Below, one piece after another: positions 1-64,000 of a DNA stretch of 64,000 nucleotides (positions within the stretch are counted from its first letter, which is position 1; the number at the start of each line of letters is the position of its first letter). The notes under the pieces are model-generated. The model did no database searches and had not been told where the DNA came from. It saw only the letters and a list, made by a program, of their open reading frames with translations. The translations under genes and the position numbers were made by a program. This DNA comes from Microlunatus sagamiharensis (GTDB lineage Bacteria; Actinomycetota; Actinomycetes; Propionibacteriales; Propionibacteriaceae): NCBI RefSeq assembly GCF_900105785.1, contig NZ_LT629799.1, positions 2,232,001 through 2,296,000 of the forward strand. Reading direction: 5' to 3'.

Positions 1-14
1 CGGCCACCACCCCC

Positions 15-908
15 ATGACCTCCGACGTGACCTCCGACCTCGACGCCGGACCTCCCGCGCTGGTCGCGTGCGACCTCGACGGCACGTTCCTCTCCCCCGA
101 CGGCACGGTCAGCGAGACCAACGCCCGCGCGGTGCACGCGGCGCAGGCGGCCGGGATCCCCGTCGTCTTCGCCACCGGTCGCCCGGTGCGCTGGCTCGGC
201 GTCATCGCCGACCTGCCGGGCGCGCACCGCACGGTCATCGCCTCCAACGGCGCCGTGCTCTACGACCTCGGCACCCGGCAGACGCTGGACCGGCTCTGCC
301 TCGACCCCGACGTCGCCCTCGAGGCCGTCGCCTGCATCCGCGAGCACGTCCCCGACGCGGCCTTCGCCTTCGAGTCGGGCACGCACTTCGGCTACGAGCC
401 GGCGTACCGGACCTGGGTGCCCGACACCGGCCAGGACCCGGACCTGCGCCACGGCAGCGTCGAGGAGCTCGCCCGCGAGATCTCCGCGGTCAAGATGCTC
501 GTGCAGAGCCAGACCCTCGACGACGACGCGCTGCGGGCGCAGGTCGGCGCGTGCGTCGGCGGTTCGCTGACCGCCACGAGCTCGACCGGGCGGGGCTACG
601 GCCTCGTCGAGGTCAGCGCGCGCGGCGTCGACAAGGCGAGCATGCTGGCGCGCACCTGCTCGCGGCTCGGCGTACCGGCCCGTCGCGTTGCCGCCTTCGG
701 CGACATGCCGAATGATGTGAGCATGCTCAGCTGGGTGGGGATGCCGCGCGTCGTCGCGAACGCCCACCCGGCGCTGCTCGCCCTCGGCTTCCCCGTCGTC
801 GGCGCCAACCACGAGTCCGGCGTCGGCACCACGATCCTCGACTGGGTGGCCTCGCGCCCCTCGCTCGACGCGTCGCTGGAGCACGCCGGAGCCGCCGCGC
901 CGGCATGA
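15..908 (+). CDS. HAD-superfamily hydrolase, Cof-type phosphatase
   Basis: A 297-residue cytosolic protein of the Cof/HAD-IIB class, which dephosphorylates sugar phosphates or similar small metabolites. Motif I is CDLDGT (nucleophile D20, acid/base D22). FATGRP around residue 52 is the motif II region and GDMPNDVSML around 233 is the metal-binding motif IV. The length fits the family. The gene starts 14 bases into the window, so an upstream operon partner cannot be excluded. Its ATGA stop overlaps the start of the next gene, so the two are translationally coupled. The exact substrate cannot be read from sequence. Confidence 0.9.
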   Translation: MTSDVTSDLDAGPPALVACDLDGTFLSPDGTVSETNARAVHAAQAAGIPVVFATGRPVRWLGVIADLPGAHRTVIASNGAVLYDLGTRQTLDRLCLDPDVALEAVACIREHVPDAAFAFESGTHFGYEPAYRTWVPDTGQDPDLRHGSVEELAREISAVKMLVQSQTLDDDALRAQVGACVGGSLTATSSTGRGYGLVEVSARGVDKASMLARTCSRLGVPARRVAAFGDMPNDVSMLSWVGMPRVVANAHPALLALGFPVVGANHESGVGTTILDWVASRPSLDASLEHAGAAAPA

Positions 909-2167
909 CCCGGTCGGTCAGGTCCGTCCTGGTCTGCCTCCTGCCCGTCGTCACCGGGCTGTGGGTGGCCGGGACCGAGTTCGGTGGGCGCCTCGTGCCC
1001 TGGCGGCCGGCCATGGTCGACCTCGGCGTCTACCTCGACGCCGCGCGCGTGCTGCTCGCCGGCGGCGACTTCTACGCCCTGGCCGGGCGGCTGCAGTTCC
1101 TCTACCCGCCGCTGGCCGCCGTGCTGTCGGTGCCGCTGACCCTGCTGCCCACCGCGCTCGTCGAGATCGGCTGGACCGCCGCCGGTGTGCTCGCCCTGCT
1201 CGCCGTCCTGCACCGGGTCGGGCTGCGCGGCTGGGTCCTGAGCCTGGCGACCACGGCGTCGCTGTTCGTGGAGCCGGTGCGCCAGACGCTCGGCTTCGGC
1301 CAGGTGGGCATCTTCCTCGTCGCCCTGGTCGTGCTCGACCTCGTCCCCGGCCCGCGCCTGCTCGCCCGGCGCGTGCTGCCCGAGGGCTTCTGGACCGCGC
1401 TCGCCGCGTGCATCAAGCTCACGCCGGCCCTGTTCGTCGTCTACCTGCTGCTCGTGCGGCGCCGCCGCGCCTTCGTGACCGCCGTCGTCTCCGCCGTCGT
1501 CCTCACCCTCGCGGCCGCGGTCTTCGCGCCGCGGCAGTCGTACGGCTTCTGGACCCGGCTCGCCCACGGCGACACCGGGCTCGGCGGCAGCATCGTCTAC
1601 TTCACCAACCAGTCGGTGCTCGCCGACGTCATCCGCGTGCTCGGCTTCAGCACCGGCGCCACGCTGCTCGGGCTCGTGCTCAGCGCCGCGATCGCGGCCC
1701 TCGGCGTCTGGGCCGCGGTGCTGTGGCACCGGCGGGGCGAGGTCGCCCTCGCCGTGATGCTCGGCGGCGTCGCCACGCTGCTCGCCTCGCCCGTGTCCTG
1801 GCTGCACCACTTCGTGTGGGTCGTGCCCCTCGCCGTCGTGCTGGTGCTCGACCTGCTGCCCTTCCCCGCGCGCCCGCGGCTGCCCGAGTGGTTCAGCGTG
1901 CTCGGGCTGCTCTTCTGCGGCTGGGTCGCCGTCGAGCCGTTCAAGAACCTACCGAATAGCGGCGACGTCGAGCTGACCTGGAACGCCGGGCAGAACCTGC
2001 TCGCCTCCGGCACGCTGCTGATCGGCGTCGTCTTCCTCGCCGCCGCGGTCGTCGTCGCCCGCGGCCGCGCCCCCCTCACCAGCGCCCCTGCCGGGCCGGC
2101 CGCGCCCGTCGCGGACCGCACCGGTGCCCGTACCCCCGCCCACACCCTCCGGGAGGCCCGCCGATGA
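905..2167 (+). CDS. GT87-family (DUF2029) membrane glycosyltransferase
   Basis: A 420-residue polytopic membrane protein with about ten hydrophobic segments. It resembles the DUF2029/GT87 alpha-1,2-mannosyltransferases that use polyprenyl-phosphate-mannose for lipoglycan or cell-wall glycan synthesis in actinobacteria. An early conserved acidic stretch (MVDLGVYLDAARVLLAGGDFY, around residues 38-58) precedes the block LYPPLAAVLSVP, and FWTALAACIKLTPALFVVYLL lies mid-protein, as in this family. It overlaps its neighbours by 4 bases on both sides, so it sits in a three-gene operon. The donor and acceptor are inferred from the family only. Confidence 0.85.
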   Translation: MTRSVRSVLVCLLPVVTGLWVAGTEFGGRLVPWRPAMVDLGVYLDAARVLLAGGDFYALAGRLQFLYPPLAAVLSVPLTLLPTALVEIGWTAAGVLALLAVLHRVGLRGWVLSLATTASLFVEPVRQTLGFGQVGIFLVALVVLDLVPGPRLLARRVLPEGFWTALAACIKLTPALFVVYLLLVRRRRAFVTAVVSAVVLTLAAAVFAPRQSYGFWTRLAHGDTGLGGSIVYFTNQSVLADVIRVLGFSTGATLLGLVLSAAIAALGVWAAVLWHRRGEVALAVMLGGVATLLASPVSWLHHFVWVVPLAVVLVLDLLPFPARPRLPEWFSVLGLLFCGWVAVEPFKNLPNSGDVELTWNAGQNLLASGTLLIGVVFLAAAVVVARGRAPLTSAPAGPAAPVADRTGARTPAHTLREARR

Positions 2168-3027
2168 CCACTTACGGAACCCCGCCCGGCGCGCTGCCCG
2201 AGCGCGGCCGCCTCGCGCGGCTGAGCTGGATCGCCGTCCTCGTCGTCGGCGTCGCCGCCTACCTGCTCGTGCTGCGGACGCTCGTCGGCACCGAGAACCT
2301 GAACTTCGTGCCGTCGCTGCTGCTGCTCGGCTCGGTGGTCGTGCCCGCGACCGTCCTCACCTTCGCCGCGACCGGCGGCCGCCGTGTCGTCGTCTCCGCC
2401 GGGCTGCTCGCCCTGGTGGCGATCATCGGCGGCATCATCGGCACCGTCGCCGCGGGGACGCTGGAGTACGACACGCTGCGCCGCCTCGGCGGGCTGCCGA
2501 TGTTCTTCGTCGGGCTGATCGAGGAGAGCGCCAAGCTCGTCGTCCCGCTGCTCGTCGTGCTCTTCGCCCGCCGCTACCGCAACCCCGCCGCGGGCGTCGT
2601 CGTCGGCGTCGCGAGCGGCATGGGCTTCGCCACCCTGGAGACGATGGGCTACGGCTTCAACGCGCTCCTGCAGAGCCGAAGCCTCGCCGCCGTGGACTCG
2701 ACCCTGCTGCTGCGGGCCCTGCTCTCCCCCGCCGGCCACGTCGCCTGGACCGGCGTGACCGCCGCGGCGCTGTTCGCGATCCCGGCCTCGGCCGCCACGG
2801 GCCAGGCGGGCAAGGCGTTCTTCCGCTTCGTCGGCACCTTCCTCGCCGCCGTCCTGCTCCACACGGCCTGGGACGGTTCGAACAACGTCGTCGTCCACGT
2901 CCTCGTCGCCGTGATCAGCGTCGGCGGCCTGCTCGTGGTCATCCACCGCACCCGCCGCACGCCACCGTCCGCGGCGCACCCGTACGGCCAGCCGGTCTCG
3001 GTAGCATCGGCGCCTCAGGGGCGATAG
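2164..3027 (+). CDS. PrsW-family intramembrane metalloprotease
   Basis: A 287-residue polytopic membrane protein. It carries the three PrsW signatures: EESAK (about residues 120-124), a GFATLE segment, and HTAWD near the C-terminus (HxxxD). These are the proposed metal ligands of the CAAX/PrsW glutamic-type proteases, which cleave membrane substrates such as anti-sigma factors; many homologues are uncharacterised. The gene is coupled by ATGA to the GT87 gene. Its TAG stop lies inside the tRNA gene that follows, at tRNA positions 8-10. Confidence 0.88.
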   Translation: MTTYGTPPGALPERGRLARLSWIAVLVVGVAAYLLVLRTLVGTENLNFVPSLLLLGSVVVPATVLTFAATGGRRVVVSAGLLALVAIIGGIIGTVAAGTLEYDTLRRLGGLPMFFVGLIEESAKLVVPLLVVLFARRYRNPAAGVVVGVASGMGFATLETMGYGFNALLQSRSLAAVDSTLLLRALLSPAGHVAWTGVTAAALFAIPASAATGQAGKAFFRFVGTFLAAVLLHTAWDGSNNVVVHVLVAVISVGGLLVVIHRTRRTPPSAAHPYGQPVSVASAPQGR

Positions 3028-3091
3028 CTCAGCCGGTCAGAGCAAGGGACTCATAATCCTTCGGTCGTGGGTTCAAGCCCCACTCGCCCCA
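3018..3091 (+). tRNA. tRNA with CAU anticodon (tRNA-Ile2 or elongator tRNA-Met)
   Basis: The cloverleaf folds cleanly. The acceptor stem pairs GGGGCGA with TCGCCCC, the D arm is GCTC/GAGC, the anticodon stem AGGGA/TCCTT encloses the loop CTCATAA (anticodon CAU at 3052-3054), and the T arm contains GGTTCAAGCC. CCA is not encoded. CAU can be Met or, after lysidine modification, Ile2; the anticodon-arm sequence and GGTCG variable region look slightly more Ile2-like, but I cannot decide. The first 10 bases overlap the end of the prsW-like gene. Confidence 0.93.
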
Positions 3092-3119
3092 CGCACGGGA
3101 TACGTACGGACCGGTCGGC

Positions 3120-3560
3120 TCAGTCGTCAGCCGGTTCCGGACGCGGAGCGCTCGAGGCGCTGAGCAGGCCGCCGAGCGGGACCGTCTGCGGGAGGATCGT
3201 CCGTGAGGCGATGCGCCACCCGTCGGCGGTACGACGGACGACGTCGTGGTGCGTGACGCTGCGGATCGTCCCCTCGACCGTGATCATGAAGCCCTTCGAC
3301 TCCACGACCGCCTCGTCGTCGGTCGCGCTGTCGATGACGACGTCGGTCACGTGGTGGGCGACCGGGTTGTGCGCGCCGAGCTGCAGGGCCCCTGACCTCA
3401 GGGCCTCGACGCCCTGCATGACGGGGAGCCCGACCGCGCTCATGTCGTAGACCACGTCCGGGGTGAATACGGTGTCGAGCCGGTCCAGCCGCCCTCGGTC
3501 GACCACGTGGCCGTAGCGCGCCAGCGTCTCAGCCACCAGCAGGCGGTCCTCGGTGTCCAT
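3120..3560 (-). CDS. SnoaL-like / NTF2-fold protein
   Basis: A 146-residue protein of the nuclear-transport-factor-2 fold, as in SnoaL-like polyketide cyclases and ketosteroid-isomerase relatives. Seen in sequence: the long N-terminal helix LLVAETLARYGHVVDRGRLD, VVYDMS, then AHHVTDVVID and HHDVVRRTADGWRIA sheets typical of the cone-shaped fold. The start is set by AAGGAG 7 bases upstream of the ATG; an upstream extension in frame lacks this. It is divergent from the TetR gene, and a palindrome lies between them, so it is the likely TetR target. The substrate is unknown. Confidence 0.8.
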   Translation of the reverse strand: MDTEDRLLVAETLARYGHVVDRGRLDRLDTVFTPDVVYDMSAVGLPVMQGVEALRSGALQLGAHNPVAHHVTDVVIDSATDDEAVVESKGFMITVEGTIRSVTHHDVVRRTADGWRIASRTILPQTVPLGGLLSASSAPRPEPADD

Positions 3561-3604
3561 CTCGTGCTCCTTTTCCTCAACCCTCCTTGGGCCTCTGGTT
3601 CGGA

Positions 3605-3619
3605 TGGTACTCAGTACCA
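3605..3619. promoter_or_regulatory. Palindromic TetR-operator candidate
   Basis: TGGTACTCAGTACCA is a perfect 7-bp inverted repeat around one base. It sits in the 107-bp intergenic region between the divergent SnoaL-like and TetR genes, which is the usual location and size for a TetR-family operator. Confidence 0.6.
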
Positions 3620-3667
3620 GATGGGCCGCAAGTCGTCTCGCAAGCACGACTGCCCTAACCTCCTCGT

Positions 3668-4258
3668 ATGCCTGTCGACGTCCCGCTGATCGAGCGCAAG
3701 CAGCGCGAGGCGCGTCGTCGGATCGTCGCCGCCGCCGAGGAGCTGTTCGCCGCGCGCGGTTTCGCCGCCGTGTCGGTGAGCGACATCGCCGAGCGGGCGG
3801 AGGTCGGGCGGACGACCTTCTTCCGCCACTTCGGCGACAAGCAGGAGGTCGTCTTCGCCCGCGAGCAGGAGCTGCTCGACCTGCTCGCCGCCGAGACGCT
3901 GGAGACCGACGGGCCCGACGACCGCAGCGCCTCGGCCGCCCTCCGTGCGCTCGAGCCGGTCCTGCTGTGCCTCTGCGAACGCATGACCGCCGACCTCGAC
4001 GGCTACCGGCGGCACGTGCGTCTCGTCGAGGACCACCCCGAGCTCGGCGCGCGCGAAGGCGTCAAGATGCAGGTCGTCACGGAGCGTCTGACCGATCTGC
4101 TCGTCGCGCAGGGATGGGCGGGCGGCACCGCGACCTTCGCCGCCGAGATCGCCCTGGCCTGCTACCGGACCGCGCGCCGCACCTCGCCGGACCCGGCGAC
4201 GCTCGTCGCCGCCACCCGGACCGCCATCCACCACGCCCTCGGGCTGGGCACCCGCTGA
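3668..4258 (+). CDS. TetR-family transcriptional regulator
   Basis: A 196-residue one-domain DNA-binding regulator. The N-terminal helix-turn-helix is textbook: RRRIVAAAEELFAARGFAAVSVSDIAERAEVGRTTFFRHFGDKQEVVF (about residues 16-63). The ligand-binding C-terminal domain is ordinary in length and has no recognisable ligand signature. It is divergent from the SnoaL-like gene with a 15-bp palindrome between, so it probably represses that gene and itself. Confidence 0.9.
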   Translation: MPVDVPLIERKQREARRRIVAAAEELFAARGFAAVSVSDIAERAEVGRTTFFRHFGDKQEVVFAREQELLDLLAAETLETDGPDDRSASAALRALEPVLLCLCERMTADLDGYRRHVRLVEDHPELGAREGVKMQVVTERLTDLLVAQGWAGGTATFAAEIALACYRTARRTSPDPATLVAATRTAIHHALGLGTR

Positions 4259-4391
4259 CCCGCGGACGTACGCCGGACGGGGGACGTAGCCCGGGTCGTG
4301 CCTCCGGGTCGACCCTGGTCCGACCCCGCGGGCCGCCGTTCGAGACCACGGGTCGACGCGCGGACGGGCCTCGGCCCACGAGGGTGACGGG

Positions 4392-5093
4392 GTGCAGACC
4401 CCGGCCCCCGTCCCCTCCACCGCTCTCCCTTCGATCAGCCGCGAGACCCACGCGCGCCGACCCTCACCGTGCCGCTGGACCTCCGTACTGGTCCCCGTCG
4501 TGGTGGGGCTCGTGCTCGGGCCGGTGGACCTGCTGCTGCAGCACGTGCTGCCCTACCCCTTCGCCAACCTCGCGAACTCGTCCGCGGTGTGGGCCCTGGT
4601 CGCCTTCGCCGTCGGGTGGTCCGACCGGATCCGCGGCCGCTGGTGGCCCGCCGTCGCGGGCACCGTCGCCATGCTGCTGGCCGTCGAGAGCTACTACCTC
4701 GCCGCCGTGCTCGCCCTGGGTGACGACCTGTCGACGATGACGAACAGCGCGGCCCTGGCCTGGCTCGCCCTCGCGGTCGGCGCCGGCGCCGTCTTCGGCA
4801 CCGCCGGTTCGTGGGCCAGCTCCGGGCGCCGTCGGCTCGGACCCCTCGGGACTGGCGCGGGAGCCGGGGTGCTCCTGGCCGAGGCCGCGTTCCGGCTCAC
4901 GCTCTCCTGGGGTCCGTCGGCCGACGCGGCGTACCGGCAGGACATGGTCGGCACCGCCGTCCTCCTGGTGGTGCTGGCCGCGGTGACCGGCGGGGTCGCC
5001 GGACGATCGGCCCACCAGCGCCTGGTCGGCTCGCTGCTCGCCCTCGGGCTCGCGCTCGTCGGCGCCCTGGCGTTCGGGCTGCTGTTCCGCTGA
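4392..5093 (+). CDS. DUF6518-like membrane protein
   Basis: A 233-residue integral membrane protein with six to seven hydrophobic helices and a short polar N-terminus. The pattern VGLVLGPVDLLLQHVLPYPFANLANSSAVWALVAFAVGW resembles actinobacterial DUF6518 proteins, whose function is unknown. The start is a GTG; a downstream start cannot be excluded because the first 30 residues are low-complexity. It is convergent with the aldo/keto reductase gene, 28 bases apart. The 133 bases before it hold no recognisable gene. Confidence 0.65.
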   Translation: MQTPAPVPSTALPSISRETHARRPSPCRWTSVLVPVVVGLVLGPVDLLLQHVLPYPFANLANSSAVWALVAFAVGWSDRIRGRWWPAVAGTVAMLLAVESYYLAAVLALGDDLSTMTNSAALAWLALAVGAGAVFGTAGSWASSGRRRLGPLGTGAGAGVLLAEAAFRLTLSWGPSADAAYRQDMVGTAVLLVVLAAVTGGVAGRSAHQRLVGSLLALGLALVGALAFGLLFR

Positions 5094-5121
5094 ACCCCAC
5101 ACGGTTCGTGCGATCGGCCGG

Positions 5122-6168
5122 CTAGGGCGCCGGCTCGGGCGGGATCACGGTCGTGCGGCCGGGACCAGGAGCCCACTGCTGCGGCAGCAGGTCCTCCGCG
5201 ACCAGCTCGGACCACAGGTCGGTGGGCACCGGAGTCGCGAGCCACGCGAGGTTCTGGTCGAGCTCGGCCGGATCGCGCGGTCCGAGCAGCAGGCTCGTGA
5301 AGCCGGGGTTCGCGGCGACGAGCTGCACCGCGGCCGCCGGCAGCTCGACGGCGTGCCGCGCGCACACGTCCCGCAGGCGGGCCACCCGGTCGAGGACCTC
5401 CTGGGGGGCCTCCGTGTAGGCGTAGCGGCCGGCACCGGTGAGGGCCCCGGACGCGTAGACGCCGCCGGCCACCAGCGCCACCCCGCGGTCGGCGCACAGG
5501 CGGAAGAAGCTGTCGTCGGAGGGCTGCTCTAGCAGGGTGAAGCGGCCGGCCAGAAGAGCGCAGTCGAGGTCGACGTCCTCCAGCACCGCCTCGATCGCCG
5601 CCGTGTCGTTGGCCCCGACCCCGATGCGACCCACGACGCCCGCTGAGCGCAGCTCGTCGAGCGCCCGGTAGCCACCGGACCGCAAGGCGGCGACGTGGGC
5701 GGCGTTGTCGTCACCGTGGGTGGCGACGCCGATGTCGTGGATGTGGACGACGTCCAGCCGGTCGACCCCCATCCGCTGGACGCTGTCCTCGACCGAGCGC
5801 AGGACGCCGTCGTAGGAGTAGTCCCAGCGCTCGACGAACGGACCTCCGTTGTGCCACCCGAAGTCGCGACCGGCGCCGGGCCCGCCGTGGAGCCGACGCG
5901 GCTGCAGGACCCGGCCGACCTTCGTGCTGAGGACCAGCTCGTCGCGGCGCCCGGAGCGGTCGAGGAAGGCCCCGATCCGACGTTCGGCTGTGGTCAGCCC
6001 GTACATCGGTGCGGTGTCGACGTGGCGGATACCCCGACGTAACGCGTGGTCCAGCAGCGCCTGCGCGTCGTCGGCGACGACGGGGGCGTAGAGCCCGCCG
6101 ATCGCCACGGTCCCGAGGCCGAGTCGCGGGAGCCGCGCGTGGACGGCGGGTTCGTCAGAGGAGGGCAC
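5122..6168 (-). CDS. Aldo/keto reductase
   Basis: A 348-residue NADPH-dependent oxidoreductase with a TIM-barrel fold. Seen: LGLGTVAIGG at the start of the barrel, DTAPMYG with catalytic Asp and Tyr, STKVGR with the catalytic Lys, and VVHIHDIG with His. The family reduces aldehydes and ketones; the GLTTAERRIGAFL segment and length resemble the L-fucose/D-threo-aldose dehydrogenase branch. It stands alone; no partner gene suggests a pathway. Confidence 0.88.
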   Translation of the reverse strand: MPSSDEPAVHARLPRLGLGTVAIGGLYAPVVADDAQALLDHALRRGIRHVDTAPMYGLTTAERRIGAFLDRSGRRDELVLSTKVGRVLQPRRLHGGPGAGRDFGWHNGGPFVERWDYSYDGVLRSVEDSVQRMGVDRLDVVHIHDIGVATHGDDNAAHVAALRSGGYRALDELRSAGVVGRIGVGANDTAAIEAVLEDVDLDCALLAGRFTLLEQPSDDSFFRLCADRGVALVAGGVYASGALTGAGRYAYTEAPQEVLDRVARLRDVCARHAVELPAAAVQLVAANPGFTSLLLGPRDPAELDQNLAWLATPVPTDLWSELVAEDLLPQQWAPGPGRTTVIPPEPAP

Positions 6169-6337
6169 CGCACCCTCCTCGCCCCATCGTCACGTGGTCC
6201 ACCACGGCGTTGTCTCCCGATCCTGATGCGGGGAGGAGAGGAGCCCTCCGGGGATGTGCCAGGCGCGTGCTCCCACGAGAACCGACACCGCGGTGCTCGA
6301 GGTGACCCGGCCGGGCAGTCCGGGCACGACGAGAACC

Positions 6338-6384
6338 GCTGAGGGACGACCACGGAACCTTCCGTTCCGGGGTCGTCCCTCAGC
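6338..6384. terminator. Strong hairpin terminator between two minus-strand genes
   Basis: GCTGAGGGACGACC (6338-6351) pairs perfectly with 6371-6384, a 14-bp stem. The loop itself contains ACGGAA/TTCCGT. It sits about 50 bases past the stop of the EEP-family gene (minus strand). There is no U-run, as is usual in high-GC actinobacteria. The remaining intergenic sequence, 6169-6337, shows nothing else recognisable. Confidence 0.7.
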
Positions 6385-6432
6385 AGTTCGTACGGTCGGC
6401 CGCCGGGGCGGGGCGGGCGACGCGCGGGTGGG

Positions 6433-7950
6433 TCAGCTGGTCTTCGGCAGCACCAGGGAGGCGCGGATCATGTTGTGGTCGGAGGGGATCTGGCCGACGA
6501 AGTTGCCGTACTCGTCCATCTTCACGACCGTCTCCCACTCGGGCACCTTGATCGTCGGCGAGACGAAGATGTAGTCGATGTAGGAGCCGTTGATCCACTG
6601 CTTGTGGTTGTTCACGGCCCGGTTGAAGTTGTTGAAGCTGTCGACCCAGGTGTTGATCCGCGTGACCACGGTCGCGCCGGGGGCGGTCTTGGTGGTCGAC
6701 CAGCCGGCGCCCAGCGGGTCGATCAGCCCGTTCTTGGCGAGCACGTCGTACGGCGCGTTCGTCGGGGAGTAGGAGTGGGCGAAGCGGCTCGAGTTGAAGT
6801 CGCCGACGAAGACGACGGGCAGGCCGTCGGGGTTGTGGGCGGTGACGGCGTCGATCGCGACCTCAGCCTGGCGCTTGCGGAGGTCGTAGTACTTCGTCTC
6901 GCCCTCGGCGTCCTTCTTGGGCTCGAGGTGCGTGCTGGCGAACATGAACCGGTTGCCGGTCGAGCGCTGGCGGAACTGCGCCCAGGCGACGTAGCGGTCG
7001 TTGTCGTCCTCGTTCACGTACGGCAGGTGCTTGGAGCCCTGGTCCAGCATCTCGACCTTCGACCGGTCGAAGATGATCTTCGTGTCCTGCGAGGCGCCCT
7101 GGTCCTTGTAGACGCAGCTGCTCGGGGTCGTCGACTTCACGCAGTTGTTCCGGTTGATGTTGGTGAGGGTCCACGAGCCGCCGAGCCGGTTGGTCAGGTC
7201 CTCGAACTGCGACAGCGAGAAGCTCTTGCCGTTCGCGTCCTTGAGCCACGCCTGGCCGGCCTCCTGCAGGCCGACGACGTCGAGGTCCTGCCCGAGGATC
7301 GTGTCCACGACCGCCTGGCGGCGCTCCTCCCAGGTGCCCTCGTTGGGCAGGTGGGAGTTGCAGTTCGCGCACTTGATGTTGTAGCTGGCGACGCGTAGCG
7401 GCTGGCCGGGCGCAGAGGGCGAGGTGCTCGGCCGCGGGGTCGGCGACGCGCTCGGCGTGGGGGACGCGCTCGGCGTGGGGGTCGCGCTCGGCCTGGGCGT
7501 CGGGGTGGGCGTCGGCGCCGGCGTCGGGGTCCCGGTGGAGGTCGGGTCGCTGGTGAGGGTCTTGACCTTGACGGCCTTCGAGTAGGACGACAGGTTCTTG
7601 CCGCTGCTGTCGATCACCCGGACCTTGAGGTAGTACGTCTTGCCCGGGGCGAGGCCCGTGAGCGTCGTCCTGGTGCTGGTCTCGCGCTGGTACTTCGCGC
7701 TGGTCATCTTCGACGACGTCGAGTACTGCACGCGGTAGCGCGGCGCCTTCGACACCGCGCTCCACGACACCGCGAGCGTCGTCGAGCTCTTGGAGCTCGC
7801 CTTCAGCCCCGAGGGCGACTTCATCGCCGCGTCGGCCTGCTGGGCCGGCGCCGCGGCGAGCAGCGAGGTGGCGAGCAGCGCGATGATCACCAGCAGGCGC
7901 CACGAGGTGGTCGTGAGGCGCGCGGCAAGGACGGACAACGGGGCCTCCAC
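6433..7950 (-). CDS. Secreted fibronectin-III plus endonuclease/exonuclease/phosphatase protein
   Basis: A 505-residue exported protein. An N-terminal signal peptide (about 1-42, ending AQQADA) leads into one fibronectin type III domain (about 45-130), a Pro/Thr/Ser linker (about 134-184) encoded by tandem GC-rich repeats, and an EEP domain (about 187-505). EEP motifs are ASYNIKC, VVGLQEAG (metal Glu), STHLEPK, GDFNSSRF and SDHNMIRA (catalytic Asp-His). EEP proteins hydrolyse phosphodiester bonds in nucleic acids or phospholipids; location suggests an extracellular nuclease. Cysteines such as CANCNSH may form disulfides. Confidence 0.88.
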   Translation of the reverse strand: MEAPLSVLAARLTTTSWRLLVIIALLATSLLAAAPAQQADAAMKSPSGLKASSKSSTTLAVSWSAVSKAPRYRVQYSTSSKMTSAKYQRETSTRTTLTGLAPGKTYYLKVRVIDSSGKNLSSYSKAVKVKTLTSDPTSTGTPTPAPTPTPTPRPSATPTPSASPTPSASPTPRPSTSPSAPGQPLRVASYNIKCANCNSHLPNEGTWEERRQAVVDTILGQDLDVVGLQEAGQAWLKDANGKSFSLSQFEDLTNRLGGSWTLTNINRNNCVKSTTPSSCVYKDQGASQDTKIIFDRSKVEMLDQGSKHLPYVNEDDNDRYVAWAQFRQRSTGNRFMFASTHLEPKKDAEGETKYYDLRKRQAEVAIDAVTAHNPDGLPVVFVGDFNSSRFAHSYSPTNAPYDVLAKNGLIDPLGAGWSTTKTAPGATVVTRINTWVDSFNNFNRAVNNHKQWINGSYIDYIFVSPTIKVPEWETVVKMDEYGNFVGQIPSDHNMIRASLVLPKTS

Positions 7951-8103
7951 GGCAAGGACGGAACGGAGCTCCCCGAGCGGTCTCGTCCCACCCCGGGGGG
8001 CTCCGCAGCCGGGGCTGCGGTCGACGGTCAGACCGTGAGCGCCCGAGCAGGCGCTCGACGGACAGATCGTCGTCGGCGCCGCCCCTGCGTCATCCCTTGC
8101 CTA

Positions 8104-8121
8104 AGAAGCAGATGTGCTTCT
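8104..8121. terminator. Small hairpin in an A+T-richer island
   Basis: AGAAGCA-GATG-TGCTTCT forms a 7-bp stem with a 4-base loop, in one of the few A+T-rich stretches here. It lies 46 bases beyond the stop of the minus-strand Gfo/Idh gene and so may terminate it; an operator for the EEP gene downstream is the alternative. Confidence 0.4.
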
Positions 8122-8166
8122 GCTGCTAATCTTCAGGCTCTGCCCGCGTGGCCGGCGGGCAGGTCC

Positions 8167-9180
8167 TCAGCCGCCGAACGCCCGCCGCACCTCGTCGATG
8201 GTGACGGGCCGGTGCTCGTGGCGCGACAGCTCGGCCGCCTCGGCGACCCAGCCGACCTCGACGGCGTCGGCCACCGTGCACGGCGAGGTCCTCGTGCCCG
8301 CGACGACCTCGGTGAAGGCGCCCAGCTCGGCGCGGAACGCCGCGGCCAGCCGGTCCATGAAGAAGGTGTGCGGCGTGCCGCCCGGGAAGTCGACGCCGGG
8401 CTCGGTCGAGCGGATCGGCCAGCGGCTCTCGAGCCCCGCGGCGACGGCGTCGCGGGACCCGTGCACCTCGAGGCGCACGTCGTAGCCGCGGGCGTTGTAG
8501 CGGGTGTTCGAGACGACGGCCAGCGCGCCGGACTCCAGGGTGAGCAGCGCCGCGGCGGTGTCGACGTCGTCGACCTCGGCGAAGACCGCCGCGCCCTGGT
8601 TGCTCCCGGTGGCGAAGACCTCGACGACCTCCTGCCCGGTCACGAAGCGCACGGCGTCGAAGTCGTGCACGCTGCAGTCGCGGAAGATCCCGCCCGAGGA
8701 GCGGACGTACGCGTCCGGCGGCGGGGCCGGGTCGAGGGTCGTGGACCGCACCGTGTGGACCCAGCCGAGGCTGCCGTCGGCCACGGCGGCGCGGGCAGCG
8801 GCGAAGGCCGCGTCGAAGCGGCGCGGGTAGCCGATCTGCACCTCGACGCCCGAGTCCTGCGTACGGCGCAGGATCTCGACGCCGTCGCGCGGGTCCTTGG
8901 CGACCGGCTTCTCGCAGAAGGTGGGCAGCCCGGCCTCGACCGCGGCCAGGATCAGCTCGGGGTGCGCGGCGGTCGCAGCGGCGACCACGACCCCGTCGAC
9001 CCCCGCGCGCAGGAGCGCCTCGGGGCTGTCGGCCGCCTCCACGCCGTGCCGGGCGACGACGGCGTCCACGGCCGCGGGCACGGCGTCGAAGACGACCAGC
9101 GAGTCGACCTGGTCCAGCCCGCTGAGGGTCTCGGCGTGGAACGCGCCGATCCGACCGAGCCCGATGAGACCGAGGCGCAT
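8167..9180 (-). CDS. Gfo/Idh/MocA-family oxidoreductase, inositol 2-dehydrogenase-like
   Basis: A 337-residue NAD(P)-dependent dehydrogenase. The Rossmann motif GLIGLGRIG is at residues 4-12. The catalytic-Lys motif CEKPVAK lies around residue 90, and SGGIFRDCSVHDFDAVRFV carries the conserved Asp/His of the C-terminal domain. The pattern resembles myo-inositol 2-dehydrogenase (IolG) and related inositol or sugar dehydrogenases. No iol genes are adjacent, so the substrate is an inference. The ATG has only a weak ribosome-binding site upstream. Confidence 0.85.
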   Translation of the reverse strand: MRLGLIGLGRIGAFHAETLSGLDQVDSLVVFDAVPAAVDAVVARHGVEAADSPEALLRAGVDGVVVAAATAAHPELILAAVEAGLPTFCEKPVAKDPRDGVEILRRTQDSGVEVQIGYPRRFDAAFAAARAAVADGSLGWVHTVRSTTLDPAPPPDAYVRSSGGIFRDCSVHDFDAVRFVTGQEVVEVFATGSNQGAAVFAEVDDVDTAAALLTLESGALAVVSNTRYNARGYDVRLEVHGSRDAVAAGLESRWPIRSTEPGVDFPGGTPHTFFMDRLAAAFRAELGAFTEVVAGTRTSPCTVADAVEVGWVAEAAELSRHEHRPVTIDEVRRAFGG

Positions 9181-9246
9181 GTTTGTCCTTTCAAAGTCCG
9201 CTACGTCCAGGGCAACCTATCGCCTGCGGTCCGACCGGAACCCTCT

Positions 9247-9319
9247 CCTCCGGCCGAGCGGTAGGTGGCCGCGCTCCGGAGGCCGGGAAAGGCGCGGCAA
9301 CCTACCGCTCGGCCGGAGG
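9247..9319. repeat. Dispersed hairpin repeat, copy 1
   Basis: CCTCCGGCCGAGCGGTAGGT (9247-9266) is perfectly complementary to 9300-9319. The interior contains GGGAAAGGCGCGGCA, nearly identical to copy 2. Related copies occur at 33906-33970 and 34696-34766. This copy lies 12 bases past the stop of the ECF transporter gene (minus strand) and upstream of the Gfo/Idh gene. A degenerate half-arm (GGCAACCTATCGC) sits at 9211-9223. Confidence 0.8.
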
Positions 9320-9331
9320 TGGGGGGCGGGC

Positions 9332-11563
9332 TCAGGGGGCGAGCAGCGGCGTGAGCGCGTACGGCAGCACCAGCAGCAGGACCCCGGAAGCGAGGCAGAC
9401 CAGGTCGCGGTGACCGAAGGTCGAGGGCAGGGCGTACGTCCGCCGGCGCACGGCGGCGAAGCCCCGGGCGTCCATCGCCACGCTGAGCTGCTGCGCCGAG
9501 CGCAGGGCGTGGACGAGCAGCCCGAGGGTCAGCGAGGCGCCGTGCCGGACCCGGGCCGCGGGCGAGCGGCCCGGGGCGAGCCCGCGCACGTGCCGCGTCT
9601 CCCCCATCCGGCGCCAGCTGCGCCCGAAGTCCTCGATCCGCAGCAGGCCGGCCCCGGCCGCGACGACCGGGCGGGCGGGCAGGCGGAGACGCTGGCCGAG
9701 GGCGTCGACGAGGCTGCTGGGCCGCAGCAGCCCGACGAGCAGCGCGCCGGGGACGACCAGGCAGAGCACCCGCACCACCTCGCGCCCGGCCACGGCGCCG
9801 CTGCCCGGGGAGAAGGCGCCGCCGGCGTTGAGCAGGAGCGTCGACCAGCCGACCGACAGCGCCGCGAGGCCGACCGGCAGCAGCCTCAGCAGGGCCGGGC
9901 GCACCCGCCGGACGGCGAGCGGGGCCAGCAGCAGCGTGACCGCCAGGGTCAGCACCCCGACGAGGAACGTGTCGACGCCGAAGGAACCGACCGCCGCCAG
10001 GAGCGCGGTGCCGAGCAGCGTGAGGGGGTTGCAGCGCCCGGCCGGCGGCAGCCCGGGCTCGACCACGGGGCGCACCTGCTGGTCCGGGGCCGCGGAGCCG
10101 GCGGGCGTCGCCGGTCCGGCGAGGACGAGCGAGGCGCCGAGGCGGGCGGCGAGCCGCGGGTCGTGCGTCGTGGCGACGACGGCCGCGCCCGAGCGCCGGA
10201 CCGCGTCGACGACACCGGACACCGCAGCCCAGGTATGCCGGTCCTGGCCGACGGTGGGCTCGTCGAGCAGCAGCAGGCCGGGGTCGTGCGCGAGCGCCGC
10301 GGCCAGCACGAGGCGGCGCTGCTCACCGCCGGAGAGGGCGTACGGGCTCTCGTCGCGCAGGGCGGCGAGCCCGAGGGCGTCGAGGAGGAGGTCGGCACGC
10401 GCCTCGTCGGCCGCGCGCGCGTGCAGGTCGTCGGCGTGCGGGTCGTCGGCGCGCAGGGCCGCGCCGGTGGCGCGGACCTCCTCGAGCACGGTCCGCGCGG
10501 TGAAGGCCGCCTCGCTGTCCTGGGGCGCCCACCCGACGCGGCGGGCGAGGGCGGTCGAGCCGCGGGCGACGTCGGTGAGCGGCGTCCAGCCGGCGGCGTC
10601 GCGCACGTCGACCTCGCCGGCGACCGGGCGGTCGAGCCCGGCCAGCACGCGCAGCAGCGTGGACTTGCCGGCCCCGCTGGGCCCGACGACGGCCAGGCCG
10701 TCGCCCGCCGCGAGCCCGCCTTGGGCGTCGCCGAGCAGCACCCGGCCGTCGGGCGCGGCCACCGAGAGCGCGCTCCAGCGCAGCCCGGCCGCCGCCCGCG
10801 CGCGGGCCGGGAGGTCGACCAGGAGCGGCGCGGGGTCGGGGGCGCCGGGCACCCAGACGCCCGCGGCGAGCAGGGCCTCGGACTGCTCGCGGAGCACGAC
10901 GTCGACCGGGCCGTCGGCGAGGACGCGTCCCCGGTCGAGCACGACGAGCCGGTCGCAGACGTCCAGCCAGGCTCCGAGCTGGTGCTCGGCGACGACGAGG
11001 GTCGCCCCGGTGGTGGCGGCCGCGTCGAGCACGGCCTCGACGACCCGCGCGGCCGCGGCGGGGTCGAGCATCGCCGTCGGCTCGTCGAGCAGCAGCACGG
11101 CCGGGTCGAGGGCGAGCGCACCGGCCAGCGCGAGCCGGGCGCCCTCACCTCCGGAGAGGGCGACGGTCGGGCGGTCGGCGCCGTACGGGAACCCGACCGC
11201 GCCGAGCGCGCTCGGCACCCTCGCCCGCACGGTCGCCGGCGTCTCGGCGCGGTTCTCGGGACCGAAGGCCACGTCGCGGCCCGCGTGCTCGGCGACGACG
11301 CTGCTCCGCGGGTCCTGCAGCAGCAGGCCGACGGCCCCCGGCCGAGCCTGCGGGTCGTCGTCGCCGAGGAGCACCTGCCCGCCGAGGTCGCCCTCGGTCT
11401 CGTCGAGCAGCCCGGCCAGGGCCCGCAGCAGCGTCGACTTGCCCGAGCCGCTGGCCCCGGCGAGCAGGACCCGTTCACCGGGCGCGAGCCGCAGGTCGAC
11501 CCGGTCGAGGGTCGGCGCGGACCGGCCGACGGGCTGCCACGTGAGCCCCGCCGCGGTCAGCAC
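9332..11563 (-). CDS. ECF transporter fusion: two ATPases plus EcfT (YkoD-YkoC type)
   Basis: A 743-residue fusion of the energizing module of a vitamin transporter. ATPase 1 has Walker A GASGSGKST, LSGGEGARLALA and LLLDEPTAMLD. ATPase 2 has GPSGAGKST, LSGGEQRRLVLA and LLLDEPTVGQD. The last 240 residues are an EcfT membrane domain with the coupling motif AMDARGF. Fed by the adjacent YkoE-type S component and a TPP riboswitch, it should import hydroxymethylpyrimidine or thiamine. I chose the GTG 13 bases after the upstream stop; a 28-residue extension would overlap the S gene. YkoD and YkoC are usually separate. Confidence 0.88.
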   Translation of the reverse strand: MLTAAGLTWQPVGRSAPTLDRVDLRLAPGERVLLAGASGSGKSTLLRALAGLLDETEGDLGGQVLLGDDDPQARPGAVGLLLQDPRSSVVAEHAGRDVAFGPENRAETPATVRARVPSALGAVGFPYGADRPTVALSGGEGARLALAGALALDPAVLLLDEPTAMLDPAAAARVVEAVLDAAATTGATLVVAEHQLGAWLDVCDRLVVLDRGRVLADGPVDVVLREQSEALLAAGVWVPGAPDPAPLLVDLPARARAAAGLRWSALSVAAPDGRVLLGDAQGGLAAGDGLAVVGPSGAGKSTLLRVLAGLDRPVAGEVDVRDAAGWTPLTDVARGSTALARRVGWAPQDSEAAFTARTVLEEVRATGAALRADDPHADDLHARAADEARADLLLDALGLAALRDESPYALSGGEQRRLVLAAALAHDPGLLLLDEPTVGQDRHTWAAVSGVVDAVRRSGAAVVATTHDPRLAARLGASLVLAGPATPAGSAAPDQQVRPVVEPGLPPAGRCNPLTLLGTALLAAVGSFGVDTFLVGVLTLAVTLLLAPLAVRRVRPALLRLLPVGLAALSVGWSTLLLNAGGAFSPGSGAVAGREVVRVLCLVVPGALLVGLLRPSSLVDALGQRLRLPARPVVAAGAGLLRIEDFGRSWRRMGETRHVRGLAPGRSPAARVRHGASLTLGLLVHALRSAQQLSVAMDARGFAAVRRRTYALPSTFGHRDLVCLASGVLLLVLPYALTPLLAP

Positions 11564-11576
11564 CGAGTCCGTCGCG

Positions 11577-12209
11577 TCAGTGCCGGCCGGCAAGCCGCTC
11601 CCGTCCCGCGGCGAACGGCGCCAGGGCGCCCGTCCGGGCGAGCGCACGCACGATCACCCAGCCGAGCAGACCGGCCAGCAGCGCCCCCGAGACGGCGAGC
11701 GCGACCGCGTACAGGCCGGCGTAGCCCGCCGACCACTCCGGGTAGTAGAGGCGCCACTCGTACGGGGCCTCGAAGATCCCGGCGAGGATCCCGCCGAGCA
11801 CGGCGGGCAGCAGGGTCCAGCGGCGGTAGGCCAGCAGCGCGAAGCCGAGCTCCACGCCGAGGCCCTGGAGCGCACCCGAGCCGAGGGTGGCGATGCCCCA
11901 CTGACCGCCGAGGAGCGGTTCGACGGAGGCGGCGACGAGCTCGGCGAGCAGCGCTGCGCCGGGCCGGCGCACGACCAGCGCGGCGACGACGGCGGGCACC
12001 CAGAAGAAGCCGTAGACGAGCCCGGCGAGCGGCGGCAGCGCGGTGAAGACCGGCTGCACGACGTTGGTGAGCGCCCCCCAGCCGACGAAGGCGATGCCGA
12101 AGGCGACCGCGAGCAGGACGACCGTGATGAGGTCGACGGTGCGCCACCGCCGGTCACGGGGGCGTCGGGCACGGGCAGTGGGGTCCGGTGTGCGGGTGGA
12201 GCTGGTCAT
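11577..12209 (-). CDS. ECF transporter S component, YkoE family
   Basis: A 210-residue membrane protein with a basic N-terminus and about six helices. It has the YkoE signature of thiamine-precursor (HMP) binding components: FVPWGAL-like FVGWGALTNV, GFFWVPAVVAALVVRRPGAALLAE, GTLGSGALQGLGVELGFAL-like text and WRLYYPEWSAG. It confers substrate specificity on the adjacent ATPase/EcfT fusion. The TPP riboswitch upstream and GAAGGGA Shine-Dalgarno 7 bases before the ATG support start and role. It is the first gene of the two-gene operon. Confidence 0.88.
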   Translation of the reverse strand: MTSSTRTPDPTARARRPRDRRWRTVDLITVVLLAVAFGIAFVGWGALTNVVQPVFTALPPLAGLVYGFFWVPAVVAALVVRRPGAALLAELVAASVEPLLGGQWGIATLGSGALQGLGVELGFALLAYRRWTLLPAVLGGILAGIFEAPYEWRLYYPEWSAGYAGLYAVALAVSGALLAGLLGWVIVRALARTGALAPFAAGRERLAGRH

Positions 12210-12236
12210 GACGAGGTCCCTTCACGCAGAAGGGGC

Positions 12237-12258
12237 CCACCCGGCCGTGGCCGGGTGG
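12237..12258 (-). terminator. Expression-platform hairpin of the TPP riboswitch
   Basis: CCACCCGGC-CGTG-GCCGGGTGG is a 9-bp perfect stem between the TPP aptamer and the ribosome-binding site of the S-component gene. It probably acts as the ligand-dependent terminator; no U-run follows. Confidence 0.6.
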
Positions 12259-12264
12259 CGAGCT

Positions 12265-12354
12265 CTCGACTCCCTACGCCGGTGCGAGCCGGATCAGGTT
12301 CGAGGGTCTGCGGATCTGCCGCACTCTCAGCGCCCTCTCGGCGCTCCCCTGTCG
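12265..12354 (-). ncRNA. TPP riboswitch (THI element)
   Basis: On the minus strand the conserved THI blocks appear in order: GGGAGCGCC, GCTGAGAGTGCGG, ACCCTCGAACCTGATC and GTAGGGAGTC. These are the pyrimidine- and pyrophosphate-sensing helices of the TPP aptamer. It controls the downstream ECF transporter genes, which should be shut off when thiamine pyrophosphate is plentiful. The rest of the 12355-12525 gap must carry divergent promoters; an A+T-rich patch at 12425-12455 is the likely place. Confidence 0.92.
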
Positions 12355-12525
12355 TCGTCGCCACCCTAGCGCCGGGCCGGACCTGCTGGGTACCGCCGTC
12401 CGGGCCCGCTCCGAGCGAGCCGTACGATCTTTCTTGCACAAGTTGACTAAGTACGTCGGCCTCCTCGGGGAGGTCGACCGGACCGACGGGCCGACGAGGG
12501 TCCGCCGACGACGAAGGGACCGCCC

Positions 12526-12888
12526 GTGCCGCACGCACGCATCGACATGCACCGCAGCCTCCAGCCGAAGATGGCCGACATCAGCGCGGCGATCCTGCGC
12601 GGCATGGTGACCGGCTTCTCGATGCCGGCCGACGACCTCTTCCAGATCTTCCGGCTGCACGAGCCCGGCGAGCTGGTCTACTCCCCCACCTTCCCCAACC
12701 AGCAGCGCGACGACATCGTGTTCATCGAGCTGGTGGCCAGCAAGGGCTACACCGACGAGCAGAAGCAGGCCACGATGGAGGCCATCGTCGAGGAGGTGTC
12801 GGCGCTCGACATCAAGCGCGACAACCTGCTGCTGGTGATCAACGAGGTCGGCCAGACCGCCACCTGGTACGCCCCCGAGCCCGCCTGA
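12526..12888 (+). CDS. Tautomerase-superfamily protein
   Basis: A 120-residue protein of the 4-oxalocrotonate-tautomerase/MIF superfamily. The N-terminus MPHARIDMH puts Pro right after the initiator Met, the catalytic base position once Met is removed. KGYTDEQKQATMEAIVEEVS and DNLLLVINEVGQTATWY match the second beta-alpha-beta unit of the roughly 120-residue tautomerase_2 type. It is followed after 15 bases by a frameshifted beta-propeller gene. The substrate is unknown. Confidence 0.82.
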   Translation: MPHARIDMHRSLQPKMADISAAILRGMVTGFSMPADDLFQIFRLHEPGELVYSPTFPNQQRDDIVFIELVASKGYTDEQKQATMEAIVEEVSALDIKRDNLLLVINEVGQTATWYAPEPA

Positions 12889-12903
12889 GCCGGGGACGCA
12901 CCG

Positions 12904-13772
12904 ATGCCCGCACGCACGCTCGCGCCCGGCCAGCAGACCCAGGTCTGGCTCGCCGGCACCGACCTGTCCGAGCCCGAGCTCCTGCTCGAGACGACCGACC
13001 TGCTCCTCGAGGCGCCGAACTGGAGCCTCGACGGCCGCCACCTCGTCCTCAACGGTGACGGCCTGCTCTGGACCCTGCCGGTCGGGGCGGCGCGCTCGAG
13101 CAGGTCCCCTTCACCGGGCTGCCCGACATCAACAACGACCACGTCCTGGCCCCGGACGGGCGCAGCGTGTTCATGTCCGGCATGGACACCCACGTCTACC
13201 GCGGCGCGCTGACCGGCGGACCGGTCGAGCGGGTGACGCCCGAGGACGGCCGCTGGCACTTCCTGCACGGGGTGTCGCCGGACGGGACCCGGCTCGCGTA
13301 CGTCGAGATCGCCACGATGGAGCAGCCGGTCGGACGCCTCGTCGTGCTGTCCTCGGACGGCACCACGCGCACGGTCGACACCGGTCCCGACCACCTCGAC
13401 GGGCCGGAGTGGTCGCCGGACGGCGCGTGGATCTACTTCAACACCGAGGGGTTCACGACCGCGCCCGGCCACGCCCAGCTGGCCCGGGTGCCCGACGGCG
13501 GCGGTCCGGTCGAGCGGCTCGCGGCCACGGGGACCGTCGACTGGTTCCCGCACCTCTCGCCCGACGGCGCGTACGCGACCTCGATCTCGTTCCCGGCCGG
13601 GACGCTCGGCCACCCGGCCGACCTGGACGTGGAGGTCCGTCTCGTCGCCACGAGCGACTGGACGACGCCATTGCGGCGCTACCCGCTGCACGGCGGCCAG
13701 GGCACGCTGAACGTCAACAGCTGGGCGCCCGACAGCAGCCGGTTCGCGTACGTGGCCTACCCGATCGGCTGA
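12904..13772 (+). pseudogene. TolB-like beta-propeller protein, frameshifted
   Basis: Two reading frames together encode a WD40-like PD40/TolB beta-propeller. The first half (12904 to about 13084) ends in LLWTLPVG; the second resumes with ALEQVPFTGLPDINNDHVLAPD and carries repeated blades such as SPDGTRLAYVE, SPDGAWIYF, SPDGAYAT and APDSSRFAY. A single missing G in the run 13084-13087 (four present, five would restore VGGGALEQ) explains the break. The restored product would be about 290 residues, cytosolic, with no signal peptide. This could be a true pseudogene or a sequencing error. Confidence 0.8.
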
Positions 13773-13913
13773 GCTGGCCCACCCACACCCGCGAGTGTGA
13801 CGGCGCGCCGAGGATCTCGGGAGAGGTCCGGCGGCGCGTCGTCACTCTCGGCGTGGGCTCAGCCGTTCGCCGCACCTAAAACGTTCTAGTACGGTGGGTG
13901 CGAAGGGAGGCCC

Positions 13914-15218
13914 ATGTCCTCGACAGGCCCCGGTCGCACAGGCCCCGTACGGCTCGCACGGCACCACAGCACCCGCCAGCTGGCTCCGCTCGTCCCGCTC
14001 GCGCTGGTCGTCGGGATCTCGCCGCTGGCGACCGACATGTACATCCCCGGGCTCCCCGAGCTGGCGGCCGACCTGCGGACCAGCCCGGCGCTGGCGCAGC
14101 TGACGCTGACGGCGTTCCTCGTGTCGTTCGCGGTGGGGATGCTGCTGGTCGGGCCGCTCAGCGACGCCGTCGGGCGTCGCCGGCTGGTGCTGCTCGGCAG
14201 CATCGGCTTCACGCTCGCCTCGGTCCTCTGCGCGCTCTCCCCCTCGATCTCGGTCCTGCTGGTCGCGCGCGTCGTGCAGGGGCTGGCCGGTGCGGCGGGT
14301 GCCGTGGCGGGCCGGGCCATGGTCACCGACGTGCTGAGCGGCGTACGGCGGGCGAAGACGATCGCCTCGCTGTCGGCCATCAACGCGGTCGCGCCCGTCG
14401 TCGCCCCGCTGCTCGGCGGTGTGCTGATCGGGCTGGGCACCTGGCGGCTGACGTTCTGGCTGCTCGCCGGCGCGGGCCTCGCGCTCTCGGTCCTCGTGCT
14501 CGTCAGCTTCCCCGAGACGCTGCCGCCCGTACGGCGCTCGACCGGCGTCGGCCTGGCCGCGAGCGCGCGCCGGATGGGCGGCCTCCTCGCGAACCCGCGC
14601 TTCTCGCTCTACCTCGTCACCTCGTGCGTGGCGACGGTCGGCTTCTTCGCCTACATCGCCACGAGCGCCTTCGTCTTCCAGGAGGTGTACGGCTTCTCGA
14701 CCAGCCTCTACACGGTCGTCTTCGCGAGCAACGCAGTCTGCATGATCATCACCACGGTGCTCTTCGGCCGGCTCGTCGAGCGGATCTCGGAGGACCGCCT
14801 CCTCTCGATCGGGCTGGTGGTCGCCGCCGTCGGCTCCGCCGGCGTCCTGGCCGGCGCCCTCCTGCACGCGCCGGCCGGCGTGGTGTGGGCCTGCCTCGCC
14901 GTGGTCACCGGTGCGCAGGGGCTGGTGATCACCGGTTCGGCGACGAGGACGCAGGCGCTCGGCCACGCGACCCCCGGCACGGCGGCCGCGCTCCAGGGCG
15001 GCCTCGCCTTCGGGATCGGCGGCCTCGGCACGCCGCTGGCCGGTGCGCTCGGCGGCACCCCGGTGGCGATGGGCGCGGTGATGCTCGCCGGCCTCGGCCT
15101 CGGCGCCCTGCTCCAGGTCGTCGCCCCACGCTGGGTCCGGACGCCGCCCGTCGTCGCGGAGCAGGCGGCTCCCGCGGGCGTCGGCCACGACGGCGGCGAC
15201 GTCCAGCACCCCCGGTGA
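13914..15218 (+). CDS. MFS drug exporter, Bcr/CflA family
   Basis: A 434-residue proton-coupled efflux permease with 12 hydrophobic segments. SPLATDMYIPGLPELAADL at the first helix is diagnostic of the Bcr/CflA subfamily. GPLSDAVGRRRLVL is the MFS motif A in loop 2-3, and RVVQGLAGAAGAVAGRAMVTD is helix 4. The family exports bicyclomycin, chloramphenicol-like compounds or dipeptides; the substrate here is unknown. AAGGGAGG sits just before the ATG. The A+T-rich stretch AAAACGTTCTAGTAC at 13878-13892 is the likely promoter or operator. Confidence 0.9.
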   Translation: MSSTGPGRTGPVRLARHHSTRQLAPLVPLALVVGISPLATDMYIPGLPELAADLRTSPALAQLTLTAFLVSFAVGMLLVGPLSDAVGRRRLVLLGSIGFTLASVLCALSPSISVLLVARVVQGLAGAAGAVAGRAMVTDVLSGVRRAKTIASLSAINAVAPVVAPLLGGVLIGLGTWRLTFWLLAGAGLALSVLVLVSFPETLPPVRRSTGVGLAASARRMGGLLANPRFSLYLVTSCVATVGFFAYIATSAFVFQEVYGFSTSLYTVVFASNAVCMIITTVLFGRLVERISEDRLLSIGLVVAAVGSAGVLAGALLHAPAGVVWACLAVVTGAQGLVITGSATRTQALGHATPGTAAALQGGLAFGIGGLGTPLAGALGGTPVAMGAVMLAGLGLGALLQVVAPRWVRTPPVVAEQAAPAGVGHDGGDVQHPR

Positions 15219-15253
15219 GGAAGCCGGGCGCCACCGCACGCGATGATCGTCGC

Positions 15254-16186
15254 GTGGTGCGCGCCTGGGTCCCCTACGCCGATCTCGACGAGGCCGAGCG
15301 GAGGCTCGGCGGGATCCCCGCCGGGATCGAGGCGGACTGCTGGAAGGCCGACGACGACACGACGCCCGGCTCGACGGCCGACGTCGAGTACGTCGTCCTG
15401 CCGTACCTGCGCAAGGGCGCCGAGCGGGTTCTCGCCGACCTGCCCGCGCTGCGCGTCGTGCAGACGCTGACCGCCGGGGTCGACGACGTCGCGCCGTACG
15501 TCCCGGACCACGTCACGCTGTGCAACGCGGCGGGCGTCCACGACGCCAGCACCGCCGAGCTGGCCGTGGCGCTGGCGCTCGCCAGCGGGCGGCACCTCGA
15601 CGAGTTCGCGCGCAACCAGGAGCGCGGGCTGTGGAAGCGCGACTTCGGCACCGCGATCGCCGACCGGCGGGTCCTGATCCTGGGCTACGGCGGCATCGGC
15701 GCGGCCATCGAGGCCCGGCTCCTGCCGTTCGAGGTCGCCTCCGTGACCCGGGTGGCCCGGCGGGCGCGCACCGAGCCGCTCGTCCACCCCACGTCCGAGC
15801 TGCTCGACCTGCTCGCGCAGACCGACGTCCTCTTCGTCATCGCCCCGCTGACCGACGAGACCCGCGGGATCATCGGTGCCGAGGCGCTGTCCCGCCTGCC
15901 CGACGGGGCGCTCGTCGTCAACGTGGCCCGGGGTCCGCTGGTGGACACCGACGCGCTGCTCGCCGAGACGAGCAGCGGGCGCCTGCACGCGGCGCTCGAC
16001 GTCACCGACCCCGAACCGCTCCCCGCCGACCACCCGCTCTGGCACGTGGAGAACGTCCTCGTGTCCCCGCACGTGGGCGGCGCGAGCACGGCGTTCTTCC
16101 CCCGCGCCGACCGGATGATCAAGGCCCAGCTCGAGCGGCTGGCGGCGGGCGAGCCCCTGGCGAACGTGGTCCGCGCCGGGACCTGA
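15254..16186 (+). CDS. 2-hydroxyacid dehydrogenase
   Basis: A 310-residue NAD(P)-dependent D-2-hydroxyacid dehydrogenase. Seen: ILGYGGIGAAIEARL (Rossmann GxGxxG), LPDGALVVNVARGPLVDTDAL with the catalytic Arg, DVTDPEPLPADHPLWHVENVLVSPHVGG with the conserved Glu and catalytic His. These enzymes reduce 2-keto acids such as glyoxylate or hydroxypyruvate. I chose the tandem GTG codons at 15254/15257; an ATG at 15243 is out of frame. It follows the MFS gene by 35 bases and may be cotranscribed. Confidence 0.88.
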   Translation: MVRAWVPYADLDEAERRLGGIPAGIEADCWKADDDTTPGSTADVEYVVLPYLRKGAERVLADLPALRVVQTLTAGVDDVAPYVPDHVTLCNAAGVHDASTAELAVALALASGRHLDEFARNQERGLWKRDFGTAIADRRVLILGYGGIGAAIEARLLPFEVASVTRVARRARTEPLVHPTSELLDLLAQTDVLFVIAPLTDETRGIIGAEALSRLPDGALVVNVARGPLVDTDALLAETSSGRLHAALDVTDPEPLPADHPLWHVENVLVSPHVGGASTAFFPRADRMIKAQLERLAAGEPLANVVRAGT

Positions 16187-16213
16187 GTCCCAGCTCGTAC
16201 GCGCGCGGGCGAC

Positions 16214-16861
16214 TCAGCGCGGGCCGGTGGCCTCCAGCGCCCAGAGCGCGTTCTTGGCGGTGGCGCACGGGTACGCGTCGAGCGTCGGCTCGTCGTGGGT
16301 GCGGCACACCCGGCACTGCAGGTAGGCCTGCCCGTCGCTGCTGACCGTCGGCTCGGGGTCGTGGCCGTTGAGGATGATCGCGAGCGCGCCCACGAGCCGG
16401 TCGCCGGTCGACAGCGCCCGGCGCAGCACCGCCGAGCGCCGGCGCACGAGGTCGGCCTGCTCGTCGGAGATCCGCAGCTCGCTGGGGTCCCAGCCCTCCC
16501 CCTCGAGCCCGTGGAGCTCGCCGAGCCCCTCGAGGCTGTGCCCCGCGGGGATGGAGCGGGCCGTCTCGTCGAGGTCCTCGAAACCCATCGTCCAGTCCGG
16601 GAACCGGCGCCGCACCGCGATGCTGCTCCAGACGTTCGTGACGTGCTCGTGGCGGACGTCCATGGCGATGCGGTCGTAGAGGTCGCGCACGACGCGCTCC
16701 TCGCCCTCGAGCATCTGCATGACCCGGCCCCGGCGGTAGAGCAGCAGCCCGGTGATCCCCCGGTCGGCGTTGCGCGCCCGGCTCTCGACCAGCAGGTCGA
16801 CGAGCTCGGGGTCGGACAGGGGCCGCACCATCGTGCTGGTGTACGCCGTGGTGAAGATCAC
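16214..16861 (-). CDS. BLUF-domain blue-light sensor protein
   Basis: A 215-residue protein with an N-terminal BLUF domain (about 1-95), which binds FAD and senses blue light. The flavin-contacting residues are present: Tyr in TTAYTST, Asn in SRARNADRGITGLLLY, Gln in VMQMLEGE, and Trp in FPDWTMGF. The C-terminal 110 residues are not a known output domain; they end with CRVCRTHDEPTLDAYPC, three Cys and a His that could bind metal. The start is uncertain: the GTG directly after GGGGAG keeps the Tyr, while a longer frame runs into a palindrome. It is divergent from an alcohol dehydrogenase. Confidence 0.82.
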   Translation of the reverse strand: MIFTTAYTSTMVRPLSDPELVDLLVESRARNADRGITGLLLYRRGRVMQMLEGEERVVRDLYDRIAMDVRHEHVTNVWSSIAVRRRFPDWTMGFEDLDETARSIPAGHSLEGLGELHGLEGEGWDPSELRISDEQADLVRRRSAVLRRALSTGDRLVGALAIILNGHDPEPTVSSDGQAYLQCRVCRTHDEPTLDAYPCATAKNALWALEATGPR

Positions 16862-16944
16862 CTCCCCACGGTAGTCACCGGTCCCGGACGAGGGGCCCGG
16901 GGACCGCGGGGAGCACCGCGCCGCTAGCCTCCCGTCGAAGGACG

Positions 16945-16966
16945 GTGCGGCCGGCGCCGGCCGCAC
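16945..16966. promoter_or_regulatory. 22-bp perfect palindrome between divergent genes
   Basis: GTGCGGCCGGC (16945-16955) is followed directly by its exact complement (16956-16966), with no spacer. It lies between the BLUF gene and the zinc alcohol dehydrogenase gene, 42 bases before the latter's ATG. It may be an operator or a hairpin in the 5' leader. Confidence 0.5.
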
Positions 16967-17007
16967 GACGACTCCCCGACGACTCCCACGAAGACGAGGT
17001 GCAACCC

Positions 17008-18042
17008 ATGCGGGCCGTGATCTACGACCAGGCGCTCGAGCCCCAGGCGCGCGAGGTCGCCGACCCCCGCCCTGGCGACGGCGAGGTCCTGATCACAGTG
17101 GCCCAGGCGGGTTTCTGCGGGACCGACCTGCACCTGCACCACGGCGGCTTCGGCGCGAGGTTCCCGCTGATCCCGGGGCACGAGGGCGTCGGCGTCGTGA
17201 CGGCGCTCGGTCGGGGAACGACCGGCTTCGACGTCGGCCAGCAGGTCGTCGTCAACCCGAACGCGTACTGCGGGCTGTGCGCCTACTGCCGCGCGGGCGA
17301 CCTCGTGCGCTGCGAGAACCTGCTCGCCGTCGGCGTGAACCGCGACGGGATGTTCGCCGAGCAGGTCGCGGTGCCGGCCGACCAGGTCTTCGACGCCGAG
17401 GGGCTCGACCTCGACACCGCGGTGCTCGTCGAACCGGCCTCCTGCGCGATGCACGGGCTCGAGCGCCTCCGCCCGCGCCCGGGCAGCAGCGCGCTGGTCT
17501 TCGGCGCCGGGCCGACCGGTTCGCTGCTCGCGCAGATGATGGCCGCCGGCGGCGTGGCGCACGTGACCGTCGCCGACCCCGCCGCGGCCAAGCTCGAGAC
17601 GGTGCGCGGCCTCGGCATCGACCAGACCGTGCCGATCGAGCTGATCACCGACGACAACGCGGAGTCGGTGGTCGAGGGGCTGCGCGCGGCCTCGCCCACC
17701 GGCACCGGCTACGACGTGGTGGTCGAGGCGACCGGCTCGGCCACCGTCGGCAACCTCGGCGTCCCGCTGCTGCGCAACGGCGGCACCCTGCTCGTCTACG
17801 GCGTCGCCCGCGAGGACGCCCGGCTCGCGGTGTCGCCGTACGAGCTGTTCCGCCGCGAGCTGACCGTGCTCGGCTCCTTCGCCGAGATGACGTCGTTCGA
17901 GGCCGCCATCGCGATGCTGCGCTCGGGCCGGGTGCGCACCACGGGGCTGATCACGCACCGCTTCGGCTTCGAGCAGTACGCGGACGCCATCGAGGCGGCG
18001 CAGCACGACCGTTCGGCGCACAAGATCGTCATCACCCCGTGA
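17008..18042 (+). CDS. Zinc-dependent medium-chain alcohol/polyol dehydrogenase
   Basis: A 344-residue MDR-family oxidoreductase. The catalytic zinc ligands are in GFCGTD and PGHEGVG; the structural zinc is held by the four Cys of CGLCAYCRAGDLVRC. The NAD(P) motif is FGAGPTGSLLAQ. The profile is that of sorbitol, threonine or butanediol dehydrogenase-like enzymes. The start is the ATG preceded by ACGAGG; an in-frame GTG upstream lies in the palindrome and has no ribosome-binding site. It overlaps the next SDR gene by GTGA, so two dehydrogenases are made together, as in polyol oxidation pathways. Confidence 0.88.
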   Translation: MRAVIYDQALEPQAREVADPRPGDGEVLITVAQAGFCGTDLHLHHGGFGARFPLIPGHEGVGVVTALGRGTTGFDVGQQVVVNPNAYCGLCAYCRAGDLVRCENLLAVGVNRDGMFAEQVAVPADQVFDAEGLDLDTAVLVEPASCAMHGLERLRPRPGSSALVFGAGPTGSLLAQMMAAGGVAHVTVADPAAAKLETVRGLGIDQTVPIELITDDNAESVVEGLRAASPTGTGYDVVVEATGSATVGNLGVPLLRNGGTLLVYGVAREDARLAVSPYELFRRELTVLGSFAEMTSFEAAIAMLRSGRVRTTGLITHRFGFEQYADAIEAAQHDRSAHKIVITP

Positions 18043-18812
18043 GCGGCGCGCGCTCGGCCTTCGTCACCGGCGCGGCCGGCGGCATCGGGCGAGCGGTCGC
18101 CGTACGCCTCGCCGCCGACGGGCTGGCCGTGACCGTCGTCGACCTCAACGGCGCGCAGGACGCGCTCGACGCCCTCGCCGACGAGCTCGGGGCGGGTGCC
18201 CTCGCTCTGGGCGCCGACGTGGCCGACAGCGCGTCGGTCGACGCGGCCGTCGCGGCGCACGTCGAGCACCACGGCGGCCTCGACGTGATGGTGGCCAATG
18301 CGGGCATCGCCGTCACGGCGCCGCTGGTCGAGACCAACGACGAGCAGTGGCGGCGGGTGATGGACGTCAACGTCGGCGGCGTCTTCCACTGCTACCGCGC
18401 CGCGGCGCGGCAGCTGATCGCCCAGGGGCGGGGAGGCCGCATCATCGGCGCGGCGTCGGTCGCGGCCCACCGGGCCGGCAAGTGGCAGTCCGCGTACTCG
18501 GCGTCGAAGTTCGCGGTGCGCGGGATGAGCCAGTCCCTCGCCCAGGAGCTCGGCGAGCACGGCATCACCGTGAACGTCTACAGCCCGGGCGTCGTGCAGA
18601 CGCCGATGTGGGACGCGATCGACGTCGACATGGCCGGGCGTCGCGGCACCGCGGTGGGCTCGGAGATGCAGGCGATGGTCGCCGGCATCCCGCTCGGGCG
18701 CCTCGAGGTGCCGACCGACGTGGCCGGGGTCGTGTCCTTCCTCGCCTCGCCCGACGCCGCGTACGTCACCGGTCAGTCGATCGTCGTCGACGGGGGCATG
18801 TGGTTCAGCTGA
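18039..18812 (+). CDS. SDR-family oxidoreductase, acetoin-reductase-like
   Basis: A 257-residue classical short-chain dehydrogenase. GAAGGIGRAVA is the cofactor loop, NAGIAV the NAG motif, and SAYSASKFAVRG holds the catalytic Tyr/Lys. SPGVVQTPMWDAID and VTGQSIVVDGGMWF resemble the BudC-type acetoin/diacetyl reductases, though sorbitol dehydrogenases share these. The GTG start overlaps the stop of the zinc alcohol dehydrogenase. The pair probably oxidises and reduces a vicinal diol, ketol or polyol. Confidence 0.88.
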   Translation: MSGARSAFVTGAAGGIGRAVAVRLAADGLAVTVVDLNGAQDALDALADELGAGALALGADVADSASVDAAVAAHVEHHGGLDVMVANAGIAVTAPLVETNDEQWRRVMDVNVGGVFHCYRAAARQLIAQGRGGRIIGAASVAAHRAGKWQSAYSASKFAVRGMSQSLAQELGEHGITVNVYSPGVVQTPMWDAIDVDMAGRRGTAVGSEMQAMVAGIPLGRLEVPTDVAGVVSFLASPDAAYVTGQSIVVDGGMWFS

Positions 18813-18835
18813 ACGGGGCGTGAGCGGTCGCCGGG

Positions 18836-19005
18836 CCTTCGACAGGCTCAGGGCATCGTGGTCCCGCTGCCTCGACCCCAGGACGACCCCTGAGCTCGTC
18901 GAAGGGCCTTCGACGAGCTCAGGCATCGTGGCCCGGTTCCCCTTCACGCTCTGAAGCCGGATGGTCACGCTCGGCGCCACCACGACCCCTGAGCTTGTCG
19001 CAGGG
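18836..19005. repeat. Cluster of CCTGAGCYNGTCGAAGG-type repeats
   Basis: Four copies of a short element occur: CCTTCGACAGGCTCAGG (18836-18852), CCTGAGCTCGTCGAAGG (18889-18905), its exact complement (18907-18923), and CCTGAGCTTGTCGCAGGG (18988-19005). The middle two form a 17-bp perfect hairpin with a one-base spacer. GCATCGTGG follows two of the copies. This is a dispersed intergenic repeat type, here between convergent genes, probably acting as terminator. The 210-base gap holds no gene. Confidence 0.75.
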
Positions 19006-19022
19006 CTGCTGAAGCCGAGCCG

Positions 19023-19559
19023 TCAGCCGACCCGGCCGAGCGCGACGAAACCCATCAGGAGGGCGCCCAGGCTCTCGTTGTCGGTGATCTCTCCGCGACC
19101 CACCATGGCCACGACCTCGGCGATCGGCACCGCGCGGACGGCGCTGATCCCCTCGACCTCGGTCTCCGCGCCGCCCACGTGGCGCAGCCCGGTCGCGAGG
19201 AACACCAGCCCCGGGGCGTCCGCGACGCCGTTCAGCGAGCGCACCTCGCCGAGCACCCGCCACTCGTCGGCCGCGTGGCCGGTCTCCTCGCGCAGCTCGC
19301 GCCGCGCGGCGACGAGGAGGTCCTCGCCGTCGCTGCCGCCGGCCGGCACCTCGACGCTCGGCGCGCCGCCCGTGTAGCGGTCGACGGTGACGAGCAGGAC
19401 CTCGTCGGCGTCGGTCACCGCGACCACGAACACCGCCGGGTTGCGCACCTCGACCACGCCGTAGACGCCCGTGCCGCCGTCCGGGCGACGCACCTGGTCC
19501 TCGCGCACGCGGATCCAGGGGTTCTCGTACACGGCACGGCTGGCGAGGGTCGACCACAC
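19023..19559 (-). CDS. NUDIX hydrolase, ADP-sugar-pyrophosphatase-like
   Basis: A 178-residue nucleoside-diphosphate hydrolase. The Nudix box is nearly complete: GGSDGEDLLVAARRELREETGH, with the first Gly of the consensus replaced by Ala. ENPWIRVREDQV and VEVPAGG precede it as in ADP-ribose pyrophosphatase-like members. The GTG start follows the stop-free upstream region; no ATG is available near it. It stands alone between the repeat cluster and the divergent transaldolase-like gene. Confidence 0.85.
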   Translation of the reverse strand: MWSTLASRAVYENPWIRVREDQVRRPDGGTGVYGVVEVRNPAVFVVAVTDADEVLLVTVDRYTGGAPSVEVPAGGSDGEDLLVAARRELREETGHAADEWRVLGEVRSLNGVADAPGLVFLATGLRHVGGAETEVEGISAVRAVPIAEVVAMVGRGEITDNESLGALLMGFVALGRVG

Positions 19560-19697
19560 GCGGACATCCTCGCCCGCGCTCCCCTGGCCCGCGCCGCCCG
19601 CTGACGAGGTGCGCCCGACGGCGCGCGGGCGTGGCAGGCTTCTCGCCGACCTGCCCGGCGCCGCCGGGGCCCGAGCCGGAAGCGACCGCGTACGCCG

Positions 19698-20351
19698 ATG
19701 CACCTCTACCTCGACACCGCCGACCGAGCCGCCGCGGAGCCGCTGCTCGCAACGGGCCTCTTCGCCGGGCTCACGACGAACCCGACGATCCTGCAGCGCT
19801 CGGAGAAGGGCGTGGCCGACATCGAGGACATCCACCGCTGGGCCCGCGCCGCCGGGGCGCGGGAGATCTTCTTCCAGGTCTGGGGCGAGGACACCGCGAC
19901 GCTGGTGGAGCGCGGGCTGCGGCTGAGCGAGCTCGGCCCCGACGTGGTGGTCAAGCTCGTCGTGTCCAAGGCCGGGGCCGCCGCCTGCGCGGAGCTGTCG
20001 AGCCGCGGGATCCCCACGCTGCTCACCGCCGTCTACCACCCCGGCCAGGCCATGGTCGCGGCCGCGGCGGGGGCGACCTACATCGCCCCCTACCTCGGCC
20101 GGCTGGCCGACGCCGGGCGCGACGCGGTCGGCGACGTGGCGGCCATGCAGGAGCTGTTCACGGCGACAGGCAGCGCGACGAAGGTGCTCCTCGCGAGCAT
20201 CCGCGACGTCGACTCGATGGTCACGCTGGCCCGCGCGGGCGTCTCGCACTTCACCATGGCCCCGGCGGTCGCCGAGGCGTTCTTCACCGACAAGCTGACC
20301 GCCGCCGCGGCGCAGGCCTTCGAGGACGCGGTCGTCGCGACCACCCGATGA
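19698..20351 (+). CDS. Transaldolase / fructose-6-phosphate aldolase family protein
   Basis: A 217-residue TIM-barrel aldolase of the small TalC/FSA type. MHLYLDTADR and GLTTNPTIL are hallmark beta-strand motifs; the Schiff-base Lys is in VVVKLVVSKAG; YIAPYLGRLADAGRD and VLLASIRD match strands 6-7. These enzymes make or break C-C bonds in sugar phosphates. It is coupled to a PfkB kinase by ATGA, suggesting phosphorylation and cleavage of the same sugar. Confidence 0.88.
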   Translation: MHLYLDTADRAAAEPLLATGLFAGLTTNPTILQRSEKGVADIEDIHRWARAAGAREIFFQVWGEDTATLVERGLRLSELGPDVVVKLVVSKAGAAACAELSSRGIPTLLTAVYHPGQAMVAAAAGATYIAPYLGRLADAGRDAVGDVAAMQELFTATGSATKVLLASIRDVDSMVTLARAGVSHFTMAPAVAEAFFTDKLTAAAAQAFEDAVVATTR

Positions 20352-21298
20352 GCGCCCCCGGCCGCGGCCCGGCCGTCGTCGTCGCGGGGGACGCCTTCGT
20401 CGACCTCACCTCCACCCGCACGGCCGACGGCGGGCCGGCGTACGCGCCGCACCCGGGTGGTTCGTGCCTGAACGTCGCCGTCGGGCTCGGCCGCCTCGGG
20501 GTGCCGACGGCCCTGCTCGCGCGGGTGTCGGACGACGGGTTCGGCGCGCTGCTGCGCGAGCACCTCGCCCGCTCCGGCGTGGCGGACGACCTCCTGCTCC
20601 CCGCGAACGAGCCGACCGGGCTCTCCGTCGCCGACGTGCGCGAGGGCGTGGCCGCGTACCGCTTCTACAACGAGGGCACCGCCGACCGCGGCCTGCGGCC
20701 CGAGCACCTGGAGGGCCTGGCGCTGCCCGACGGCGCGGCCCTGCACCTCGGCTCCGTCGCCCTCGCGTACGAGCCGCAGGCGTCGACGCTGACCGCGCTC
20801 CTCGAGGCGGAGGCCGGTCGGCGGCTGGTCTCGCTCGACCCGAACGTGCGCCCCTCGGTGATCGCCGACCGCGACCGCTACCTCGACCGGCTCGCCGGCT
20901 GGGTGGCGCTGAGCGACGTGGTCAAGGTGAGCGACGAGGACCTGGCCTGGCTGCACCCCGGCGAGGCCGTCGAGGACGTCGCCCGGCGCTGGCTCGCCGC
21001 CGGTCCGGTCCTGGTGCTGGTGACCTCGGGCGGTTCCGGGGCCTGGGCCGCCACGGCATCGGCCGAGGTGAGACTGCCCACGCCGAGCGTCGAGGTCGTC
21101 GACACCGTCGGCGCGGGCGACGCGTTCATGGCCGCGACCCTGGCCTTCCTGCACCGGACCGGTCGGCAGGACGCGGAGGCCGTCCGCGGGCTCGACGTCG
21201 ACGACCTGCGCGCGCTGCTGGACCTGGCCGTCCGCGTCGCCGCGGACACCTGCACCCGCGCCGGGGCCGAGCCGCCGCGCTGGCCCACGCCTCTCTGA
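20348..21298 (+). CDS. PfkB-family carbohydrate kinase
   Basis: A 316-residue ribokinase-fold kinase. GGSCLNVAVGLGRLG is signature 1 and DTVGAGDAFMAATL is signature 2 with the catalytic Asp; SLDPNVRPSVI and VKVSDEDLAWL are typical of fructokinase-like members. It phosphorylates a sugar with ATP in the cytosol. The ATG overlaps the stop of the transaldolase-like gene. The sugar is not known; fructose or a ketose from the neighbouring polyol dehydrogenases is a reasonable guess. Confidence 0.87.
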   Translation: MSAPGRGPAVVVAGDAFVDLTSTRTADGGPAYAPHPGGSCLNVAVGLGRLGVPTALLARVSDDGFGALLREHLARSGVADDLLLPANEPTGLSVADVREGVAAYRFYNEGTADRGLRPEHLEGLALPDGAALHLGSVALAYEPQASTLTALLEAEAGRRLVSLDPNVRPSVIADRDRYLDRLAGWVALSDVVKVSDEDLAWLHPGEAVEDVARRWLAAGPVLVLVTSGGSGAWAATASAEVRLPTPSVEVVDTVGAGDAFMAATLAFLHRTGRQDAEAVRGLDVDDLRALLDLAVRVAADTCTRAGAEPPRWPTPL

Positions 21299-21461
21299 GA
21301 CGGGATCGGGTCTGAGACGCGGTCGGGCCAGGGCCATCGCGGCCAAGGGCTGCCCATTAGCGTCGGGCCACCGAAGCCCGCGACCCCAGGAGCCCGCCGA
21401 TGCCGACCGACCTGCCCGCCCGTAGCTGCACGCCAACGCCCCGCCGCGTGCGGAGGCACGC

Positions 21462-22190
21462 GTGAGCGGCCTCGAGGGTCGCCCCGTCCTCGTCACCGGT
21501 GCGAGCGGCGGCATCGGTGGCGAGACCGTGCGCCACCTCGTCGCCGAGGGCGCCGACGTGATCGCCAGCGGGCGCTCGACCGAGGCGCTGGAGGCGCTCG
21601 CCGCCGAGACCGGGGCGCGGGTGCTGCCCTTCGACCTCGAGTCGGAGGACAGCGTGCGCGACGCGCTGGAGGGCCTCGACCTCTACGGCGTCGTCAACTG
21701 CGGCGGCTGGGGCGGCGAGATCGCCACGCCCGACGAGACCGACATCGCGGTCTTCGACAAGGTCATCTCGATCAACACGCGCGGCTCGCTGCTGGTGATC
21801 AAGCACGCGTCGCGGTCCATGATCAAGCTCGGTCGCGGCGGCTCGATCGTCAACGTCTCGAGCCAGGCGAGCCTGGTCGCGCTGAACGGGCACGTCTCGT
21901 ACGGCGCGTCGAAGGCGGCGCTCGACAGCATCACGCGGGTGTCGGCCCTGGAGCTCGGCCGCCACGGCATCCGGGTGAACTCGGTCAACCCGACCGTGGT
22001 CATGACGCCGATGTCGGCCTGGTACTGGGGGCGCGAGGACGTCCAGGGCCCGTTCCTCGAGGCGATGCCGCTCGGGCGCTGGGCGACCGAGGCCGAGATC
22101 GCCGCGCCGATCGTCTTCCTGCTCGGCGACGGCGCGTCCATGATCAGCGGCGTCTCGCTCGCGATCGACGGCGGCTACTCGATCCGCTAG
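21462..22190 (+). CDS. SDR-family oxidoreductase, L-xylulose-reductase-like
   Basis: A 242-residue classical SDR. GASGGIGGETVRHL is the cofactor loop; VNCGGWGG replaces the usual NNAG; VSSQASL and VSYGASKAALD carry Ser-Tyr-Lys. The phrase TGARVLPFDL and the pattern ALELGRHGIRVNSVNPTVVMTPM resemble dicarbonyl/L-xylulose reductases. GTG start. It lies 163 bases after the PfkB gene, and that gap shows nothing recognisable. It probably belongs to the same polyol/pentose section. Confidence 0.85.
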   Translation: MSGLEGRPVLVTGASGGIGGETVRHLVAEGADVIASGRSTEALEALAAETGARVLPFDLESEDSVRDALEGLDLYGVVNCGGWGGEIATPDETDIAVFDKVISINTRGSLLVIKHASRSMIKLGRGGSIVNVSSQASLVALNGHVSYGASKAALDSITRVSALELGRHGIRVNSVNPTVVMTPMSAWYWGREDVQGPFLEAMPLGRWATEAEIAAPIVFLLGDGASMISGVSLAIDGGYSIR

Positions 22191-22217
22191 CTGCGGCTCC
22201 CGATCGCCGTCGCGGCG

Positions 22218-23093
22218 TCAGATGTTCGAGGCGTCCGGCGGCACGCCCTCGGGCAGCGGGGCGGCCGCCCCGGTGCCGTCCCCGGCGCCCGGGCAGGCGA
22301 GGTCGAGCGTGTACGCGGTCATGGACAGCGACCCGTACGCGTAGCCGTCGATCAGCACGTCGGCGCCGCGGTCGGCCGCGCCCGCGAGCCCGGCGAGGTA
22401 GAGCAGCGGGATGTAGTGGTCGGGCGTGGGCACGGCGGTGCGGAAGTCGCGGTGGGCCTCCGCCGCAGCCACCTCGGTCGGGTCGTCAGCCATCGTCGCC
22501 CTGACGTGCTCGTCGAAGCGCTGCGCCCAGTCGAAGCCGGCGTCGGGCAGCCGGCCGTCCATGCCGCCCAGGTTGTGCACGACGTTCCCGCTGCCGATCA
22601 CGAGCACGCCCTGCTCGCGCAGCGGGGCGAGCCGCGCCCCGAGGTCCAGGTGGTAGTCGAGCGGCTTGTCGGCGTTGATGCTCATCTGCATCACCGGGAC
22701 GTCGGCGTCGGGGAAGGTGTGCATGAGCACCGACCAGGTGCCGTGGTCGATCCCCCAGCTGTCGACGTCGGCGCCGACCCAGGTCGGGTGCACGGCGTCG
22801 CTGACCTCCTCGACCAACGACGGCATCCCGGGTGCGGGGTAGTCGACGTCGAAGAGCTCCTGGGGGAAGCCGTAGAAGTCGTGGATCGTGCGCGGCCGCG
22901 GCATCGCGGTGACCGCGGTGGCGTTGATGTACCAGTGCGCCGACACGACGAGGATCGCCCGCGGCCGCGGCACGGCCTCGCCCAGCGCCCGCCAGGCGCG
23001 GGTGTAGCGGTTGTCGGCGAGGGCGTTCATCGGGTTGCCGTGCCCGATGAAGGCCGCCGGCATGAGCCCGGGCGCGGGTGCGAGGTCGGTCAC
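22218..23093 (-). CDS. LigB/DODA-type extradiol ring-cleavage dioxygenase homolog
   Basis: A 291-residue protein of the class III extradiol (4,5-DOPA dioxygenase-like) family. Conserved His-containing motifs are FIGHGNPMNAL, VVSAHWYIN, and DHGTWSVLMHTFPDADVPVMQMS; VIGSGNVVHNLGGM follows. The metal sites appear intact, so it should be an Fe(II) or Zn enzyme of YgiD/DODA type. Its GTG start overlaps the larC stop (GTGA), so it is the last gene of the lar operon. An internal ATG at 23063 is the alternative start. Confidence 0.85.
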   Translation of the reverse strand: MTDLAPAPGLMPAAFIGHGNPMNALADNRYTRAWRALGEAVPRPRAILVVSAHWYINATAVTAMPRPRTIHDFYGFPQELFDVDYPAPGMPSLVEEVSDAVHPTWVGADVDSWGIDHGTWSVLMHTFPDADVPVMQMSINADKPLDYHLDLGARLAPLREQGVLVIGSGNVVHNLGGMDGRLPDAGFDWAQRFDEHVRATMADDPTEVAAAEAHRDFRTAVPTPDHYIPLLYLAGLAGAADRGADVLIDGYAYGSLSMTAYTLDLACPGAGDGTGAAAPLPEGVPPDASNI

Positions 23094-24409
23094 GGGTGCT
23101 CCTCCGCGTGGTCGTGGTCGTGCTGTCCTGCGTGGTCGTGCCCGGGGTGCGGGTGGTCGTGGTCGTGCGCCTGGTGCGGACGGCTGACCTCCTGGCCGCT
23201 GTCGTCGCTCGGCACCCTGGCGCCGGGGACCAGCCCTCCGGCGACCGCCGCCGCCCCCGCCGCCGCCAGCACGTCGACGGTCGGGCGTCCGGTCGCCGCG
23301 GCCGCTGCGGCGACGTCCTCGAACTCCGGGGTCGCCCGCACCACCGCCCCGCGCTCGTGGCTGACCTTGATCCGGACCGTCCGGCCGTCGACGTCCACCG
23401 GCGCCCAGGTCCGCGGCAGCGCGTGCTTCTCCACCGTCGTCTGGCGCAGCCCGATCGTCGAGGTCTGCGCGTGCACCACCGAGCGCAGGCGTGGCGCGGT
23501 CTCGGGCGTGCCGAGCACGGTGAGGACGTGCGCGGGCCGGCCCTTCTTCATGGCGATGGGGGCCAGCCAGGCGTCCTGCGCGCCGGCGCCGAGCAGGGCG
23601 GCGAGCACGCCCGGCCAGAGGCGCGGGTCGAGGTCGTCGACGTTCGCCTCGAGGACGACCCCGGTCTGGCCGCTCGCCGTGGGCGCCGCCCCCGTCCGGG
23701 AGCCGACGAGCACGCGGGTGAGGTTCGGTCGGCCGGCGGTGTCGCGGGTGCCCGCGCCGCTGCCCGAGGTCTCGAGCGTCAGCGCCGGCAGGTCCTCGCA
23801 GGCCTGCGCCAGGGTCACCACGAGGGCCATGCCGGTCGGCGTCGTGAGCTCGCCCGGCCCGTCGCCGCGGACGCGCCAGCCGCGCGACAGCTCGACGACG
23901 GCCGGACCGGGGACGGCGATGCGCCCGTGGGCCATGCGCACCGTGCCGGAGCCGAGGGCGACCTCGCCGGCGCTCAGCGACTCGACGCCGAGGTCGTCCA
24001 GCGCCGCGCAGACGCCGACGACGTCGGCGATCGAGTCGAGCGCACCGACCTCGTGGAAGTGCACGTCCTCGGCGTCGATGCCGTGGGCGTGCGCCTCCGC
24101 GTCGGCCAGCCGCCCGAACACGGCCAGGGCGTCGCGGCGTACGCGGTCGGCGAGCGCGGCGCCGTGGAGCATCGCCCGGACGGTGCGCCAGTCGCGGTGC
24201 GGGGGGTCGTCGACGAGCATCCGCACGTCGGCCTTGGTCGCCCGCATCCCGGCCCGCGTGACCGTGCGCACCTCGACCGCCACCGCCCCGGCGACGACGG
24301 CGTCGACCGCCCTCTGGACCGCGTCCAGCGAGGCGCCGGCGTCGAGGAGGGCGCCGAGCAGCATGTCGCCCGCCACCCCGGCCGACACGTCGACCCAGAC
24401 GTGCCTCAC
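23090..24409 (-). CDS. larC: LarC, nickel-pincer cofactor biosynthesis nickel insertase
   Basis: A 439-residue LarC protein, the CTP-dependent enzyme that inserts nickel into the pincer nucleotide made by LarB and LarE. Seen: DVSAGVAGDMLLGALLDAG at the N-terminus, HFHEVGALDSIADVVG, and the C-terminal LEANVDDLDPRLWPGVLAALLGAGAQDAW and MKKGRPAHVLTVL blocks. In some lactobacilli the gene is split by a frameshift; here it is one frame. The last 30 residues are extremely His/Asp-rich (HDHDHPHPGHDH), a probable nickel-holding tail. It overlaps larB and the dioxygenase gene by 4 bases each. Confidence 0.92.
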   Translation of the reverse strand: MRHVWVDVSAGVAGDMLLGALLDAGASLDAVQRAVDAVVAGAVAVEVRTVTRAGMRATKADVRMLVDDPPHRDWRTVRAMLHGAALADRVRRDALAVFGRLADAEAHAHGIDAEDVHFHEVGALDSIADVVGVCAALDDLGVESLSAGEVALGSGTVRMAHGRIAVPGPAVVELSRGWRVRGDGPGELTTPTGMALVVTLAQACEDLPALTLETSGSGAGTRDTAGRPNLTRVLVGSRTGAAPTASGQTGVVLEANVDDLDPRLWPGVLAALLGAGAQDAWLAPIAMKKGRPAHVLTVLGTPETAPRLRSVVHAQTSTIGLRQTTVEKHALPRTWAPVDVDGRTVRIKVSHERGAVVRATPEFEDVAAAAAATGRPTVDVLAAAGAAAVAGGLVPGARVPSDDSGQEVSRPHQAHDHDHPHPGHDHAGQHDHDHAEEHP

Positions 24410-25116
24410 GCCGGCTCCCCCGGCTCCTGCGGCTCCGGCGGCTCGGCGATCTGCGCGGCGAGGTGCCCGGCGCCATAGCCGTTGTCGATGTTCACGACGC
24501 TGACGCCGGGGGCGCAGGCGTTGAGCATGGTCAGCAGGGCGGCGACCCCGCCGAACGCGGCGCCGTAGCCGACCGAGGTCGGCACCGCGACGACCGGCGC
24601 CCGCACGAGCCCGGCGACCACGCTGGGCAGCGCCCCGTCCATGCCGGCGGCGACGACGATCGCGCGGGCCGAGCGCAGCAGGTCGAGCCTGGCGAGGATG
24701 CGGTGCAGCCCGGCGACGCCGACGTCGACGACCAGCTCCGCGGGCCGGCCGAGGTGGCGCGCGGTCACGTACGCCTCGCGCGCGACGGGCAGGTCGGACG
24801 TGCCCGCCGCGAGCACGAGCACCAGCCCGCCGGTGGACGCCGGCGGCTCGGCGGGCCAGGCCACGATGCGCGCGACCGGGTCCCAGGACGCGTCGGGAAG
24901 CGCCTCGAGGACCGCGGAGGCGTGGTCGTCGCCGGCTCGGGTGAAGAGCGTCTTGACGTCGGGGCGGGCGGCCACGGCGCGGGCGATCGCACCGACCTGC
25001 TCGGCGGTCTTGCCCGCGCAGTAGACGGCCTCGGCGTAGCCGCGCCGGTCCTGGCGGTCGAGGTCGAGCTCGGCGATCCCCGCGAGGCCCTCCGGGTGCG
25101 CGGCGGACCCGCTCAC
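24406..25116 (-). CDS. larB: LarB, pyridinium-3,5-biscarboxylic acid mononucleotide synthase
   Basis: A 236-residue LarB, which carboxylates nicotinic acid adenine dinucleotide and releases AMP to start nickel-pincer cofactor synthesis. Its C-terminal half has the PurE-like fold: VLAAGTSDLPVAREAYVTA, VVAAGMDGALPSVVAGLV and PTSVGYGAAFGGVAALLTMLNACAPGVSVVNIDNGYGAG are strongly conserved in LarB. The GTG start overlaps larE (GTGA). Confidence 0.93.
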   Translation of the reverse strand: MSGSAAHPEGLAGIAELDLDRQDRRGYAEAVYCAGKTAEQVGAIARAVAARPDVKTLFTRAGDDHASAVLEALPDASWDPVARIVAWPAEPPASTGGLVLVLAAGTSDLPVAREAYVTARHLGRPAELVVDVGVAGLHRILARLDLLRSARAIVVAAGMDGALPSVVAGLVRAPVVAVPTSVGYGAAFGGVAALLTMLNACAPGVSVVNIDNGYGAGHLAAQIAEPPEPQEPGEPA

Positions 25117-25997
25117 GCGCGCTGCCCCAGCGCCGACAGCGTGAACACGCCGGACTGCATCCCGCCCAGGTCGAGCGCGACGAAGCGGAACCCGGCCCCG
25201 AGCACGGCCTCCCGCACCGCACCGCGCAGCGGGTCGGAGACCGCGCGGACGAGGTCCTCGGCGGGCAGCTCGACGCGGGCGACCTCGCCGTGGTGGCGCA
25301 CGCGCGCGTCGGCGAACCCGAGGCGTCGCAGTCCCTGCTCCGCGCGGTCGACCTGCCCGAGCTTCTCCGGCGTCACCTCGCTGTGGTGCGGGATGCGGGA
25401 CGCGAGGCAGGGTGCGGCCGGCTTGTCGGCGCAGGGCAGGGCCCAGGTGCGCGCGAGCCGGCGCACCGCGGCCTTGTCGAGCCCGGCGTCGCGCAGCGGG
25501 GCCAGCACCCGGTGCTCGACCGCGGCCCGGCTCCCGGGGCGGTCCGGACGGGCCGCGTCGTCGAGGTTCTCCCCGTACGCGACCGCGTCGAGCGCGTACG
25601 TGCGGACGACCTCGTCGGAGATCTTGGTGAACAGCTCGTTCTTGCAGTGGAAGCAGCGGTCGGGCCCGTTGGCCCGGTAGGCCGGGAGGCTGCCCTCGTC
25701 GGTCGTCACCTCGACCAGCGCGGCGCCGATCACCTGCGCGACCTCGTGGGCCGCCGCGCGCTCGTCCGCGGCCAGGCTCGGCGAGACGCCGAGGATCGCC
25801 ACGACCCGGCTCGGGCCGAGCACCCGGACGGCGGCGGCGAGCAGGACGGAGGAGTCCACCCCGCCGGAGAAGGCGACGCCGAGGCGCTCGACGCCGGCGA
25901 GCGAGGCGCGGACGGCGTCCAGCGCGGCCCGGTCCTCGGCCGCGTCGGCCTGGTCGGCCGACGGGTGGGGCAGGTCGACGGCGAGGTCGAGGGGCAC
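25113..25997 (-). CDS. larE: LarE, ATP-dependent sulfur-transfer enzyme for the nickel-pincer cofactor
   Basis: A 294-residue PP-loop protein. AFSGGVDSSVLLAAA is the ATP-pyrophosphatase loop; RCFHCKNELFTK and CADKPAAPCLASRIPHH contain conserved Cys. LarE adenylates the pincer precursor carboxylates and supplies sulfur, either from its own Cys or via an Fe-S cluster when three Cys are present. GGAGA precedes the GTG start by 6 bases; a longer frame would translate a 9-bp tandem repeat. It is first in the larE-larB-larC-dioxygenase operon. Confidence 0.92.
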   Translation of the reverse strand: MPLDLAVDLPHPSADQADAAEDRAALDAVRASLAGVERLGVAFSGGVDSSVLLAAAVRVLGPSRVVAILGVSPSLAADERAAAHEVAQVIGAALVEVTTDEGSLPAYRANGPDRCFHCKNELFTKISDEVVRTYALDAVAYGENLDDAARPDRPGSRAAVEHRVLAPLRDAGLDKAAVRRLARTWALPCADKPAAPCLASRIPHHSEVTPEKLGQVDRAEQGLRRLGFADARVRHHGEVARVELPAEDLVRAVSDPLRGAVREAVLGAGFRFVALDLGGMQSGVFTLSALGQRA

Positions 25998-26020
25998 GGT
26001 GTCTCCGATGCGTCGTTGCT

Positions 26021-26047
26021 GGTCGAGCGGGTCGAGCGGGTCGAGCG
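26021..26047. repeat. Three tandem 9-bp units in the larE leader
   Basis: GGTCGAGCG is repeated three times exactly, just upstream of the larE ribosome-binding site. It would encode repeated Leu-Asp-Pro if larE started further upstream, which I doubt. Confidence 0.7.
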
Positions 26048-26179
26048 GGGCGGACGGGTGCGTGGCGCACGCCCGGGGCACGGGCCCCACCCGGGAGGTT
26101 ACGGCGCGGCTGGGCGGATCAGCGGTCGAGACCGGACGCCGACCGGGTGCGTGCGACGAGGAGCCGGCTGCGGTAGACC

Positions 26180-26845
26180 GTGCGTGTGCCTCCCGACCTG
26201 ACCGTGCTGCTCGTGCTCGACCTGGTCGGCACGTTCGCCTTCGCGCTGAACGGCGCCCTGACCGCCATCCGCGCCGTCGACGTCGACCTCGTCGGGGTGC
26301 TCACCCTCGGCATCGTCACCGCGGTCGGCGGCGGCATCGTCCGCGACGTGCTGCTCGGCGCGCTGCCGCCGGCGACGTTCGTCGACTGGCGCTACCTCGC
26401 CGTGGCGGCAGCCGGGGCGCTGATCGCCTTCTTCTTCAGCCGCCCGCTGCGGCGCATGCGCATCTCGATCCACGTCCTCGACGCCGCCGGGCTGAGCCTC
26501 TTCGCCGTCACGGGGGCCGGCAAGGCGCTCGAGCTCGGCGTGGGGCCGGTGCAGGCGGTCCTGCTCGGGGCCCTGACCGGGGTGGGCGGCGGCACGATCC
26601 GCGACGTGCTGATCCGCCAGGTCCCCGACGTGCTGCGCACCGGCCTGTACGCCGTCCCCGCGCTCGTGGCCGCCGGGCTCGTCGTGCTGGCCGGCCGTAC
26701 GGGGGTCGACGAGGTGCTGGGCGCACCGGTCGCGCTCGCCGCCGCCGGGGCGTGCTTCACGATCCGCATGCTGGGCCTGCGCTTCCACCTGAACGCGCCG
26801 CGGCCGCCCGGCGTCCCGCGGCGCCGGGCGGGCCAGACGCGCTGA
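26180..26845 (+). CDS. TRIC/YicG-family cation channel (UPF0126)
   Basis: A 221-residue membrane protein with seven hydrophobic segments arranged as an inverted repeat. Two glycine-rich copies of the family motif are present: TAVGGGIVRDVLLG and TGVGGGTIRDVLI, each followed by a short loop and hydrophobic helix. Prokaryotic TRIC proteins are homotrimeric monovalent cation channels. GTG start. It is divergent from the lar operon, with 182 bases between them that contain only the larE leader repeat. Confidence 0.9.
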   Translation: MRVPPDLTVLLVLDLVGTFAFALNGALTAIRAVDVDLVGVLTLGIVTAVGGGIVRDVLLGALPPATFVDWRYLAVAAAGALIAFFFSRPLRRMRISIHVLDAAGLSLFAVTGAGKALELGVGPVQAVLLGALTGVGGGTIRDVLIRQVPDVLRTGLYAVPALVAAGLVVLAGRTGVDEVLGAPVALAAAGACFTIRMLGLRFHLNAPRPPGVPRRRAGQTR

Positions 26846-26866
26846 GCCCGGCCGCCGGCGTCCGGG

Positions 26867-28243
26867 TCAGGGACGGAGCGCGGAGAGCCTCGCGGCGACG
26901 GCGTCGACCAGCGGGGCGTCGGCCCCGAGACCCGGCGCCAGCACGTCGAGCACCCCGGCGACGGCGGCGCGTGGGTCGTTCGTCGCGACGGCGGCCAGGG
27001 CGGGTCCGGCCCCGGGGTCGGTCACCGGCGCGCCCACCCCCTGCAGGTGCAGGACCCAGCCGGCGAGCGCCGTGGCGCAGCCGGCGGGGACGTTGCCGGC
27101 GGCCCGCTCGGCCCGCAGCACGGGCAGCACCCGGACGCGCAGCTTGCTGGAGCCGTCGGCGGCGACCTGGGCGAGGCGGTGACGCACGCGCGGGTTCGCG
27201 AACCGTTCCAGCAGGGCCGCGCGGTAGCCGTCGAGCTCCGCGGCGGGCAGCGTGAGGTGCCGGCACGCCTCGTCCCACAGCTGCTCGACCCAGGCCCGGC
27301 AGACCGGGTCGGCGACCGCCTCGTCGACGGTGGCGTGGCCGCGGGCGCTCGCCGCGTACGCCAGCAGCGAGTGCGCGCCGTTGAGGAGCCAGAGCTTGCG
27401 CTGCTCGAAGGGCGTGACGTCCTCCACGAGCGTCGCCCCGGCGCTCTCCCAGCGGGGTCGGCCCGACGGGAAGCGGCCGGAGACGACCCACTCGGCGAAG
27501 GGTTCGGTGGGCACCGGGGCCTCGTCGAGGTAGCCCTGGGTGCGTTCGACCAGCCGCTTGTCGTCGTCGGTGGTGGCCGGGGTGATCCGGTCGACCACCG
27601 AGCTCGCGAAGTCGACGTTCGCGCCGACCCACGCCGGCAGCGTCGTGTCGACGAGGCCGGCGAGGCCGCCCACGACGGCGGCCGTGACGGCGCCGTTGTG
27701 CGGGAGGTTGTCGCAGGAGAGGACGGTCAGCGGCCCGGCCCCGGCGGCCCGACGGGCGAGCAGGCCGGAGACCAGCCGGGCGGGCAACGTGCCCACGGCG
27801 GCGCGCGGGTCGGCGCGCAGGGTCGCCGCCTCGGCGCGCACCACCTCGCGGCCGGCGTCGAAGCGGCCGTCCGCGTCGAGGAGGTAGCCCACCTCGGTCA
27901 CGGTGATCGTCACGAGCGCGACCTCGGGTGAGGCGAGGAGCTCGAGCAGCCGGTCGTGGTCGGAGGCCGGGTGCACCTCGGCGAGGGAGCCGACGACCTC
28001 GTACGCGTCGCCCTCCGCGCCGCGCGTGAGGAGGGTGAACAGCCCGTCCTGCGGACCGAGCGCGTCGGCGACGTCCGGACGGCGCCCGGTGAAGGCCGCG
28101 ATCCCCCAGGAGGCGGCGTCGTCGGCGTGGGCGGTGAACCAGGCCTGGTGCGCCCGGTGGAAGCTCCCGACGCCCAGGTGCACGATCCGGACGGGCGGCG
28201 CGGCCGGCGTGCCCGGCAGCGCGCGCGAGAGCCGCGGGGTCAC
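26867..28243 (-). CDS. Mannitol-dehydrogenase-family oxidoreductase
   Basis: A 458-residue polyol-specific long-chain dehydrogenase of the mannitol dehydrogenase / fructuronate reductase family. RIVHLGVGSFHRAHQAWFTA is the N-terminal cofactor signature. LSCDNLPHNG, FASSVVDRITPATT and KLWLLNGAHSLLAYAA (with the Lys-Asn-x-x-His type catalytic centre) follow. It interconverts a ketose or ketouronate and its polyol with NAD(H). Its GTG start overlaps the MarR stop, an unusual pairing that suggests control by that regulator. Confidence 0.9.
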   Translation of the reverse strand: MTPRLSRALPGTPAAPPVRIVHLGVGSFHRAHQAWFTAHADDAASWGIAAFTGRRPDVADALGPQDGLFTLLTRGAEGDAYEVVGSLAEVHPASDHDRLLELLASPEVALVTITVTEVGYLLDADGRFDAGREVVRAEAATLRADPRAAVGTLPARLVSGLLARRAAGAGPLTVLSCDNLPHNGAVTAAVVGGLAGLVDTTLPAWVGANVDFASSVVDRITPATTDDDKRLVERTQGYLDEAPVPTEPFAEWVVSGRFPSGRPRWESAGATLVEDVTPFEQRKLWLLNGAHSLLAYAASARGHATVDEAVADPVCRAWVEQLWDEACRHLTLPAAELDGYRAALLERFANPRVRHRLAQVAADGSSKLRVRVLPVLRAERAAGNVPAGCATALAGWVLHLQGVGAPVTDPGAGPALAAVATNDPRAAVAGVLDVLAPGLGADAPLVDAVAARLSALRP

Positions 28244-28704
28244 GGCGCCGGCCGGTCTCCGCGATCGCTCGCGGCGATCCTCACCAGCAGCGCCCGGAGC
28301 TGCTGGGACTCGGCGTCGTCGAGCCCGGAGAGGAGCCGGCGCTCGGCCTCGTCGCTCGCGGCCGTCGCGTGCCGGAGCGTGGAGACGCCGTCGGCGGTCA
28401 GCACCACGACGTTGCGGCGGCGGTCGTCGGTGTCCGCCCGGCGCTCGACCAGGCCCTTGCCCTCGAGGGAGTCGATCAGGCCGACCATCGACGTGCGGTC
28501 GATCCCCAGGTGCCCCGCGAGCTGCTGCTGCGACTCCGGCTCGCGGCCGTCGAGGAGCAGCAGCACCCCCAGCTCGCGCGCGTTGACCCCGCTCGTCGCG
28601 AGCTGGTCGCGGTGCAGCTCCTCCAGGTCGAGTAGCGCGCGCTTGAAGAGGTAGGTGAGCCGGGTGCTGAGCCCCGGGCCCAGGTCCTCGTGCTCAGGCC
28701 TCAT
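28240..28704 (-). CDS. MarR-family transcriptional regulator
   Basis: A 154-residue winged-helix regulator. LGVLLLLDGREPESQQQLAGHLGIDRTSMVGLIDSLEGKGLVERRADTDDRRRNVVVLTADG spans the recognition helix and wing. It is translationally coupled to the mannitol-dehydrogenase-family gene and divergent from an NAD-epimerase-like gene. A 17-bp inverted repeat in the 61-bp intergenic region is the likely operator, so it probably controls both directions. Confidence 0.9.
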   Translation of the reverse strand: MRPEHEDLGPGLSTRLTYLFKRALLDLEELHRDQLATSGVNARELGVLLLLDGREPESQQQLAGHLGIDRTSMVGLIDSLEGKGLVERRADTDDRRRNVVVLTADGVSTLRHATAASDEAERRLLSGLDDAESQQLRALLVRIAASDRGDRPAP

Positions 28705-28729
28705 CCCGCCAGATTACTGCTACCCTGAA

Positions 28730-28746
28730 CGTCAGTCTTACTGACG
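28730..28746. promoter_or_regulatory. MarR-operator candidate
   Basis: CGTCAGTCTTACTGACG is a perfect 7-bp inverted repeat with a 3-base spacer between the MarR gene and the divergent epimerase-like gene. A possible -10 (TACCCT, 28721-28726) lies directly before it. Confidence 0.6.
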
Positions 28747-28765
28747 ATCATGCAAGGGAACCATT

Positions 28766-29584
28766 ATGGCCACACTTCTTCTCACCGGTGCCAGCGGACT
28801 CGTCGGGTCGCGGCTCCTCCCCCGGCTGGTCGAGGCCGGCCACACCGTCCGCGCGCTCGTCCGGGGCGACGTCACCCTCCCCGCGGGGGCGGCCGCGGTC
28901 CACGGCGACCTGGCCGACCCCGGTTCGCTGCGTCCTGCGGTCAAGGACGTCGAGGCCGTCGTGCACCTCGCGGCGCTGTTCCGCACGACCGACGAGGACG
29001 CCGTGTGGCGAGCGAACCTGGACGGCACCCGCAACCTGCTCTCCGCGGTGCAGGCGTACGCGCCGCGGGCCCGGTTCGTGATGACCAGCACGGGCAACGT
29101 GTACGACGCGGACGCCACGCGCCCGGCCCGCGAGAGCGACCCCTGCTCGCCGACCCAGGCCTACCCGGCGAGCAAGGTGGCCGCCGAGGCGCTCGTGCGC
29201 GAGAGCGGGCTCACCTGGTCGGTCCTGCGCCTGCCCTTCGTCTACGGCGAGGGCGACGGGCACCTGGCCTCGATGCCCGGCCTCGTCAGCCGCTTCGGCC
29301 TCCACCCCGCCCACACCTACTCGGTGGCCCACCACCGCGACGTCGCCCAGGTCGTCAAGATGGCGCTGGCGGGCACGCTCGACTCCCGCGTGGTCAACGT
29401 GACCGACGACGCGCCGATCACGGTCCTCGAGATGACGGCGCTCGCCGGGTCGGAGGTCGAGGGGTCCGCCGAGCCCCTGACCGACCCCTGGCACGGCCGG
29501 ATGGACGGCACGCTGCTGCGCGAGCTCGGCTTCTCCCCCGAGGTCCCGACCGTCCAGGCGGCCGCGCGGGCGGGGATCCTCTAG
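28766..29584 (+). CDS. NAD-dependent epimerase/dehydratase family protein
   Basis: A 272-residue extended SDR. LTGASGLVGSRLLPRL is the NAD motif; VVHLAALFR and MTSTGNVYD follow; YPASKVAAEALVRE gives the Tyr-x-x-x-Lys pair. Extended SDRs act on nucleotide sugars or aldehydes; the substrate is unknown. It is divergent from a MarR regulator with a palindromic site between, so it is probably inducible by a small molecule sensed by MarR. It overlaps the convergent GNAT gene by 4 bases. Confidence 0.87.
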   Translation: MATLLLTGASGLVGSRLLPRLVEAGHTVRALVRGDVTLPAGAAAVHGDLADPGSLRPAVKDVEAVVHLAALFRTTDEDAVWRANLDGTRNLLSAVQAYAPRARFVMTSTGNVYDADATRPARESDPCSPTQAYPASKVAAEALVRESGLTWSVLRLPFVYGEGDGHLASMPGLVSRFGLHPAHTYSVAHHRDVAQVVKMALAGTLDSRVVNVTDDAPITVLEMTALAGSEVEGSAEPLTDPWHGRMDGTLLRELGFSPEVPTVQAAARAGIL

Positions 29585-30432
29585 CCGTCCTGCGTCGGCG
29601 GTCCGGCCGGCTCGGCCGCGTCGGCCGCCTCGCCCGGGGCCCGGCGGTGCCACTCGTACGGCGTCGTGGTCGAGACCGCGACGAGGCCGGAGCGCTCGAG
29701 GATCGGGCGGGACATCGGCGTCGAATCGCTGTGGATCAGCGTCTTCCCGCTCGCGAGCGCGGCGCGGGCGCGCACGGCCGTGAGGGCGCGGTAGATCCCG
29801 CGCCCACGCCACTGCGGCAGCACCGCCCCGCCCCAGACCCCGGCGAAGTCCGAGCCGGCGACCGGTTCGAGGCGCCCGGCGCCGACCATCGCGCCGTCGG
29901 CCTCGGCGACCCAGAGCTCCAGGCCGTCGTCCTCGGCGAGCCGGCCGAGCAGCGCGTCGCTCATCCCGCCGGAGACCCGGTTGCCGAAGGCCGCGTCCTG
30001 CATGGCCGCCATGGCCTGCACGTCGGCGGCGGAGCGGATGCGGCGCAGGGACACCGAGGCGGGCAGCGGGACCGCGACGTCGAGGAGCGCGGCCTCGCCG
30101 ACCATGACCGACTCGGGCTCCTGGGGCTCGAAGCCGTGGGCGACGAGGGCCTCGTGCAGCCCGGGCGCGACGTCGTGGCCGCGGGTCTTCCACTCCACCT
30201 GCTCGACCGCGGGGTCGGCCGCGAAACGCTCGACCACCTCGTCCACCCACCCGGCGAGCGTCGGGGCGTCGGCGCCGGCCAGCTCGCGGTAGGACACGAA
30301 GCCCTGGCTCCCGCCGAAGGTCGCGAGCCACAGCGGCCCGAGCCGCTCGACCCGCTCCGCACCGGCCGTCTCGGCCTCGGTGCGGAGCTGGTCGTCGTAC
30401 GCCCGGAGGTAGTCCTGGACCGACATCGTCAC
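29581..30432 (-). CDS. GNAT-family N-acetyltransferase
   Basis: A 283-residue protein with a GNAT domain in its C-terminal half. VSLRRIRSAADVQAMAAMQ begins the fold, MVGAGRLEPVAGSDFAGVWGGAVLPQWRGRGIYRALTAVRARAAL includes the acetyl-CoA pyrophosphate loop (QWRGRGIYRAL), and STPMSRPILERSGLVAV ends it. The N-terminal 120 residues are a distinct domain. The acceptor is unknown. Start could be the first or third codon (MTM). It overlaps the convergent epimerase-like gene by 4 bases. Confidence 0.85.
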   Translation of the reverse strand: MTMSVQDYLRAYDDQLRTEAETAGAERVERLGPLWLATFGGSQGFVSYRELAGADAPTLAGWVDEVVERFAADPAVEQVEWKTRGHDVAPGLHEALVAHGFEPQEPESVMVGEAALLDVAVPLPASVSLRRIRSAADVQAMAAMQDAAFGNRVSGGMSDALLGRLAEDDGLELWVAEADGAMVGAGRLEPVAGSDFAGVWGGAVLPQWRGRGIYRALTAVRARAALASGKTLIHSDSTPMSRPILERSGLVAVSTTTPYEWHRRAPGEAADAAEPAGPPTQDG

Positions 30433-30469
30433 GGGGCGATCCTGCCCGTGACGATGTCGGAGTGGGAGA

Positions 30470-31501
30470 TCAGGGGACGAGCGCGACCTTGCCGGCGCGG
30501 CCGGTGTTGGCGAGCCGGTAGGCCGCCGCGGCCTCGTCGATGCCGAAGCGGTCGGACACGATCACCTCGGGGTGCAGGTCCCAGTAGGGCAGGCGGGCGA
30601 CGAGCTCGCGCATGTGCGCCAGGTTGGTCACCCACGAGCCGATGATCGTGATCGACGGGTGGATCAGGGTGGGGCTGACCTCGGGGACCGTCATGCCGTT
30701 GCCCTCGCCCACGAGCACGAGCCGGCCGCGCTCGCGCAGCAGCGCGATCGCCGAGCCGCGGCCGGGTTCGCTGCCGGAGCAGTCGACGGCCACGTCGGCG
30801 CCGCCGCCGCTCACCGCGCGCGCCGCCTCGACGTCGTCGGGGGCGAATGCCTGGTCGACGGCGCCCAGCTCCAGCGCCAGCTGCCGGCGCTCCGGGCTCG
30901 GGTCGAGCCCGACCCGCGGCGTCGCGCCGAGCTTGGCGCCCAGCAGGCCGGCGGCGAGGCCGACCGGGCCGAGCCCGACGACGGCGAGCGCGTCGCGCCC
31001 GCTGACGTTCGCCCGGAGCAGGCCCTCGTACGCCGTCCCGAAGCCGCAGGCCACGCAGGCGCCGTCGAGGAAGCTGACCAAGTCGGGCAGCACGATGCAG
31101 TCGCGCTCCTCGGCGAGGATCAGGTCGGCGTGCCCGCCGTCGCGCTGCCACCCGTACGCCGCGCGCTGCGGCGCCGAGCAGCTGATCTGGAAGCCGCGCA
31201 CGCAGTTGTCGCACTGCCCACAGCCGCTGATGTGGTAGACGCAGACCCGGTCGCCGACCGAGAGCCGGACCGCACCCGGACCGACCGCGACGACCTCGCC
31301 GGCGGGCTCGTGGCCGGCCACGACGCCCTGGTACATCTCGGCCGGGTCGCCCTGCGCGTGCTCGCGGTAGATGGCGCGGATGTCGGAGCCGCAGATCGTC
31401 GAGGCCTTCATCGCGAGCAGCACCTGCCCGTGGCCGGGCTCGGGGTCGGGGACCTCGCGGACCTCGGCGGTCGAGTCACCGGGCAGGAACACGCCACGCA
31501 T
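30470..31501 (-). CDS. Zinc-dependent alcohol dehydrogenase
   Basis: A 343-residue MDR enzyme. Catalytic zinc site: TICGSD and AGHEPAGE; structural zinc: CGQCDNCVRGFQISC; cofactor loop: VVGLGPVGLAAGLLGAKLG. The sequence resembles sugar/polyol or inosose dehydrogenase branches. The MRGVFLPGDSTAEVREVPDPEPG N-terminus is typical. It lies divergent from a LacI-family regulator, which suggests carbohydrate-responsive control. Confidence 0.88.
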   Translation of the reverse strand: MRGVFLPGDSTAEVREVPDPEPGHGQVLLAMKASTICGSDIRAIYREHAQGDPAEMYQGVVAGHEPAGEVVAVGPGAVRLSVGDRVCVYHISGCGQCDNCVRGFQISCSAPQRAAYGWQRDGGHADLILAEERDCIVLPDLVSFLDGACVACGFGTAYEGLLRANVSGRDALAVVGLGPVGLAAGLLGAKLGATPRVGLDPSPERRQLALELGAVDQAFAPDDVEAARAVSGGGADVAVDCSGSEPGRGSAIALLRERGRLVLVGEGNGMTVPEVSPTLIHPSITIIGSWVTNLAHMRELVARLPYWDLHPEVIVSDRFGIDEAAAAYRLANTGRAGKVALVP

Positions 31502-31682
31502 CAGGCCATCTCCGTTCGTCGACCCGACCCGTCGGTGGGCCCGGCTGGTGCTCGGAGGTTACGCGCGTTAACGGTCACTGCGCAAGGCTCTTGGGGCGCG
31601 CCGAGCAGCGGTTCCGGACAGAGGACTCACCAGGCGTTACTGCTACCGTCGACGGAACCAGCGAGGGCCCGGAGGTGGTGGC

Positions 31683-32714
31683 GTGGCGAGACCGGCGAGC
31701 ACGCCCGGCCGCAGCGGCGCGGTGACGCGCGCGGACGTCGCCCGCCACGCCGGGGTGAGCGACGCGGTCGTCAGCTGGGTCGTCAACGGCGGGCCCAAGA
31801 CGGTGTCCGAGGCCACCGCCGCCCGGGTGCAGGACGCGGTCGCCAAGCTCGGCTACCGCCCCAACAGCACCGCGCGCGCCCTGGCCCTGGGCAGCACCAC
31901 CATGCTCGGGCTCGTCGTCCCCGACAGCACCAACCCCTTCTACGCCGAGTACGCGGTGGCGGTGCAGCGCGCCGCCGCCGCCCGCGGCTACGCGCTGCTC
32001 ACGATCAGCGCGGGCTCCGACGCCGCGGTCGAGCTGCGCGGCGTGCTCGACCTGTGCGACCGGCAGATCGACGGGCTGATCCTCGCCCGCGGGACGGGCG
32101 CGGGGGTCGTCGGCGAGCTGGCCCGGCGGGGCGTGCGTACGCCCGTCGTCCTCGTCGACTCCGCGGCGCCCCACCCCGGGCACCTGACCATCGGGCCCGA
32201 CGCCACGGCCGGGATCGAGGCGGTGACCGACCACCTCCTCACCGTGCACGACCACGCGTCGGTGGCGCTGGTCATCGGCGACACCACCGACGTCGAGCTC
32301 GACGGGCGGCAGTCCGGCTGGCTGCGGGCCCACGCCCGGAACCGCCGCAGCCCGGGTGCGGTCGAGCGGGCGCCGTTCACCCGCACGGGCGGCTACGAGG
32401 CCGGCCTGCGGCTGCTGACGGCGGCCAAGCGTCCGACGGCGGTCGTGACGGGCTCGGACCTGCAGGCCGTGGGTGTGCTGCGCGCGGCGCGGGAGCAGGG
32501 GCTCGACGTGCCCGGCGACCTGGCTGTCGCCAGCTTCGACGGGACCGAGGAGGCGAGCTTCACCTGGCCGTCGCTGACCACCAGCCGCCAGCCGGTGGAG
32601 GCGATGGCCGAGGCCGCGGTCGCCGCGGTCCTCGCGCGCGACCTGCCGTACGAGCACCGCACGTTCGCGACCGAGCTCGTCCTCGCGCGGTCCTGCGGCT
32701 GCGGGACCGGCTGA
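31683..32714 (+). CDS. LacI-family transcriptional regulator
   Basis: A 343-residue regulator. The N-terminal helix-turn-helix is VTRADVARHAGVSDAVVSWVVNGGPKTVSEATAARVQDAVAKLGYRPNSTARAL, followed by a periplasmic-binding-protein-like effector domain (GLVVPDSTNPFYAEYAVAVQRAA). VSWVVNG differs slightly from the usual VSRVLN. It is divergent from the zinc alcohol dehydrogenase, its likely target. In the 181-base gap, TTACGCGCGTTA (31559-31570) is an imperfect palindrome that could be its operator. Confidence 0.9.
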   Translation: MARPASTPGRSGAVTRADVARHAGVSDAVVSWVVNGGPKTVSEATAARVQDAVAKLGYRPNSTARALALGSTTMLGLVVPDSTNPFYAEYAVAVQRAAAARGYALLTISAGSDAAVELRGVLDLCDRQIDGLILARGTGAGVVGELARRGVRTPVVLVDSAAPHPGHLTIGPDATAGIEAVTDHLLTVHDHASVALVIGDTTDVELDGRQSGWLRAHARNRRSPGAVERAPFTRTGGYEAGLRLLTAAKRPTAVVTGSDLQAVGVLRAAREQGLDVPGDLAVASFDGTEEASFTWPSLTTSRQPVEAMAEAAVAAVLARDLPYEHRTFATELVLARSCGCGTG

Positions 32715-32720
32715 CCCCGT

Positions 32721-33122
32721 CTAGGCCCGGGGCGTCGCGTCGCCCGTCGTCGCGGCGGGGTCGGCCGAGCGCCAGTACGAGCCGACCACGCCGCCGACCA
32801 CGACGATCACGCCGGCGGCGAACAGCACCGTGAAGGCGCGGTTCGCGCGCTCGCCGGTGACGAAGTCCAGGCCGCAGAGGACGAGGCCGAGCACCCCGAG
32901 CGCGACGAGCAGCACGGCCTCCCCGGTGAGCAGCCGCCCGCTCCGGGCGCGCGCGCGGACCGCCGCCCACTGGCTCAGCGCGGCGGCCATCAGGACCGCG
33001 GCCCCCGACGCGACGACCCAGTCGCCGTCCTGGACCCCGCGGACCAGCCCGACGACAGTCCCGACGGCGAGCAGCGCCGCCAGCACGAGCGCCACGACCC
33101 CGACCTTGCGCTGCCGCTCCAT
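32721..33122 (-). CDS. Small four-helix membrane protein of unknown function
   Basis: A 133-residue protein with four hydrophobic helices: VVALVLAALLAVGTVVGLV, a second after GDWVVASGAAVLMAAAL, a third LLVALGVLGLVLCGL, and a fourth VLFAAGVIVVVGGVVGSYW. I do not recognise a family. I chose the ATG with GGGGC upstream; a longer in-frame extension is Arg-rich and unlikely. It is convergent with the LacI gene and divergent from the MBL-fold gene; a CGCGGGAG/CTCCCGCG hairpin lies at 33146-33166. Confidence 0.65.
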   Translation of the reverse strand: MERQRKVGVVALVLAALLAVGTVVGLVRGVQDGDWVVASGAAVLMAAALSQWAAVRARARSGRLLTGEAVLLVALGVLGLVLCGLDFVTGERANRAFTVLFAAGVIVVVGGVVGSYWRSADPAATTGDATPRA

Positions 33123-33217
33123 CGCCCCATGCTCCCAGCCGGCGTCGCGGGAGCGGCCCTCCCGCGCGGACCCGGCACGGCCGATGAGTCCCGGCGGCGT
33201 CCCGGGTCTCCCCCGCC

Positions 33218-33919
33218 ATGAGCGACGGCGACGGCGTACGCACGACCCCCGGCACCCCGGCTTCACGGAGCCCACGGGTCACCGTCAGGCCGGTGCACGT
33301 GGCCGACCTGGTGGCCGAGGGCGAGCTGATGCCGGTCTACGTCCACGTCATCGAGCACCCGGAGGCGCGGGTGCTCGTCGACACCGGCCTCACCGAGCTG
33401 CACCCGCTGGTCGCCGACCTCGACCCCCGGGTGCTCGACGTCGGCCTCGAGGAGCTCGACCCCGCGAGCATCGACGTCGTGGTGAACACCCACCTGCACT
33501 TCGACCACTGCGGCGGCAACCGCCGCTTCGCCGGCAGGCCGTTCTACGTGCAGCGTCGCGAGCTCGAGGACGTCCGTAGCCTCGCCGTCCCCACGATCCT
33601 CGCGTGGGTCGACGCCGCGGGCGTGGAGTACGTGCCCGTCGACGGCGAGCACGAGCTGCTGCCCGGCGTACGACTGGTGCCCGCGCCCGGCCACACCCCG
33701 GGCTCGCAGATCGTCGTCGTCGGCACCGGCGAGCACCCGACGGTGGTCTGCGGGGACACCGCGATGTGGTTCGGGGAGCTGGACCAGCCGCAGACCGAGG
33801 GCCAGCGCCTGATCCGCGCGCTCGACCCCGAGCAGGTCTGGCTGAGCCACGAGCACCGTCCCTGGCGCCCGAGGTACCCCTCGTCGTCCGCCGCCTCTCC
33901 CTCCTCCGCCGAGCGGTAG
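33218..33919 (+). CDS. MBL-fold metallohydrolase, lactonase-like
   Basis: A 233-residue metallo-beta-lactamase-fold hydrolase. NTHLHFDHCGGN is the dinuclear zinc motif HxHxDH; PAPGHTPGSQ, CGDTAMW and LSHEHRP give the remaining ligands. The layout resembles the AHL lactonase/AiiA-like group, but that activity is only suggested. The last residues (SSAER) and the TAG stop are encoded by the left arm of a dispersed hairpin repeat, so the C-terminus was probably altered by repeat insertion. Confidence 0.86.
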   Translation: MSDGDGVRTTPGTPASRSPRVTVRPVHVADLVAEGELMPVYVHVIEHPEARVLVDTGLTELHPLVADLDPRVLDVGLEELDPASIDVVVNTHLHFDHCGGNRRFAGRPFYVQRRELEDVRSLAVPTILAWVDAAGVEYVPVDGEHELLPGVRLVPAPGHTPGSQIVVVGTGEHPTVVCGDTAMWFGELDQPQTEGQRLIRALDPEQVWLSHEHRPWRPRYPSSSAASPSSAER

Positions 33920-33970
33920 GTTGCGGCGCAGTTCCGACCCGGAAAGGCGCGGCAACCTACCTCTCGGCGG
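33906..33970. repeat. Dispersed hairpin repeat, copy 2
   Basis: CCGCCGAGCGGTAGGTTGC (33906-33924) pairs with 33952-33970 with one mismatch. The loop contains CCCGGAAAGGCGCGG, shared with copy 1. The TAG inside the left arm is the stop codon of the MBL-fold gene. Confidence 0.8.
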
Positions 33971-33994
33971 GGTTCGGGGTGCCACGCTGACGCC

Positions 33995-34420
33995 GTGGAT
34001 GCCGTCGACCGAGCCGTCGCGGACGCCGCCGCAGGCCGGACGCAGCTTGCCCGGCGTCGTCTGCAGGGCTACCTGGTCGACCGCAGCGACGACCTGGACG
34101 CCCGGGCGCTGCTGGCCGGGCTCTACCGGGCCGACGGCCACCGCGACGAGGCCGGGCGCTGGGGCTGGTTCGGGGCGGCCGACCCCGAGGAGGTCGCGGC
34201 GTACGAGCACCAGTGCGCGCACCGGATGACACCGTCCTGGACCGCCACCTCGATCCTGCGCGGGCTCAGGTGGCGGGCGCCCCTCGAGGACGCCCCGCCG
34301 CACGTCCGCGAGGCGCTGCAGGACCTCGCTCGCCGGTCGGCCGAGGAGAGCGCACGATGGGAGCGTGCGGCGCACCCCCTCCGGACGGTCCTCGAACGGC
34401 TCCGCCGCTGGTGGCGCTGA
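33995..34420 (+). CDS. DUF6584-like hypothetical protein
   Basis: A 141-residue soluble protein. Its helical N-terminal half AAGRTQLARRRLQGYLVDRSDDLDARALLAGLYRADGHRDEAGRWGWFG looks like a TPR-type repeat pair and matches the actinobacterial DUF6584 pattern. The C-terminal half is Arg/Trp-rich. Function is unknown. GTG start. It lies between two copies of the hairpin repeat, together with the next small gene. Confidence 0.7.
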   Translation: MDAVDRAVADAAAGRTQLARRRLQGYLVDRSDDLDARALLAGLYRADGHRDEAGRWGWFGAADPEEVAAYEHQCAHRMTPSWTATSILRGLRWRAPLEDAPPHVREALQDLARRSAEESARWERAAHPLRTVLERLRRWWR

Positions 34421-34448
34421 ACCGTCGGCGCCGGCGATCGCGGAGGCG

Positions 34449-34712
34449 ATGTTCGCGGAGGTCGTGGCCGACGGGCAGAGCGCTCGTACGGTGGCCGACG
34501 AGGCAGTCGCGGCCGAGGTGCGCGAGGCACTGCGCACGCGCGCCCGGGAGGCGGGTGTAAGACTCCGGACGGCCCGGATGGACGACCTCGTCGTGGTGGC
34601 GCGGCTCGACGCCGCGATCTGGACGGACGACACCGCCACGATGCGCGCCAAGCTCACGCCACCCGAACCCCGTGAACCGGACGCTGCCGGACCCACCTCC
34701 GCCGAGGGGTAG
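34449..34712 (+). CDS. Small hypothetical protein ending in a repeat element
   Basis: An 87-residue protein not assigned to a family. It is mostly helical: AEVVADGQSARTVADEAVAAEVREALRTRAREAGVRL, then MDDLVVVARLDAAIWTDDTATMRAKLTPP. I chose the ATG at 34449; a GTG at 34365 would overlap the previous gene by 56 bases. Its last residues (TSAEG) and TAG stop lie in the left arm of hairpin-repeat copy 3, just as the MBL-fold gene ends in copy 2. Confidence 0.55.
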   Translation: MFAEVVADGQSARTVADEAVAAEVREALRTRAREAGVRLRTARMDDLVVVARLDAAIWTDDTATMRAKLTPPEPREPDAAGPTSAEG

Positions 34713-34766
34713 GTTGCGGCGCGCGTCGCGGGCTGATCGGCGCGGCAACCTACCGTTCGGCGGAGG
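34696..34766. repeat. Dispersed hairpin repeat, copy 3
   Basis: The 22-base arm at 34696-34717, containing CCGCCGAGGGGTAGGTTGC, pairs with 34745-34766 with two mismatches. The TAG in the left arm at 34710-34712 is the stop codon of the preceding gene. Confidence 0.8.
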
Positions 34767-34827
34767 CTGCGCGCAGCGCGCCGGGACCGTCGGAGGGACC
34801 TCGTACGCTCTGGCGCGTGATCGGACG

Positions 34828-35169
34828 ATGAGCAAGGTCGACGCCCAGCGGGCGATGCGCGAAGCGAAGTACGCCCGGCTGCGGGCCAGCGGCCCGACGC
34901 GCCGCGAGGCGGCGGCGCAGGCGGCGCCCCAGCCGACGGAGCCCGCGGAGGCGCTGGTCGAGGGAGTGCCCGCGGCGACCCCTGCGCCGAAGCCGAAGAA
35001 GGCACGCGCCAAGAAGGCCGAGCCCCCCGCCCCGCCCGCCGGGGCCGAGGACGCCCTCCTCCCGGTCGAGGCGCCGGCGGCGAGCGGGCTGTGCGGCCAC
35101 AAGTCCATGAACGGCCGCGCGTGCACCCGCGAGGCCGGCCACGCCGAGAAGAGCCACCGCTACGGCTGA
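34828..35169 (+). CDS. Small protein with a C-terminal CGH...CTREAGH metal-site-like motif
   Basis: A 113-residue protein of unknown function. The N-terminus SKVDAQRAMREAKYARLRAS is helical. The middle (about 30-80) is a low-complexity Ala/Pro/Lys linker. The C-terminus has the compact motif CGHKSMNGRACTREAGHAEKSHRYG, whose Cys-x-His and Cys-x5-His spacing could form a zinc knuckle; similar tails occur in actinobacterial small proteins. The ATG was chosen because the in-frame upstream extension runs through hairpin-repeat copy 3. Confidence 0.65.
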   Translation: MSKVDAQRAMREAKYARLRASGPTRREAAAQAAPQPTEPAEALVEGVPAATPAPKPKKARAKKAEPPAPPAGAEDALLPVEAPAASGLCGHKSMNGRACTREAGHAEKSHRYG

Positions 35170-35202
35170 CCCGGCCGGCCCTCGGCGGACGGACCCGGGC
35201 GC

Positions 35203-36357
35203 CTAGGAAGCGGGCTCCGCGTCGAGGAGCGCCGACCGCAGGTCCCGGAGCGCGGAAACCCGCGCACCCAGGAGTGGTGCGGCGCCTCCGAGGCGCGCGA
35301 CCCGCAGCGGGGTCGGGGCGACGAGGAGTTCCTCCGTCCGGGCGGCGAGCCGGTCGGTGAACCCCGGTGCCGCGGCCCAGGGCCCCCCGACGACGAGCGC
35401 CGCCGGGTTGAGCAGCGTCGCGACCGTCGCCAGCACGCCGGCGACGGCCTCGACGACGACGTCGCGCCGCCGCACGTCCTGCGAACCCTCACCCGTCAGC
35501 GCCCGGATCACCGCGTCGACCGCGATGGTGTCCGAGCCCGACCGCAGCAGGCCGAGCTCGCCGAAGCAGCCGACCAGCGACGTGGCCCGCCCGTCCGGCC
35601 CGCGTGTGAGGACGTGCGCCGGCTCGCCCGCCAGCCCCGTGTGTCCGCGGACCAGCGCGCCGCCCTGGACGAGCGCACCACCGAGCCCGTGCCCGAGGTG
35701 GAGGTAGGCGAAGTCGTCGACCCCCGTGGCCACGCCGGCGTCGTGCTCCGCGAGCGCGGCCCAGTTCACGTCGTTGTCGATCGCGAGCCCGACGCCGACG
35801 AGCGGCTCGAGGAGCGGGCGCGCGTCCAGCTCGTCGACGAGGAAGGGCGAGTGCGGCAGGTGCACGAGCCGACCGGTCGTCCGGTCGACCGGCCCGGCGA
35901 GCGAGAGCGCGCCGGCGCGGACAGGCCCCGGCAGGTCGGTGGTCGCGTCCCGGACGAGGTCGACGAGCGATGCCGCGAGCTCGGCCGCCCGGACGGGGCT
36001 CGGGGTAATGCGCTCGACCCTCCGCAGCACGGTCCCCCGCAGGTCGAGCACCTCGGCGACGAGCCCGTCGGGACCGCCCTCCAGCGCGAGCGCGACGCCG
36101 AGGTCCGTCCGCAGCCGGTAGTGCACGCCGGCCGGTCCTCGCCGGCCGGACGGTGCCGCGCCCGCCTCGACCAGGACGCCCTCGCGCTCCAGGCGGCGTA
36201 CGGCCTCGGAGACCGTCGGCTTGGAGATGCCCGTGGCCGCCGCGACCTCGGCCCGCGTCATCGCCTCCGTCGCGAGCAGCTGGTCGACGACGTGGCGGTC
36301 GGTGATCCGCCGGAGCAGGGCGAGGGAGGCCCGCGGCGCACCGGGGACGTCGGTCAT
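35203..36357 (-). CDS. ROK-family transcriptional regulator
   Basis: A 384-residue repressor-type ROK protein: an N-terminal winged helix (MTRAEVAAATGISKPTVSEAVRRLEREGVLVE, about 32-63) fused to a sugar-kinase-like fold. IDNDVNWAALAEHD and LHLGHGLGGALVQGGALVRGHTGLAGEPAHVL are ROK signatures; the usual Cys-rich zinc motif is not evident (only C264 region VGCFGELG). It is divergent from the DUF1479 gene, with two matching palindromes between them, and should regulate that gene in response to a sugar. Confidence 0.88.
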   Translation of the reverse strand: MTDVPGAPRASLALLRRITDRHVVDQLLATEAMTRAEVAAATGISKPTVSEAVRRLEREGVLVEAGAAPSGRRGPAGVHYRLRTDLGVALALEGGPDGLVAEVLDLRGTVLRRVERITPSPVRAAELAASLVDLVRDATTDLPGPVRAGALSLAGPVDRTTGRLVHLPHSPFLVDELDARPLLEPLVGVGLAIDNDVNWAALAEHDAGVATGVDDFAYLHLGHGLGGALVQGGALVRGHTGLAGEPAHVLTRGPDGRATSLVGCFGELGLLRSGSDTIAVDAVIRALTGEGSQDVRRRDVVVEAVAGVLATVATLLNPAALVVGGPWAAAPGFTDRLAARTEELLVAPTPLRVARLGGAAPLLGARVSALRDLRSALLDAEPAS

Positions 36358-36410
36358 CGGCCACCTCTCGTCGGGGTCCTCGGGCTCCGGGCACGGGCAC
36401 CGGGTCGATC

Positions 36411-36427
36411 AGTAAGGAGTCCTTGCA
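36411..36427. promoter_or_regulatory. ROK-operator candidate 1
   Basis: AGTAAGGAGTCCTTGCA centres on AAGGA-G-TCCTT and shares AGTnAnGAGTCCT with candidate 2. It overlaps the -35 of the plus-strand promoter, a position expected for repression. Confidence 0.55.
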
Positions 36428-36452
36428 CTTTAGCCGTGCGGTCCCCTACAGT
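36423..36452 (+). promoter_or_regulatory. Sigma-70-type promoter of the DUF1479 gene
   Basis: TTGCAC (36423-36428) and TACAGT (36447-36452) are separated by 18 bases, a good vegetative promoter for an actinobacterium. Transcription would begin near 36460, about 47 bases before the ATG. Confidence 0.6.
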
Positions 36453-36466
36453 TCCAGCACGGGTTC

Positions 36467-36483
36467 AGTTAAGAGTCCTGACT
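36467..36483. promoter_or_regulatory. ROK-operator candidate 2
   Basis: AGTTAAGAGTCCTGACT is an imperfect palindrome with the same core as candidate 1, 56 bases away centre to centre. It falls just downstream of the predicted transcription start. Confidence 0.55.
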
Positions 36484-36506
36484 ATCTCACCGCGGAGGTC
36501 ATCAGC

Positions 36507-37817
36507 ATGTCCACGAGCACCGCCCCCTCGACGCCGGTCAGCCCGCTGACCGGGCTCCCGCACTGGGAGACGATCCCCGACGACATCCCCGCCGCGACGG
36601 CCGAGATCAAGGCCGCGATCCGGGCGCGGATCGAGGCCTCGGGCCGTACGGTCGCCCAGGTCGTGGAGGAGGTCGAGGCCTTCCTCGAGGGCGAGATCGC
36701 CGACATCGAGGCCGCCCGTGAGCGCGGTGAGAGCGTCTGGCCGGTCATCGACTACGCCGACATCGAGGCGGGCACCGTCAGCGACGAGCAGCTGGCGCTG
36801 CTGAAGCGCCGCGGCTGCGCCGTCGTGCGCGGCCACTTCGACCGCGCCGAGGCCGAGGGCTGGGACGCCGACGTCGTCGACTACGTCGAGTCCAACCGCT
36901 TCTTCGAGACCTACGCCGGCCCGGCCGACGACTTCTTCGGCACCCTCGGCAGCGAGATGAGCAAGCCCGAGATCTACCCCGTCTACTGGTCGAAGGCCCA
37001 GGTGGAGGCCCGCCAGCACCCGCGGATGGCGACGGTCCAGGCGTTCCTGAACAGCCGCTGGACGCACGAGAGCGAAGGCCGTCGCTGGTTCGACCCGGAG
37101 GTCGACACCCTCTACCCCGACCGCATCCGCCGCCGCCCGCCCGGCGCGACCTCGGGCGGCCTCGGCACCCACCTCGACCCCGGCACGCTCGACCTGTGGA
37201 TGACCGAGGGCTACCAGCAGCACTTCCGGCACCTCTTCGCCGGCGACGTGGCGGCGTACGACCCGTGGGACGCGGCCTACCGCACCGAGGCCGCGCAGTA
37301 CCCCGGTTCGACGATGTGCTCGGCCTTCCGCACCTTCCAGGGCTGGACCGCGCTGAGCGAGATGCGCCGTGACCAGGGCGTCCTGCACACCGTGCCGATC
37401 CCGAAGGCGATGGCGTACCTGATGCTCCGCCCGCTGCTCGACGACGTCGACGAGGGCGAGATGTGCGGCGTCCAGCCGAACCGCACCTTCCCCGTCAACG
37501 AGCGCTACCACGCGATCCTGACGCGCGCGCTGTCCGGCATCCCCGACGTCGCGCCCGGCGACTCGGTCTGGTGGCACTGCGACATGATCCACGCGGTCGC
37601 GCCGGTCACCGACCAGCAGGGCTGGGGCAACGTCATCTACATCCCGGCCGCCCCGCGCTGCACCAAGAACGAGGCGTACGCGGCCTCGGTGCGCGAGTCG
37701 TTCCTGTCGGGCCGGAGCCCCTCGGACTTCCCCGAGGAGGACTACGAGGCCTCCTGGTCCAACCGCTTCGGCCCCGACCAGCTCAACGACATCGGGCGCC
37801 GGGGCCTCGGGCTCTAG
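36507..37817 (+). CDS. DUF1479 (YbiU-like) putative non-heme oxygenase
   Basis: A 436-residue protein of the DUF1479 family, related in fold to Fe(II)/2-oxoglutarate dioxygenases. GTHLDPGTLDLWM (HxD) and WWHCDMIHAVAPV (distal His) look like the facial triad; WGNVIYIPAAPRCTKNEAYA follows. The enzyme activity is not established for the family. The start is the ATG with CGGAGG 9 bases upstream. It has its own promoter and ROK operators, so it is probably induced by a carbohydrate. Confidence 0.85.
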   Translation: MSTSTAPSTPVSPLTGLPHWETIPDDIPAATAEIKAAIRARIEASGRTVAQVVEEVEAFLEGEIADIEAARERGESVWPVIDYADIEAGTVSDEQLALLKRRGCAVVRGHFDRAEAEGWDADVVDYVESNRFFETYAGPADDFFGTLGSEMSKPEIYPVYWSKAQVEARQHPRMATVQAFLNSRWTHESEGRRWFDPEVDTLYPDRIRRRPPGATSGGLGTHLDPGTLDLWMTEGYQQHFRHLFAGDVAAYDPWDAAYRTEAAQYPGSTMCSAFRTFQGWTALSEMRRDQGVLHTVPIPKAMAYLMLRPLLDDVDEGEMCGVQPNRTFPVNERYHAILTRALSGIPDVAPGDSVWWHCDMIHAVAPVTDQQGWGNVIYIPAAPRCTKNEAYAASVRESFLSGRSPSDFPEEDYEASWSNRFGPDQLNDIGRRGLGL

Positions 37818-37873
37818 TCCGTGGCCCTCACGTCCGACGGCGCTGACGCGGCCCGCGCGGAGGTGTCGCGGGG

Positions 37874-38785
37874 TCAGGCAGACGTCGGTGCGGCGAGGTG
37901 CGCGGTCAGCACGTCGCGGACGCTGGTCCACCGCGGGTCGCCGTAGCGGTCGTTGCTCACGTGGGCGAGGCGCGCCTGCCCGCTGAACATGCTGACGAAG
38001 TACTGCATGCCCTGCCACGCGGGGAACGTCTCGTCGGAGTCCTTCGCGAGGCGTCGACCGACCCTGGCCATCGCCGAGAGCGAGTGCGGCGTGCCCGCCC
38101 ACTGGAGCGTGAAGCGGGTGCCGGTCAGCTCGCTCACAAGCGAGGCGATCTGCCGCGCGCTCAGTGAGTCGCCCGCGACCTCGACGACGCGCGGTGCCGC
38201 CGGGTCGAGGGCCACGTGCGCGACCGTACGGGCGGTGTCGTCCTTGGTGGTGAAGTCGAGCACCTGGTCGGCCGAGCCCCAGTAGAGCACCCTGCTCCGG
38301 CGGAACAGGATCAACGGCGCCTGGCCGGTCAGCAGCTCGGTGAACATCCCGTTCAGCACCGAGGTCGCCCGGAGCGGGGCCGCGTCGACGTCCGCGGCGA
38401 ACTCGCGCCGCAGCTCGAAGTTGCGGTTCGTGCCCGGGGTGATCCTGCGGTAGTCGGCGGAGTAGTCCGACGGCACGAAGCGCGGGACCCCCGCGTCGAC
38501 CGCCGCCGCGAGGAGCGCGCGCTGCGCGTCGACGACCACCGACCGGGTGCCGCTGACGGTCGACACCACGACGTCCGTCCCTGACACCGCCGCGGTCAGG
38601 GCGCGGTGGTCACCGTAGTCGGCGGCCACGACCTCGACCCCGTCCTCGCCCGCGAACGCGCCGGCCGCGGCGCCGGACCCAGGACGAGTGAGCACACGGA
38701 CCCGGGTGTCGTGGGTGCGGAGCTCGCGGACGACGCGACGGCCGAGGTCACCGGTCGCGCCGGCGACGAGGATCGAGGTGGTCAT
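37874..38785 (-). CDS. NmrA-like atypical SDR
   Basis: A 303-residue NAD(P)-binding protein. LVAGATGDLGRRVVRELR is the N-terminal cofactor loop; VVSTVSGTRSVVVDAQRALLAAAVDAGVPRFVPSDYSAD is characteristic of the NmrA/isoflavone-reductase-like atypical SDRs, which act as redox sensors or aromatic alcohol reductases. It is convergent with the DUF1479 gene and not coupled to other genes. Confidence 0.83.
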   Translation of the reverse strand: MTTSILVAGATGDLGRRVVRELRTHDTRVRVLTRPGSGAAAGAFAGEDGVEVVAADYGDHRALTAAVSGTDVVVSTVSGTRSVVVDAQRALLAAAVDAGVPRFVPSDYSADYRRITPGTNRNFELRREFAADVDAAPLRATSVLNGMFTELLTGQAPLILFRRSRVLYWGSADQVLDFTTKDDTARTVAHVALDPAAPRVVEVAGDSLSARQIASLVSELTGTRFTLQWAGTPHSLSAMARVGRRLAKDSDETFPAWQGMQYFVSMFSGQARLAHVSNDRYGDPRWTSVRDVLTAHLAAPTSA

Positions 38786-38957
38786 GGCTGCACGTCCTTC
38801 TGGTCCGGGCCCGGTGACCGTCGGTCAGACGGTGCGGCGGCCCGACCGGGTGGTCGATGTCGTTCCGGGTGGTGGGCGGGCAGGCTACCCGCCGCCGCCC
38901 ACGCCCTGGCCACCGCGCGAGCCGAGGTCACCGGTGCACCCGGACCCCGGGGCTCTG

Positions 38958-39033
38958 CTGCAGAAACGAGCGCCAGTTCGCTCCCCGGGCCTCCTCGGGC
39001 CCTCCTGGAGCGAGCTGGCGCTCGTTTCTGCAG
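38958..39033. repeat. Long imperfect hairpin downstream of the flavin-reductase operon
   Basis: CTGCAGAAACGAGCGCCAG (38958-38976) is perfectly complementary to 39015-39033. The stem extends inward by 8 more bases with one mismatch (27 bp in all), and a smaller GC-rich stem fills the centre. It lies 21 bases past the operon's last stop codon and is a likely terminator. A short tandem repeat (GCGCGTCAGA twice) follows at 39040-39060. The rest of the gap, 38786-38957, shows nothing recognisable. Confidence 0.7.
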
Positions 39034-39054
39034 TCGAGCGCGCGTCAGAGCGCG

Positions 39055-39627
39055 TCAGAGCGCGGAACCGTCACCCAGCTGGTGGTACGCCCGGTCGTGG
39101 TAGACGAGCGGCGCCGTGGCTCCGGGCTGCGCGGACTCGAGCACGCGCACCAGCACGAGGTAGCTGGAGCCGGCCGGGATGCGCTGGACGACCTCGCCCC
39201 GCACCCAGGCGGGAGCGTCGTCGAGGACGGGCTCCCCGGTCTCGAGCCGGTGCCAGCCCACGCCGGCGAACCGGTCGACCCCGCGGGTGGCGAAGCGGGC
39301 CGAGACGTCGACCTGCTCGGCGCCGAGGAAGTTCACGGTCAGCGTCGTGGCCTCCGACAGCGTCGGCCAGGCCGACGACGTGCCCGCGATGGAGAACGCG
39401 AGCAGCGGCGGCTCGGCGGACACCGAGATCACCGAGGTGGCGGTGAAGCCGACCGGGCGCTCGCCGTCGGCGAGGGCCACGATGGCCACGCCGGCCGGGT
39501 GGCGGCGGAAGATCGCCTTGAAGGTGTCGGCCGCGACGGGCGCGGGCACGTCGGCGACGGGCGCCGGGGCGACCTCGGTCAGCGGGGTCGTCGGCAGGCC
39601 GTGGCGGGTGCCGGGGTCGGCGGTCAT
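39055..39627 (-). CDS. Flavin reductase family protein
   Basis: A 190-residue flavin reductase-like, FMN-binding split-barrel protein. FKAIFRRHPAGVAIVALADGERPVGFTATSVISVSAEPPLLAFSIAGTSS is the conserved FMN-binding core; NFLGAEQVDVSARFAT follows. Such proteins provide FMNH2 to two-component monooxygenases. It is the last gene of the SAM-riboswitch operon, overlapping the FMN-reductase gene by ATGA, so it probably serves the two luciferase-like monooxygenases upstream. Confidence 0.9.
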   Translation of the reverse strand: MTADPGTRHGLPTTPLTEVAPAPVADVPAPVAADTFKAIFRRHPAGVAIVALADGERPVGFTATSVISVSAEPPLLAFSIAGTSSAWPTLSEATTLTVNFLGAEQVDVSARFATRGVDRFAGVGWHRLETGEPVLDDAPAWVRGEVVQRIPAGSSYLVLVRVLESAQPGATAPLVYHDRAYHQLGDGSAL

Positions 39628-40187
39628 GAGGTCCTCTTCTCAGGCGTCGCGGTCCCGAGCAGCGCAGCGACGAGCGGCCCGGCCTCGTCGGCCCACCGGG
39701 CCGCGAGGTCGTCGAGGTCACCGAGCTGGGACTCGGTGACGGCAAAGGGTCGGGTGGGCGCGAGCGCGCCCAGCTCGACCAGGAGCGGGCGGAGCAGGTG
39801 CTCGGCCACGAAGGCGTGGGCCGGGCTGGCGGAGACGGTGACGGGCACGACCAGCGTGCCCTTCAACCCGCCGCCGGGGTAGCGGTCGACGAAGGCCTTG
39901 AGCAGGCCGGTGTAGCTGGCCTTGTAGACCGGCGTGGCCACCACGACCACGGCGGCCCCGGCCACGGTCGCGGCGGCCCGGTCGGCGTCGGGCGCCTCGG
40001 GGGCGAAGAGCTGCTGCGCGACGTCGGCGAGCTCGACCTCGGTGACCGGACCGGACAGCCCGGCCCGCGCCGCGACCTGCTCGGCCAGCGTGCGCGCGAC
40101 GAGCAGCGTCCGCGAACCGCGCCGCGGGTTGCTCGACAGCGCGACGACCTCCGTACGGGGCTGCGGGCCCACGGTCTCGGTGCTCAC
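39624..40187 (-). CDS. NADPH-dependent FMN reductase, SsuE/MsuE-like
   Basis: A 187-residue flavodoxin-fold reductase. VVALSSNPRRGSRTLLVARTLAEQVA and VVVATPVYKASYTGLLKAFVDRYP are the FMN phosphate-binding and family signature regions of SsuE-type enzymes that reduce FMN for sulfonate monooxygenases. The GTG start overlaps the upstream monooxygenase stop. A second, unrelated flavin reductase follows, so the operon encodes two reductases for two monooxygenases. Confidence 0.9.
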   Translation of the reverse strand: MSTETVGPQPRTEVVALSSNPRRGSRTLLVARTLAEQVAARAGLSGPVTEVELADVAQQLFAPEAPDADRAAATVAGAAVVVVATPVYKASYTGLLKAFVDRYPGGGLKGTLVVPVTVSASPAHAFVAEHLLRPLLVELGALAPTRPFAVTESQLGDLDDLAARWADEAGPLVAALLGTATPEKRTS

Positions 40188-41578
40188 GCGTCCACCCTCG
40201 CCGTCATGGCCGAGGGCACCGGGAGCGGGTCCAGCCCGAGGTGGTCGCGCAGCGTGGTCCCTTCGTACGCGGTGCGGAAGGACCCGCGCTCCTGCAGCAG
40301 CGGCACGACCTCGTCGACGAAGCGGTCGAGCCCGCCCGGGGTGACGTGCGGGACGAGGATGAACCCGTCGCAGACGTCCTCCTGCACGAAGTGGTCGATC
40401 TGGTCGGCGATGGTCCGCGCCGAGCCGACGAAGTTCTGCCGGTTCGTCGTCTCGACGATCAGCTCGCGCAGCGAGAGGTGCTCGGCCTCGGCCTGGGCGC
40501 GCCACTCGCGCGCGGTCGAGACCGGGTCCTTGTGCATGCGCACGCTGGCGCGTCCCTTGCTGATGAGCTCGTCGCTCACCACGGGGTCGAAGGACGGCGG
40601 CGGGCCGTCGGGGTCGAACCCCGACAGGTCGGTGTTCCACAGCTGCTCGGCGAGCTTGATCGCCGTCGCCGGGCTGACCTGCTGGAAGCGCACCTCACGG
40701 GCCAGCTCCTCGGCCTCGGCGTCGGTATCGCCGAGCGCGAAGGTCGACGCCGGCAGCACGACCAGCTGGTCGGGCCGGCGCCCGTACTTCTCGAGCCGCC
40801 CCTTCACGTCGGAGTAGAACGCGCGCCCGGCGTCGTACGTGCCGTGGCGGGTGAAGATCGCGTTGGCAGTGGCCGCCGCGAACTCGCGCCCCTCCTCGGA
40901 GTCGCCGGCCTGGAAGATCACCGGGCGGCCCTGCGGGCTGCGCGGCGTGCTGAAGGCGCCGGCGATGTCGAAGTGCTGGTCGTGGTGGGCGAACGTGCCG
41001 ACCTCGGGCCGGAGGAGGAACTCCCCCGTCTCGGCGTCCGCGACGATCTCGTCGCCGCGCCAGGAGTCGAACAGCTCGAACGCGGTGTCGAGGAAGTGCT
41101 GCGCGCGGGAGTAGCGCTCGTCCTGCGGCAGGAAGCCGCCGCGGCGGAAGTTCTCGCCGGTGAAGGCGTCCCACGACGTGACGACGTTCCACGCCGCACG
41201 CCCGGCCGACAGGTGGTCGAGCGTCGCGAACTGGCGCGCGACCTCGTACGGCTCGTTGAACGTCGAGTTGATCGTCCCCGCGAGGCCGAGCCGCTCGGTC
41301 ACCGCGGCGAGCGCCGCCAGCACCGTGAAGGTGTCCGGCCGGCCGACGACGTCGAGGTCGTAGATCTGGCCGCCCTGCTCGCGCAGGCGCAGACCCTCGG
41401 CGAGGAAGAAGAAGTCGAACAGCCCGCGCTCGGCCGCCTGCGCCAGGTGGCGGAACGACGAGAAGTCGATGTGGCTGCCCGCGGCCGGGTCGCTCCAGAC
41501 GGTCGTGTTGTTGACGCCCGGGAAGTGGGCGGCGAGGTGGACCTGCTTGCGGGGCCTGCCCGCGGTGCTGCCGGCCAT
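40184..41578 (-). CDS. LLM-class flavin monooxygenase, NtaA/SnaA/DszA family
   Basis: A 464-residue FMNH2-dependent monooxygenase. HLAAHFPGVNNTTVWSDP, FFFLAEGLRLR, GTINSTFNEPYEVARQFATLDHLSAGRAAWNVVTSWDAFTGENFRRGG and VIFQAGDSEEGREFAA are diagnostic of the NtaA/DszA branch, which oxidises nitrilotriacetate, sulfones or S-substituted cysteines (YxeK/YtnJ type). In a SAM-controlled operon the sulfur substrates are most likely. It is coupled to both neighbours by 1- to 4-base overlaps. Confidence 0.9.
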   Translation of the reverse strand: MAGSTAGRPRKQVHLAAHFPGVNNTTVWSDPAAGSHIDFSSFRHLAQAAERGLFDFFFLAEGLRLREQGGQIYDLDVVGRPDTFTVLAALAAVTERLGLAGTINSTFNEPYEVARQFATLDHLSAGRAAWNVVTSWDAFTGENFRRGGFLPQDERYSRAQHFLDTAFELFDSWRGDEIVADAETGEFLLRPEVGTFAHHDQHFDIAGAFSTPRSPQGRPVIFQAGDSEEGREFAAATANAIFTRHGTYDAGRAFYSDVKGRLEKYGRRPDQLVVLPASTFALGDTDAEAEELAREVRFQQVSPATAIKLAEQLWNTDLSGFDPDGPPPSFDPVVSDELISKGRASVRMHKDPVSTAREWRAQAEAEHLSLRELIVETTNRQNFVGSARTIADQIDHFVQEDVCDGFILVPHVTPGGLDRFVDEVVPLLQERGSFRTAYEGTTLRDHLGLDPLPVPSAMTARVDA

Positions 41579-42780
41579 CAGTGGGCTCCCGTCGTGGCGT
41601 AGCGGTTGGCCGGGCGCTCCAGCCCGAGGCGGTCGCGCAGCGTGCCGTCGTCGTACGCGGTCCGGAACGCCCCGCGCCGCTGCAGCTCGGGGACGAGGCC
41701 GTCGACGATCGCGTCCAGGTCCTGCGGCAGCGCCGCGGGCCGCAGCCGGAAGCCGGTCAGTCCGGACTCGGCTCGGGCGAGCAGCAGGTCGGCCAGTCCC
41801 TGCGGGGTGCCGACGAAGACCTCGGCGTCGCTCGTGTACGGCCGACCGGCCCACGCCTCGAGCTGCGCCCAGCGCGCGTCGGCGCCGCCCTGGTCGTCGT
41901 CGAGGAGCACGACGAGGTCGCCGAACACGTGGTCGGTCCCCTCGCGCCCCGCCTCACGCCGGCCGGCGACGATCTCCTCGACCTGCGCGGTCGCGGTGGC
42001 GTTGTCGTGCGGGGTGATCAGGACGACGTCCGCGGAGCGCGCGGCGAACGTCCGCGGCACCTCGGCGTGCGCGAGGGCGACGACGACCGGCTGGCCCTGC
42101 GGCGGGCGCGGCGTGATGGACGGGCCCCGCACCGAGAACGAGCGCCCGGAGAAGTCGACGTAGTGCAGCTTGTCGCGGTCGACGAAGCGGCCGGTCGCGA
42201 CGTCGCGGATCTCCGCGTCGTCCTCCCAGCTGTCCCAGAGGCGGCGGACGACCTCGACCGCCTCTCCGGCCTCCTCGAAGAGGTCACGGACCAGCGCCTG
42301 GGTCGCGACGTCGTCCGGGTCCCCGAGCAGGTCGCCCCACGCCTCGCGGCGACCGAAGTGGGCGACCTCGTCCGGGCGGGCGGACACCTGCGGGCGCCAG
42401 CCGCCGCGGCCCTGCGAGACGACGTCGAGGGTGGCGATGGCCTTCGAGACGTGGAAGGGCTCGGTGTGGGTGACGGTCGTGGTCGGCACGAGGCCGACGC
42501 GGCTGGTCACGGGCGCGACGCGGGCGGCGACGAGCACGGCGTCGAGGCGCCCGCGGACCTCGTCGGTGCGGTGGTCGGGCCCCGTGCGGGAGGTGCTCTG
42601 GAGAGAGAGCCCGTCCTCGAACGTCACGAGGTCGAGCAGGCCCTCCTCGGCCCGGCGGGCCAGGTCGACCCAGTAGCCGGCCGTGAGCAGCTCGCGCGGA
42701 CGGGCCGTGGGCAGGCGCCAGGCGGTGGGGTGCCAGCCGGCGCCGTCGAGGGCGACGGCGAGGTGCAGCGGCCGGGTCAT
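41578..42780 (-). CDS. LLM-class flavin monooxygenase, second copy
   Basis: A 400-residue luciferase-like monooxygenase distinct from the NtaA-type neighbour. LHLAVALDGAGWHPTAWR, DLVTFEDGLSLQ, TVTHTEPFHVSKAIATLDVVSQGRGGWRPQVS and TPRPPQGQPVVVALAH follow the family layout; the end TAYDDGTLRDRLGLERP parallels the neighbour's TAYEGTTLRDHLGLDPLP, suggesting ancient duplication. It shares the flavin reductases of the operon. The substrate is unknown. Confidence 0.88.
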   Translation of the reverse strand: MTRPLHLAVALDGAGWHPTAWRLPTARPRELLTAGYWVDLARRAEEGLLDLVTFEDGLSLQSTSRTGPDHRTDEVRGRLDAVLVAARVAPVTSRVGLVPTTTVTHTEPFHVSKAIATLDVVSQGRGGWRPQVSARPDEVAHFGRREAWGDLLGDPDDVATQALVRDLFEEAGEAVEVVRRLWDSWEDDAEIRDVATGRFVDRDKLHYVDFSGRSFSVRGPSITPRPPQGQPVVVALAHAEVPRTFAARSADVVLITPHDNATATAQVEEIVAGRREAGREGTDHVFGDLVVLLDDDQGGADARWAQLEAWAGRPYTSDAEVFVGTPQGLADLLLARAESGLTGFRLRPAALPQDLDAIVDGLVPELQRRGAFRTAYDDGTLRDRLGLERPANRYATTGAH

Positions 42781-43738
42781 CGGGTGCTCCTGACGTGCTC
42801 GTCGTGCTGGTCGCCGTCGGCCCCGGGGAGGAACGACGGGGTGCCGCCGATGCTCGCCCAGCGCGTGCTGACGTGGAACGCCGGCAGCTCGGCGAGCCAG
42901 GCTGCGTACCGCGCCAGGTGGCGGAAGGCGGTCAGCGGCGGTCCGACGCGCGTGGCGTCGTACCGGGCCAACGTCACCCACAACTGGATGTCGGCCTCGG
43001 TGATTCCGTGCCCGACGAGGAAGCCGCCGTCGGCGAGGCGGTCGTCGAGCGCGTCGAGGGCGGCCAGCAGCGCCGAGCGGGCCTTCGCGGCACCCGGTCC
43101 CTGCCCCGACGCGCGGCCGAGGCCCTGGTTGACGGCCGGACCGAGCCAGGCGTCGAGCGCGTCGATCTCGGCCCGGTGCTCGCGCGGGTAGGTGTCGACG
43201 CCGGGCGAGCGGTGGCCGGGGAACTGCGTGGCCACGTCGACCCCGAGCGTCGCGTAGTCGTTGCTGACGATCCGGTGGGTCTGCGTGTCCCACAGCACCG
43301 GGACGTTCCCTGTCACACCCAGGGGGGACGACCCCCCTGACCCCCGGAACTGCGCGAACCGTCGAACCCGGGCTCGGTCGCCTCGTACGCCTCGCGCAGC
43401 AGGGTGAAGCCGTTGACCGGATCCGGACCGTCCGTCTCCCGGAACGCCCACCCACGCCCGTCGCGCACGTCGTCGACGTAGTGCGTCGGCACCACGTCGG
43501 ACAGCCCGTTGACCGCGAGCTCCAGGACCACGCGCTGCGACCAGGGGCAGGTCCAGCTGGCGTACAGGTGGTAGCGCCCGGCCTCGGCCTGGAACCCGCT
43601 GGACCCGTCGGCGCTCAGCCGGCCGGTGAAGCGGTAGAGCGGGCGGGGGTCGTCGGGGCGCTGCGGGCTGCGGTAGGGCCCGTACGCGGCGAGGTCGGGC
43701 GGGCTGGCGTACGCGGCCCGGGGCGGGGAGAGGGTCAT
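42777..43738 (-). pseudogene. Glutathionyl-hydroquinone-reductase-like GST, disrupted by insertion
   Basis: Two frames together encode an ECM4/YqjG-type glutathione-transferase-like protein. The N-terminal frame (from 43738) carries YASWTCPWSQRV, the active-site Cys motif, and ends near LREAYEATEPGFDG. The C-terminal frame starts at NVPVLWDTQTHRIVSNDY and has the helical domain GHGITEADIQLWVTLARYDA. Between them are about 41 extra bases (43317-43357) that shift the frame; they contain an 8-bp GC hairpin. Both ends remain coupled to neighbours by ATGA, so the gene was an intact operon member until recently. Confidence 0.82.
43320..43339. repeat. GC palindrome inserted in the GST-like gene
   Basis: CAGGGGGG-ACGA-CCCCCCTG is a perfect 8-bp hairpin within the roughly 41-base insertion that breaks the gene. 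It looks like a small mobile or slipped palindrome. Confidence 0.75.
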
Positions 43739-45162
43739 CGGTCGGCTCCGGTCGGAAGGGTGGCGCAGGGGCTGGTCGGTGATGAAGCGCTGCCGAGGGG
43801 GTCGGTCAGGCTCTCGAGGCCGGACCAGTCAGGCGCGGGACGGTCGTCGGGTGCGGGTCGACAGCTGCCGCCGTCGGAGGCGTAGGTCCAGCGCGGGCCC
43901 TCGGCGAGGAGCTGGTCGAGCGCGGAGAGGAGCCGGTCGACGTCGGCCGAGCCCGACCCCACCCCGAAGGACGCGCGGACCGCACCGTCGCCGCGGCCGA
44001 GCCCGAAGCGGGCCAGCAGCGGGTGCGCGCAGAAGCGCCCGTCGCGGACGCCGACGCCGTGCTCGGCCGAGAGGTACGCCGCGACCTGGGCGGAGCGCCA
44101 GCCGGGCACGACGAAGCTCACGACCCCGACCGCGTCGGGGGCGTCGGACCAGAGGCGCAGCGGCTCGATCCCCCGCCCCTCGAGCCCGGCCACCAGACGG
44201 TCGCGCAGCGCGGCCTCGTGCTCCCGGACCCGGTCGAGACCCGTCTCGGCCAGCGTCCGCAGCGCCTCGGCGAGGGCCAGGGCGCCGAGCACCGCGGGGG
44301 TGCCGCCCTCGTGGCGCTCCGGGCTCGGCGCCCAGGTGGTGGAGGTCGTGGTGACCTCGCGGACCGCGCCGCCGCCGGCCAGGTGGGGCTCGGCGGCGTC
44401 GAGCCAGTCGCGGCGTCCGACGAGGGCGCCCACGCCGTACGGGGCGTAGACCTTGTGGCCGGAGAAGGCGACGTAGTCGATCCCGGTCGCGGCCAGGTCG
44501 ACCCCGCGGTGCGGCAGCAGCTGGGCGGCGTCGACGGCGAGCCGGGCGCGGTGGCCGTGGGCGAGGTCGGCGAGACGGCGGAGGTCGGGGACCTCGCCGG
44601 TGACGTTCGAGGCGCCCGTCACGGCGAGCAGCGCGGCCGGGGACCGGGCCAGCTCGGCCGCGAGCAGGGCCTCGGTCTCGACGAGCGTCGACGCGACGCG
44701 GACCACGCGGGCACCGTGCGCGCGGCTCGGTGAGCGCCACGGCAGCAGGTTCGCGTGGTGCTCGACGTCCAGCACCACGACGTCGCCGGGCACCGCGCTG
44801 CTCAGCAGGTTGAGCGCGTCGGTGGTGTTGCGGGTGAAGACGACCACGTCGTCCGCACGGGCGCCGACGGACGTGCCGACCGTCTCCCGCGCCCGCTCGT
44901 ACAGCGCGGTGCTGAGCTGGGAGAGGTAGCCGGCCCCGCGGTGCACGCTGGCGTACGCGGGCAGGGCGGCGGCGACGTGGTCGGCGACCCGCTGGAGCGC
45001 GGGGGCGCTGGCGGCGACGTCGAGGTGGACCGACCGGGCCTGGCGGCCGCCGACGAGCGGCACGACCCAGCCGGCGCCGACGGTGGGCAGCAGCGGTGCG
45101 ACCGTGCGGTCGAGCCGCTCGGTCAGAGCGGCTGCGGCGTCGGAACGGGTGAGAACGGTCAT
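43735..45162 (-). CDS. Class-V PLP-dependent aminotransferase-fold enzyme, cysteine-desulfurase-like
   Basis: A 475-residue fold-type I PLP enzyme. FTRNTTDALNLLSSAVPGDVVVLDVEHHANLLPWR, VTGASNVTGEVPDL, AVDAAQLLPHRGVDL and YVAFSGHKVYAPYGVGALVG (PLP Lys in SGHK) are all conserved; GVRDGRFCAHPLL supplies a Cys near the position of the SufS active site. It probably releases sulfur or acts as a C-S lyase. GGAGGG precedes the ATG. It is first in the operon, about 50 bases after the SAM-IV-type riboswitch. Confidence 0.9.
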   Translation of the reverse strand: MTVLTRSDAAAALTERLDRTVAPLLPTVGAGWVVPLVGGRQARSVHLDVAASAPALQRVADHVAAALPAYASVHRGAGYLSQLSTALYERARETVGTSVGARADDVVVFTRNTTDALNLLSSAVPGDVVVLDVEHHANLLPWRSPSRAHGARVVRVASTLVETEALLAAELARSPAALLAVTGASNVTGEVPDLRRLADLAHGHRARLAVDAAQLLPHRGVDLAATGIDYVAFSGHKVYAPYGVGALVGRRDWLDAAEPHLAGGGAVREVTTTSTTWAPSPERHEGGTPAVLGALALAEALRTLAETGLDRVREHEAALRDRLVAGLEGRGIEPLRLWSDAPDAVGVVSFVVPGWRSAQVAAYLSAEHGVGVRDGRFCAHPLLARFGLGRGDGAVRASFGVGSGSADVDRLLSALDQLLAEGPRWTYASDGGSCRPAPDDRPAPDWSGLESLTDPLGSASSPTSPCATLPTGADR

Positions 45163-45213
45163 CGGGGACCCTCCGTGGGGTTCAGGACCCCGTGGGACGG
45201 GGCCGCGCTTGCC

Positions 45214-45231
45214 GGTGCCGGAACCGGCACC
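45214..45231 (-). promoter_or_regulatory. Hairpin after the left SAM-IV aptamer
   Basis: GGTGCCGG-AA-CCGGCACC is an 8-bp perfect stem 7 bases beyond the aptamer on the minus strand. It may be part of the aptamer's 3' pseudoknot region or the expression platform. A second small stem (CCCCGT/ACGGGG, 45189-45203) lies closer to the ribosome-binding site. Confidence 0.55.
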
Positions 45232-45237
45232 AGCCGT

Positions 45238-45314
45238 GTCGTCACCCGGGGCACCCCACCGCGGAGGAGGGTTGCCGGCCAGCAAGCCGGGGCTTGACGC
45301 TGGCGCTCGTGACA
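45238..45314 (-). ncRNA. SAM-IV-type riboswitch upstream of the sulfur operon
   Basis: On the minus strand: GTCACGAGCGCCAGCG, TCAAGCCCCGGC, GGCCGGCAACCCTCC, GCGGTGGGGTGCCCCGGG and GTGACGAC. The outer helix pairs GTCAC with GTGAC, and the S-box core (GAGC... AAGCCC... GGCAACC... GGGTGCC) is intact. The compact form with a following hairpin is the actinobacterial SAM-IV arrangement. It should turn off the PLP-enzyme/monooxygenase operon when SAM is abundant. Confidence 0.88.
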
Positions 45315-45319
45315 GGAGC

Positions 45320-45325
45320 ACTATA
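45320..45325 (-). promoter_or_regulatory. -10 element for the left riboswitch transcript
   Basis: TATAGT on the minus strand ends 6 bases before the aptamer, in a short A+T-rich patch. No good -35 is visible. The rest of 45326-45553 shows nothing I can name. Confidence 0.45.
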
Positions 45326-45553
45326 ACTCGGTATTTCCTAGTAGGGCACTTCGGTACAGGATCCGGACCGGTCGGCGCTCACGACCAGCGCAGCAGCACC
45401 GACAGGCGGGCCTCGATCTCGGCCGGGCACGGCCGCTCGCGTGCTGCGGCCGGGCGGGTCCCTCCCGCCTCGGCAGGCACGGCGGTCCCGGAGGCGCGCC
45501 CGGGGCCGCGCCCGGCCGGCGGTGCGACCGGTGCGGGCGTACGGGGCCCCACC

Positions 45554-47545
45554 TCAGGACCTCCGCCCGGCGCCGACGGGCTCGCTGTCGTCGACGACCG
45601 CCGGGGTGAGGGCCAGCAGCGCCCGGGCGACGTGGTCGTTGAGCCGGTGGACGGGCGCGTTGGTGCAGGGCCGGGCGAAGGCCGCCGCCTTGACCGTCGT
45701 GTGCATGCCGAGGGCGAAGCGGCGCTCGGCCACCGTGCCGTCCGCCCGCACGAGCCGCTGGGCACCGTCGGTGCTGAGCTGGCCGGTGTCGACGGGCTCG
45801 CCGTCGGCGGTCACGAGCAGCTGCGAGGCGACCTCCCCGCGGGCGGCGAGCGTCGCCAGCAGCGGGTCCTCGACCCGTGCGAGGTCGAAGGCCGGCAGCG
45901 TCGCGTCGACGAGGGAGCGCGCCGCGACCTCGCCGGGCACCGTCGTCGAGCGGGCCACGAAGACGCCGCGCTCCGGGTCCACCCCGACCTCGAGGCCGCC
46001 GCCGAGGAACGACACAACCCCGGCCTCCTCCAGCGCCAGCAGCTGCTCGAGCCGGTCCGGCGGCGGGCCGCTGGCCCAGAAGCTGAAGAAGCCCATGAAC
46101 CAGCCGTAGAAGTCCCGCAGCAGCGAGCGCGGGTCCATCAGCGGCGAGGCGAGCGCGGCCCCGATCACCGGCATCACGGCGAGGAAGCCGTGGAAGGCGC
46201 CGAGGTCGGCGCTCCACGTGGGGTCGGCCCGGCGCTCCAGGTCGTCGCGCACGTAGCGGCGCAGCACGCGGCTCAGCTCGTCGCGGTCCGCTACCCGCAC
46301 GTCCCGCAGCGGGCGGTCCACGACGGCCGGGTCGAAACGGTCCGCGGGGTCGGGGACGACCTCGGCGATCCAGCGCGCGTACGCCTCGCTCCCCCACTCG
46401 AGCGCGGCGAAGGTGGCGGCGAACTCCTCCCAGGGCACGGTGATGCGGCCGGGGTGGCCCAGGCCGAGCTCGACGTAGGACGCCCAGGTCACCTCACGCC
46501 CGACCAGCGGCCACACGTCGGCGAGGAAGTCGATCGGCTCGCCACGCCGCAGCAGGGCGCCGACGGCCTCCGCCGTGCAGAAGCGGGTGGCCGCCGGCTT
46601 CGGGGCGCGGAGGCGGTACATCGGCTTGGAGTGGTACGGCACCCCGCGGCGCGAACCGACGTGCAGGCGCGGCTCGCGGCCGGAGGGGACGTACCGGAGC
46701 CGGCCCTGACGCTCGGGGACGAGGCTCGACGCCTCGTCGCTCGACCCGTCGGCCTGGCCGTCGAGGCGCTCGAACACCCCGCCGCGGCCCTCGGTGACGA
46801 GGACGAGGAAGTCCACGAATCCGAGCCCGAAGCCGCGGACGAGGATGTCCTCCCCGGCCGGCACCGCCGAGAGGTCCAGGTCGCCGGCGTAGCCGGGCGG
46901 GAGGTAGTGCAGCCCGTGCTCGACGGCGAGGTCCGCGAGCGCCGCGAAGGGCGGTGCGGGGGCGACGTCGACGTGGCTGTTGGTGAGGACGACCGCGTCC
47001 ACGGCCAGCAGCTCGCCGTCCTCGAGGACGACGACCTCGCGCCCGCCCCCGTCGTCGCCCGCGGAGAGCAGGTCCACGGCTCGCTGGGGGTGCGTGTGCA
47101 CGGTGACGCCCTCGGGCAGCCGGCCCAGCGTCTCGTCGACGGCCCAGCCGAGGTAGGCGCTGGCCAGCCGCCGGGTGGGGAACTCCAGCGGTCCGACGGT
47201 CGCCGCCTCGGCCGCCAGCTCGGGGTCGGACAGGTGACGCCCGTGCGTGAGGCACCACTCGGCCATCGTGGGCCCGGGTGTTATCGGGCCGGCCATGACG
47301 ACGCTCTCGTCGACGAAGGCCGTCAGGTCCTCGGTCGTGGTGTTGAGGCGCAGGAGCTGCGACTGCGCGTCGCGCCACACACGACCGCCCCCCGGCGGGA
47401 ACGGGTCGACCAGGTGGATCTCGACCGGCCCGTGGGCGACCTCGGCGGCGTTCGTCACCAGGCGCTCGAGCAGGCCCGCACCGCGCGGCCCCACCCCGAC
47501 CACGGCGAGCACGAGGCTCCGCCGGTCGTCGCTGTTCGCTGGCAC
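45554..47545 (-). CDS. FAD/NAD(P)-binding protein
   Basis: A 663-residue FAD-dependent oxidoreductase-like protein. VLAVVGVGPRGAGLLERLV is the N-terminal dinucleotide motif of the HI0933/PF13454-type group; LNTTTEDLTAFVDE, AVVLTNSHVDVAP and RGFGLGFVDFLVLVTEGRGG are conserved there. GGAGAG lies 6 bases before the GTG start. It sits between the ABC transporter and the monooxygenase operon on the same strand and may oxidise the imported sulfur compound or a related metabolite; this is inference. Confidence 0.83.
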   Translation of the reverse strand: MPANSDDRRSLVLAVVGVGPRGAGLLERLVTNAAEVAHGPVEIHLVDPFPPGGGRVWRDAQSQLLRLNTTTEDLTAFVDESVVMAGPITPGPTMAEWCLTHGRHLSDPELAAEAATVGPLEFPTRRLASAYLGWAVDETLGRLPEGVTVHTHPQRAVDLLSAGDDGGGREVVVLEDGELLAVDAVVLTNSHVDVAPAPPFAALADLAVEHGLHYLPPGYAGDLDLSAVPAGEDILVRGFGLGFVDFLVLVTEGRGGVFERLDGQADGSSDEASSLVPERQGRLRYVPSGREPRLHVGSRRGVPYHSKPMYRLRAPKPAATRFCTAEAVGALLRRGEPIDFLADVWPLVGREVTWASYVELGLGHPGRITVPWEEFAATFAALEWGSEAYARWIAEVVPDPADRFDPAVVDRPLRDVRVADRDELSRVLRRYVRDDLERRADPTWSADLGAFHGFLAVMPVIGAALASPLMDPRSLLRDFYGWFMGFFSFWASGPPPDRLEQLLALEEAGVVSFLGGGLEVGVDPERGVFVARSTTVPGEVAARSLVDATLPAFDLARVEDPLLATLAARGEVASQLLVTADGEPVDTGQLSTDGAQRLVRADGTVAERRFALGMHTTVKAAAFARPCTNAPVHRLNDHVARALLALTPAVVDDSEPVGAGRRS

Positions 47546-47676
47546 GTCTCTCCTCGGGGCTGGTCGGTCGCGCGCTGGGACGTTGTCTACAGGATTACTC
47601 GGGAACGCCGTGTGGTCCACGTCTGTTCCGTCACGGTGCTGTCGGGCTCCGCCCCGCCCCCCGAGCCCTCGTCGCC

Positions 47677-47808
47677 GACCACTGGTCACGGGCCAGGGAA
47701 GGTGGGGGCCTCAGGGGGCAGGGCGAGCACGACTCCTCCCCTCCTGACCAGTGGTCACTTCTGGTCACGACACGCCGGTCGGGACGACCACTGGTGACCA
47801 CTGGTCGG
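47677..47808. repeat. Cluster of GACCACTGGTC-type palindromes
   Basis: Copies: GACCACTGGTC (47677-47687), TGACCAGTGGTCA (47745-47757), and the tandem GACCACTGGT-GACCACTGGTC (47786-47806); a partial TCTGGTCACGA is at 47760-47770. They occupy the 291-base gap between the lipoprotein gene and the FAD/NAD(P)-binding gene, both minus strand. They may be operators of the FAD gene or a terminator array. No gene is seen in the gap. Confidence 0.65.
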
Positions 47809-47836
47809 CCAGCAGGGTGGGCGGCGGAGCCGGACA

Positions 47837-48847
47837 TCACGCGTTGTCCAGGGGTAGGCCGGGCGGGTTGACCTCGGAGGTCTTCACGGCCTCGTTCTGG
47901 AGGTTGTACGCCTTCAACCACTGGTCGTACTGCCCGTCCTTGATCAAGACGTCGATCGCGTCGGCGACGGGCTGGGCGAGCCCGCTGTCCTTCTTCGTCG
48001 TCGCCGCGATCAGACCCTGGAGCGAGTCGCCAGCGCCCGAGTAGGTGCCGGCCGTGCGCGTCGGTGTGCTCGTGCCCGCCGACTGCTGGTCGGAGTAGGC
48101 GATGCTCGGGTTGGGGCCGAAGTAGGCGTCGATGCGACCGGACGCCAGCGCCAGGTAGGTGCTGTTGTTGTCCTTGTAGTAGCGGACCTCGAAGTCCTGG
48201 CCCTCGGCGCGGACCTTCTTCTGCCACTCGAGCAGGATCTTCTCCTGGTTGGTGCCGGAGCTGACGGCGACGGTCTTCCCGGCCAGGGCGCGGTAGTCGC
48301 CGTCGAACGTCCAGGGGTCGTCCTTCCGGACGGCGAAGGCGAGGTTGTCGTCGCGGTAGGAGGCGAAGTCGTACTTCTGCTTGCGCTCCTCGGTCACCGT
48401 GATGTTGGAGAAGCCGACGTCGAGCTGGGCGCTGTCGAGGCGGACGAACATGTTCTCCCAGGCGCTGTTCTGCAGCTCCGGCTTGAGGCCGAGCGTCGCC
48501 GCGACCAGGCGGCCGAGGTCGGGCTCCGCACCGGTCAGGGTCTTGTGGTCGTCACCGACGTAGGCCAGCGGCGGGAAGCCGGCGGGCAGCGCACCCACGC
48601 CGATGACGAGCGTCCCGCGCTCCTTGACCTTCGCCGGCAGCGCGTCGTGCAGGGCCTGCTGCGTCGGCACGCTGATCTCGGTGCGCGTCGCGGTCGTCGT
48701 GTTGTCGGCGACGACGACGGTGGTGTTGCCGTTCGCGTCCGTGCTGGGCGCGCCGGTGGTCGCGGCGTCGCTCGTGGAGCAGGCGGCGAGGGCGAGGAGG
48801 GTGACCGCGGAGGCGGCCGCGAGGGCTCGGCGTACGGGGATGGGCAT
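47837..48847 (-). CDS. Amino-acid ABC transporter substrate-binding lipoprotein
   Basis: A 336-residue secreted lipoprotein. The lipobox is LLALAACS with lipid-modified Cys23. A linker of about 35 residues precedes a class-3 solute-binding domain: GTLVIGVGALPAGFPPLAYVGDD, LTGAEPDLGRLVAATLGL, LDSAQLDVGFSNITVTEERK and DLNNSTYLALASGRIDAYFG-like text. The family binds polar or sulfur amino acids such as cystine. It is the third gene after the right-hand SAM riboswitch. Confidence 0.9.
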   Translation of the reverse strand: MPIPVRRALAAASAVTLLALAACSTSDAATTGAPSTDANGNTTVVVADNTTTATRTEISVPTQQALHDALPAKVKERGTLVIGVGALPAGFPPLAYVGDDHKTLTGAEPDLGRLVAATLGLKPELQNSAWENMFVRLDSAQLDVGFSNITVTEERKQKYDFASYRDDNLAFAVRKDDPWTFDGDYRALAGKTVAVSSGTNQEKILLEWQKKVRAEGQDFEVRYYKDNNSTYLALASGRIDAYFGPNPSIAYSDQQSAGTSTPTRTAGTYSGAGDSLQGLIAATTKKDSGLAQPVADAIDVLIKDGQYDQWLKAYNLQNEAVKTSEVNPPGLPLDNA

Positions 48848-48909
48848 GGCTGTCTCCTGGAGGTGGCGTCGCGGGGGTGCCGCGGGAGGCGTACGGGTCG
48901 GGGTGCGGT

Positions 48910-49719
48910 TCAGCGCACGCGGCTGAGGAACGCCGCGGTGCGGGGGTGCTGCGGATGGTCGAGGACCTCGTCGGGCGGTCCCTGCTCGACGACACGGCCG
49001 GCGTCGAGGAAGACGACGGTGTCGGCCACCTCGCGGGCGAAGCCGATCTCGTGGGTGACGATGATCATGGTGGCGCCGGCGGCCGCGAGGTCCTTGATCA
49101 CCGCGAGGACCTCGCCGACGAGCTCGGGGTCGAGCGCCGAGGTCGGTTCGTCGAACAAGATCAGCTGCGGGCGCAGGGCGAGCGCGCGGGCGATCGCCAC
49201 CCGCTGCTGCTGGCCACCCGAGAGCTGCCGGGGGTAGGCGTCCGCCTTGTCGGCCAGGCCCACCCGCGCGAGGAGCGCGCGGGCCTCGGCGTGGACCTCC
49301 GCCTTGTCGCGGCCGAGGGCGGCGACGGGCGCCTCGACCACGTTGCCCAGCACGCTCAGGTGCGGGAAGAGGTTGAAGCCCTGGAAGACGAAGCCGATCC
49401 GGGCCCGCTGCCGCAGGATCGCCCGCTCGCTCAGCTCGTGCAGCCGGCCGTGCGCGACGCGCACGCCGACCAGCTCGCCGTCGACGCGGACGTAGCCGGC
49501 GTCGAGCTTCTCGAGGTGGTTGACGGCGCGCAGCAGCGTCGACTTGCCCGAGCCGGAGGGCCCGAGGACGACGGTGACCGTGCCCCGCGCGACGTCGAGG
49601 TCGACCTCGTGCAGGACCTGGTGGGCGCCGAAGGACTTGCTCGCCCCGCGCACCTGCACCACCGGTGTCGCGCTCGGCACGACCCGCTGGGCCGGGGCGT
49701 CCGCGGCGGTGGCGCTCAT
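48910..49719 (-). CDS. Amino-acid ABC transporter ATP-binding protein
   Basis: A 269-residue ATPase of the polar amino acid (HisP/GlnQ/TcyN) class. Walker A GPSGSGKST, Q-loop FQGFNLFPHLSVLGNV, signature LSGGQQQRVAIARAL, Walker B LILFDEPTSALDP and H-loop IIVTHEIGFA are all intact. The ATG overlaps the permease stop. It energises import with the neighbouring permease and lipoprotein. Confidence 0.94.
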   Translation of the reverse strand: MSATAADAPAQRVVPSATPVVQVRGASKSFGAHQVLHEVDLDVARGTVTVVLGPSGSGKSTLLRAVNHLEKLDAGYVRVDGELVGVRVAHGRLHELSERAILRQRARIGFVFQGFNLFPHLSVLGNVVEAPVAALGRDKAEVHAEARALLARVGLADKADAYPRQLSGGQQQRVAIARALALRPQLILFDEPTSALDPELVGEVLAVIKDLAAAGATMIIVTHEIGFAREVADTVVFLDAGRVVEQGPPDEVLDHPQHPRTAAFLSRVR

Positions 49720-50720
49720 CGGGCGACCCCCCGTCGCGTCCGGACCGCCGAGAGGATCCGCTGGGCCCGGGTCCGGCCGGCGAGGCGGTCGACGCCGCGG
49801 GCGAAGCGCTGCTCGACGAAGTACTGGAAGACCGACAGCACGCTGGTGAGGATCACGTACCAGACCGTGGCGACCATGAGCAGCGGGATGACCTGGCCGC
49901 TGTTGGTGCTGGCCTGCGTCTCGACCTGGCCGAAGAGGTCGAGCAGCGAGGTGATGTAGACGACCGAGGTGCCCTTGAGCAGCCCGATCAGCTGGTTGGC
50001 GTACGAGGGCAGGATCGCGCGCATCGCCTGGGGCAGCACGATGCGGGTGAAGCGGCGGTGGCGCGGCAGCCCGAGGGCGGCCGCAGCCTCGCGCTGGCCC
50101 GGGTCGACCGAGATGATCCCGGAGCGGACGATCTCGGAGGCGTACGCGGCCTCGTTGAGGCTGAGGCCGATGATCGCCGCGGCCTCGTAGCTGAGCAGCC
50201 GGGTCGCGTCGATGCTGAACAGCTGCGGGCCGAACGGCACCGACAGCCCGAGGCTCGGGTAGAGCGCGGTCGCGTTGGCCAGGAACAGCAGCAGCACGAT
50301 CAGCGGGATCGAGCGGAAGACCCAGACGTAGACCCAGCTGACCGACTGCAGCACCGGGCTGGCCGACAGCCGCATCAGCGCCAGCACGACCCCGGCCGCG
50401 AAGCCGATCACCGCGCTCCACGCCGTCAGCTTGAGCGTGACGAGCAGGCCCTCGAGGATGATCGGCTGGAAGAACCAGTAGCCGAAGGCGTCCCACTGGT
50501 AGGCCGGGTTGGAGGCGAGGCCGCTGACGACCTGCGCGAGCAGGAGGAGGACGACGACGCTGGCCACCCAGCGCCAGGGCCGGCGCAGCGGGACGACGCG
50601 GGAGGAGACCAGCGCCTCGACGGGGTCGTCCCCGCGGACGGCAGCGGGTCGGCCGCCAGGTCGGGCGGTGTCGGGCGGGTGGTCGGCGGCGGGCGGTCGC
50701 CGTGCGGTGCTCAGGCTCAT
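49716..50720 (-). CDS. Amino-acid ABC transporter permease
   Basis: A 334-residue HisM/GlnP-type permease. A 50-residue cytoplasmic N-terminus precedes about six helices: VVVLLLLAQVVSGLA, LLVTLKLTAWSAVIGFAAGVVLALM, VFRSIPLIVLLLFLAN. The EAA-loop is EIVRSGIISVDPGQREAAAALGLPRHRRF. Only one permease is present, so it likely works as a homodimer. Start at the ATG with CGAGG upstream; an ATG 11 codons earlier is possible. It is the first gene after the right riboswitch, with a 290-base leader. Confidence 0.92.
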   Translation of the reverse strand: MSLSTARRPPAADHPPDTARPGGRPAAVRGDDPVEALVSSRVVPLRRPWRWVASVVVLLLLAQVVSGLASNPAYQWDAFGYWFFQPIILEGLLVTLKLTAWSAVIGFAAGVVLALMRLSASPVLQSVSWVYVWVFRSIPLIVLLLFLANATALYPSLGLSVPFGPQLFSIDATRLLSYEAAAIIGLSLNEAAYASEIVRSGIISVDPGQREAAAALGLPRHRRFTRIVLPQAMRAILPSYANQLIGLLKGTSVVYITSLLDLFGQVETQASTNSGQVIPLLMVATVWYVILTSVLSVFQYFVEQRFARGVDRLAGRTRAQRILSAVRTRRGVAR

Positions 50721-50881
50721 CGGACCTCGGGGCGTGCGGGAGCGTCGGCGCACGGGCCGATCGCTGCGGGTGGGGAGGTTCAGGGGCTGCGTGCGCGCAG
50801 CCGGCGTCCGCGCCGGCAGGCGGGGACGGGAGTCAGGAGGCGGGTCGGCGCGGTCGTGGGACGCTCGCGCCTACGTCTCGC

Positions 50882-50989
50882 TCAGCGACAGCAGGTCGGG
50901 CGTCGACAGCCCGGCATGCCGCCGGCACGCCGGGGCGCGGGAGGGCTGGCGCGGTGCGGCAGCGGTGCTGCCCGGTGCGTGGTCGTCAT
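50882..50989 (-). CDS. Putative Cys-rich leader peptide (uORF)
   Basis: A 35-codon frame between the SAM-IV aptamer and the permease gene. It ends CRRPTCCR, with three Cys in the last eight residues; an internal ATG at 50917 gives the 11-residue MPGCRRPTCCR. Actinobacteria are known to use short cysteine-rich leader peptides to attenuate sulfur genes. The ribosome-binding site is weak and there is no independent proof of translation, so this is tentative. Confidence 0.3.
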   Translation of the reverse strand: MTTTHRAAPLPHRASPPAPRRAGGMPGCRRPTCCR

Positions 50990-51010
50990 GCGGCGGACCT
51001 GTCCGTCGGG

Positions 51011-51027
51011 ACCCCCGGCGGGGGTCG
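51011..51027 (-). terminator. Hairpin following the right SAM-IV aptamer
   Basis: GACCCCC-GGC-GGGGGTC is a perfect 7-bp stem with a 3-base loop, 28 bases past the aptamer on the minus strand. With the nearer stem GCAGGG/CCCTGC (51035-51052) it could form the terminator/antiterminator pair. Confidence 0.55.
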
Positions 51028-51054
51028 GCGCTTGCAGGGCTGCTCCCCTGCCGG

Positions 51055-51133
51055 GTCGTCACCTGGGGCACCCCACCGCTCGTGCGAGGGTTGCCGATCA
51101 GCCAGCCAGGGCTTGTCGCTGATGCTCGTGACC
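51055..51133 (-). ncRNA. SAM-IV-type riboswitch upstream of the amino-acid ABC transporter
   Basis: On the minus strand: GGTCACGAGCATCAGCGACA, AGCCCTGGC, GATCGGCAACCCTCG, GAGCGGTGGGGTGCCCC and AGGTGACGACC. The outer helix is GGTCAC/GTGACGACC and the core matches the left copy with compensatory changes (for example CATCAGC/GCTGATC against CGCCAGC/GCTGGCC). It should reduce transporter expression when SAM is plentiful. The rest of 50721-51233 contains only the leader elements listed. Confidence 0.9.
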
Positions 51134-51141
51134 TGGGGAGG

Positions 51142-51171
51142 ACGTTAGGACGCATCGCGGGTTCCTGTCAA
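51142..51171 (-). promoter_or_regulatory. Promoter of the right riboswitch transcript
   Basis: On the minus strand a perfect -35 TTGACA (51166-51171) and -10 TAACGT (51142-51147) are 18 bases apart. Transcription would begin a few bases before the aptamer at 51133. Confidence 0.65.
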
Positions 51172-51233
51172 ATCCTGGTGGGTAACTAGGGAATAGCGGA
51201 ACAGGTCGGGTGGGCAGGGTGTTCGATGGTGGC

Positions 51234-51962
51234 GTGACCAGCTCCCCCACCACCGCCCGCCCGGCGGCCGGCAGCCCCGCCCACACGCTCGACGCCGCGA
51301 CGTGGTCGGCGCTGACCGGACCGCACGCGCACTTCGCGATCGGCACCGACCGAGCCCGCCGCTACCCGGCCGACGTCGCGCCCTTCGCCGCGCTCGAGTC
51401 GACCGACGACCCCGCCGCCTGGGCGGACCTGCGCGGGCTGTACGCGACGGGCGAGGTCGCGGCCCTGGCGGTCCCGGCCGGCACCGCCTGGTCGCCCCCG
51501 GACGGCTGGGAGCCGGACGGTGCGATCCCCGGCGTCCAGCTCGTGTCGACCGCGGCCCTGCGCTCCTTCCCCGACGAGGAGGCCGTCCGGCTCGGCCCGG
51601 ACGACGTCGCCGAGGCGACCGACCTGGTGGCGCGGACCGAGCCCGGCCCCTTCCGGCCGCGCACGATCGAGCTCGGCACCTACCTCGGCCTGCGTCGCGA
51701 CGGCCGGCTCGTCGCCATGGCCGGCGAGCGGCTCCACCCGGACGGCTGGACCGAGATCAGCGCGGTCTGCACCGACCCTGCGTACCGGCGCCAGGGCCTG
51801 GCCACCGGGCTGGTGCGCGCCGTGGCCGACCTGGTCCGCGAGCGCGGCGACGTCCCGTTCCTGCACACGAGCGCGGCGAACACCCGCGCGATCCGGCTCT
51901 ACCTGGCCATGGGCTTCGACCTGCGCAGCGAGGTGCAGTTCGCGGCGGTGCGCGCCGTCTAG
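51234..51962 (+). CDS. GNAT-family N-acetyltransferase (FR47-like)
   Basis: A 242-residue acetyltransferase. The C-terminal GNAT domain has GERLHPDGWTEISAVCTDPAYRRQGLATGLVRAVADLVRERGDVPFLHTSAANTRAIRLYLAMGF, with the acetyl-CoA loop RRQGLA. The N-terminal half is of the FR47 type. Two GTG codons (51210, 51234) are possible starts; I prefer the second. It is divergent from the sulfur block and probably unrelated to it. Confidence 0.85.
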   Translation: MTSSPTTARPAAGSPAHTLDAATWSALTGPHAHFAIGTDRARRYPADVAPFAALESTDDPAAWADLRGLYATGEVAALAVPAGTAWSPPDGWEPDGAIPGVQLVSTAALRSFPDEEAVRLGPDDVAEATDLVARTEPGPFRPRTIELGTYLGLRRDGRLVAMAGERLHPDGWTEISAVCTDPAYRRQGLATGLVRAVADLVRERGDVPFLHTSAANTRAIRLYLAMGFDLRSEVQFAAVRAV

Positions 51963-51977
51963 GGCGCGAGGCACGAC

Positions 51978-52904
51978 CTAGCGGTGGTGGTGCTCGGGCT
52001 CGTGGGCGCGGTGGCCCACGGGCTCGAGCTGGAAGGTGCAGTGCGCCACGTCGAAGTGCTCCCCGAGGCACCCGCCGAGGGCGTCGAGGACCTGGCCCGA
52101 CCGGCCCTGCTCGAGGTGGTCACCGTCGACGACGACGTGCGCGGACAGCACGGGCAGACCGCTGGTGATGGTCCAGACGTGCAGGTCGTGGACCTCGACG
52201 ACGCCCGGGGTCTGCTCGATGTGCTCCCGTACGCGGTCGAGGTCGACGCCCCGCGGCGTGGCCTCGAGCAGGACGTCGACGACGTCGCGGATCAGCGACC
52301 AGGCCCGCGGCAGGATGAGGACGACGATAAGCACGGAGGCCAGCGGGTCCGCCTGGGTCCAGCCCGTCGTCCGGATGACCACGGCGGCCACGACCACGGC
52401 CACCGATCCGAGCAGGTCGCCGAGGACCTCGAGGTAGGCGCCGCGCAGGTTGAGGCTCTCGTCCTTGCCGCCGCGCAGGACGAGCAGGCCGACCACGTTG
52501 GCCACGATCCCGACCAGCGCGACGAGCAGCATCAGCCCGCTCGACACCTCGGCCGGGTCCTGCCAGCGGCGTACGGCCTCGACCAGCACGAGCACGGCGA
52601 TGGCCACGAGCAGCACGCCGTTGACGAGCGCCGCGAGCACCTCCGCGCGCTGCAGCCCGAAGGTCCGCGCGCTCGTCGCGGGCCGGGCGGCGAGGACCGA
52701 GGCGATCAGCGCGATGAGCAGCCCGGCCGAGTCGGTCAGCATGTGGCCGGCGTCGGCGAGCAGGGCCAGCGAGCCGGACAGGAGCCCGCCGACCACCTCG
52801 GTGACGAACACCGCGGCGGTGATCAGCAGGACGAGCACCAGCCGCCGCCGGTGGCGCCCGGTGGCGGTCAGCGAGCCGTGCGCGTGCGCGTGGTCGTGGC
52901 CCAT
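51978..52904 (-). CDS. Cation diffusion facilitator, CzcD/ZitB-like
   Basis: A 308-residue CDF exporter of Zn2+/Co2+/Cd2+ driven by protons. The N-terminus MGHDHAHAHG is His-rich. Six helices carry LLADAGHMLTDSAGLL (metal site in helix II) and YLEVLGDLLGSVAVVVAAVV (helix V, here with Leu-Gly-Asp). The cytoplasmic tail has VHDLHVWTITSG and ends with His-rich HRAHEPEHHHR. It overlaps the ArsR gene as TGATG, forming a metal-sensing/efflux operon. Confidence 0.93.
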   Translation of the reverse strand: MGHDHAHAHGSLTATGRHRRRLVLVLLITAAVFVTEVVGGLLSGSLALLADAGHMLTDSAGLLIALIASVLAARPATSARTFGLQRAEVLAALVNGVLLVAIAVLVLVEAVRRWQDPAEVSSGLMLLVALVGIVANVVGLLVLRGGKDESLNLRGAYLEVLGDLLGSVAVVVAAVVIRTTGWTQADPLASVLIVVLILPRAWSLIRDVVDVLLEATPRGVDLDRVREHIEQTPGVVEVHDLHVWTITSGLPVLSAHVVVDGDHLEQGRSGQVLDALGGCLGEHFDVAHCTFQLEPVGHRAHEPEHHHR

Positions 52905-53281
52905 CAGCGCTCGACGCCCGGGCCGAGGGTGACCGCGTCGCCGGTCGCCGCGAGCAGGCGCTCGGCCGCGCCGAGGAGGTCCAGCAGCTCGTCGGGCACC
53001 GTGAGGGCGAACACCGAGGAGCGGCCGACCGGCCTCGAGGCGACCAGGCCGCAGTCGCGCAGGCAGGCGAGGTGCGCGCTGACGGTGCTCTGCGCCAGCC
53101 CGAGGTGCGCGGTGAGGTCGACGACGCGGTGCTCGCCGAGCATCAGGTGGCGCAGGATCAGCAGCCGGGTCGGCTCGGCCAGGCTCCGGAACAGCAGCAC
53201 CGCGGTCTCCGGCACCGCCTCGCCGAGCGCCACCGCCCCGGATCCCGGTCCGGCATCGTGCTCGGTGGCCGTCATCGTCAC
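52904..53281 (-). CDS. ArsR/SmtB-family metal-responsive repressor
   Basis: A 125-residue winged-helix repressor. LFRSLAEPTRLLILRHLMLGEHRVVDLTAHLGLAQSTVSAHLACLRDCGLVASRPVGRSSVFALT covers the DNA-binding domain. Cys in HLACLRDCGL could be metal ligands (CmtR/KmtR-like), but the exact site cannot be assigned. Starts at GTG 53281 or ATG 53275. A 20-bp perfect palindrome covers both starts. It precedes the CzcD gene and surely regulates it. Confidence 0.9.
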   Translation of the reverse strand: MTMTATEHDAGPGSGAVALGEAVPETAVLLFRSLAEPTRLLILRHLMLGEHRVVDLTAHLGLAQSTVSAHLACLRDCGLVASRPVGRSSVFALTVPDELLDLLGAAERLLAATGDAVTLGPGVER

Positions 53282-53291
53282 CTGACGATGA
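53272..53291. promoter_or_regulatory. ArsR operator, perfect 20-bp palindrome
   Basis: TCATCGTCACCTGACGATGA has 9-bp perfect arms and a 2-base centre. It covers the start codons of the ArsR gene, so repressor binding would block initiation of a leaderless or short-leader transcript. Confidence 0.75.
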
Positions 53292-53312
53292 AAGCGCCGA
53301 CGACCGGACGAG

Positions 53313-53960
53313 TCAACCCCGGCCCTCCCTGGCCCGCCACCGGCGCCGGACGAGCGCCTCGACCGGCGCGGACAGGAACATCAGCAGCAGGGCGAAGAAG
53401 CCGACCGTGTCGGCGAAGACCGTCCCGACGACGAGCGCGACCACGAGCGTGGCGGTGGTCGCGGTGCTGCCGAGGAGCCGTTCCCGCGTCACGGGCGAGC
53501 GCCCCTCGCTGACCTCGGGGTGGCGGTAGGCAGTCAGCGTCAGCAGCGTCAGCGAACCGCTGGTCAGCAGCAGCGTGCCGACGTAGAGCCCGACCGTCCC
53601 GGCGGACGGCTCGTACGCGGTGATGATCGCCGTCGGGACGGGCAGGAAGACGATCGACAGCGTCCACAGCAGCGTCAGCGACACCACCGGGCGCAGGAGC
53701 CGGGAGATGTGGCTGAACAGCCGGTGGTGCGCCCACCAGAACTGGAAGATCACCACGAAGCTCAGCAGGAAGGAGCCGAAGCGGCTCGCGTTCTCCCGCA
53801 GCAGCCCGCCGAGGTCGAGCCCACGTTCCCTGCTCTCCGGCACCAGGTCGACCAGCGGCAGCACGAGCAGGGTGAGCGCGATGGCCACGACCGCGTCGGT
53901 GAAGAAGACGAGCCGTTCGGACGGGTCGAGGGGCTCCCGGTCCGACGACCCCCGCCTCAC
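53313..53960 (-). CDS. TMEM175/DUF1211-family potassium-channel-like protein
   Basis: A 215-residue membrane protein with six hydrophobic segments. RLVFFTDAVVAIALTLLVLPLVDL near the N-terminus matches the TMEM175 pattern (FSDAVxAIAxTLLVL), where the Ile and Leu residues line the pore of bacterial K+ channels. GTG start overlapping the stop of the small proline-rich gene (GTGA), so it is translated as part of a three-gene unit with an SDR. Confidence 0.86.
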   Translation of the reverse strand: MRRGSSDREPLDPSERLVFFTDAVVAIALTLLVLPLVDLVPESRERGLDLGGLLRENASRFGSFLLSFVVIFQFWWAHHRLFSHISRLLRPVVSLTLLWTLSIVFLPVPTAIITAYEPSAGTVGLYVGTLLLTSGSLTLLTLTAYRHPEVSEGRSPVTRERLLGSTATTATLVVALVVGTVFADTVGFFALLLMFLSAPVEALVRRRWRAREGRG

Positions 53961-54109
53961 TCGATGGGGCCGGGGTCCGGGATCGGCTGCGGGTCGCCGG
54001 GCGGGCTGACCGGGGGGCCCGGGTCGGGGGTCGGGACGGGCTCGGGGCCGGTGGGCCCGGGGACCGGGCCGACGGGCTCGGTGGGGACGGGGTCGGTCGG
54101 GATCGTCAC
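53957..54109 (-). CDS. 50-residue proline-rich peptide, coupled at both ends
   Basis: A 50-residue peptide beginning VTIPTDPVPTEP and continuing as Pro-Gly/Pro-Thr repeats to PIPDPGPIE. It has no signal peptide or helix and no known family. The GTG start overlaps the stop of the SDR and its own stop overlaps the start of the TMEM175-like gene, each by GTGA. This double coupling argues that it is translated. It could be a linker or a binding peptide; function is unknown. Confidence 0.5.
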   Translation of the reverse strand: MTIPTDPVPTEPVGPVPGPTGPEPVPTPDPGPPVSPPGDPQPIPDPGPIE

Positions 54110-54864
54110 TGCTGCTCCTCCTCGAAGACGCGGGACACCTTGTGCTGGGCGGCCTGCGCGCGCGGGCGCACGGTCAGGCGGTCGACGTCGACGTGGTGCG
54201 GGAGCGAGGCGATCCAGCGGACCGTCTCGGCCACGTCCTCGGCGACGAGGGGCTCGGCCACGCCGGCGTAGACCTTGGCGGCCCGGTCCGTGTCTCCGCC
54301 GAAGCGCGTCAGCGCGAACTCGTCGGTCTTGACCATCCCCGGCGCGACGTCGTGGACGCGGACGGGTGAGTCGACCAGCTCGAGGCGCATGGCGCCCGCG
54401 ACCATCCGCTCGGCCGCCTTGGCGCCGCAGTAGCCGGCGCCGCCCTCGTACGCGACGTCGGCCGCGGTCGAGGTCATGAACACGATCTGGCCCCGGTTGG
54501 CGACGAGCCGCGGGAGGAGGGCCTGCGTGACGCGGGTCGTGCCGATGACGTTGACCGCGTACATCCGCTCCCAGGCGTCGAGGTCGGCCTCGGCGACGGG
54601 CTCCTGGCCCAGGGCCATGCCGGCGTTGTTCACGAGCAGGCTGACGTCGTCGGGGACGGAGGCGGCCAGCGCCTCCACCGACGCGCGGTCGGTGACGTCG
54701 AGGACGGTCGCGATGCCGCCGATCTCGGTCGCGAGCGCCTCCACGCGGTCGGCCCGGCGGGCGGCGCAGACCACGGTCCAGCCGTCCCCGGCCAGGGCCC
54801 GCGCGGTGGCGGCCCCGATCCCGCTGCTCGCCCCGGTCACGACGGCCGTCCCTGCTGCTCCCAC
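54106..54864 (-). CDS. SDR-family oxidoreductase, YdfG-like
   Basis: A 252-residue short-chain dehydrogenase. VVTGASSGIGAATARAL is the cofactor loop, LVNNAGMALGQEPV the NNAG motif, MTSTAADVAYEGGAGYCGAKAAERM the Ser-Tyr-Lys set, and VAPGMVKTDEF follows. It resembles NADP-dependent 3-hydroxy acid dehydrogenases. GTG start. It is divergent from the NmrA/QorB-like gene with 55 bases between and is the first gene of the unit leading to the TMEM175-like channel. Confidence 0.87.
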   Translation of the reverse strand: MGAAGTAVVTGASSGIGAATARALAGDGWTVVCAARRADRVEALATEIGGIATVLDVTDRASVEALAASVPDDVSLLVNNAGMALGQEPVAEADLDAWERMYAVNVIGTTRVTQALLPRLVANRGQIVFMTSTAADVAYEGGAGYCGAKAAERMVAGAMRLELVDSPVRVHDVAPGMVKTDEFALTRFGGDTDRAAKVYAGVAEPLVAEDVAETVRWIASLPHHVDVDRLTVRPRAQAAQHKVSRVFEEEQQ

Positions 54865-54919
54865 GCCCCCATCCTGGCCGCCGGGAAGAGTTCGGTGGCA
54901 CGCGGGGTTCTCGCTGGAC

Positions 54920-55810
54920 GTGAGCACACCCCAGACCAGCCCCGCGCCGGGCTCCACGCCCGCCACCCGCACCGTCGCCGTCACCGGCGCCACCGGCCAG
55001 CTCGGCCGCCTCGTCGTCGCAGGCCTGCTCGAGCAGCTGCCGCCCGAGCAGGTCGTCGCCGTCGTCCGCGACGCCGGCAAGGCCGCCGACCTCGGCGCAG
55101 AAGTCCGCGTCGCGCCGTACGAGGACGTGGACGCCCTCACGGCCGCCTTCGCCGGGGTCGACGTCGTCGTGTTCGTCTCGGGCAGCGAGCCGGGCATCCG
55201 GGTCCCCCAGCACACCAACGTCGTGCGCGCCGCCCAGGCTGCGGGCGTCGGGCGGGTCGCCTACACCAGCGCGCCGCGCGCCGACTCGACCACGCTGATC
55301 CTCGCGCCGGAGCACAAGGCGACCGAGGAGCTGCTGCGCTCCTCCGGGCTGACCTGGACCATCCTGCGCAACAACTGGTACTCCGAGAACTACGCGCAGA
55401 CCCTCCAGCAGGCCGCAGCGACCGGCGAGGTCGTCTCCGCCGCCGGCGACGGACGCGTGGCCAGCGCCTCGCGGCCCGACTTCGCCGCGGCCACGGTCGT
55501 CGTGGCGACGACCGACGGGCACGACGGCGCGGTCTACGAGCTGGGTGGCGACACGGCGTGGACCTTCGCCGAGTTCACCGAGGCCGCCGGCGAGGCGCTC
55601 GGGCGCGACCTCACCTACGTCCCCGTCTCCCCCGCCGAGCTCGACGCGCGGCTGAGCGCGGCCGGGCTCGACGAGGGCACGCGGGGCTTCCTGGTCGGGC
55701 TCGACGTGAACATCGCCGAGGGCACCCTGGCGGAGGTCACCGGCGACCTGAGCCGGCTCACCGGCCGCCCGACGACGCCGCTCGTGGAGACGCTCAAGAC
55801 CCTCGTCTGA
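54920..55810 (+). CDS. NAD(P)H-binding protein, quinone-reductase (QorB)-like
   Basis: A 296-residue atypical SDR. VAVTGATGQLGRLVVAGLLEQLPPEQVVAVVRDAGKAADL is the cofactor region; AAGVGRVAYTSAPRADST, LAPEHKATEELLRSSGLTWTILRNNWYSENY is the QorB/NmrA signature for NAD(P)H:quinone reductases. GTG start. Divergent from the YdfG-like SDR. Confidence 0.88.
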   Translation: MSTPQTSPAPGSTPATRTVAVTGATGQLGRLVVAGLLEQLPPEQVVAVVRDAGKAADLGAEVRVAPYEDVDALTAAFAGVDVVVFVSGSEPGIRVPQHTNVVRAAQAAGVGRVAYTSAPRADSTTLILAPEHKATEELLRSSGLTWTILRNNWYSENYAQTLQQAAATGEVVSAAGDGRVASASRPDFAAATVVVATTDGHDGAVYELGGDTAWTFAEFTEAAGEALGRDLTYVPVSPAELDARLSAAGLDEGTRGFLVGLDVNIAEGTLAEVTGDLSRLTGRPTTPLVETLKTLV

Positions 55811-55835
55811 CCGTTGCCCGACCGCGTGTACGGCG

Positions 55836-56252
55836 TCAGAGGGCGCCGTACGCGTAGGTGGGTCTCAGGCGCACGACCAGCCGACGCTCGGCGACCATCG
55901 CGCGCCGGTAGTCGTCCCAGTCGGGGTGCTCGCCGCTGATGCCGCGGTAGAGGGCGACCAGCTCCTCGACCGCGGGGTCGTGCGGTTGCGTGGCGACGTC
56001 CGACAGCGCGACGTCGCCCTCGAGGACGGCGTAGGACCAGAAGGTCTCGCCGTCGACCTTGAGGGCGGCCCACGGCGTGCGGCGCAGGTTGTGCGTCTTC
56101 GCCCGGTCGTCGGTGGTGGAGACGCGGACGAGCCCGTCGTCGCCGACCAGGTGCACGACGTTCGACAGCTGGGGCCGTCCGTCGCGCCGCAGCGTCACGA
56201 GCACCGAGCGGTGCGTGGCCCGGGCGGCGCCCAGGCCGTCGTCGAGGTCCAC
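55836..56252 (-). CDS. PPOX-class F420-dependent oxidoreductase-like protein
   Basis: A 138-residue split-barrel flavin/deazaflavin-binding protein. HRSVLVTLRRDGRPQLSNVVHLVGDDGLVRVSTTDDRAKTHNLRRTPWAALKV is the typical N-terminal half of the F420-binding PPOX families common in actinobacteria; WSYAVLEGDVAL and YRGISGEHPDWDDYRRAMVAERRLVVRLRPTYAYG complete it. The substrate is unknown. It may share a promoter with the small acidic gene upstream of it. Confidence 0.87.
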   Translation of the reverse strand: MDLDDGLGAARATHRSVLVTLRRDGRPQLSNVVHLVGDDGLVRVSTTDDRAKTHNLRRTPWAALKVDGETFWSYAVLEGDVALSDVATQPHDPAVEELVALYRGISGEHPDWDDYRRAMVAERRLVVRLRPTYAYGAL

Positions 56253-56270
56253 GGCAGGTGGAGCGCGCGG

Positions 56271-56519
56271 CTAGAGCCGGCCGTCCTCGCCGGTGGTGTC
56301 CAGGACGGGCGCCTCGTCCTCGTCGTCGTAGCCGGCGGCCACGTCGGCCGCGTGGGAGTCGGCCACGCGCTCGTCGGCGCTGTCGGAGCTGTCGGCCACG
56401 CCGCCGGTGTCGGTGCCGTCGGCACCGCTCGCGGCCACATCGGCGTCGATCGACGACTCGCCGCCCGCGCCGAAGGCGCTCTCGTCGACCCGGTCGGCCT
56501 CGGGGCTGGACTCGCTCAT
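56271..56519 (-). CDS. Small acidic hypothetical protein
   Basis: An 82-residue protein rich in Asp, Glu, Ser and Ala, with no hydrophobic core and probably disordered. AAGGAG lies 8 bases before the ATG, and it precedes the PPOX-like gene by 18 bases. The phrase DDEDEAPVLDTTGEDGRL at the end is the most regular part. No family recognised. Confidence 0.6.
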   Translation of the reverse strand: MSESSPEADRVDESAFGAGGESSIDADVAASGADGTDTGGVADSSDSADERVADSHAADVAAGYDDEDEAPVLDTTGEDGRL

Positions 56520-56641
56520 GGGTGTGCTCCTTCGGTGTGCCTCGGCTCTGGGGCGGGCGCCGTCCGGCGCCCTGCGCCCACTGTCGCACGAGCCCCAGAC
56601 GGTCGGCGGAGGGCCGGCGGGGTCCCGGTTAGCCTCGTGCG

Positions 56642-56857
56642 GTGAGCGAACCGACGCCGGACCTGACCCACGACGACGACCGCGGCCCCCGGGTCGAGGA
56701 ACGCGCGCTCCTGCTCCCCGAGGAGCGGGCGGCGGGGAGCGACGACCCCGAGGCGCAGGCCGCCGCGATCCTCGCCGACTCCGACGAGCGCGAGGCCCGG
56801 CCGGGCCGCACCCAGCAGGAGTCGCCGCAGTCGCCGGACCTGTCCGCGGACGACTGA
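56642..56857 (+). CDS. Small acidic hypothetical protein
   Basis: A 71-residue, very hydrophilic protein. RALLLPEERAAGSDDPEAQAAAILADSDEREARPG is a helical, conserved-looking core, with disordered ends. Similar short proteins with a LLPEERAAGSxDPxAQAxAIL pattern are common in actinobacteria, function unknown. GTG start with no clear ribosome-binding site. Confidence 0.6.
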   Translation: MSEPTPDLTHDDDRGPRVEERALLLPEERAAGSDDPEAQAAAILADSDEREARPGRTQQESPQSPDLSADD

Positions 56858-56887
56858 CGCCGGACCCGGTCGGGGCGCGCCGGCTAG

Positions 56888-57724
56888 CTAGGAGGCGCGC
56901 GCCGCCCGGGCCTCGAGCTCGTCGGCGAGCTCCTCCAGCCAGGTGGCGACCCCGTCGGGGCCCTGCACGACGACGTCGGCGAGCCCGGACAGCGCGTCCT
57001 CCTCGTGCGAGGCCGAGCAGACGAGCAGCCCGCCCAGCCCCTCCGTGCGCAGCTGGTCGACCACCCGGAACGCGGGCAGGTCGCCGAGGTCGTCACCGAC
57101 GAACACCACCTGCCGGGCCCCGCGCTCGGCGACGATCGCGCGCAGCGCGACGCCCTTGTCGATGCCGGGCGAGCGGATCTCGAGCACGTTCTTGCCCGGC
57201 TCGACGACCATCGCGTGCCGCTCGGCCAGGGCGGTCAGAGGCCCGGACAGGGTGTCGAACGACGCGTCGGGGTCGGGCAGCTGGCGGGTGTGCACGACGA
57301 CGGCCCGGCCCTTGTGCTCCACGCGCGCCGCGCCCTGGCCGAGGCGGTCGAGCAGCGGCGGGATCTCGGCCTCCAGGTCGGCGACCTGGTCGGGCTCGGG
57401 CGGGATGACGAACTCGTCGGTGGCGGCGTCCCACCGCTCGACGCCGTACTGGCCGAGCACCACGAGGTGCTCCAGCCCCGCGACCCCGCGGAACCCGCCG
57501 AGGCGGACGGCGGTCTGCGCCGGGCGGCCGGTGACCACGGCCACCGTGCCCAGCAGCGGGCCCAGCCGGGCCAGCGCGGCGACCGCCCGGGGCTCGGCGT
57601 GGGCGTGGTCGGGGTCGGGGACGATCGGCGCCAGGGTGCCGTCGAAGTCGATGCCGATCAAGGTCTGCCCGGGGTGCTCCAGCACCGCGTCGAGCCGGGA
57701 GCGCGCCCGCGGGCCGGAGGTCAT
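56888..57724 (-). CDS. otsB: Trehalose-6-phosphate phosphatase
   Basis: A 278-residue HAD-family phosphatase that converts trehalose-6-phosphate to trehalose. GIDFDGTLAPIV holds nucleophile D26 and D28; VAVVTGRPAQTAV is motif II; VVHTRQLPDP and EPGKNVLEIRSPGIDKGVALRAI (with Lys) are trehalose-phosphatase blocks; VFVGDDLGDLPAF binds Mg2+. It is divergent from otsA, which makes its substrate. Confidence 0.93.
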   Translation of the reverse strand: MTSGPRARSRLDAVLEHPGQTLIGIDFDGTLAPIVPDPDHAHAEPRAVAALARLGPLLGTVAVVTGRPAQTAVRLGGFRGVAGLEHLVVLGQYGVERWDAATDEFVIPPEPDQVADLEAEIPPLLDRLGQGAARVEHKGRAVVVHTRQLPDPDASFDTLSGPLTALAERHAMVVEPGKNVLEIRSPGIDKGVALRAIVAERGARQVVFVGDDLGDLPAFRVVDQLRTEGLGGLLVCSASHEEDALSGLADVVVQGPDGVATWLEELADELEARAARAS

Positions 57725-57765
57725 GGGGACGAGCCTGACAGACGGCGGGCCCCCTCGCGACCGGC

Positions 57766-57806
57766 GCCCGAACCACTGCCCGAACCGCTGCCCGGACCAC
57801 TGCCCG
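57766..57806. repeat. 12-bp tandem repeat between otsB and otsA
   Basis: GCCCGAACCACT, GCCCGAACCGCT and GCCCGGACCACT occur in tandem, with a partial fourth unit. They lie in the otsB 5' leader, 40 bases before its ATG, and may affect divergent expression. Confidence 0.6.
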
Positions 57807-57850
57807 TCGGTCCTGCCCCGTAGGGTCGTGGGGGTGAGTGGACGACGAGC

Positions 57851-59359
57851 ATGACCGCCGAGGCAGAACGACCCGACGACGTGCCGGAGTCCGAGGGAGG
57901 CACCCCCACCCGCAGGGCGAACTTCGTCGTCGTGGCCAACCGGCTCCCGGTGGACCGCGTCGAGCACCCCGACGGCACGACCACCTGGCGCACCTCCCCG
58001 GGCGGCCTGGTGACCGCCCTGGAGCCCGTGATGCACTCCCACCACGGAGCCTGGGTCGGCTGGCACGGCGCCCCCGACGAGGTCCTCGACCCCTTCGAGA
58101 ACGACGGGCTGGAGCTCGTGCCGGTCCCGCTGTCGGCGGGCGAGGTCGAGGACTACTACGAGGGCTTCTCGAACGCGACGCTCTGGCCGCTCTACCACGA
58201 CGTGGTCGCCCCGCCGGAGTTCCGGCGGGAGTGGTGGGACGCGTACGTGCGCGTCAACCAGCGCTTCGCCGACCGGACCGCCGCCGTCGCCGACGAGGGC
58301 GCGGTGGTGTGGGTCCAGGACTACCAGCTCCAGCTCGTGCCGCAGATGCTGCGCGAGCAGCGGCCGGACCTGCACATCGGCTTCTTCCTGCACATCCCCT
58401 TCCCCCCGACCGAGCTCTACATCCAGCTGCCCTGGCGCGACCAGATCCTGCGCGGCCTCCTCGGTGCGGACCTGGTCGGCTTCCAGCTCGGCGGCGGTGC
58501 GCAGAACTTCCAGCGCCTCGTGCGCCAGCGGCTGCACCTGGACACCCGTCGCGAGTTCGTGCACGCCGCGGACGGCCGGACGGTCATGGCCCGCGCCTAC
58601 CCGATCTCCATCGCCGCCGAGTCGCTGCACGAGCTCGCCTCGAGCGACAAGACCGCGGCGCGGGCGGCCGAGATCCGCGACGACCTCGGCAACCCCAAGG
58701 TGCTGCTGCTGGGCGTGGACCGGCTCGACTACACCAAGGGCCTGCCCGAGCGGATCCAGGCGTTCGGCGAGCTCGTCGCCGAGGGCCGGATCGACCCCGA
58801 GGAGGCGGCGCTGGTCCAGGTCGCCACCCCGTCGCGGGAGCGCGTCGAGCAGTACCGCCACCTGCGCGACGACATCGACCGGCAGGTCGGCCGGATCAAC
58901 TCCGAGGTCGGCCGCATCGGCCGCCCGCCGATCACCTACCTGCACGCCTCCTACCCCCGCGACGAGATGGCCGCCCTCTACCGCGCGGCCGACGTCATGA
59001 TCGTCACGCCGCTGCGAGACGGCATGAACCTCGTCGCCAAGGAGTACGTGGCCTGCCGGCAGGGCGACGACGGCGCGCTCGTGCTGAGCGAGTTCGCGGG
59101 CGCGGCGCGCGAGCTGCGCCAGGCGTACCTGATCAACCCGCACGACATCGACGGGCTCAAGGAGACGATCCTGGAGGCGATCAACGCGCCCGCCCGGGTC
59201 AAGGCCCGCCGGATGCGGCTGCTGCGCCGCCAGGTCTTCGAGCACGACATCGACAGCTGGGCGCGCGCCTTCCTCGACGACCTCGACCGCGTCGTGGGCG
59301 ACCAGCTCGACTGGCCCGCCCGGGCGCTCGGCGGCGCGCCGACCCGCGAGCAGGGCTGA
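57851..59359 (+). CDS. otsA: Trehalose-6-phosphate synthase
   Basis: A 502-residue GT20 glycosyltransferase making trehalose-6-phosphate from UDP- or ADP-glucose and glucose-6-phosphate. [12 protein letters not shown] and [14 protein letters not shown] at the N-terminus, [16 protein letters not shown] and [14 protein letters not shown] mid-protein, [17 protein letters not shown], and [18 protein letters not shown] in the C-terminal nucleotide-binding domain are all intact. Divergent from otsB. A strong terminator follows. Confidence 0.95.
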
Positions 59360-59373
59360 CCCTGCACCCCGGA

Positions 59374-59399
59374 CCGGGCCGACCACGAGGTCGGCCCGG
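59374..59399. terminator. Bidirectional terminator after otsA
   Basis: CCGGGCCGACC-ACGA-GGTCGGCCCGG is an 11-bp perfect stem with a tetraloop. It sits between the convergent otsA and phosphatase genes. Confidence 0.8.
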
Positions 59400-59410
59400 G
59401 TCGTCCGGCC

Positions 59411-60288
59411 TCAGCCGAGCCGCGTACGCAGCCGCGCCAGGTCGTCGGACGAGAGGCCGCAGCCCTCGGTGAGGTAGCGCTCGAACGTGCCGTAGTCCTT
59501 GGTCAGCTGGTCGCGCGCCGCGCCCAGCCAGGCGAGGTCGACGCGGCCGCCCGAGTACGCCTTGGTCGCGAGGTAGTCGGCGTCGCGCTGCTCCTGGGCC
59601 ACCCCGGCCACCCGCTGGGCCAGCTCGGAGAGCCAGCCCGTCCGGTCCTTGCCCCGGCGCAGTGGATGAGCACGGGGGCCTTCGAGCGGGCGACGAGGCG
59701 CAGCACGCGGCCGACCGACTCGCGGCTGGCTGCACGGGTGACGTAGCCGCGGTAGAACTCGTCGTAGGTGCCCGCGTTGCTGATCCGGTACTGGTAGCGC
59801 TTCACGCCGGGGATCGAGGGGTCGCTGCCCGAGTTCATCGCGACCATCGACTCGACGCCGAGGTCGGAGACGATGCGCTTCTCCAGCGCGCTGCAGCCGT
59901 CGAGGTCGTCGGTGCGCCACAGGTCGCGCACCCCGAGGACCGGGCGGAAGTTCCGGGCCGTGCTCAGCCGGACCCGCTCCGCCGGCCGGTCCACCGCGCC
60001 GACGCCGGAGCCCCACCAGACCGTGCCCCGCTGGAACTGCTGGGCATAGGTGTTGCGGCTGCTGATCCGGCGCTTGACCTCCCGCTTCAGCGGGGCGCCG
60101 AGCACGGCCTTGCCGCCCGCCGCGAGGTAGGTCTGCTTGATGCGGCCGACCACGGGGACCGCGGCCTGCGCCGCGCGGGGTGCTCCGACCAGGGCCGAGG
60201 CGGCGAGGCCCAGGGCGCCGCCGAGGACGACCCGGCGCGACAGCGGGCTCGCGGCCGGGAGGACGAGCTCGTCCGAGGTCTGGGTCAC
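59411..60288 (-). pseudogene. Tat-exported tyrosine-protein phosphatase, frameshifted in the catalytic loop
   Basis: A Y_phosphatase3-type dual-specificity phosphatase. The N-terminus PLSRRVVLGGALGLAASALVGAPRAAQA is a twin-arginine signal. NFRPVLGVRDLWRTDDLDG and APVLIHCAG lead to the active site, but the frame then shifts; the other frame continues GKDRTGWLSELAQRVAGV to RTRLG. One missing base in the run 59652-59655 (four C on the plus strand, five would restore HCAGGKDRTG) explains it. It may be a sequencing error or a genuine inactivation. Confidence 0.82.
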
Positions 60289-60461
60289 GGGAGTCCTCCT
60301 CGCCGCTCCGGCGGGGTCCGGGGCGTTCGTAGGACAGGAGCGTAAGCGGTGAGCGCGCGGTCGGCCGCGTCGACGACGTGACGAAGACCACCAGCCCGGA
60401 CCAGCCCGGAACCGGGACGGGCGCCACGGGCGCCGCGTGGAGGAAGGGGCCGGGGCGCGGA

Positions 60462-60482
60462 CGGGGCCCGTGAAGGGCCCCG
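60462..60482 (-). terminator. Terminator downstream of tRNA-Asn
   Basis: CGGGGCCC-GTGAA-GGGCCCCG is an 8-bp perfect stem, 6 bases past the encoded CCA of tRNA-Asn on the minus strand. The remaining gap to 60289 shows nothing recognisable. Confidence 0.65.
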
Positions 60483-60487
60483 ACGCG

Positions 60488-60563
60488 TGGCTCCCCCGAC
60501 TGGACTCGAACCAGTAACCTGCCGGTTAACAGCCGGCTGCTCTGCCAATTGAGCTACAGGGGA
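60488..60563 (-). tRNA. tRNA-Asn (GTT)
   Basis: On the minus strand the acceptor TCCCCTG pairs with CGGGGGA, the D arm is GCTC/GAGC, the anticodon arm CCGGC-TGTTAAC-GCCGG type stem carries GTT, and the T arm is ACTGG/CCAGT around TTCGAGT. The 3' CCA is encoded. Anticodon GTT reads Asn codons. It lies near dnaG, as in many actinobacteria. Confidence 0.96.
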
Positions 60564-60578
60564 TCGGCCTGCGGAACA

Positions 60579-61190
60579 TTACCAGCCCGCGGAGGCCGGT
60601 CCGTACTCCGACTGCAGTTCGGCGGTCGCCCGGGCCGCCTCCTCCTCGACGCCCTCGGCGCTCCAGGTGAGCCCGCGGGTGAGGCTGGAGTGCCAGCTGA
60701 GCCCCCCGCCCTCCCCGAGGTCGCGCCGTGCGGTGATCGTGACCCCTCGCTCGCCGCGGATCGGGACGAAACGCTCGACGACGATCGTGGCCGCCACCCG
60801 CTCGCGGAACAGCTCCGGCAGCCGACCCGGTTCGCTGAGACCGACGCGACCCCGCCGACCGCCGTAGAGGGTCCAGGACAGCGAGCGCGACTCGGCGTTC
60901 CAGCCCCCGTGCTCGACGAGGTGCCAGGGGACGTGGCGCCAGCCCGACCCCTCGTCCGCGGCCGCTCGATCCGCACCGCCGTGGTCCGTCCCGTCATCGT
61001 CGTCCTCGGCGCTCGCCCGGGGCGCGTCGTCCAGCACGGAGAGCAGGGCCGGGCTGCCGACGACGAGACCGCCGTCCGAGCGCGCCCAGGCCAGGATCCG
61101 GGCCGGTGCCCCCGGGTGCGCCGCGATCGAGGCACGCCAGGCGTCGTACGCCTCCGGCGGCAGCCCGCGGGAACCGAACCGGAGCCTCAT
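60579..61190 (-). CDS. Conserved hypothetical protein
   Basis: A 203-residue soluble protein with no family I can name. MRLRFGSRGLPPEAYDAWRASIAAHPGAPARILAWARSDGGLVVGSPALLSVLD at the N-terminus and SLSWTLYGGRRGRVGLSEPGRLPELFRERVAATIVVERFVPIRGERGVTITARRDLGEGGGLSWHSSL suggest an alpha/beta domain with several strands; the Asp-rich middle is a linker. It is probably conserved because the sequence is not low-complexity. It sits directly upstream of tRNA-Asn. Confidence 0.7.
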   Translation of the reverse strand: MRLRFGSRGLPPEAYDAWRASIAAHPGAPARILAWARSDGGLVVGSPALLSVLDDAPRASAEDDDDGTDHGGADRAAADEGSGWRHVPWHLVEHGGWNAESRSLSWTLYGGRRGRVGLSEPGRLPELFRERVAATIVVERFVPIRGERGVTITARRDLGEGGGLSWHSSLTRGLTWSAEGVEEEAARATAELQSEYGPASAGW

Positions 61191-61307
61191 CGGGCGGCAG
61201 GACGAGAAGGCATGCCGACCATTGTGGCGCCCCGCGACGACCGGTCGCTCCCGGCGCGACCCGTGGTCCGTGCGTGCTCACGAGGCGCTCCGGGGGTCCT
61301 GACCGGT

Positions 61308-61352
61308 CGACCGGCCCGGGCGGCACCCCCCTGACGCCCCCCGGGCCGGTCG
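61308..61352. repeat. 13-bp inverted repeat upstream of the LuxR-type gene
   Basis: CGACCGGCCCGGG (61308-61320) is perfectly complementary to 61340-61352, with a 19-base spacer. It lies in the divergent region 61191-61434 and could be a hairpin or regulator site. The same region has a perfect -35 TTGACA at 61405-61410. Confidence 0.55.
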
Positions 61353-61434
61353 GTCTCACACTGTGCGCGAGGCGGGGGCGCCGCCGAAGTCCCGGATGAC
61401 ACCATTGACAGACCCGCCTTGGTACCGCTAGAGG

Positions 61435-62241
61435 ATGCACGTGACGCCACCACGCTCGACGGTCGAACGGACCACCGTCGCGGCCCCGGCGGGCGCCCCC
61501 GCGGACCCGCTGCTCGACCTGGCGGGCCGGCTCGCCGCCGCGACGACCTTGACGGCGCAGGTCGACGCGACCCTCCCGTTCCTGGCCCACGAGCTCCGCG
61601 CCGCCGTGGCGGTCTTCGCGGTCGCCGGCTCGCGGGCCGCGGGGGTGCGGTGCTGGCCTCCGGACCCCCGCTGGGCGGCCGCGCTGCGCGACACCCTCGG
61701 CGCCTCCTGGGAGGGCGGTGAGCTGACCCGCTGGCACCAGCGGGTCGGGGTGGTGCCTGCGGTGAGCGTGCACGACGTGACGACCGGGTGGGGAACCCGG
61801 CCCGGGCTCGTCCTGCAGCACGCCGGCCGCGTCCTGCACGAGCTCGTGGTGGTGCCGCTCTCCCGGTCGGGGACGACCGTGACCGCCTACCTGGTCGGGC
61901 GCTACGAGCAGCCCTTCGGCCCGGCGGAGCTGGCCCGCGTCCGGGCGGTCCAGGCCGTCCTGGTCGCCTCCCACGGCCGCTTCCTCCGGCCCCCGGACCC
62001 CGCCCTGACCGCCCGGCAGCAGTCCGTGCTGCGCCTGCTGGCCGAGGGCCGGACCGTGAAGGCCATCGGCTCCCGGCTCGGCATCAGCCAGAGCACCGTC
62101 GACAAGCACGTGCGCGACCTCTACCGCCGCCTCGGCACCCAGGACCGGGCGTCGACCATCCGCTCCGCCCAGGTCCGCGGGCTGCTCGACGGGATCGTGG
62201 GCGAGGACTGGCAGGACCTGCTCATCGCGCCCGCGCGCTGA
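61435..62241 (+). CDS. LuxR-type HTH transcriptional regulator
   Basis: A 268-residue regulator with an N-terminal GAF-like region (about 20-170) and a C-terminal LuxR helix-turn-helix: LTARQQSVLRLLAEGRTVKAIGSRLGISQSTVDKHVRDLYRRLGTQDRASTIRSA. TTGACA lies 24 bases upstream. AGAGG is adjacent to the ATG but ideally spaced for the GTG two codons later (61441), which may be the true start. Target genes are unknown. Confidence 0.87.
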   Translation: MHVTPPRSTVERTTVAAPAGAPADPLLDLAGRLAAATTLTAQVDATLPFLAHELRAAVAVFAVAGSRAAGVRCWPPDPRWAAALRDTLGASWEGGELTRWHQRVGVVPAVSVHDVTTGWGTRPGLVLQHAGRVLHELVVVPLSRSGTTVTAYLVGRYEQPFGPAELARVRAVQAVLVASHGRFLRPPDPALTARQQSVLRLLAEGRTVKAIGSRLGISQSTVDKHVRDLYRRLGTQDRASTIRSAQVRGLLDGIVGEDWQDLLIAPAR

Positions 62242-62276
62242 CCGCCCGCGCCGCGGCGGCCGCGGTGCGGACGGCG

Positions 62277-63149
62277 TCACGACCCCACCTCGGCGAGCGC
62301 CTCACGCGAGCAGCGCGAGCGGAGCAGCCCCAGGGCCCGGACCTCGGCCCGGCGGACCCGCCCGAGCGGCACGCCCAGACGACGCGCGACGCCCGACAGG
62401 CTCGACGGGCCACCGCCGTCGAAGCCCATCCGCAGCTCGATCACGCTGCGGTCGAAGCCGTCGAGCGACGCGAGCAGCCCCCGCGACCACCCCGCCGGCT
62501 CGTCGCCGTCCTCGGCTGACCCGGGCGTCCCGGTCGTCCTGCCGGACAGCCGGTGCAGGGTCTCGTCGTCGAGCGCGTCCAGCGAGCGCGGGGCCCGCTG
62601 CCCGAGCAGCCTGGCGGTCCACCCCACCTCGCGCCCCAGCGCGGCGGCCACCTCCGCGACGCCCGGCTGCCGGCCGAGCTCCTGCACCAGCGCCGCCTCG
62701 ACCCCACGCGCCGCCCGCAGCTGCCCGCTGCGGCTGGCGGGCATGGTGACCGCCGCGACGAAGCGGGTGGCCGCGGTGCCCACGGCGGCGCGGATCCCGT
62801 AGGTGGCGAAGGTCGAGAAGCGGACGCCGCGCCGGTGGTCGAAGCGCTCCACGGCGGCGATCAGGCCCAGGCACCCCTCCTGGAAGAGGTCCGGGTGCGC
62901 GGCGGCGCCGCCGTAGCGCGCGACGACCGCGCCGACGAGACCCAGGTTGGCCGCGACGAACTCCTGCTGCGCCGCGGCGCCGAGCGACTCGAGGACGCGG
63001 AGCTCCTCGTCCGCGGCGTCTCCCCGCCACGGCACGGCGGGGTCGTCGAGGGCCGCGCGGGCGAGCACGCCGGCCTCCACGGCCTGCGCCCAGGCGGCGA
63101 CCTCCACCGTGCGCAGGTCGTCGGGGGCGGGGGTCGTCACGGCGGGCAC
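62277..63149 (-). CDS. Sigma-70-family RNA polymerase sigma factor
   Basis: A 290-residue sigma factor. Region 2: FVAANLGLVGAVVARYGGAAAHPDLFQEGCLGLIAAVERFDHRRGVRFSTFATYGIRAAVG, with DLFQEG and RFSTFATYGI for core and -10 binding. Region 3 is RAARGVEAALVQELGRQPGVAEVAAAL and region 4 is LDGFDRSVIELRMGFDGGGPSSLSGVARRLGVPLGRVRRAEVRAL. It belongs to the group 2/3 type but is divergent from SigA (for example YGIRAAV where SigA has WWIRQAI). Lies near dnaG; possibly alternative sigma. Confidence 0.87.
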   Translation of the reverse strand: MPAVTTPAPDDLRTVEVAAWAQAVEAGVLARAALDDPAVPWRGDAADEELRVLESLGAAAQQEFVAANLGLVGAVVARYGGAAAHPDLFQEGCLGLIAAVERFDHRRGVRFSTFATYGIRAAVGTAATRFVAAVTMPASRSGQLRAARGVEAALVQELGRQPGVAEVAAALGREVGWTARLLGQRAPRSLDALDDETLHRLSGRTTGTPGSAEDGDEPAGWSRGLLASLDGFDRSVIELRMGFDGGGPSSLSGVARRLGVPLGRVRRAEVRALGLLRSRCSREALAEVGS

Positions 63150-63275
63150 GACGGGAGTGTTCTCTCCTCGCGCCCGGTCGTGCCGGTCGTCGGGACGGAC
63201 CTGTGGACGACGGGTCGCCGCCCGGCGCAGCTGTGGACGGGCTGCCCCCGTGGACGGCGGGCTGCTAAGCCGCGC

Positions 63276-64000
63276 CTAGTCCTGGGCGCCGATCCGGCGG
63301 GTCTGCAGCGCCTTGCGGCGTGCCTCCAGCACCACGAGCTCGGCGAACATCGCGTTGTACTTCTGCTGCGCCTGCACCGGGTTGGTGCGTTGGAGCCGCG
63401 ACTTCAGGGTCGCGATGCTCCGCATCACGGTCAGCAGCTGCAGGCCCGCGGTGTGCGCGACGACGAAGCGCTCGTCGGGCGCGCCCTGCAGGGGCAGCGG
63501 CTCCACGGTCAGGGACACGACGAGCGAGCGCAGCTGCTCCTCCTCCACCGCCTCTGTGACCCGGTGACCCCACGCGCCGCTCCCCTCGTCGGCCTGCGCC
63601 TTCTCGACGGCGGTGAAGACGGCTGCGTACGCAGGGTGGGTGAAGTCGGCGGCGCTCAGCCCGTCCCAGTGCTCGGGGAACTTGTCCGGCGCCTGCACCA
63701 GGAGCTGCGCGGTCTCGCGCTCGAGCGCGAGCTGGCGGTCGCGAGGGTCGGGCAGCGGCGTGCCCCGGGGGGCCGGGGTCGGCGATGCCGCCTCGCCACC
63801 GTCCTGAGGACCCTCGGGGCCGTCGGGGCCGCGCTGGCCCCGACCCGGCTCGGGACGGGACGGGGACGTGCGCCGGCTGGAGCGCGACGCCGCGCGCGAC
63901 ACCTCGGTGCGGACCTCCTCGGGGTCCATGCCGAGCAGGCCGGCGAGCTCACGGGCGTAGCCGTTGACGAGCCCGGAGTCGCGGATGCTGCCGACCAGCG
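63276..64000 (-). CDS. dnaG: DNA primase, C-terminal part (cut by the window edge)
   Basis: The 3' end of dnaG; the gene continues past the right edge. About 241 residues are visible. LVNGYARELAGLLGMDPEEV belongs to the end of the RNA polymerase domain, then a Ser/Pro/Arg-rich linker, then the helicase-binding C-terminal domain: RQLALERETAQLLVQAPDKFPEHWDGLSAADFTHPAYAAVFTAV, ending NPVQAQQKYNAMFAELVVLEARRKALQTRRIGAQD. DnaG makes RNA primers at the replication fork. Confidence 0.93.
   Translation of the reverse strand, partial: LVGSIRDSGLVNGYARELAGLLGMDPEEVRTEVSRAASRSSRRTSPSRPEPGRGQRGPDGPEGPQDGGEAASPTPAPRGTPLPDPRDRQLALERETAQLLVQAPDKFPEHWDGLSAADFTHPAYAAVFTAVEKAQADEGSGAWGHRVTEAVEEEQLRSLVVSLTVEPLPLQGAPDERFVVAHTAGLQLLTVMRSIATLKSRLQRTNPVQAQQKYNAMFAELVVLEARRKALQTRRIGAQD

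Follow-up and report, generated by a model that had tools for sequence, protein, structure and literature searches.

The window analysed here, 64,000 nucleotides from the GC-rich genome of the actinobacterium Microlunatus sagamiharensis, carries two SAM-IV riboswitches on the same strand that stand 5' of an amino-acid-type ABC transporter and of an overlapping operon for a class-V PLP enzyme, a GST-like protein, two LLM proteins and two flavin reductases (Table 1; the gene starts of the locus were chosen in this analysis). A first-pass annotation had placed the two riboswitches at 45214-45330 and 51030-51140, and both sites matched the covariance model RF00634 over its full length and above its gathering score of 38, with ends differing by 7-16 bases from those proposed. 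A genome-wide search for SAM-IV elements returned two sites only, both in this locus.

Table 1. Genes and RNA features of the locus (window positions)
Feature	Position	Strand	Basis and remarks
Flavin reductase (FlavRed), Flavin_Reduct domain	39055-39627	-	PF01613, 124.1 bits
NAD(P)H FMN reductase, SsuE/MsuE-like	39624-40187	-	PF03358, 81.7 bits, for a longer frame containing the gene
LLM2, NtaA/CmoJ-type FMNH2-dependent monooxygenase	40184-41578	-	TIGR03860, 407.3, above the 279.7 cut-off
LLM1, NtaA-fold protein, putative partner subunit	41578-42780	-	TIGR03860, 257.4, below the 279.7 cut-off; structure model
GST-like gene	42777-43738	-	Two overlapping frames, 43313-43738 (N part) and 42777-43316 (C part); PF13410, 41.3 bits on C part
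44-bp insertion	43306-43349	-	Absent from a same-genus locus (L037); puts the GST-like gene out of frame
Class-V PLP enzyme, cysteine-desulfurase-like	43735-45162	-	PF00266, 275.5 bits
SAM-IV riboswitch 1	45200-45314	-	RF00634, 115.8 bits, model 1-116 of 116; 38 nt 5' of class-V gene
FAD/NAD(P)-binding protein	45554-47545	-	PF13454, 122.5 bits; candidate N- or S-oxygenase
GACCASTGGTC palindrome cluster	47677-47926	.	Upstream of FAD gene, one inside SBP gene end; candidate operator
Substrate-binding protein (SBP), SBP_bac_3 type	47837-48847	-	PF00497, 86.5 bits
ABC ATPase	48910-49719	-	PF00005, 111.7 bits
ABC permease, polar amino-acid type	49716-50720	-	PF00528, 80.5 bits
Short ORF, 35 codons, ending ...GCRRPTCCR	50882-50989	-	33 nt 3' of riboswitch 2; candidate cysteine leader peptide
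SAM-IV riboswitch 2	51023-51133	-	RF00634, 91.9 bits, full length; 5' of short ORF and permease
GNAT acetyltransferase, FR47-like	51210-51962	+	Pfam FR47, 75.8 bits; divergent from transporter unit; candidate N-acetyltransferase

The two SAM-IV elements probably switch off a gene set for the import of a sulfur compound and cleavage of its C-S bond. In the lowest-energy fold of 45140-45340 the Shine-Dalgarno sequence of the class-V gene, GGAGGG, pairs with CCCTCC inside the aptamer, and no clear expression platform for riboswitch 1 was seen; no direction is drawn from this fold, because its z is only -1.57 and it disregards the known structure of the aptamer. A scan of 45100-51300 for sigma-70-type promoters gave no site. 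In relatives, where SAM-IV counts were made with covariance models (a loose regular-expression search, which gave many unlikely matches, was dropped), class-V genes are the commonest SAM-IV target, lying 3' of 45 of the 72 sites. Streptomyces lividans SLIV_26975, a cysteine desulfurase with SAM-IV upstream according to the available part of PMC8079986, has the same order of riboswitch and class-V cysteine-desulfurase-like gene, but here the class-V gene is the first of an LLM operon, and another SAM-IV stands 5' of a transporter.

A second control element may follow riboswitch 2. Relatives carry SAM-IV 5' of transporter genes and then, closely, a short ORF ending ...DLLRVxSALC, which was not seen at their 52 class-V/MetY SAM-IV sites. 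The short ORF of the window occupies the position of those leaders and has cysteine codons at its end; the DL..C motif is absent from it, and a scan of the window for H[VIL]DL forms was empty. Of 99 loci, 22 have a Cys-ended leader ORF 5' of the LLM pair, while in one locus (L130) SAM-IV stands directly 5' of LLM1 without such an ORF. These short ORFs would act as leaders, as do the cysteine leader peptides of actinobacterial cys operons in the sections seen of PMC1262725, which are likewise upstream short ORFs with terminal Cys codons; unlike them, the ORF here sits directly after a SAM-IV aptamer. If true, such a tandem would sense sulfur through two inputs in a simple manner and would serve as a handy marker of actinobacterial sulfur-scavenging operons.

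From the class-V gene through FlavRed, each reading frame shares 1-4 bases with the next, so the "fully coupled" operon described at first pass is borne out, with its class-V enzyme, two LLMs and two flavin reductases, except that the GST-like gene is split by the 44-bp insertion. The class-V protein scored 281.7 against the SufS-group model TIGR01979, under the cut-off of 475.1; its RFCAHP aligns with THCAQP of 4w91 (SufS/CsdA structures), and the cysteine of the C-terminal loop, which we take to be catalytic, is kept. The FMN reductase reached 85.1 with TIGR03567, under the cut-off of 164.05. The FAD/NAD(P)-binding protein matched PDB 8cp2 with 279.1 bits over residues 11-645 and is thus a relative of an L-aspartate N-hydroxylase (PMC10404684). 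Class V (at least 45% identity), the FAD protein and FlavRed are not core members of the gene set, because their homologues lie near LLM1 in only 4, 2 and 1 of 99 loci. A class-V enzyme specific to the LLM route is ruled out by its frequency at SAM-IV sites and its rarity near LLM1, and the earlier proposal that release of sulfur by the PLP enzyme is a step of the route is weakened by the same counts.

The permease, ATPase and SBP matches agree with the amino-acid ABC transporter first proposed. The permease matched GltK- and cystine-permease models below their cut-offs, and the best NCBIfam match of the SBP was a cystine SBP (110.9 bits, under the cut-off of 312). The SBP has no acidic residue at the position where aligned solved chains carry Asp; the absence of this acidic residue, usual close to the amino group of the ligand, would be in keeping with a substrate that is N-acylated. 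With thresholds set here, the transporter in LLM1 neighbourhoods is of the amino-acid type in 27 of 99, of the peptide type in 23 and of neither type in 52. The GNAT gene, which lies just beyond the interval of the first-pass annotation (39055-51171) and was missed by it, belongs to this gene set: its homologues occur in 16 of 99 distinct LLM1 loci, those of another GNAT type in 10 and one or the other in 26, and 21 of these 26 also have an amino-acid-type transporter.

The best solved relative of LLM2 is CmoJ/YtnJ of B. subtilis (265.5 bits to the YtnJ chains), followed by NtaA with 245.9 and BdsA with 242.1. An NtaA-type monooxygenase accompanied by flavin reductases is present, and homology leaves its substrate unfixed because the lead of YtnJ over NtaA and BdsA is small. 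LLM1 differs from LLM2 in the residues of the FMN region. In a joint alignment of 98 LLM1 and 95 LLM2 rows, N131, V133, R155, Y156, Q223, G225 and S227 of the FMN region are invariant in all 95 LLM2 rows, and LLM1 keeps none of the seven in 76 of its 98 rows, one in 20 and two in 2. Nor are the positions of the BdsA contacts with FMN (V137, R159, Y160 and the loop around L230, in the available text of PMC5819316) kept in LLM1; the equivalent of BdsA S139 is still Ser in 68 of the 98 rows and W130 is kept in 48. Both proteins were found in 63 of 296 genomes and each alone in one, with presence cut-offs set after the lists had been inspected, so that roughly one in five sampled genomes of the class carries the pair; the two genes are adjacent in 90 of 97 loci. 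LLM1 therefore looks, at the level of sequence, like an FMN-less partner, and from its residue loss together with the co-occurrence of both proteins we infer a two-chain monooxygenase. Unlike LLM chains join in one complex in the luciferase-like monooxygenase heterodimer NtfO1-NtfO2 (PDB 7E36; PMC8027225, in extract), a precedent for the complex predicted here, which however hydroxylates a polyketide; chain A of 7E36 is moreover named SsuD-like, whereas LLM1 is itself NtaA-like. If LLM1 is flavin-less, the annotation "LLM class flavin-dependent oxidoreductase" misdescribes such proteins and a single chain may fail in assays.

It is possible, though we think it the less probable course, that LLM1 and LLM2 are instead independent enzymes that catalyse successive steps, flavin being bound by LLM1 in some unusual manner, like CmoO (sulfoxidation; presumably YtmO, the LLM protein of the ytm operon) followed by CmoJ (C-S cleavage). 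The FMN-region residues missing throughout the 98 LLM1 rows argue against this, as does an MsnO8-type LLM (c1), which lies close to LLM1 in 51 of the 99 loci, was not called in the cluster of the window and would be the likelier counterpart of CmoO. LLM1 does retain the fold, with its own set of many conserved residues, and B. subtilis employs two flavoenzymes in succession (PMC10863075, partial text), which would favour the sequential arrangement.

On balance, we lean towards a SAM-controlled sulfur-scavenging locus in which LLM2, with LLM1 as partner, would cleave an imported sulfur compound; the best-fitting substrate would be an S-substituted cysteine, either free or N-acetylated. The survey of LLM1 neighbourhoods, proposed at first pass, revealed a recurring sulfur link: SAM-IV is present in 18 of 100 and absent from 82, where the overall density of 78 sites in 430 Mb predicts about 0.34. 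Action of the pair on another organosulfur compound (sulfone, sulfonate or thioether) or on an aminopolycarboxylate, with the amino-acid-type transporter reflecting a different substrate class, is unlikely. The closeness of the NtaA and BdsA scores to that of YtnJ, the peptide-type transporters and the SsuD-like LLMs that lie close by in 7 and in 8 of 99 loci are consistent with it, but GNAT and amino-acid-type transporter together in 21 of 99 loci fit N-acetyl-cysteine chemistry better than sulfonates, and the association with SAM-IV and Cys leaders speaks against a non-sulfur substrate. That SAM-IV and class V are an ordinary actinobacterial pair placed upstream of the LLM operon by chance, the sulfur link of the LLMs being positional only, agrees with the frequency of class V at SAM-IV sites and its scarcity near LLM1 but is quite improbable given the several loci in which SAM-IV lies directly 5' of permease, Opp or LLM genes without class V, and the overlapping frames from class V to FlavRed in the window.

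In the favoured scavenging route, low SAM, and for the transporter perhaps also low charged Cys-tRNA, would lead to synthesis of the transporter for a sulfur amino-acid-like compound, which GNAT would acetylate unless it were already acetylated. The two flavin reductases would feed FMNH2 to LLM2, which as a CmoJ-type enzyme would cleave the C-S bond oxidatively with LLM1, its standard FMN site lost, as partner chain; an S- or N-oxygenation before this step may be the task of the FAD protein. Cysteine would thereby be recovered, and class V could mobilise its sulfur.

This scheme would parallel the salvage of S-alkylcysteine in B. subtilis, which the accessible part of PMC10863075 describes as acetylation, oxidation, C-S cleavage and deacetylation, with the flavoenzymes CmoO and CmoJ. 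The locus has a CmoJ-related NtaA-type monooxygenase, flavin reductase and acetyltransferase in common with it, and action on an N-acetylated S-alkylcysteine is suggested by analogy. It differs in its SAM-IV elements, in an LLM1 that lacks the FMN-region residues and is no demonstrated CmoO, in the class-V, FAD N-hydroxylase-related and GST-like genes, and in having no clustered M20 deacetylase. The yxe/scm pathway for S-(2-succino)cysteine likewise combines transporter, acetyltransferase and FMN monooxygenase (PMC9706529 and PMC12757645, in the portions available), a clustering reproduced here with GNAT divergent, whereas the present cluster has paired LLMs and two flavin reductases, and no ScmP-type deacetylase was found in it. 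Hence, of the actinobacterial yxe/ytm counterpart first proposed, the SAM-IV control, the transporter, the CmoJ/YtnJ-like LLM2, the flavin reductases and the sulfur link stand; the PLP step is weak, and the argument for a new route finds no support, because the second LLM, said to be absent from the Bacillus operons, has a parallel in the two Bacillus flavoenzymes. The broken GST-like gene and the lack of a clustered deacetylase had also escaped the first-pass annotation.

An M20 N-acetylcysteine deacetylase is not encoded in the window; six M20 genes lie elsewhere in the genome, and two of its M20 proteins used as queries gave one weak match among the called proteins of 100 LLM1 neighbourhoods. 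A site of the same genome (L143) where an M20 match lies close to an LLM gene was rejected as a further pathway site, since comparison with the neighbourhood proteins gave no other part.

A more speculative and rather unlikely extension concerns actinobacteria that use mycothiol: in them, a flavin monooxygenase of two chains, one of which carries no flavin, would retrieve cysteine from mercapturates, the N-acetyl-cysteine conjugates released by mycothiol detoxification, and a tandem of SAM riboswitch and cysteine leader would gate uptake. The locus also offers a way to test what becomes of cysteine conjugates in bacteria with mycothiol. Among the leading results of searches of open-licence PubMed Central, no literature was found on the LLM1-LLM2 pair or on SAM-IV beside a Cys leader; the portion seen of PMC8557817, on Rhodococcus under desulfurization, names only an SsuD-type luciferase protein and does not mention an NtaA-type LLM.

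The insertion that breaks the GST-like gene was ruled out as a repeat element, having one genomic copy at up to 3 mismatches, and in the same-genus locus the gene is one open frame. Finally, the palindrome cluster comprises 5 of the 8 GACCASTGGTC matches in the window (at most one mismatch), where 1.9 would be expected, and three of the five are exact.

What is new in the locus (see table) is LLM1, an apparently flavin-less candidate partner of LLM2, and a tandem arrangement of SAM-IV riboswitch and candidate cysteine leader. Riboswitches 1 and 2 match the SAM-IV model from first to last position (115.8 and 91.9 bits, respectively), which bears out both elements of the first-pass annotation, and a search of the 4.4-Mb genome found no third. 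Coordinates from class V through the flavin reductase give frames joined by overlaps of 1-4 bases, and the description 'fully coupled' given to this operon holds. The class-V Shine-Dalgarno sequence GGAGGG, just upstream of 45162 (-), has its complement, CCCTCC, within the SAM-IV aptamer that precedes the same gene.

Features of the locus in order of transcription on the minus strand, followed by the divergent GNAT gene
Feature	Position	Strand
Riboswitch 2	51023-51133	-
Short ORF		-
Permease		-
ATPase		-
Binding protein		-
FAD/NAD(P)-binding protein (FAD protein)	45554-47545	-
Riboswitch 1	45200-45314	-
Class-V PLP enzyme	43735-45162	-
GST-like protein	42777-43738	-
LLM1	41578-42780	-
LLM2	40184-41578	-
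FMN reductase	39624-40187	-
Flavin reductase	39055-39627	-
GNAT	51210-51962	divergent

A search with LLM1 of 296 genomes of the class matched 81 at E 1e-40, 64 of them close (best E up to 1.5e-74, a cut-off of our choosing). Neighbourhoods from 20 of these genomes and 80 named loci, the latter weighted to Streptomyces, made 100 loci, 99 distinct. In these 99, in which the top 80 from at least 582 relatives are included, tblastn with identity cut-offs placed LLM2 in 96, a MsnO8-type LLM in 51, an LLM of another type in 28, a GST-like gene in 24, and FMN reductase, class V, FAD protein and flavin reductase in 5, 4, 2 and 1, respectively; looser protein clustering gave 15 for FMN reductase, 10 for flavin reductase, 6 for FAD protein and 5 for class V. 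Across the same set, best 80 included, transporters are of amino-acid type in 27 loci, peptide type in 23, both in 3 and neither in 52, and a GNAT of either type occurs in 26, 21 of them with an amino-acid-type transporter. The same-genus locus L037 retains GNAT, FAD protein, class V, GST, LLM1, LLM2 and both reductases, with a peptide-type transporter between LLM2 and FMN reductase and no match to the amino-acid-type transporter genes. Judged by these counts and by L037, LLM1-LLM2 is the core, class V, FAD protein and reductases are lineage additions and the transporter is exchangeable.

Across 95 LLM2 and 98 LLM1 rows aligned jointly, each set with the window sequence, N131, V133, R155, Y156, Q223, G225 and S227 of the FMN regions are invariant in LLM2; the FMN contacts described for BdsA are V137, S139, H156, R159, Y160 and L230 (PMC5819316). 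None of the seven is kept in 76 LLM1 rows, one in 20 and two in 2. N is replaced mostly by R or Q, V by Q, R or K, R-Y mostly by L-F and Q-A-G mostly by A-L-A; the R-Y mapping is less certain because LLM1 carries an insertion nearby, and a pairwise LLM1-BdsA alignment agrees with the joint one. The Ser equivalent to BdsA S139 is still present in 68 of the 98 rows, and a Trp before N in 48. LLM1, of 400 residues versus 464 in LLM2, is predicted to adopt the NtaA fold (mean pLDDT 83.8); residues 186-211 and 213-223 score below 50 despite good conservation, which would fit ordering by a partner, other causes being possible. Of the 296 genomes, 63 encode both LLM1 and LLM2, one LLM1 only and one LLM2 only. 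The two genes adjoin in 90 of 97 loci, best 80 of at least 582 included (71 LLM1-LLM2, 19 reversed; the gene caller missed LLM1 in three); the seven others belong to Frankia or Pseudofrankia or their relatives, two being the same stretch. A heterodimer of unlike LLM chains has been solved for NtfO1-NtfO2, with FMN docked in NtfO2 (PMC8027225).

The closest characterised chemistry is that of the B. subtilis CmoO/CmoJ route, described as N-acetylation, CmoO sulfoxidation, CmoJ C-S cleavage, reduction and deacetylation (PMC10863075, PMC12757645). Candidates in the window are GNAT, LLM2 and the reductases; a search for a clustered M20 deacetylase found none. In amino-acid-binding proteins an Asp usually holds the amino group of the ligand; the window binding protein has G-P-N where aligned solved amino-acid-binding chains carry this Asp, and none of 32 aligned homologues is acidic there; the ligand may therefore be N-acylated. 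With 279.1 bits to PDB 8cp2, the FAD protein is a relative of L-aspartate N-hydroxylase and might carry out a preceding S- or N-oxidation.

Eight SAM-IV sequences went into a covariance model, which gave 21 matches in 18 of the 100 LLM1 neighbourhoods, best 80 of at least 582 included; five of the 18 loci supplied model sequences, all first found by Rfam. Only about 0.34 would be expected (Poisson P ~4e-25, kinship of genomes ignored), since 59 LLM1-bearing genomes hold 78 sites in ~430 Mb, a lower bound under strict filters. The locus is real and sulfur-linked, as the first-pass annotation had it. Six of the 78 sites lie within surveyed loci. The other 72 had their targets assigned from sequence similarity or an N-terminal motif: class-V genes follow 45 of them, MetY-like genes 7 and GST-like (group c11) genes 2, another 8 carry a DL..C leader ORF (7 before transporter or LLM genes, 1 before an unassigned gene) and 10 have an unassigned target and no leader. 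None of the 52 sites with a class-V or MetY-like target showed a DL..C leader. On these assignments class V is the usual SAM-IV target, as reported in S. lividans (PMC8079986).

Cysteine leader peptides are known from actinobacterial cys operons (PMC1262725). Where SAM-IV precedes permease or Opp genes in relatives, a short ORF with an ending such as RAVDLLRVNSALC comes 17-35 bases after it (start codons from the longest frame); the spacing is 16 bases before a MsnO8-type LLM and 39 in the unassigned case. In the Ornithinimicrobium locus L130, SAM-IV stands directly before LLM1 without such an ORF. Ahead of the two LLM genes, a related ORF (HIDLxRVAGALC) occurs in 22 of the 99 loci, with the top 80 from at least 582 included. 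The window has a 35-codon ORF at +33 after riboswitch 2, ending GCRRPTCCR, with three Cys codons among the last eight. Its position is like that of the relatives' leaders, but the DL motif is missing, so it is only a candidate cysteine leader. Genome G211, of the same genus, carries a second SAM-IV in L146 (6308-7521); behind it come a HVDLRRTASMAC leader, a 172-aa protein, apparently a cysteine dioxygenase, and a 133-aa protein, probably rhodanese-like.

The window GST-like gene carries a unique 44-bp insertion relative to L037 (43306-43349) and continues in another frame, the two overlapping as GTGA; possible readings are a pseudogene, a split gene or an assembly error. In L057, L059 and L038, where SAM-IV and the LLM genes lie on opposite strands, a longer, lower-scoring SAM-IV variant (~145 nt) precedes a GST-like gene (c11). 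Divergent SAM-IV pairs lie between MsnO8-type LLM and LLM1 in L130 (9391-9700) and, near LLM1, between a class-V gene and a MsnO8-type LLM in genome G046; Nakamurella leprariae (L135, genome G343) has nine elements, the maximum among 49 genomes searched. Elsewhere in the window, a TPP riboswitch lies at 12254-12360 (64.8 bits) and GACCASTGGTC palindromes cluster at 47677-47926, upstream of the FAD gene. In the genome, TGACCANTGGTCA has 11 occurrences (2 for the control), of which three are grouped at 3035956-3036059.
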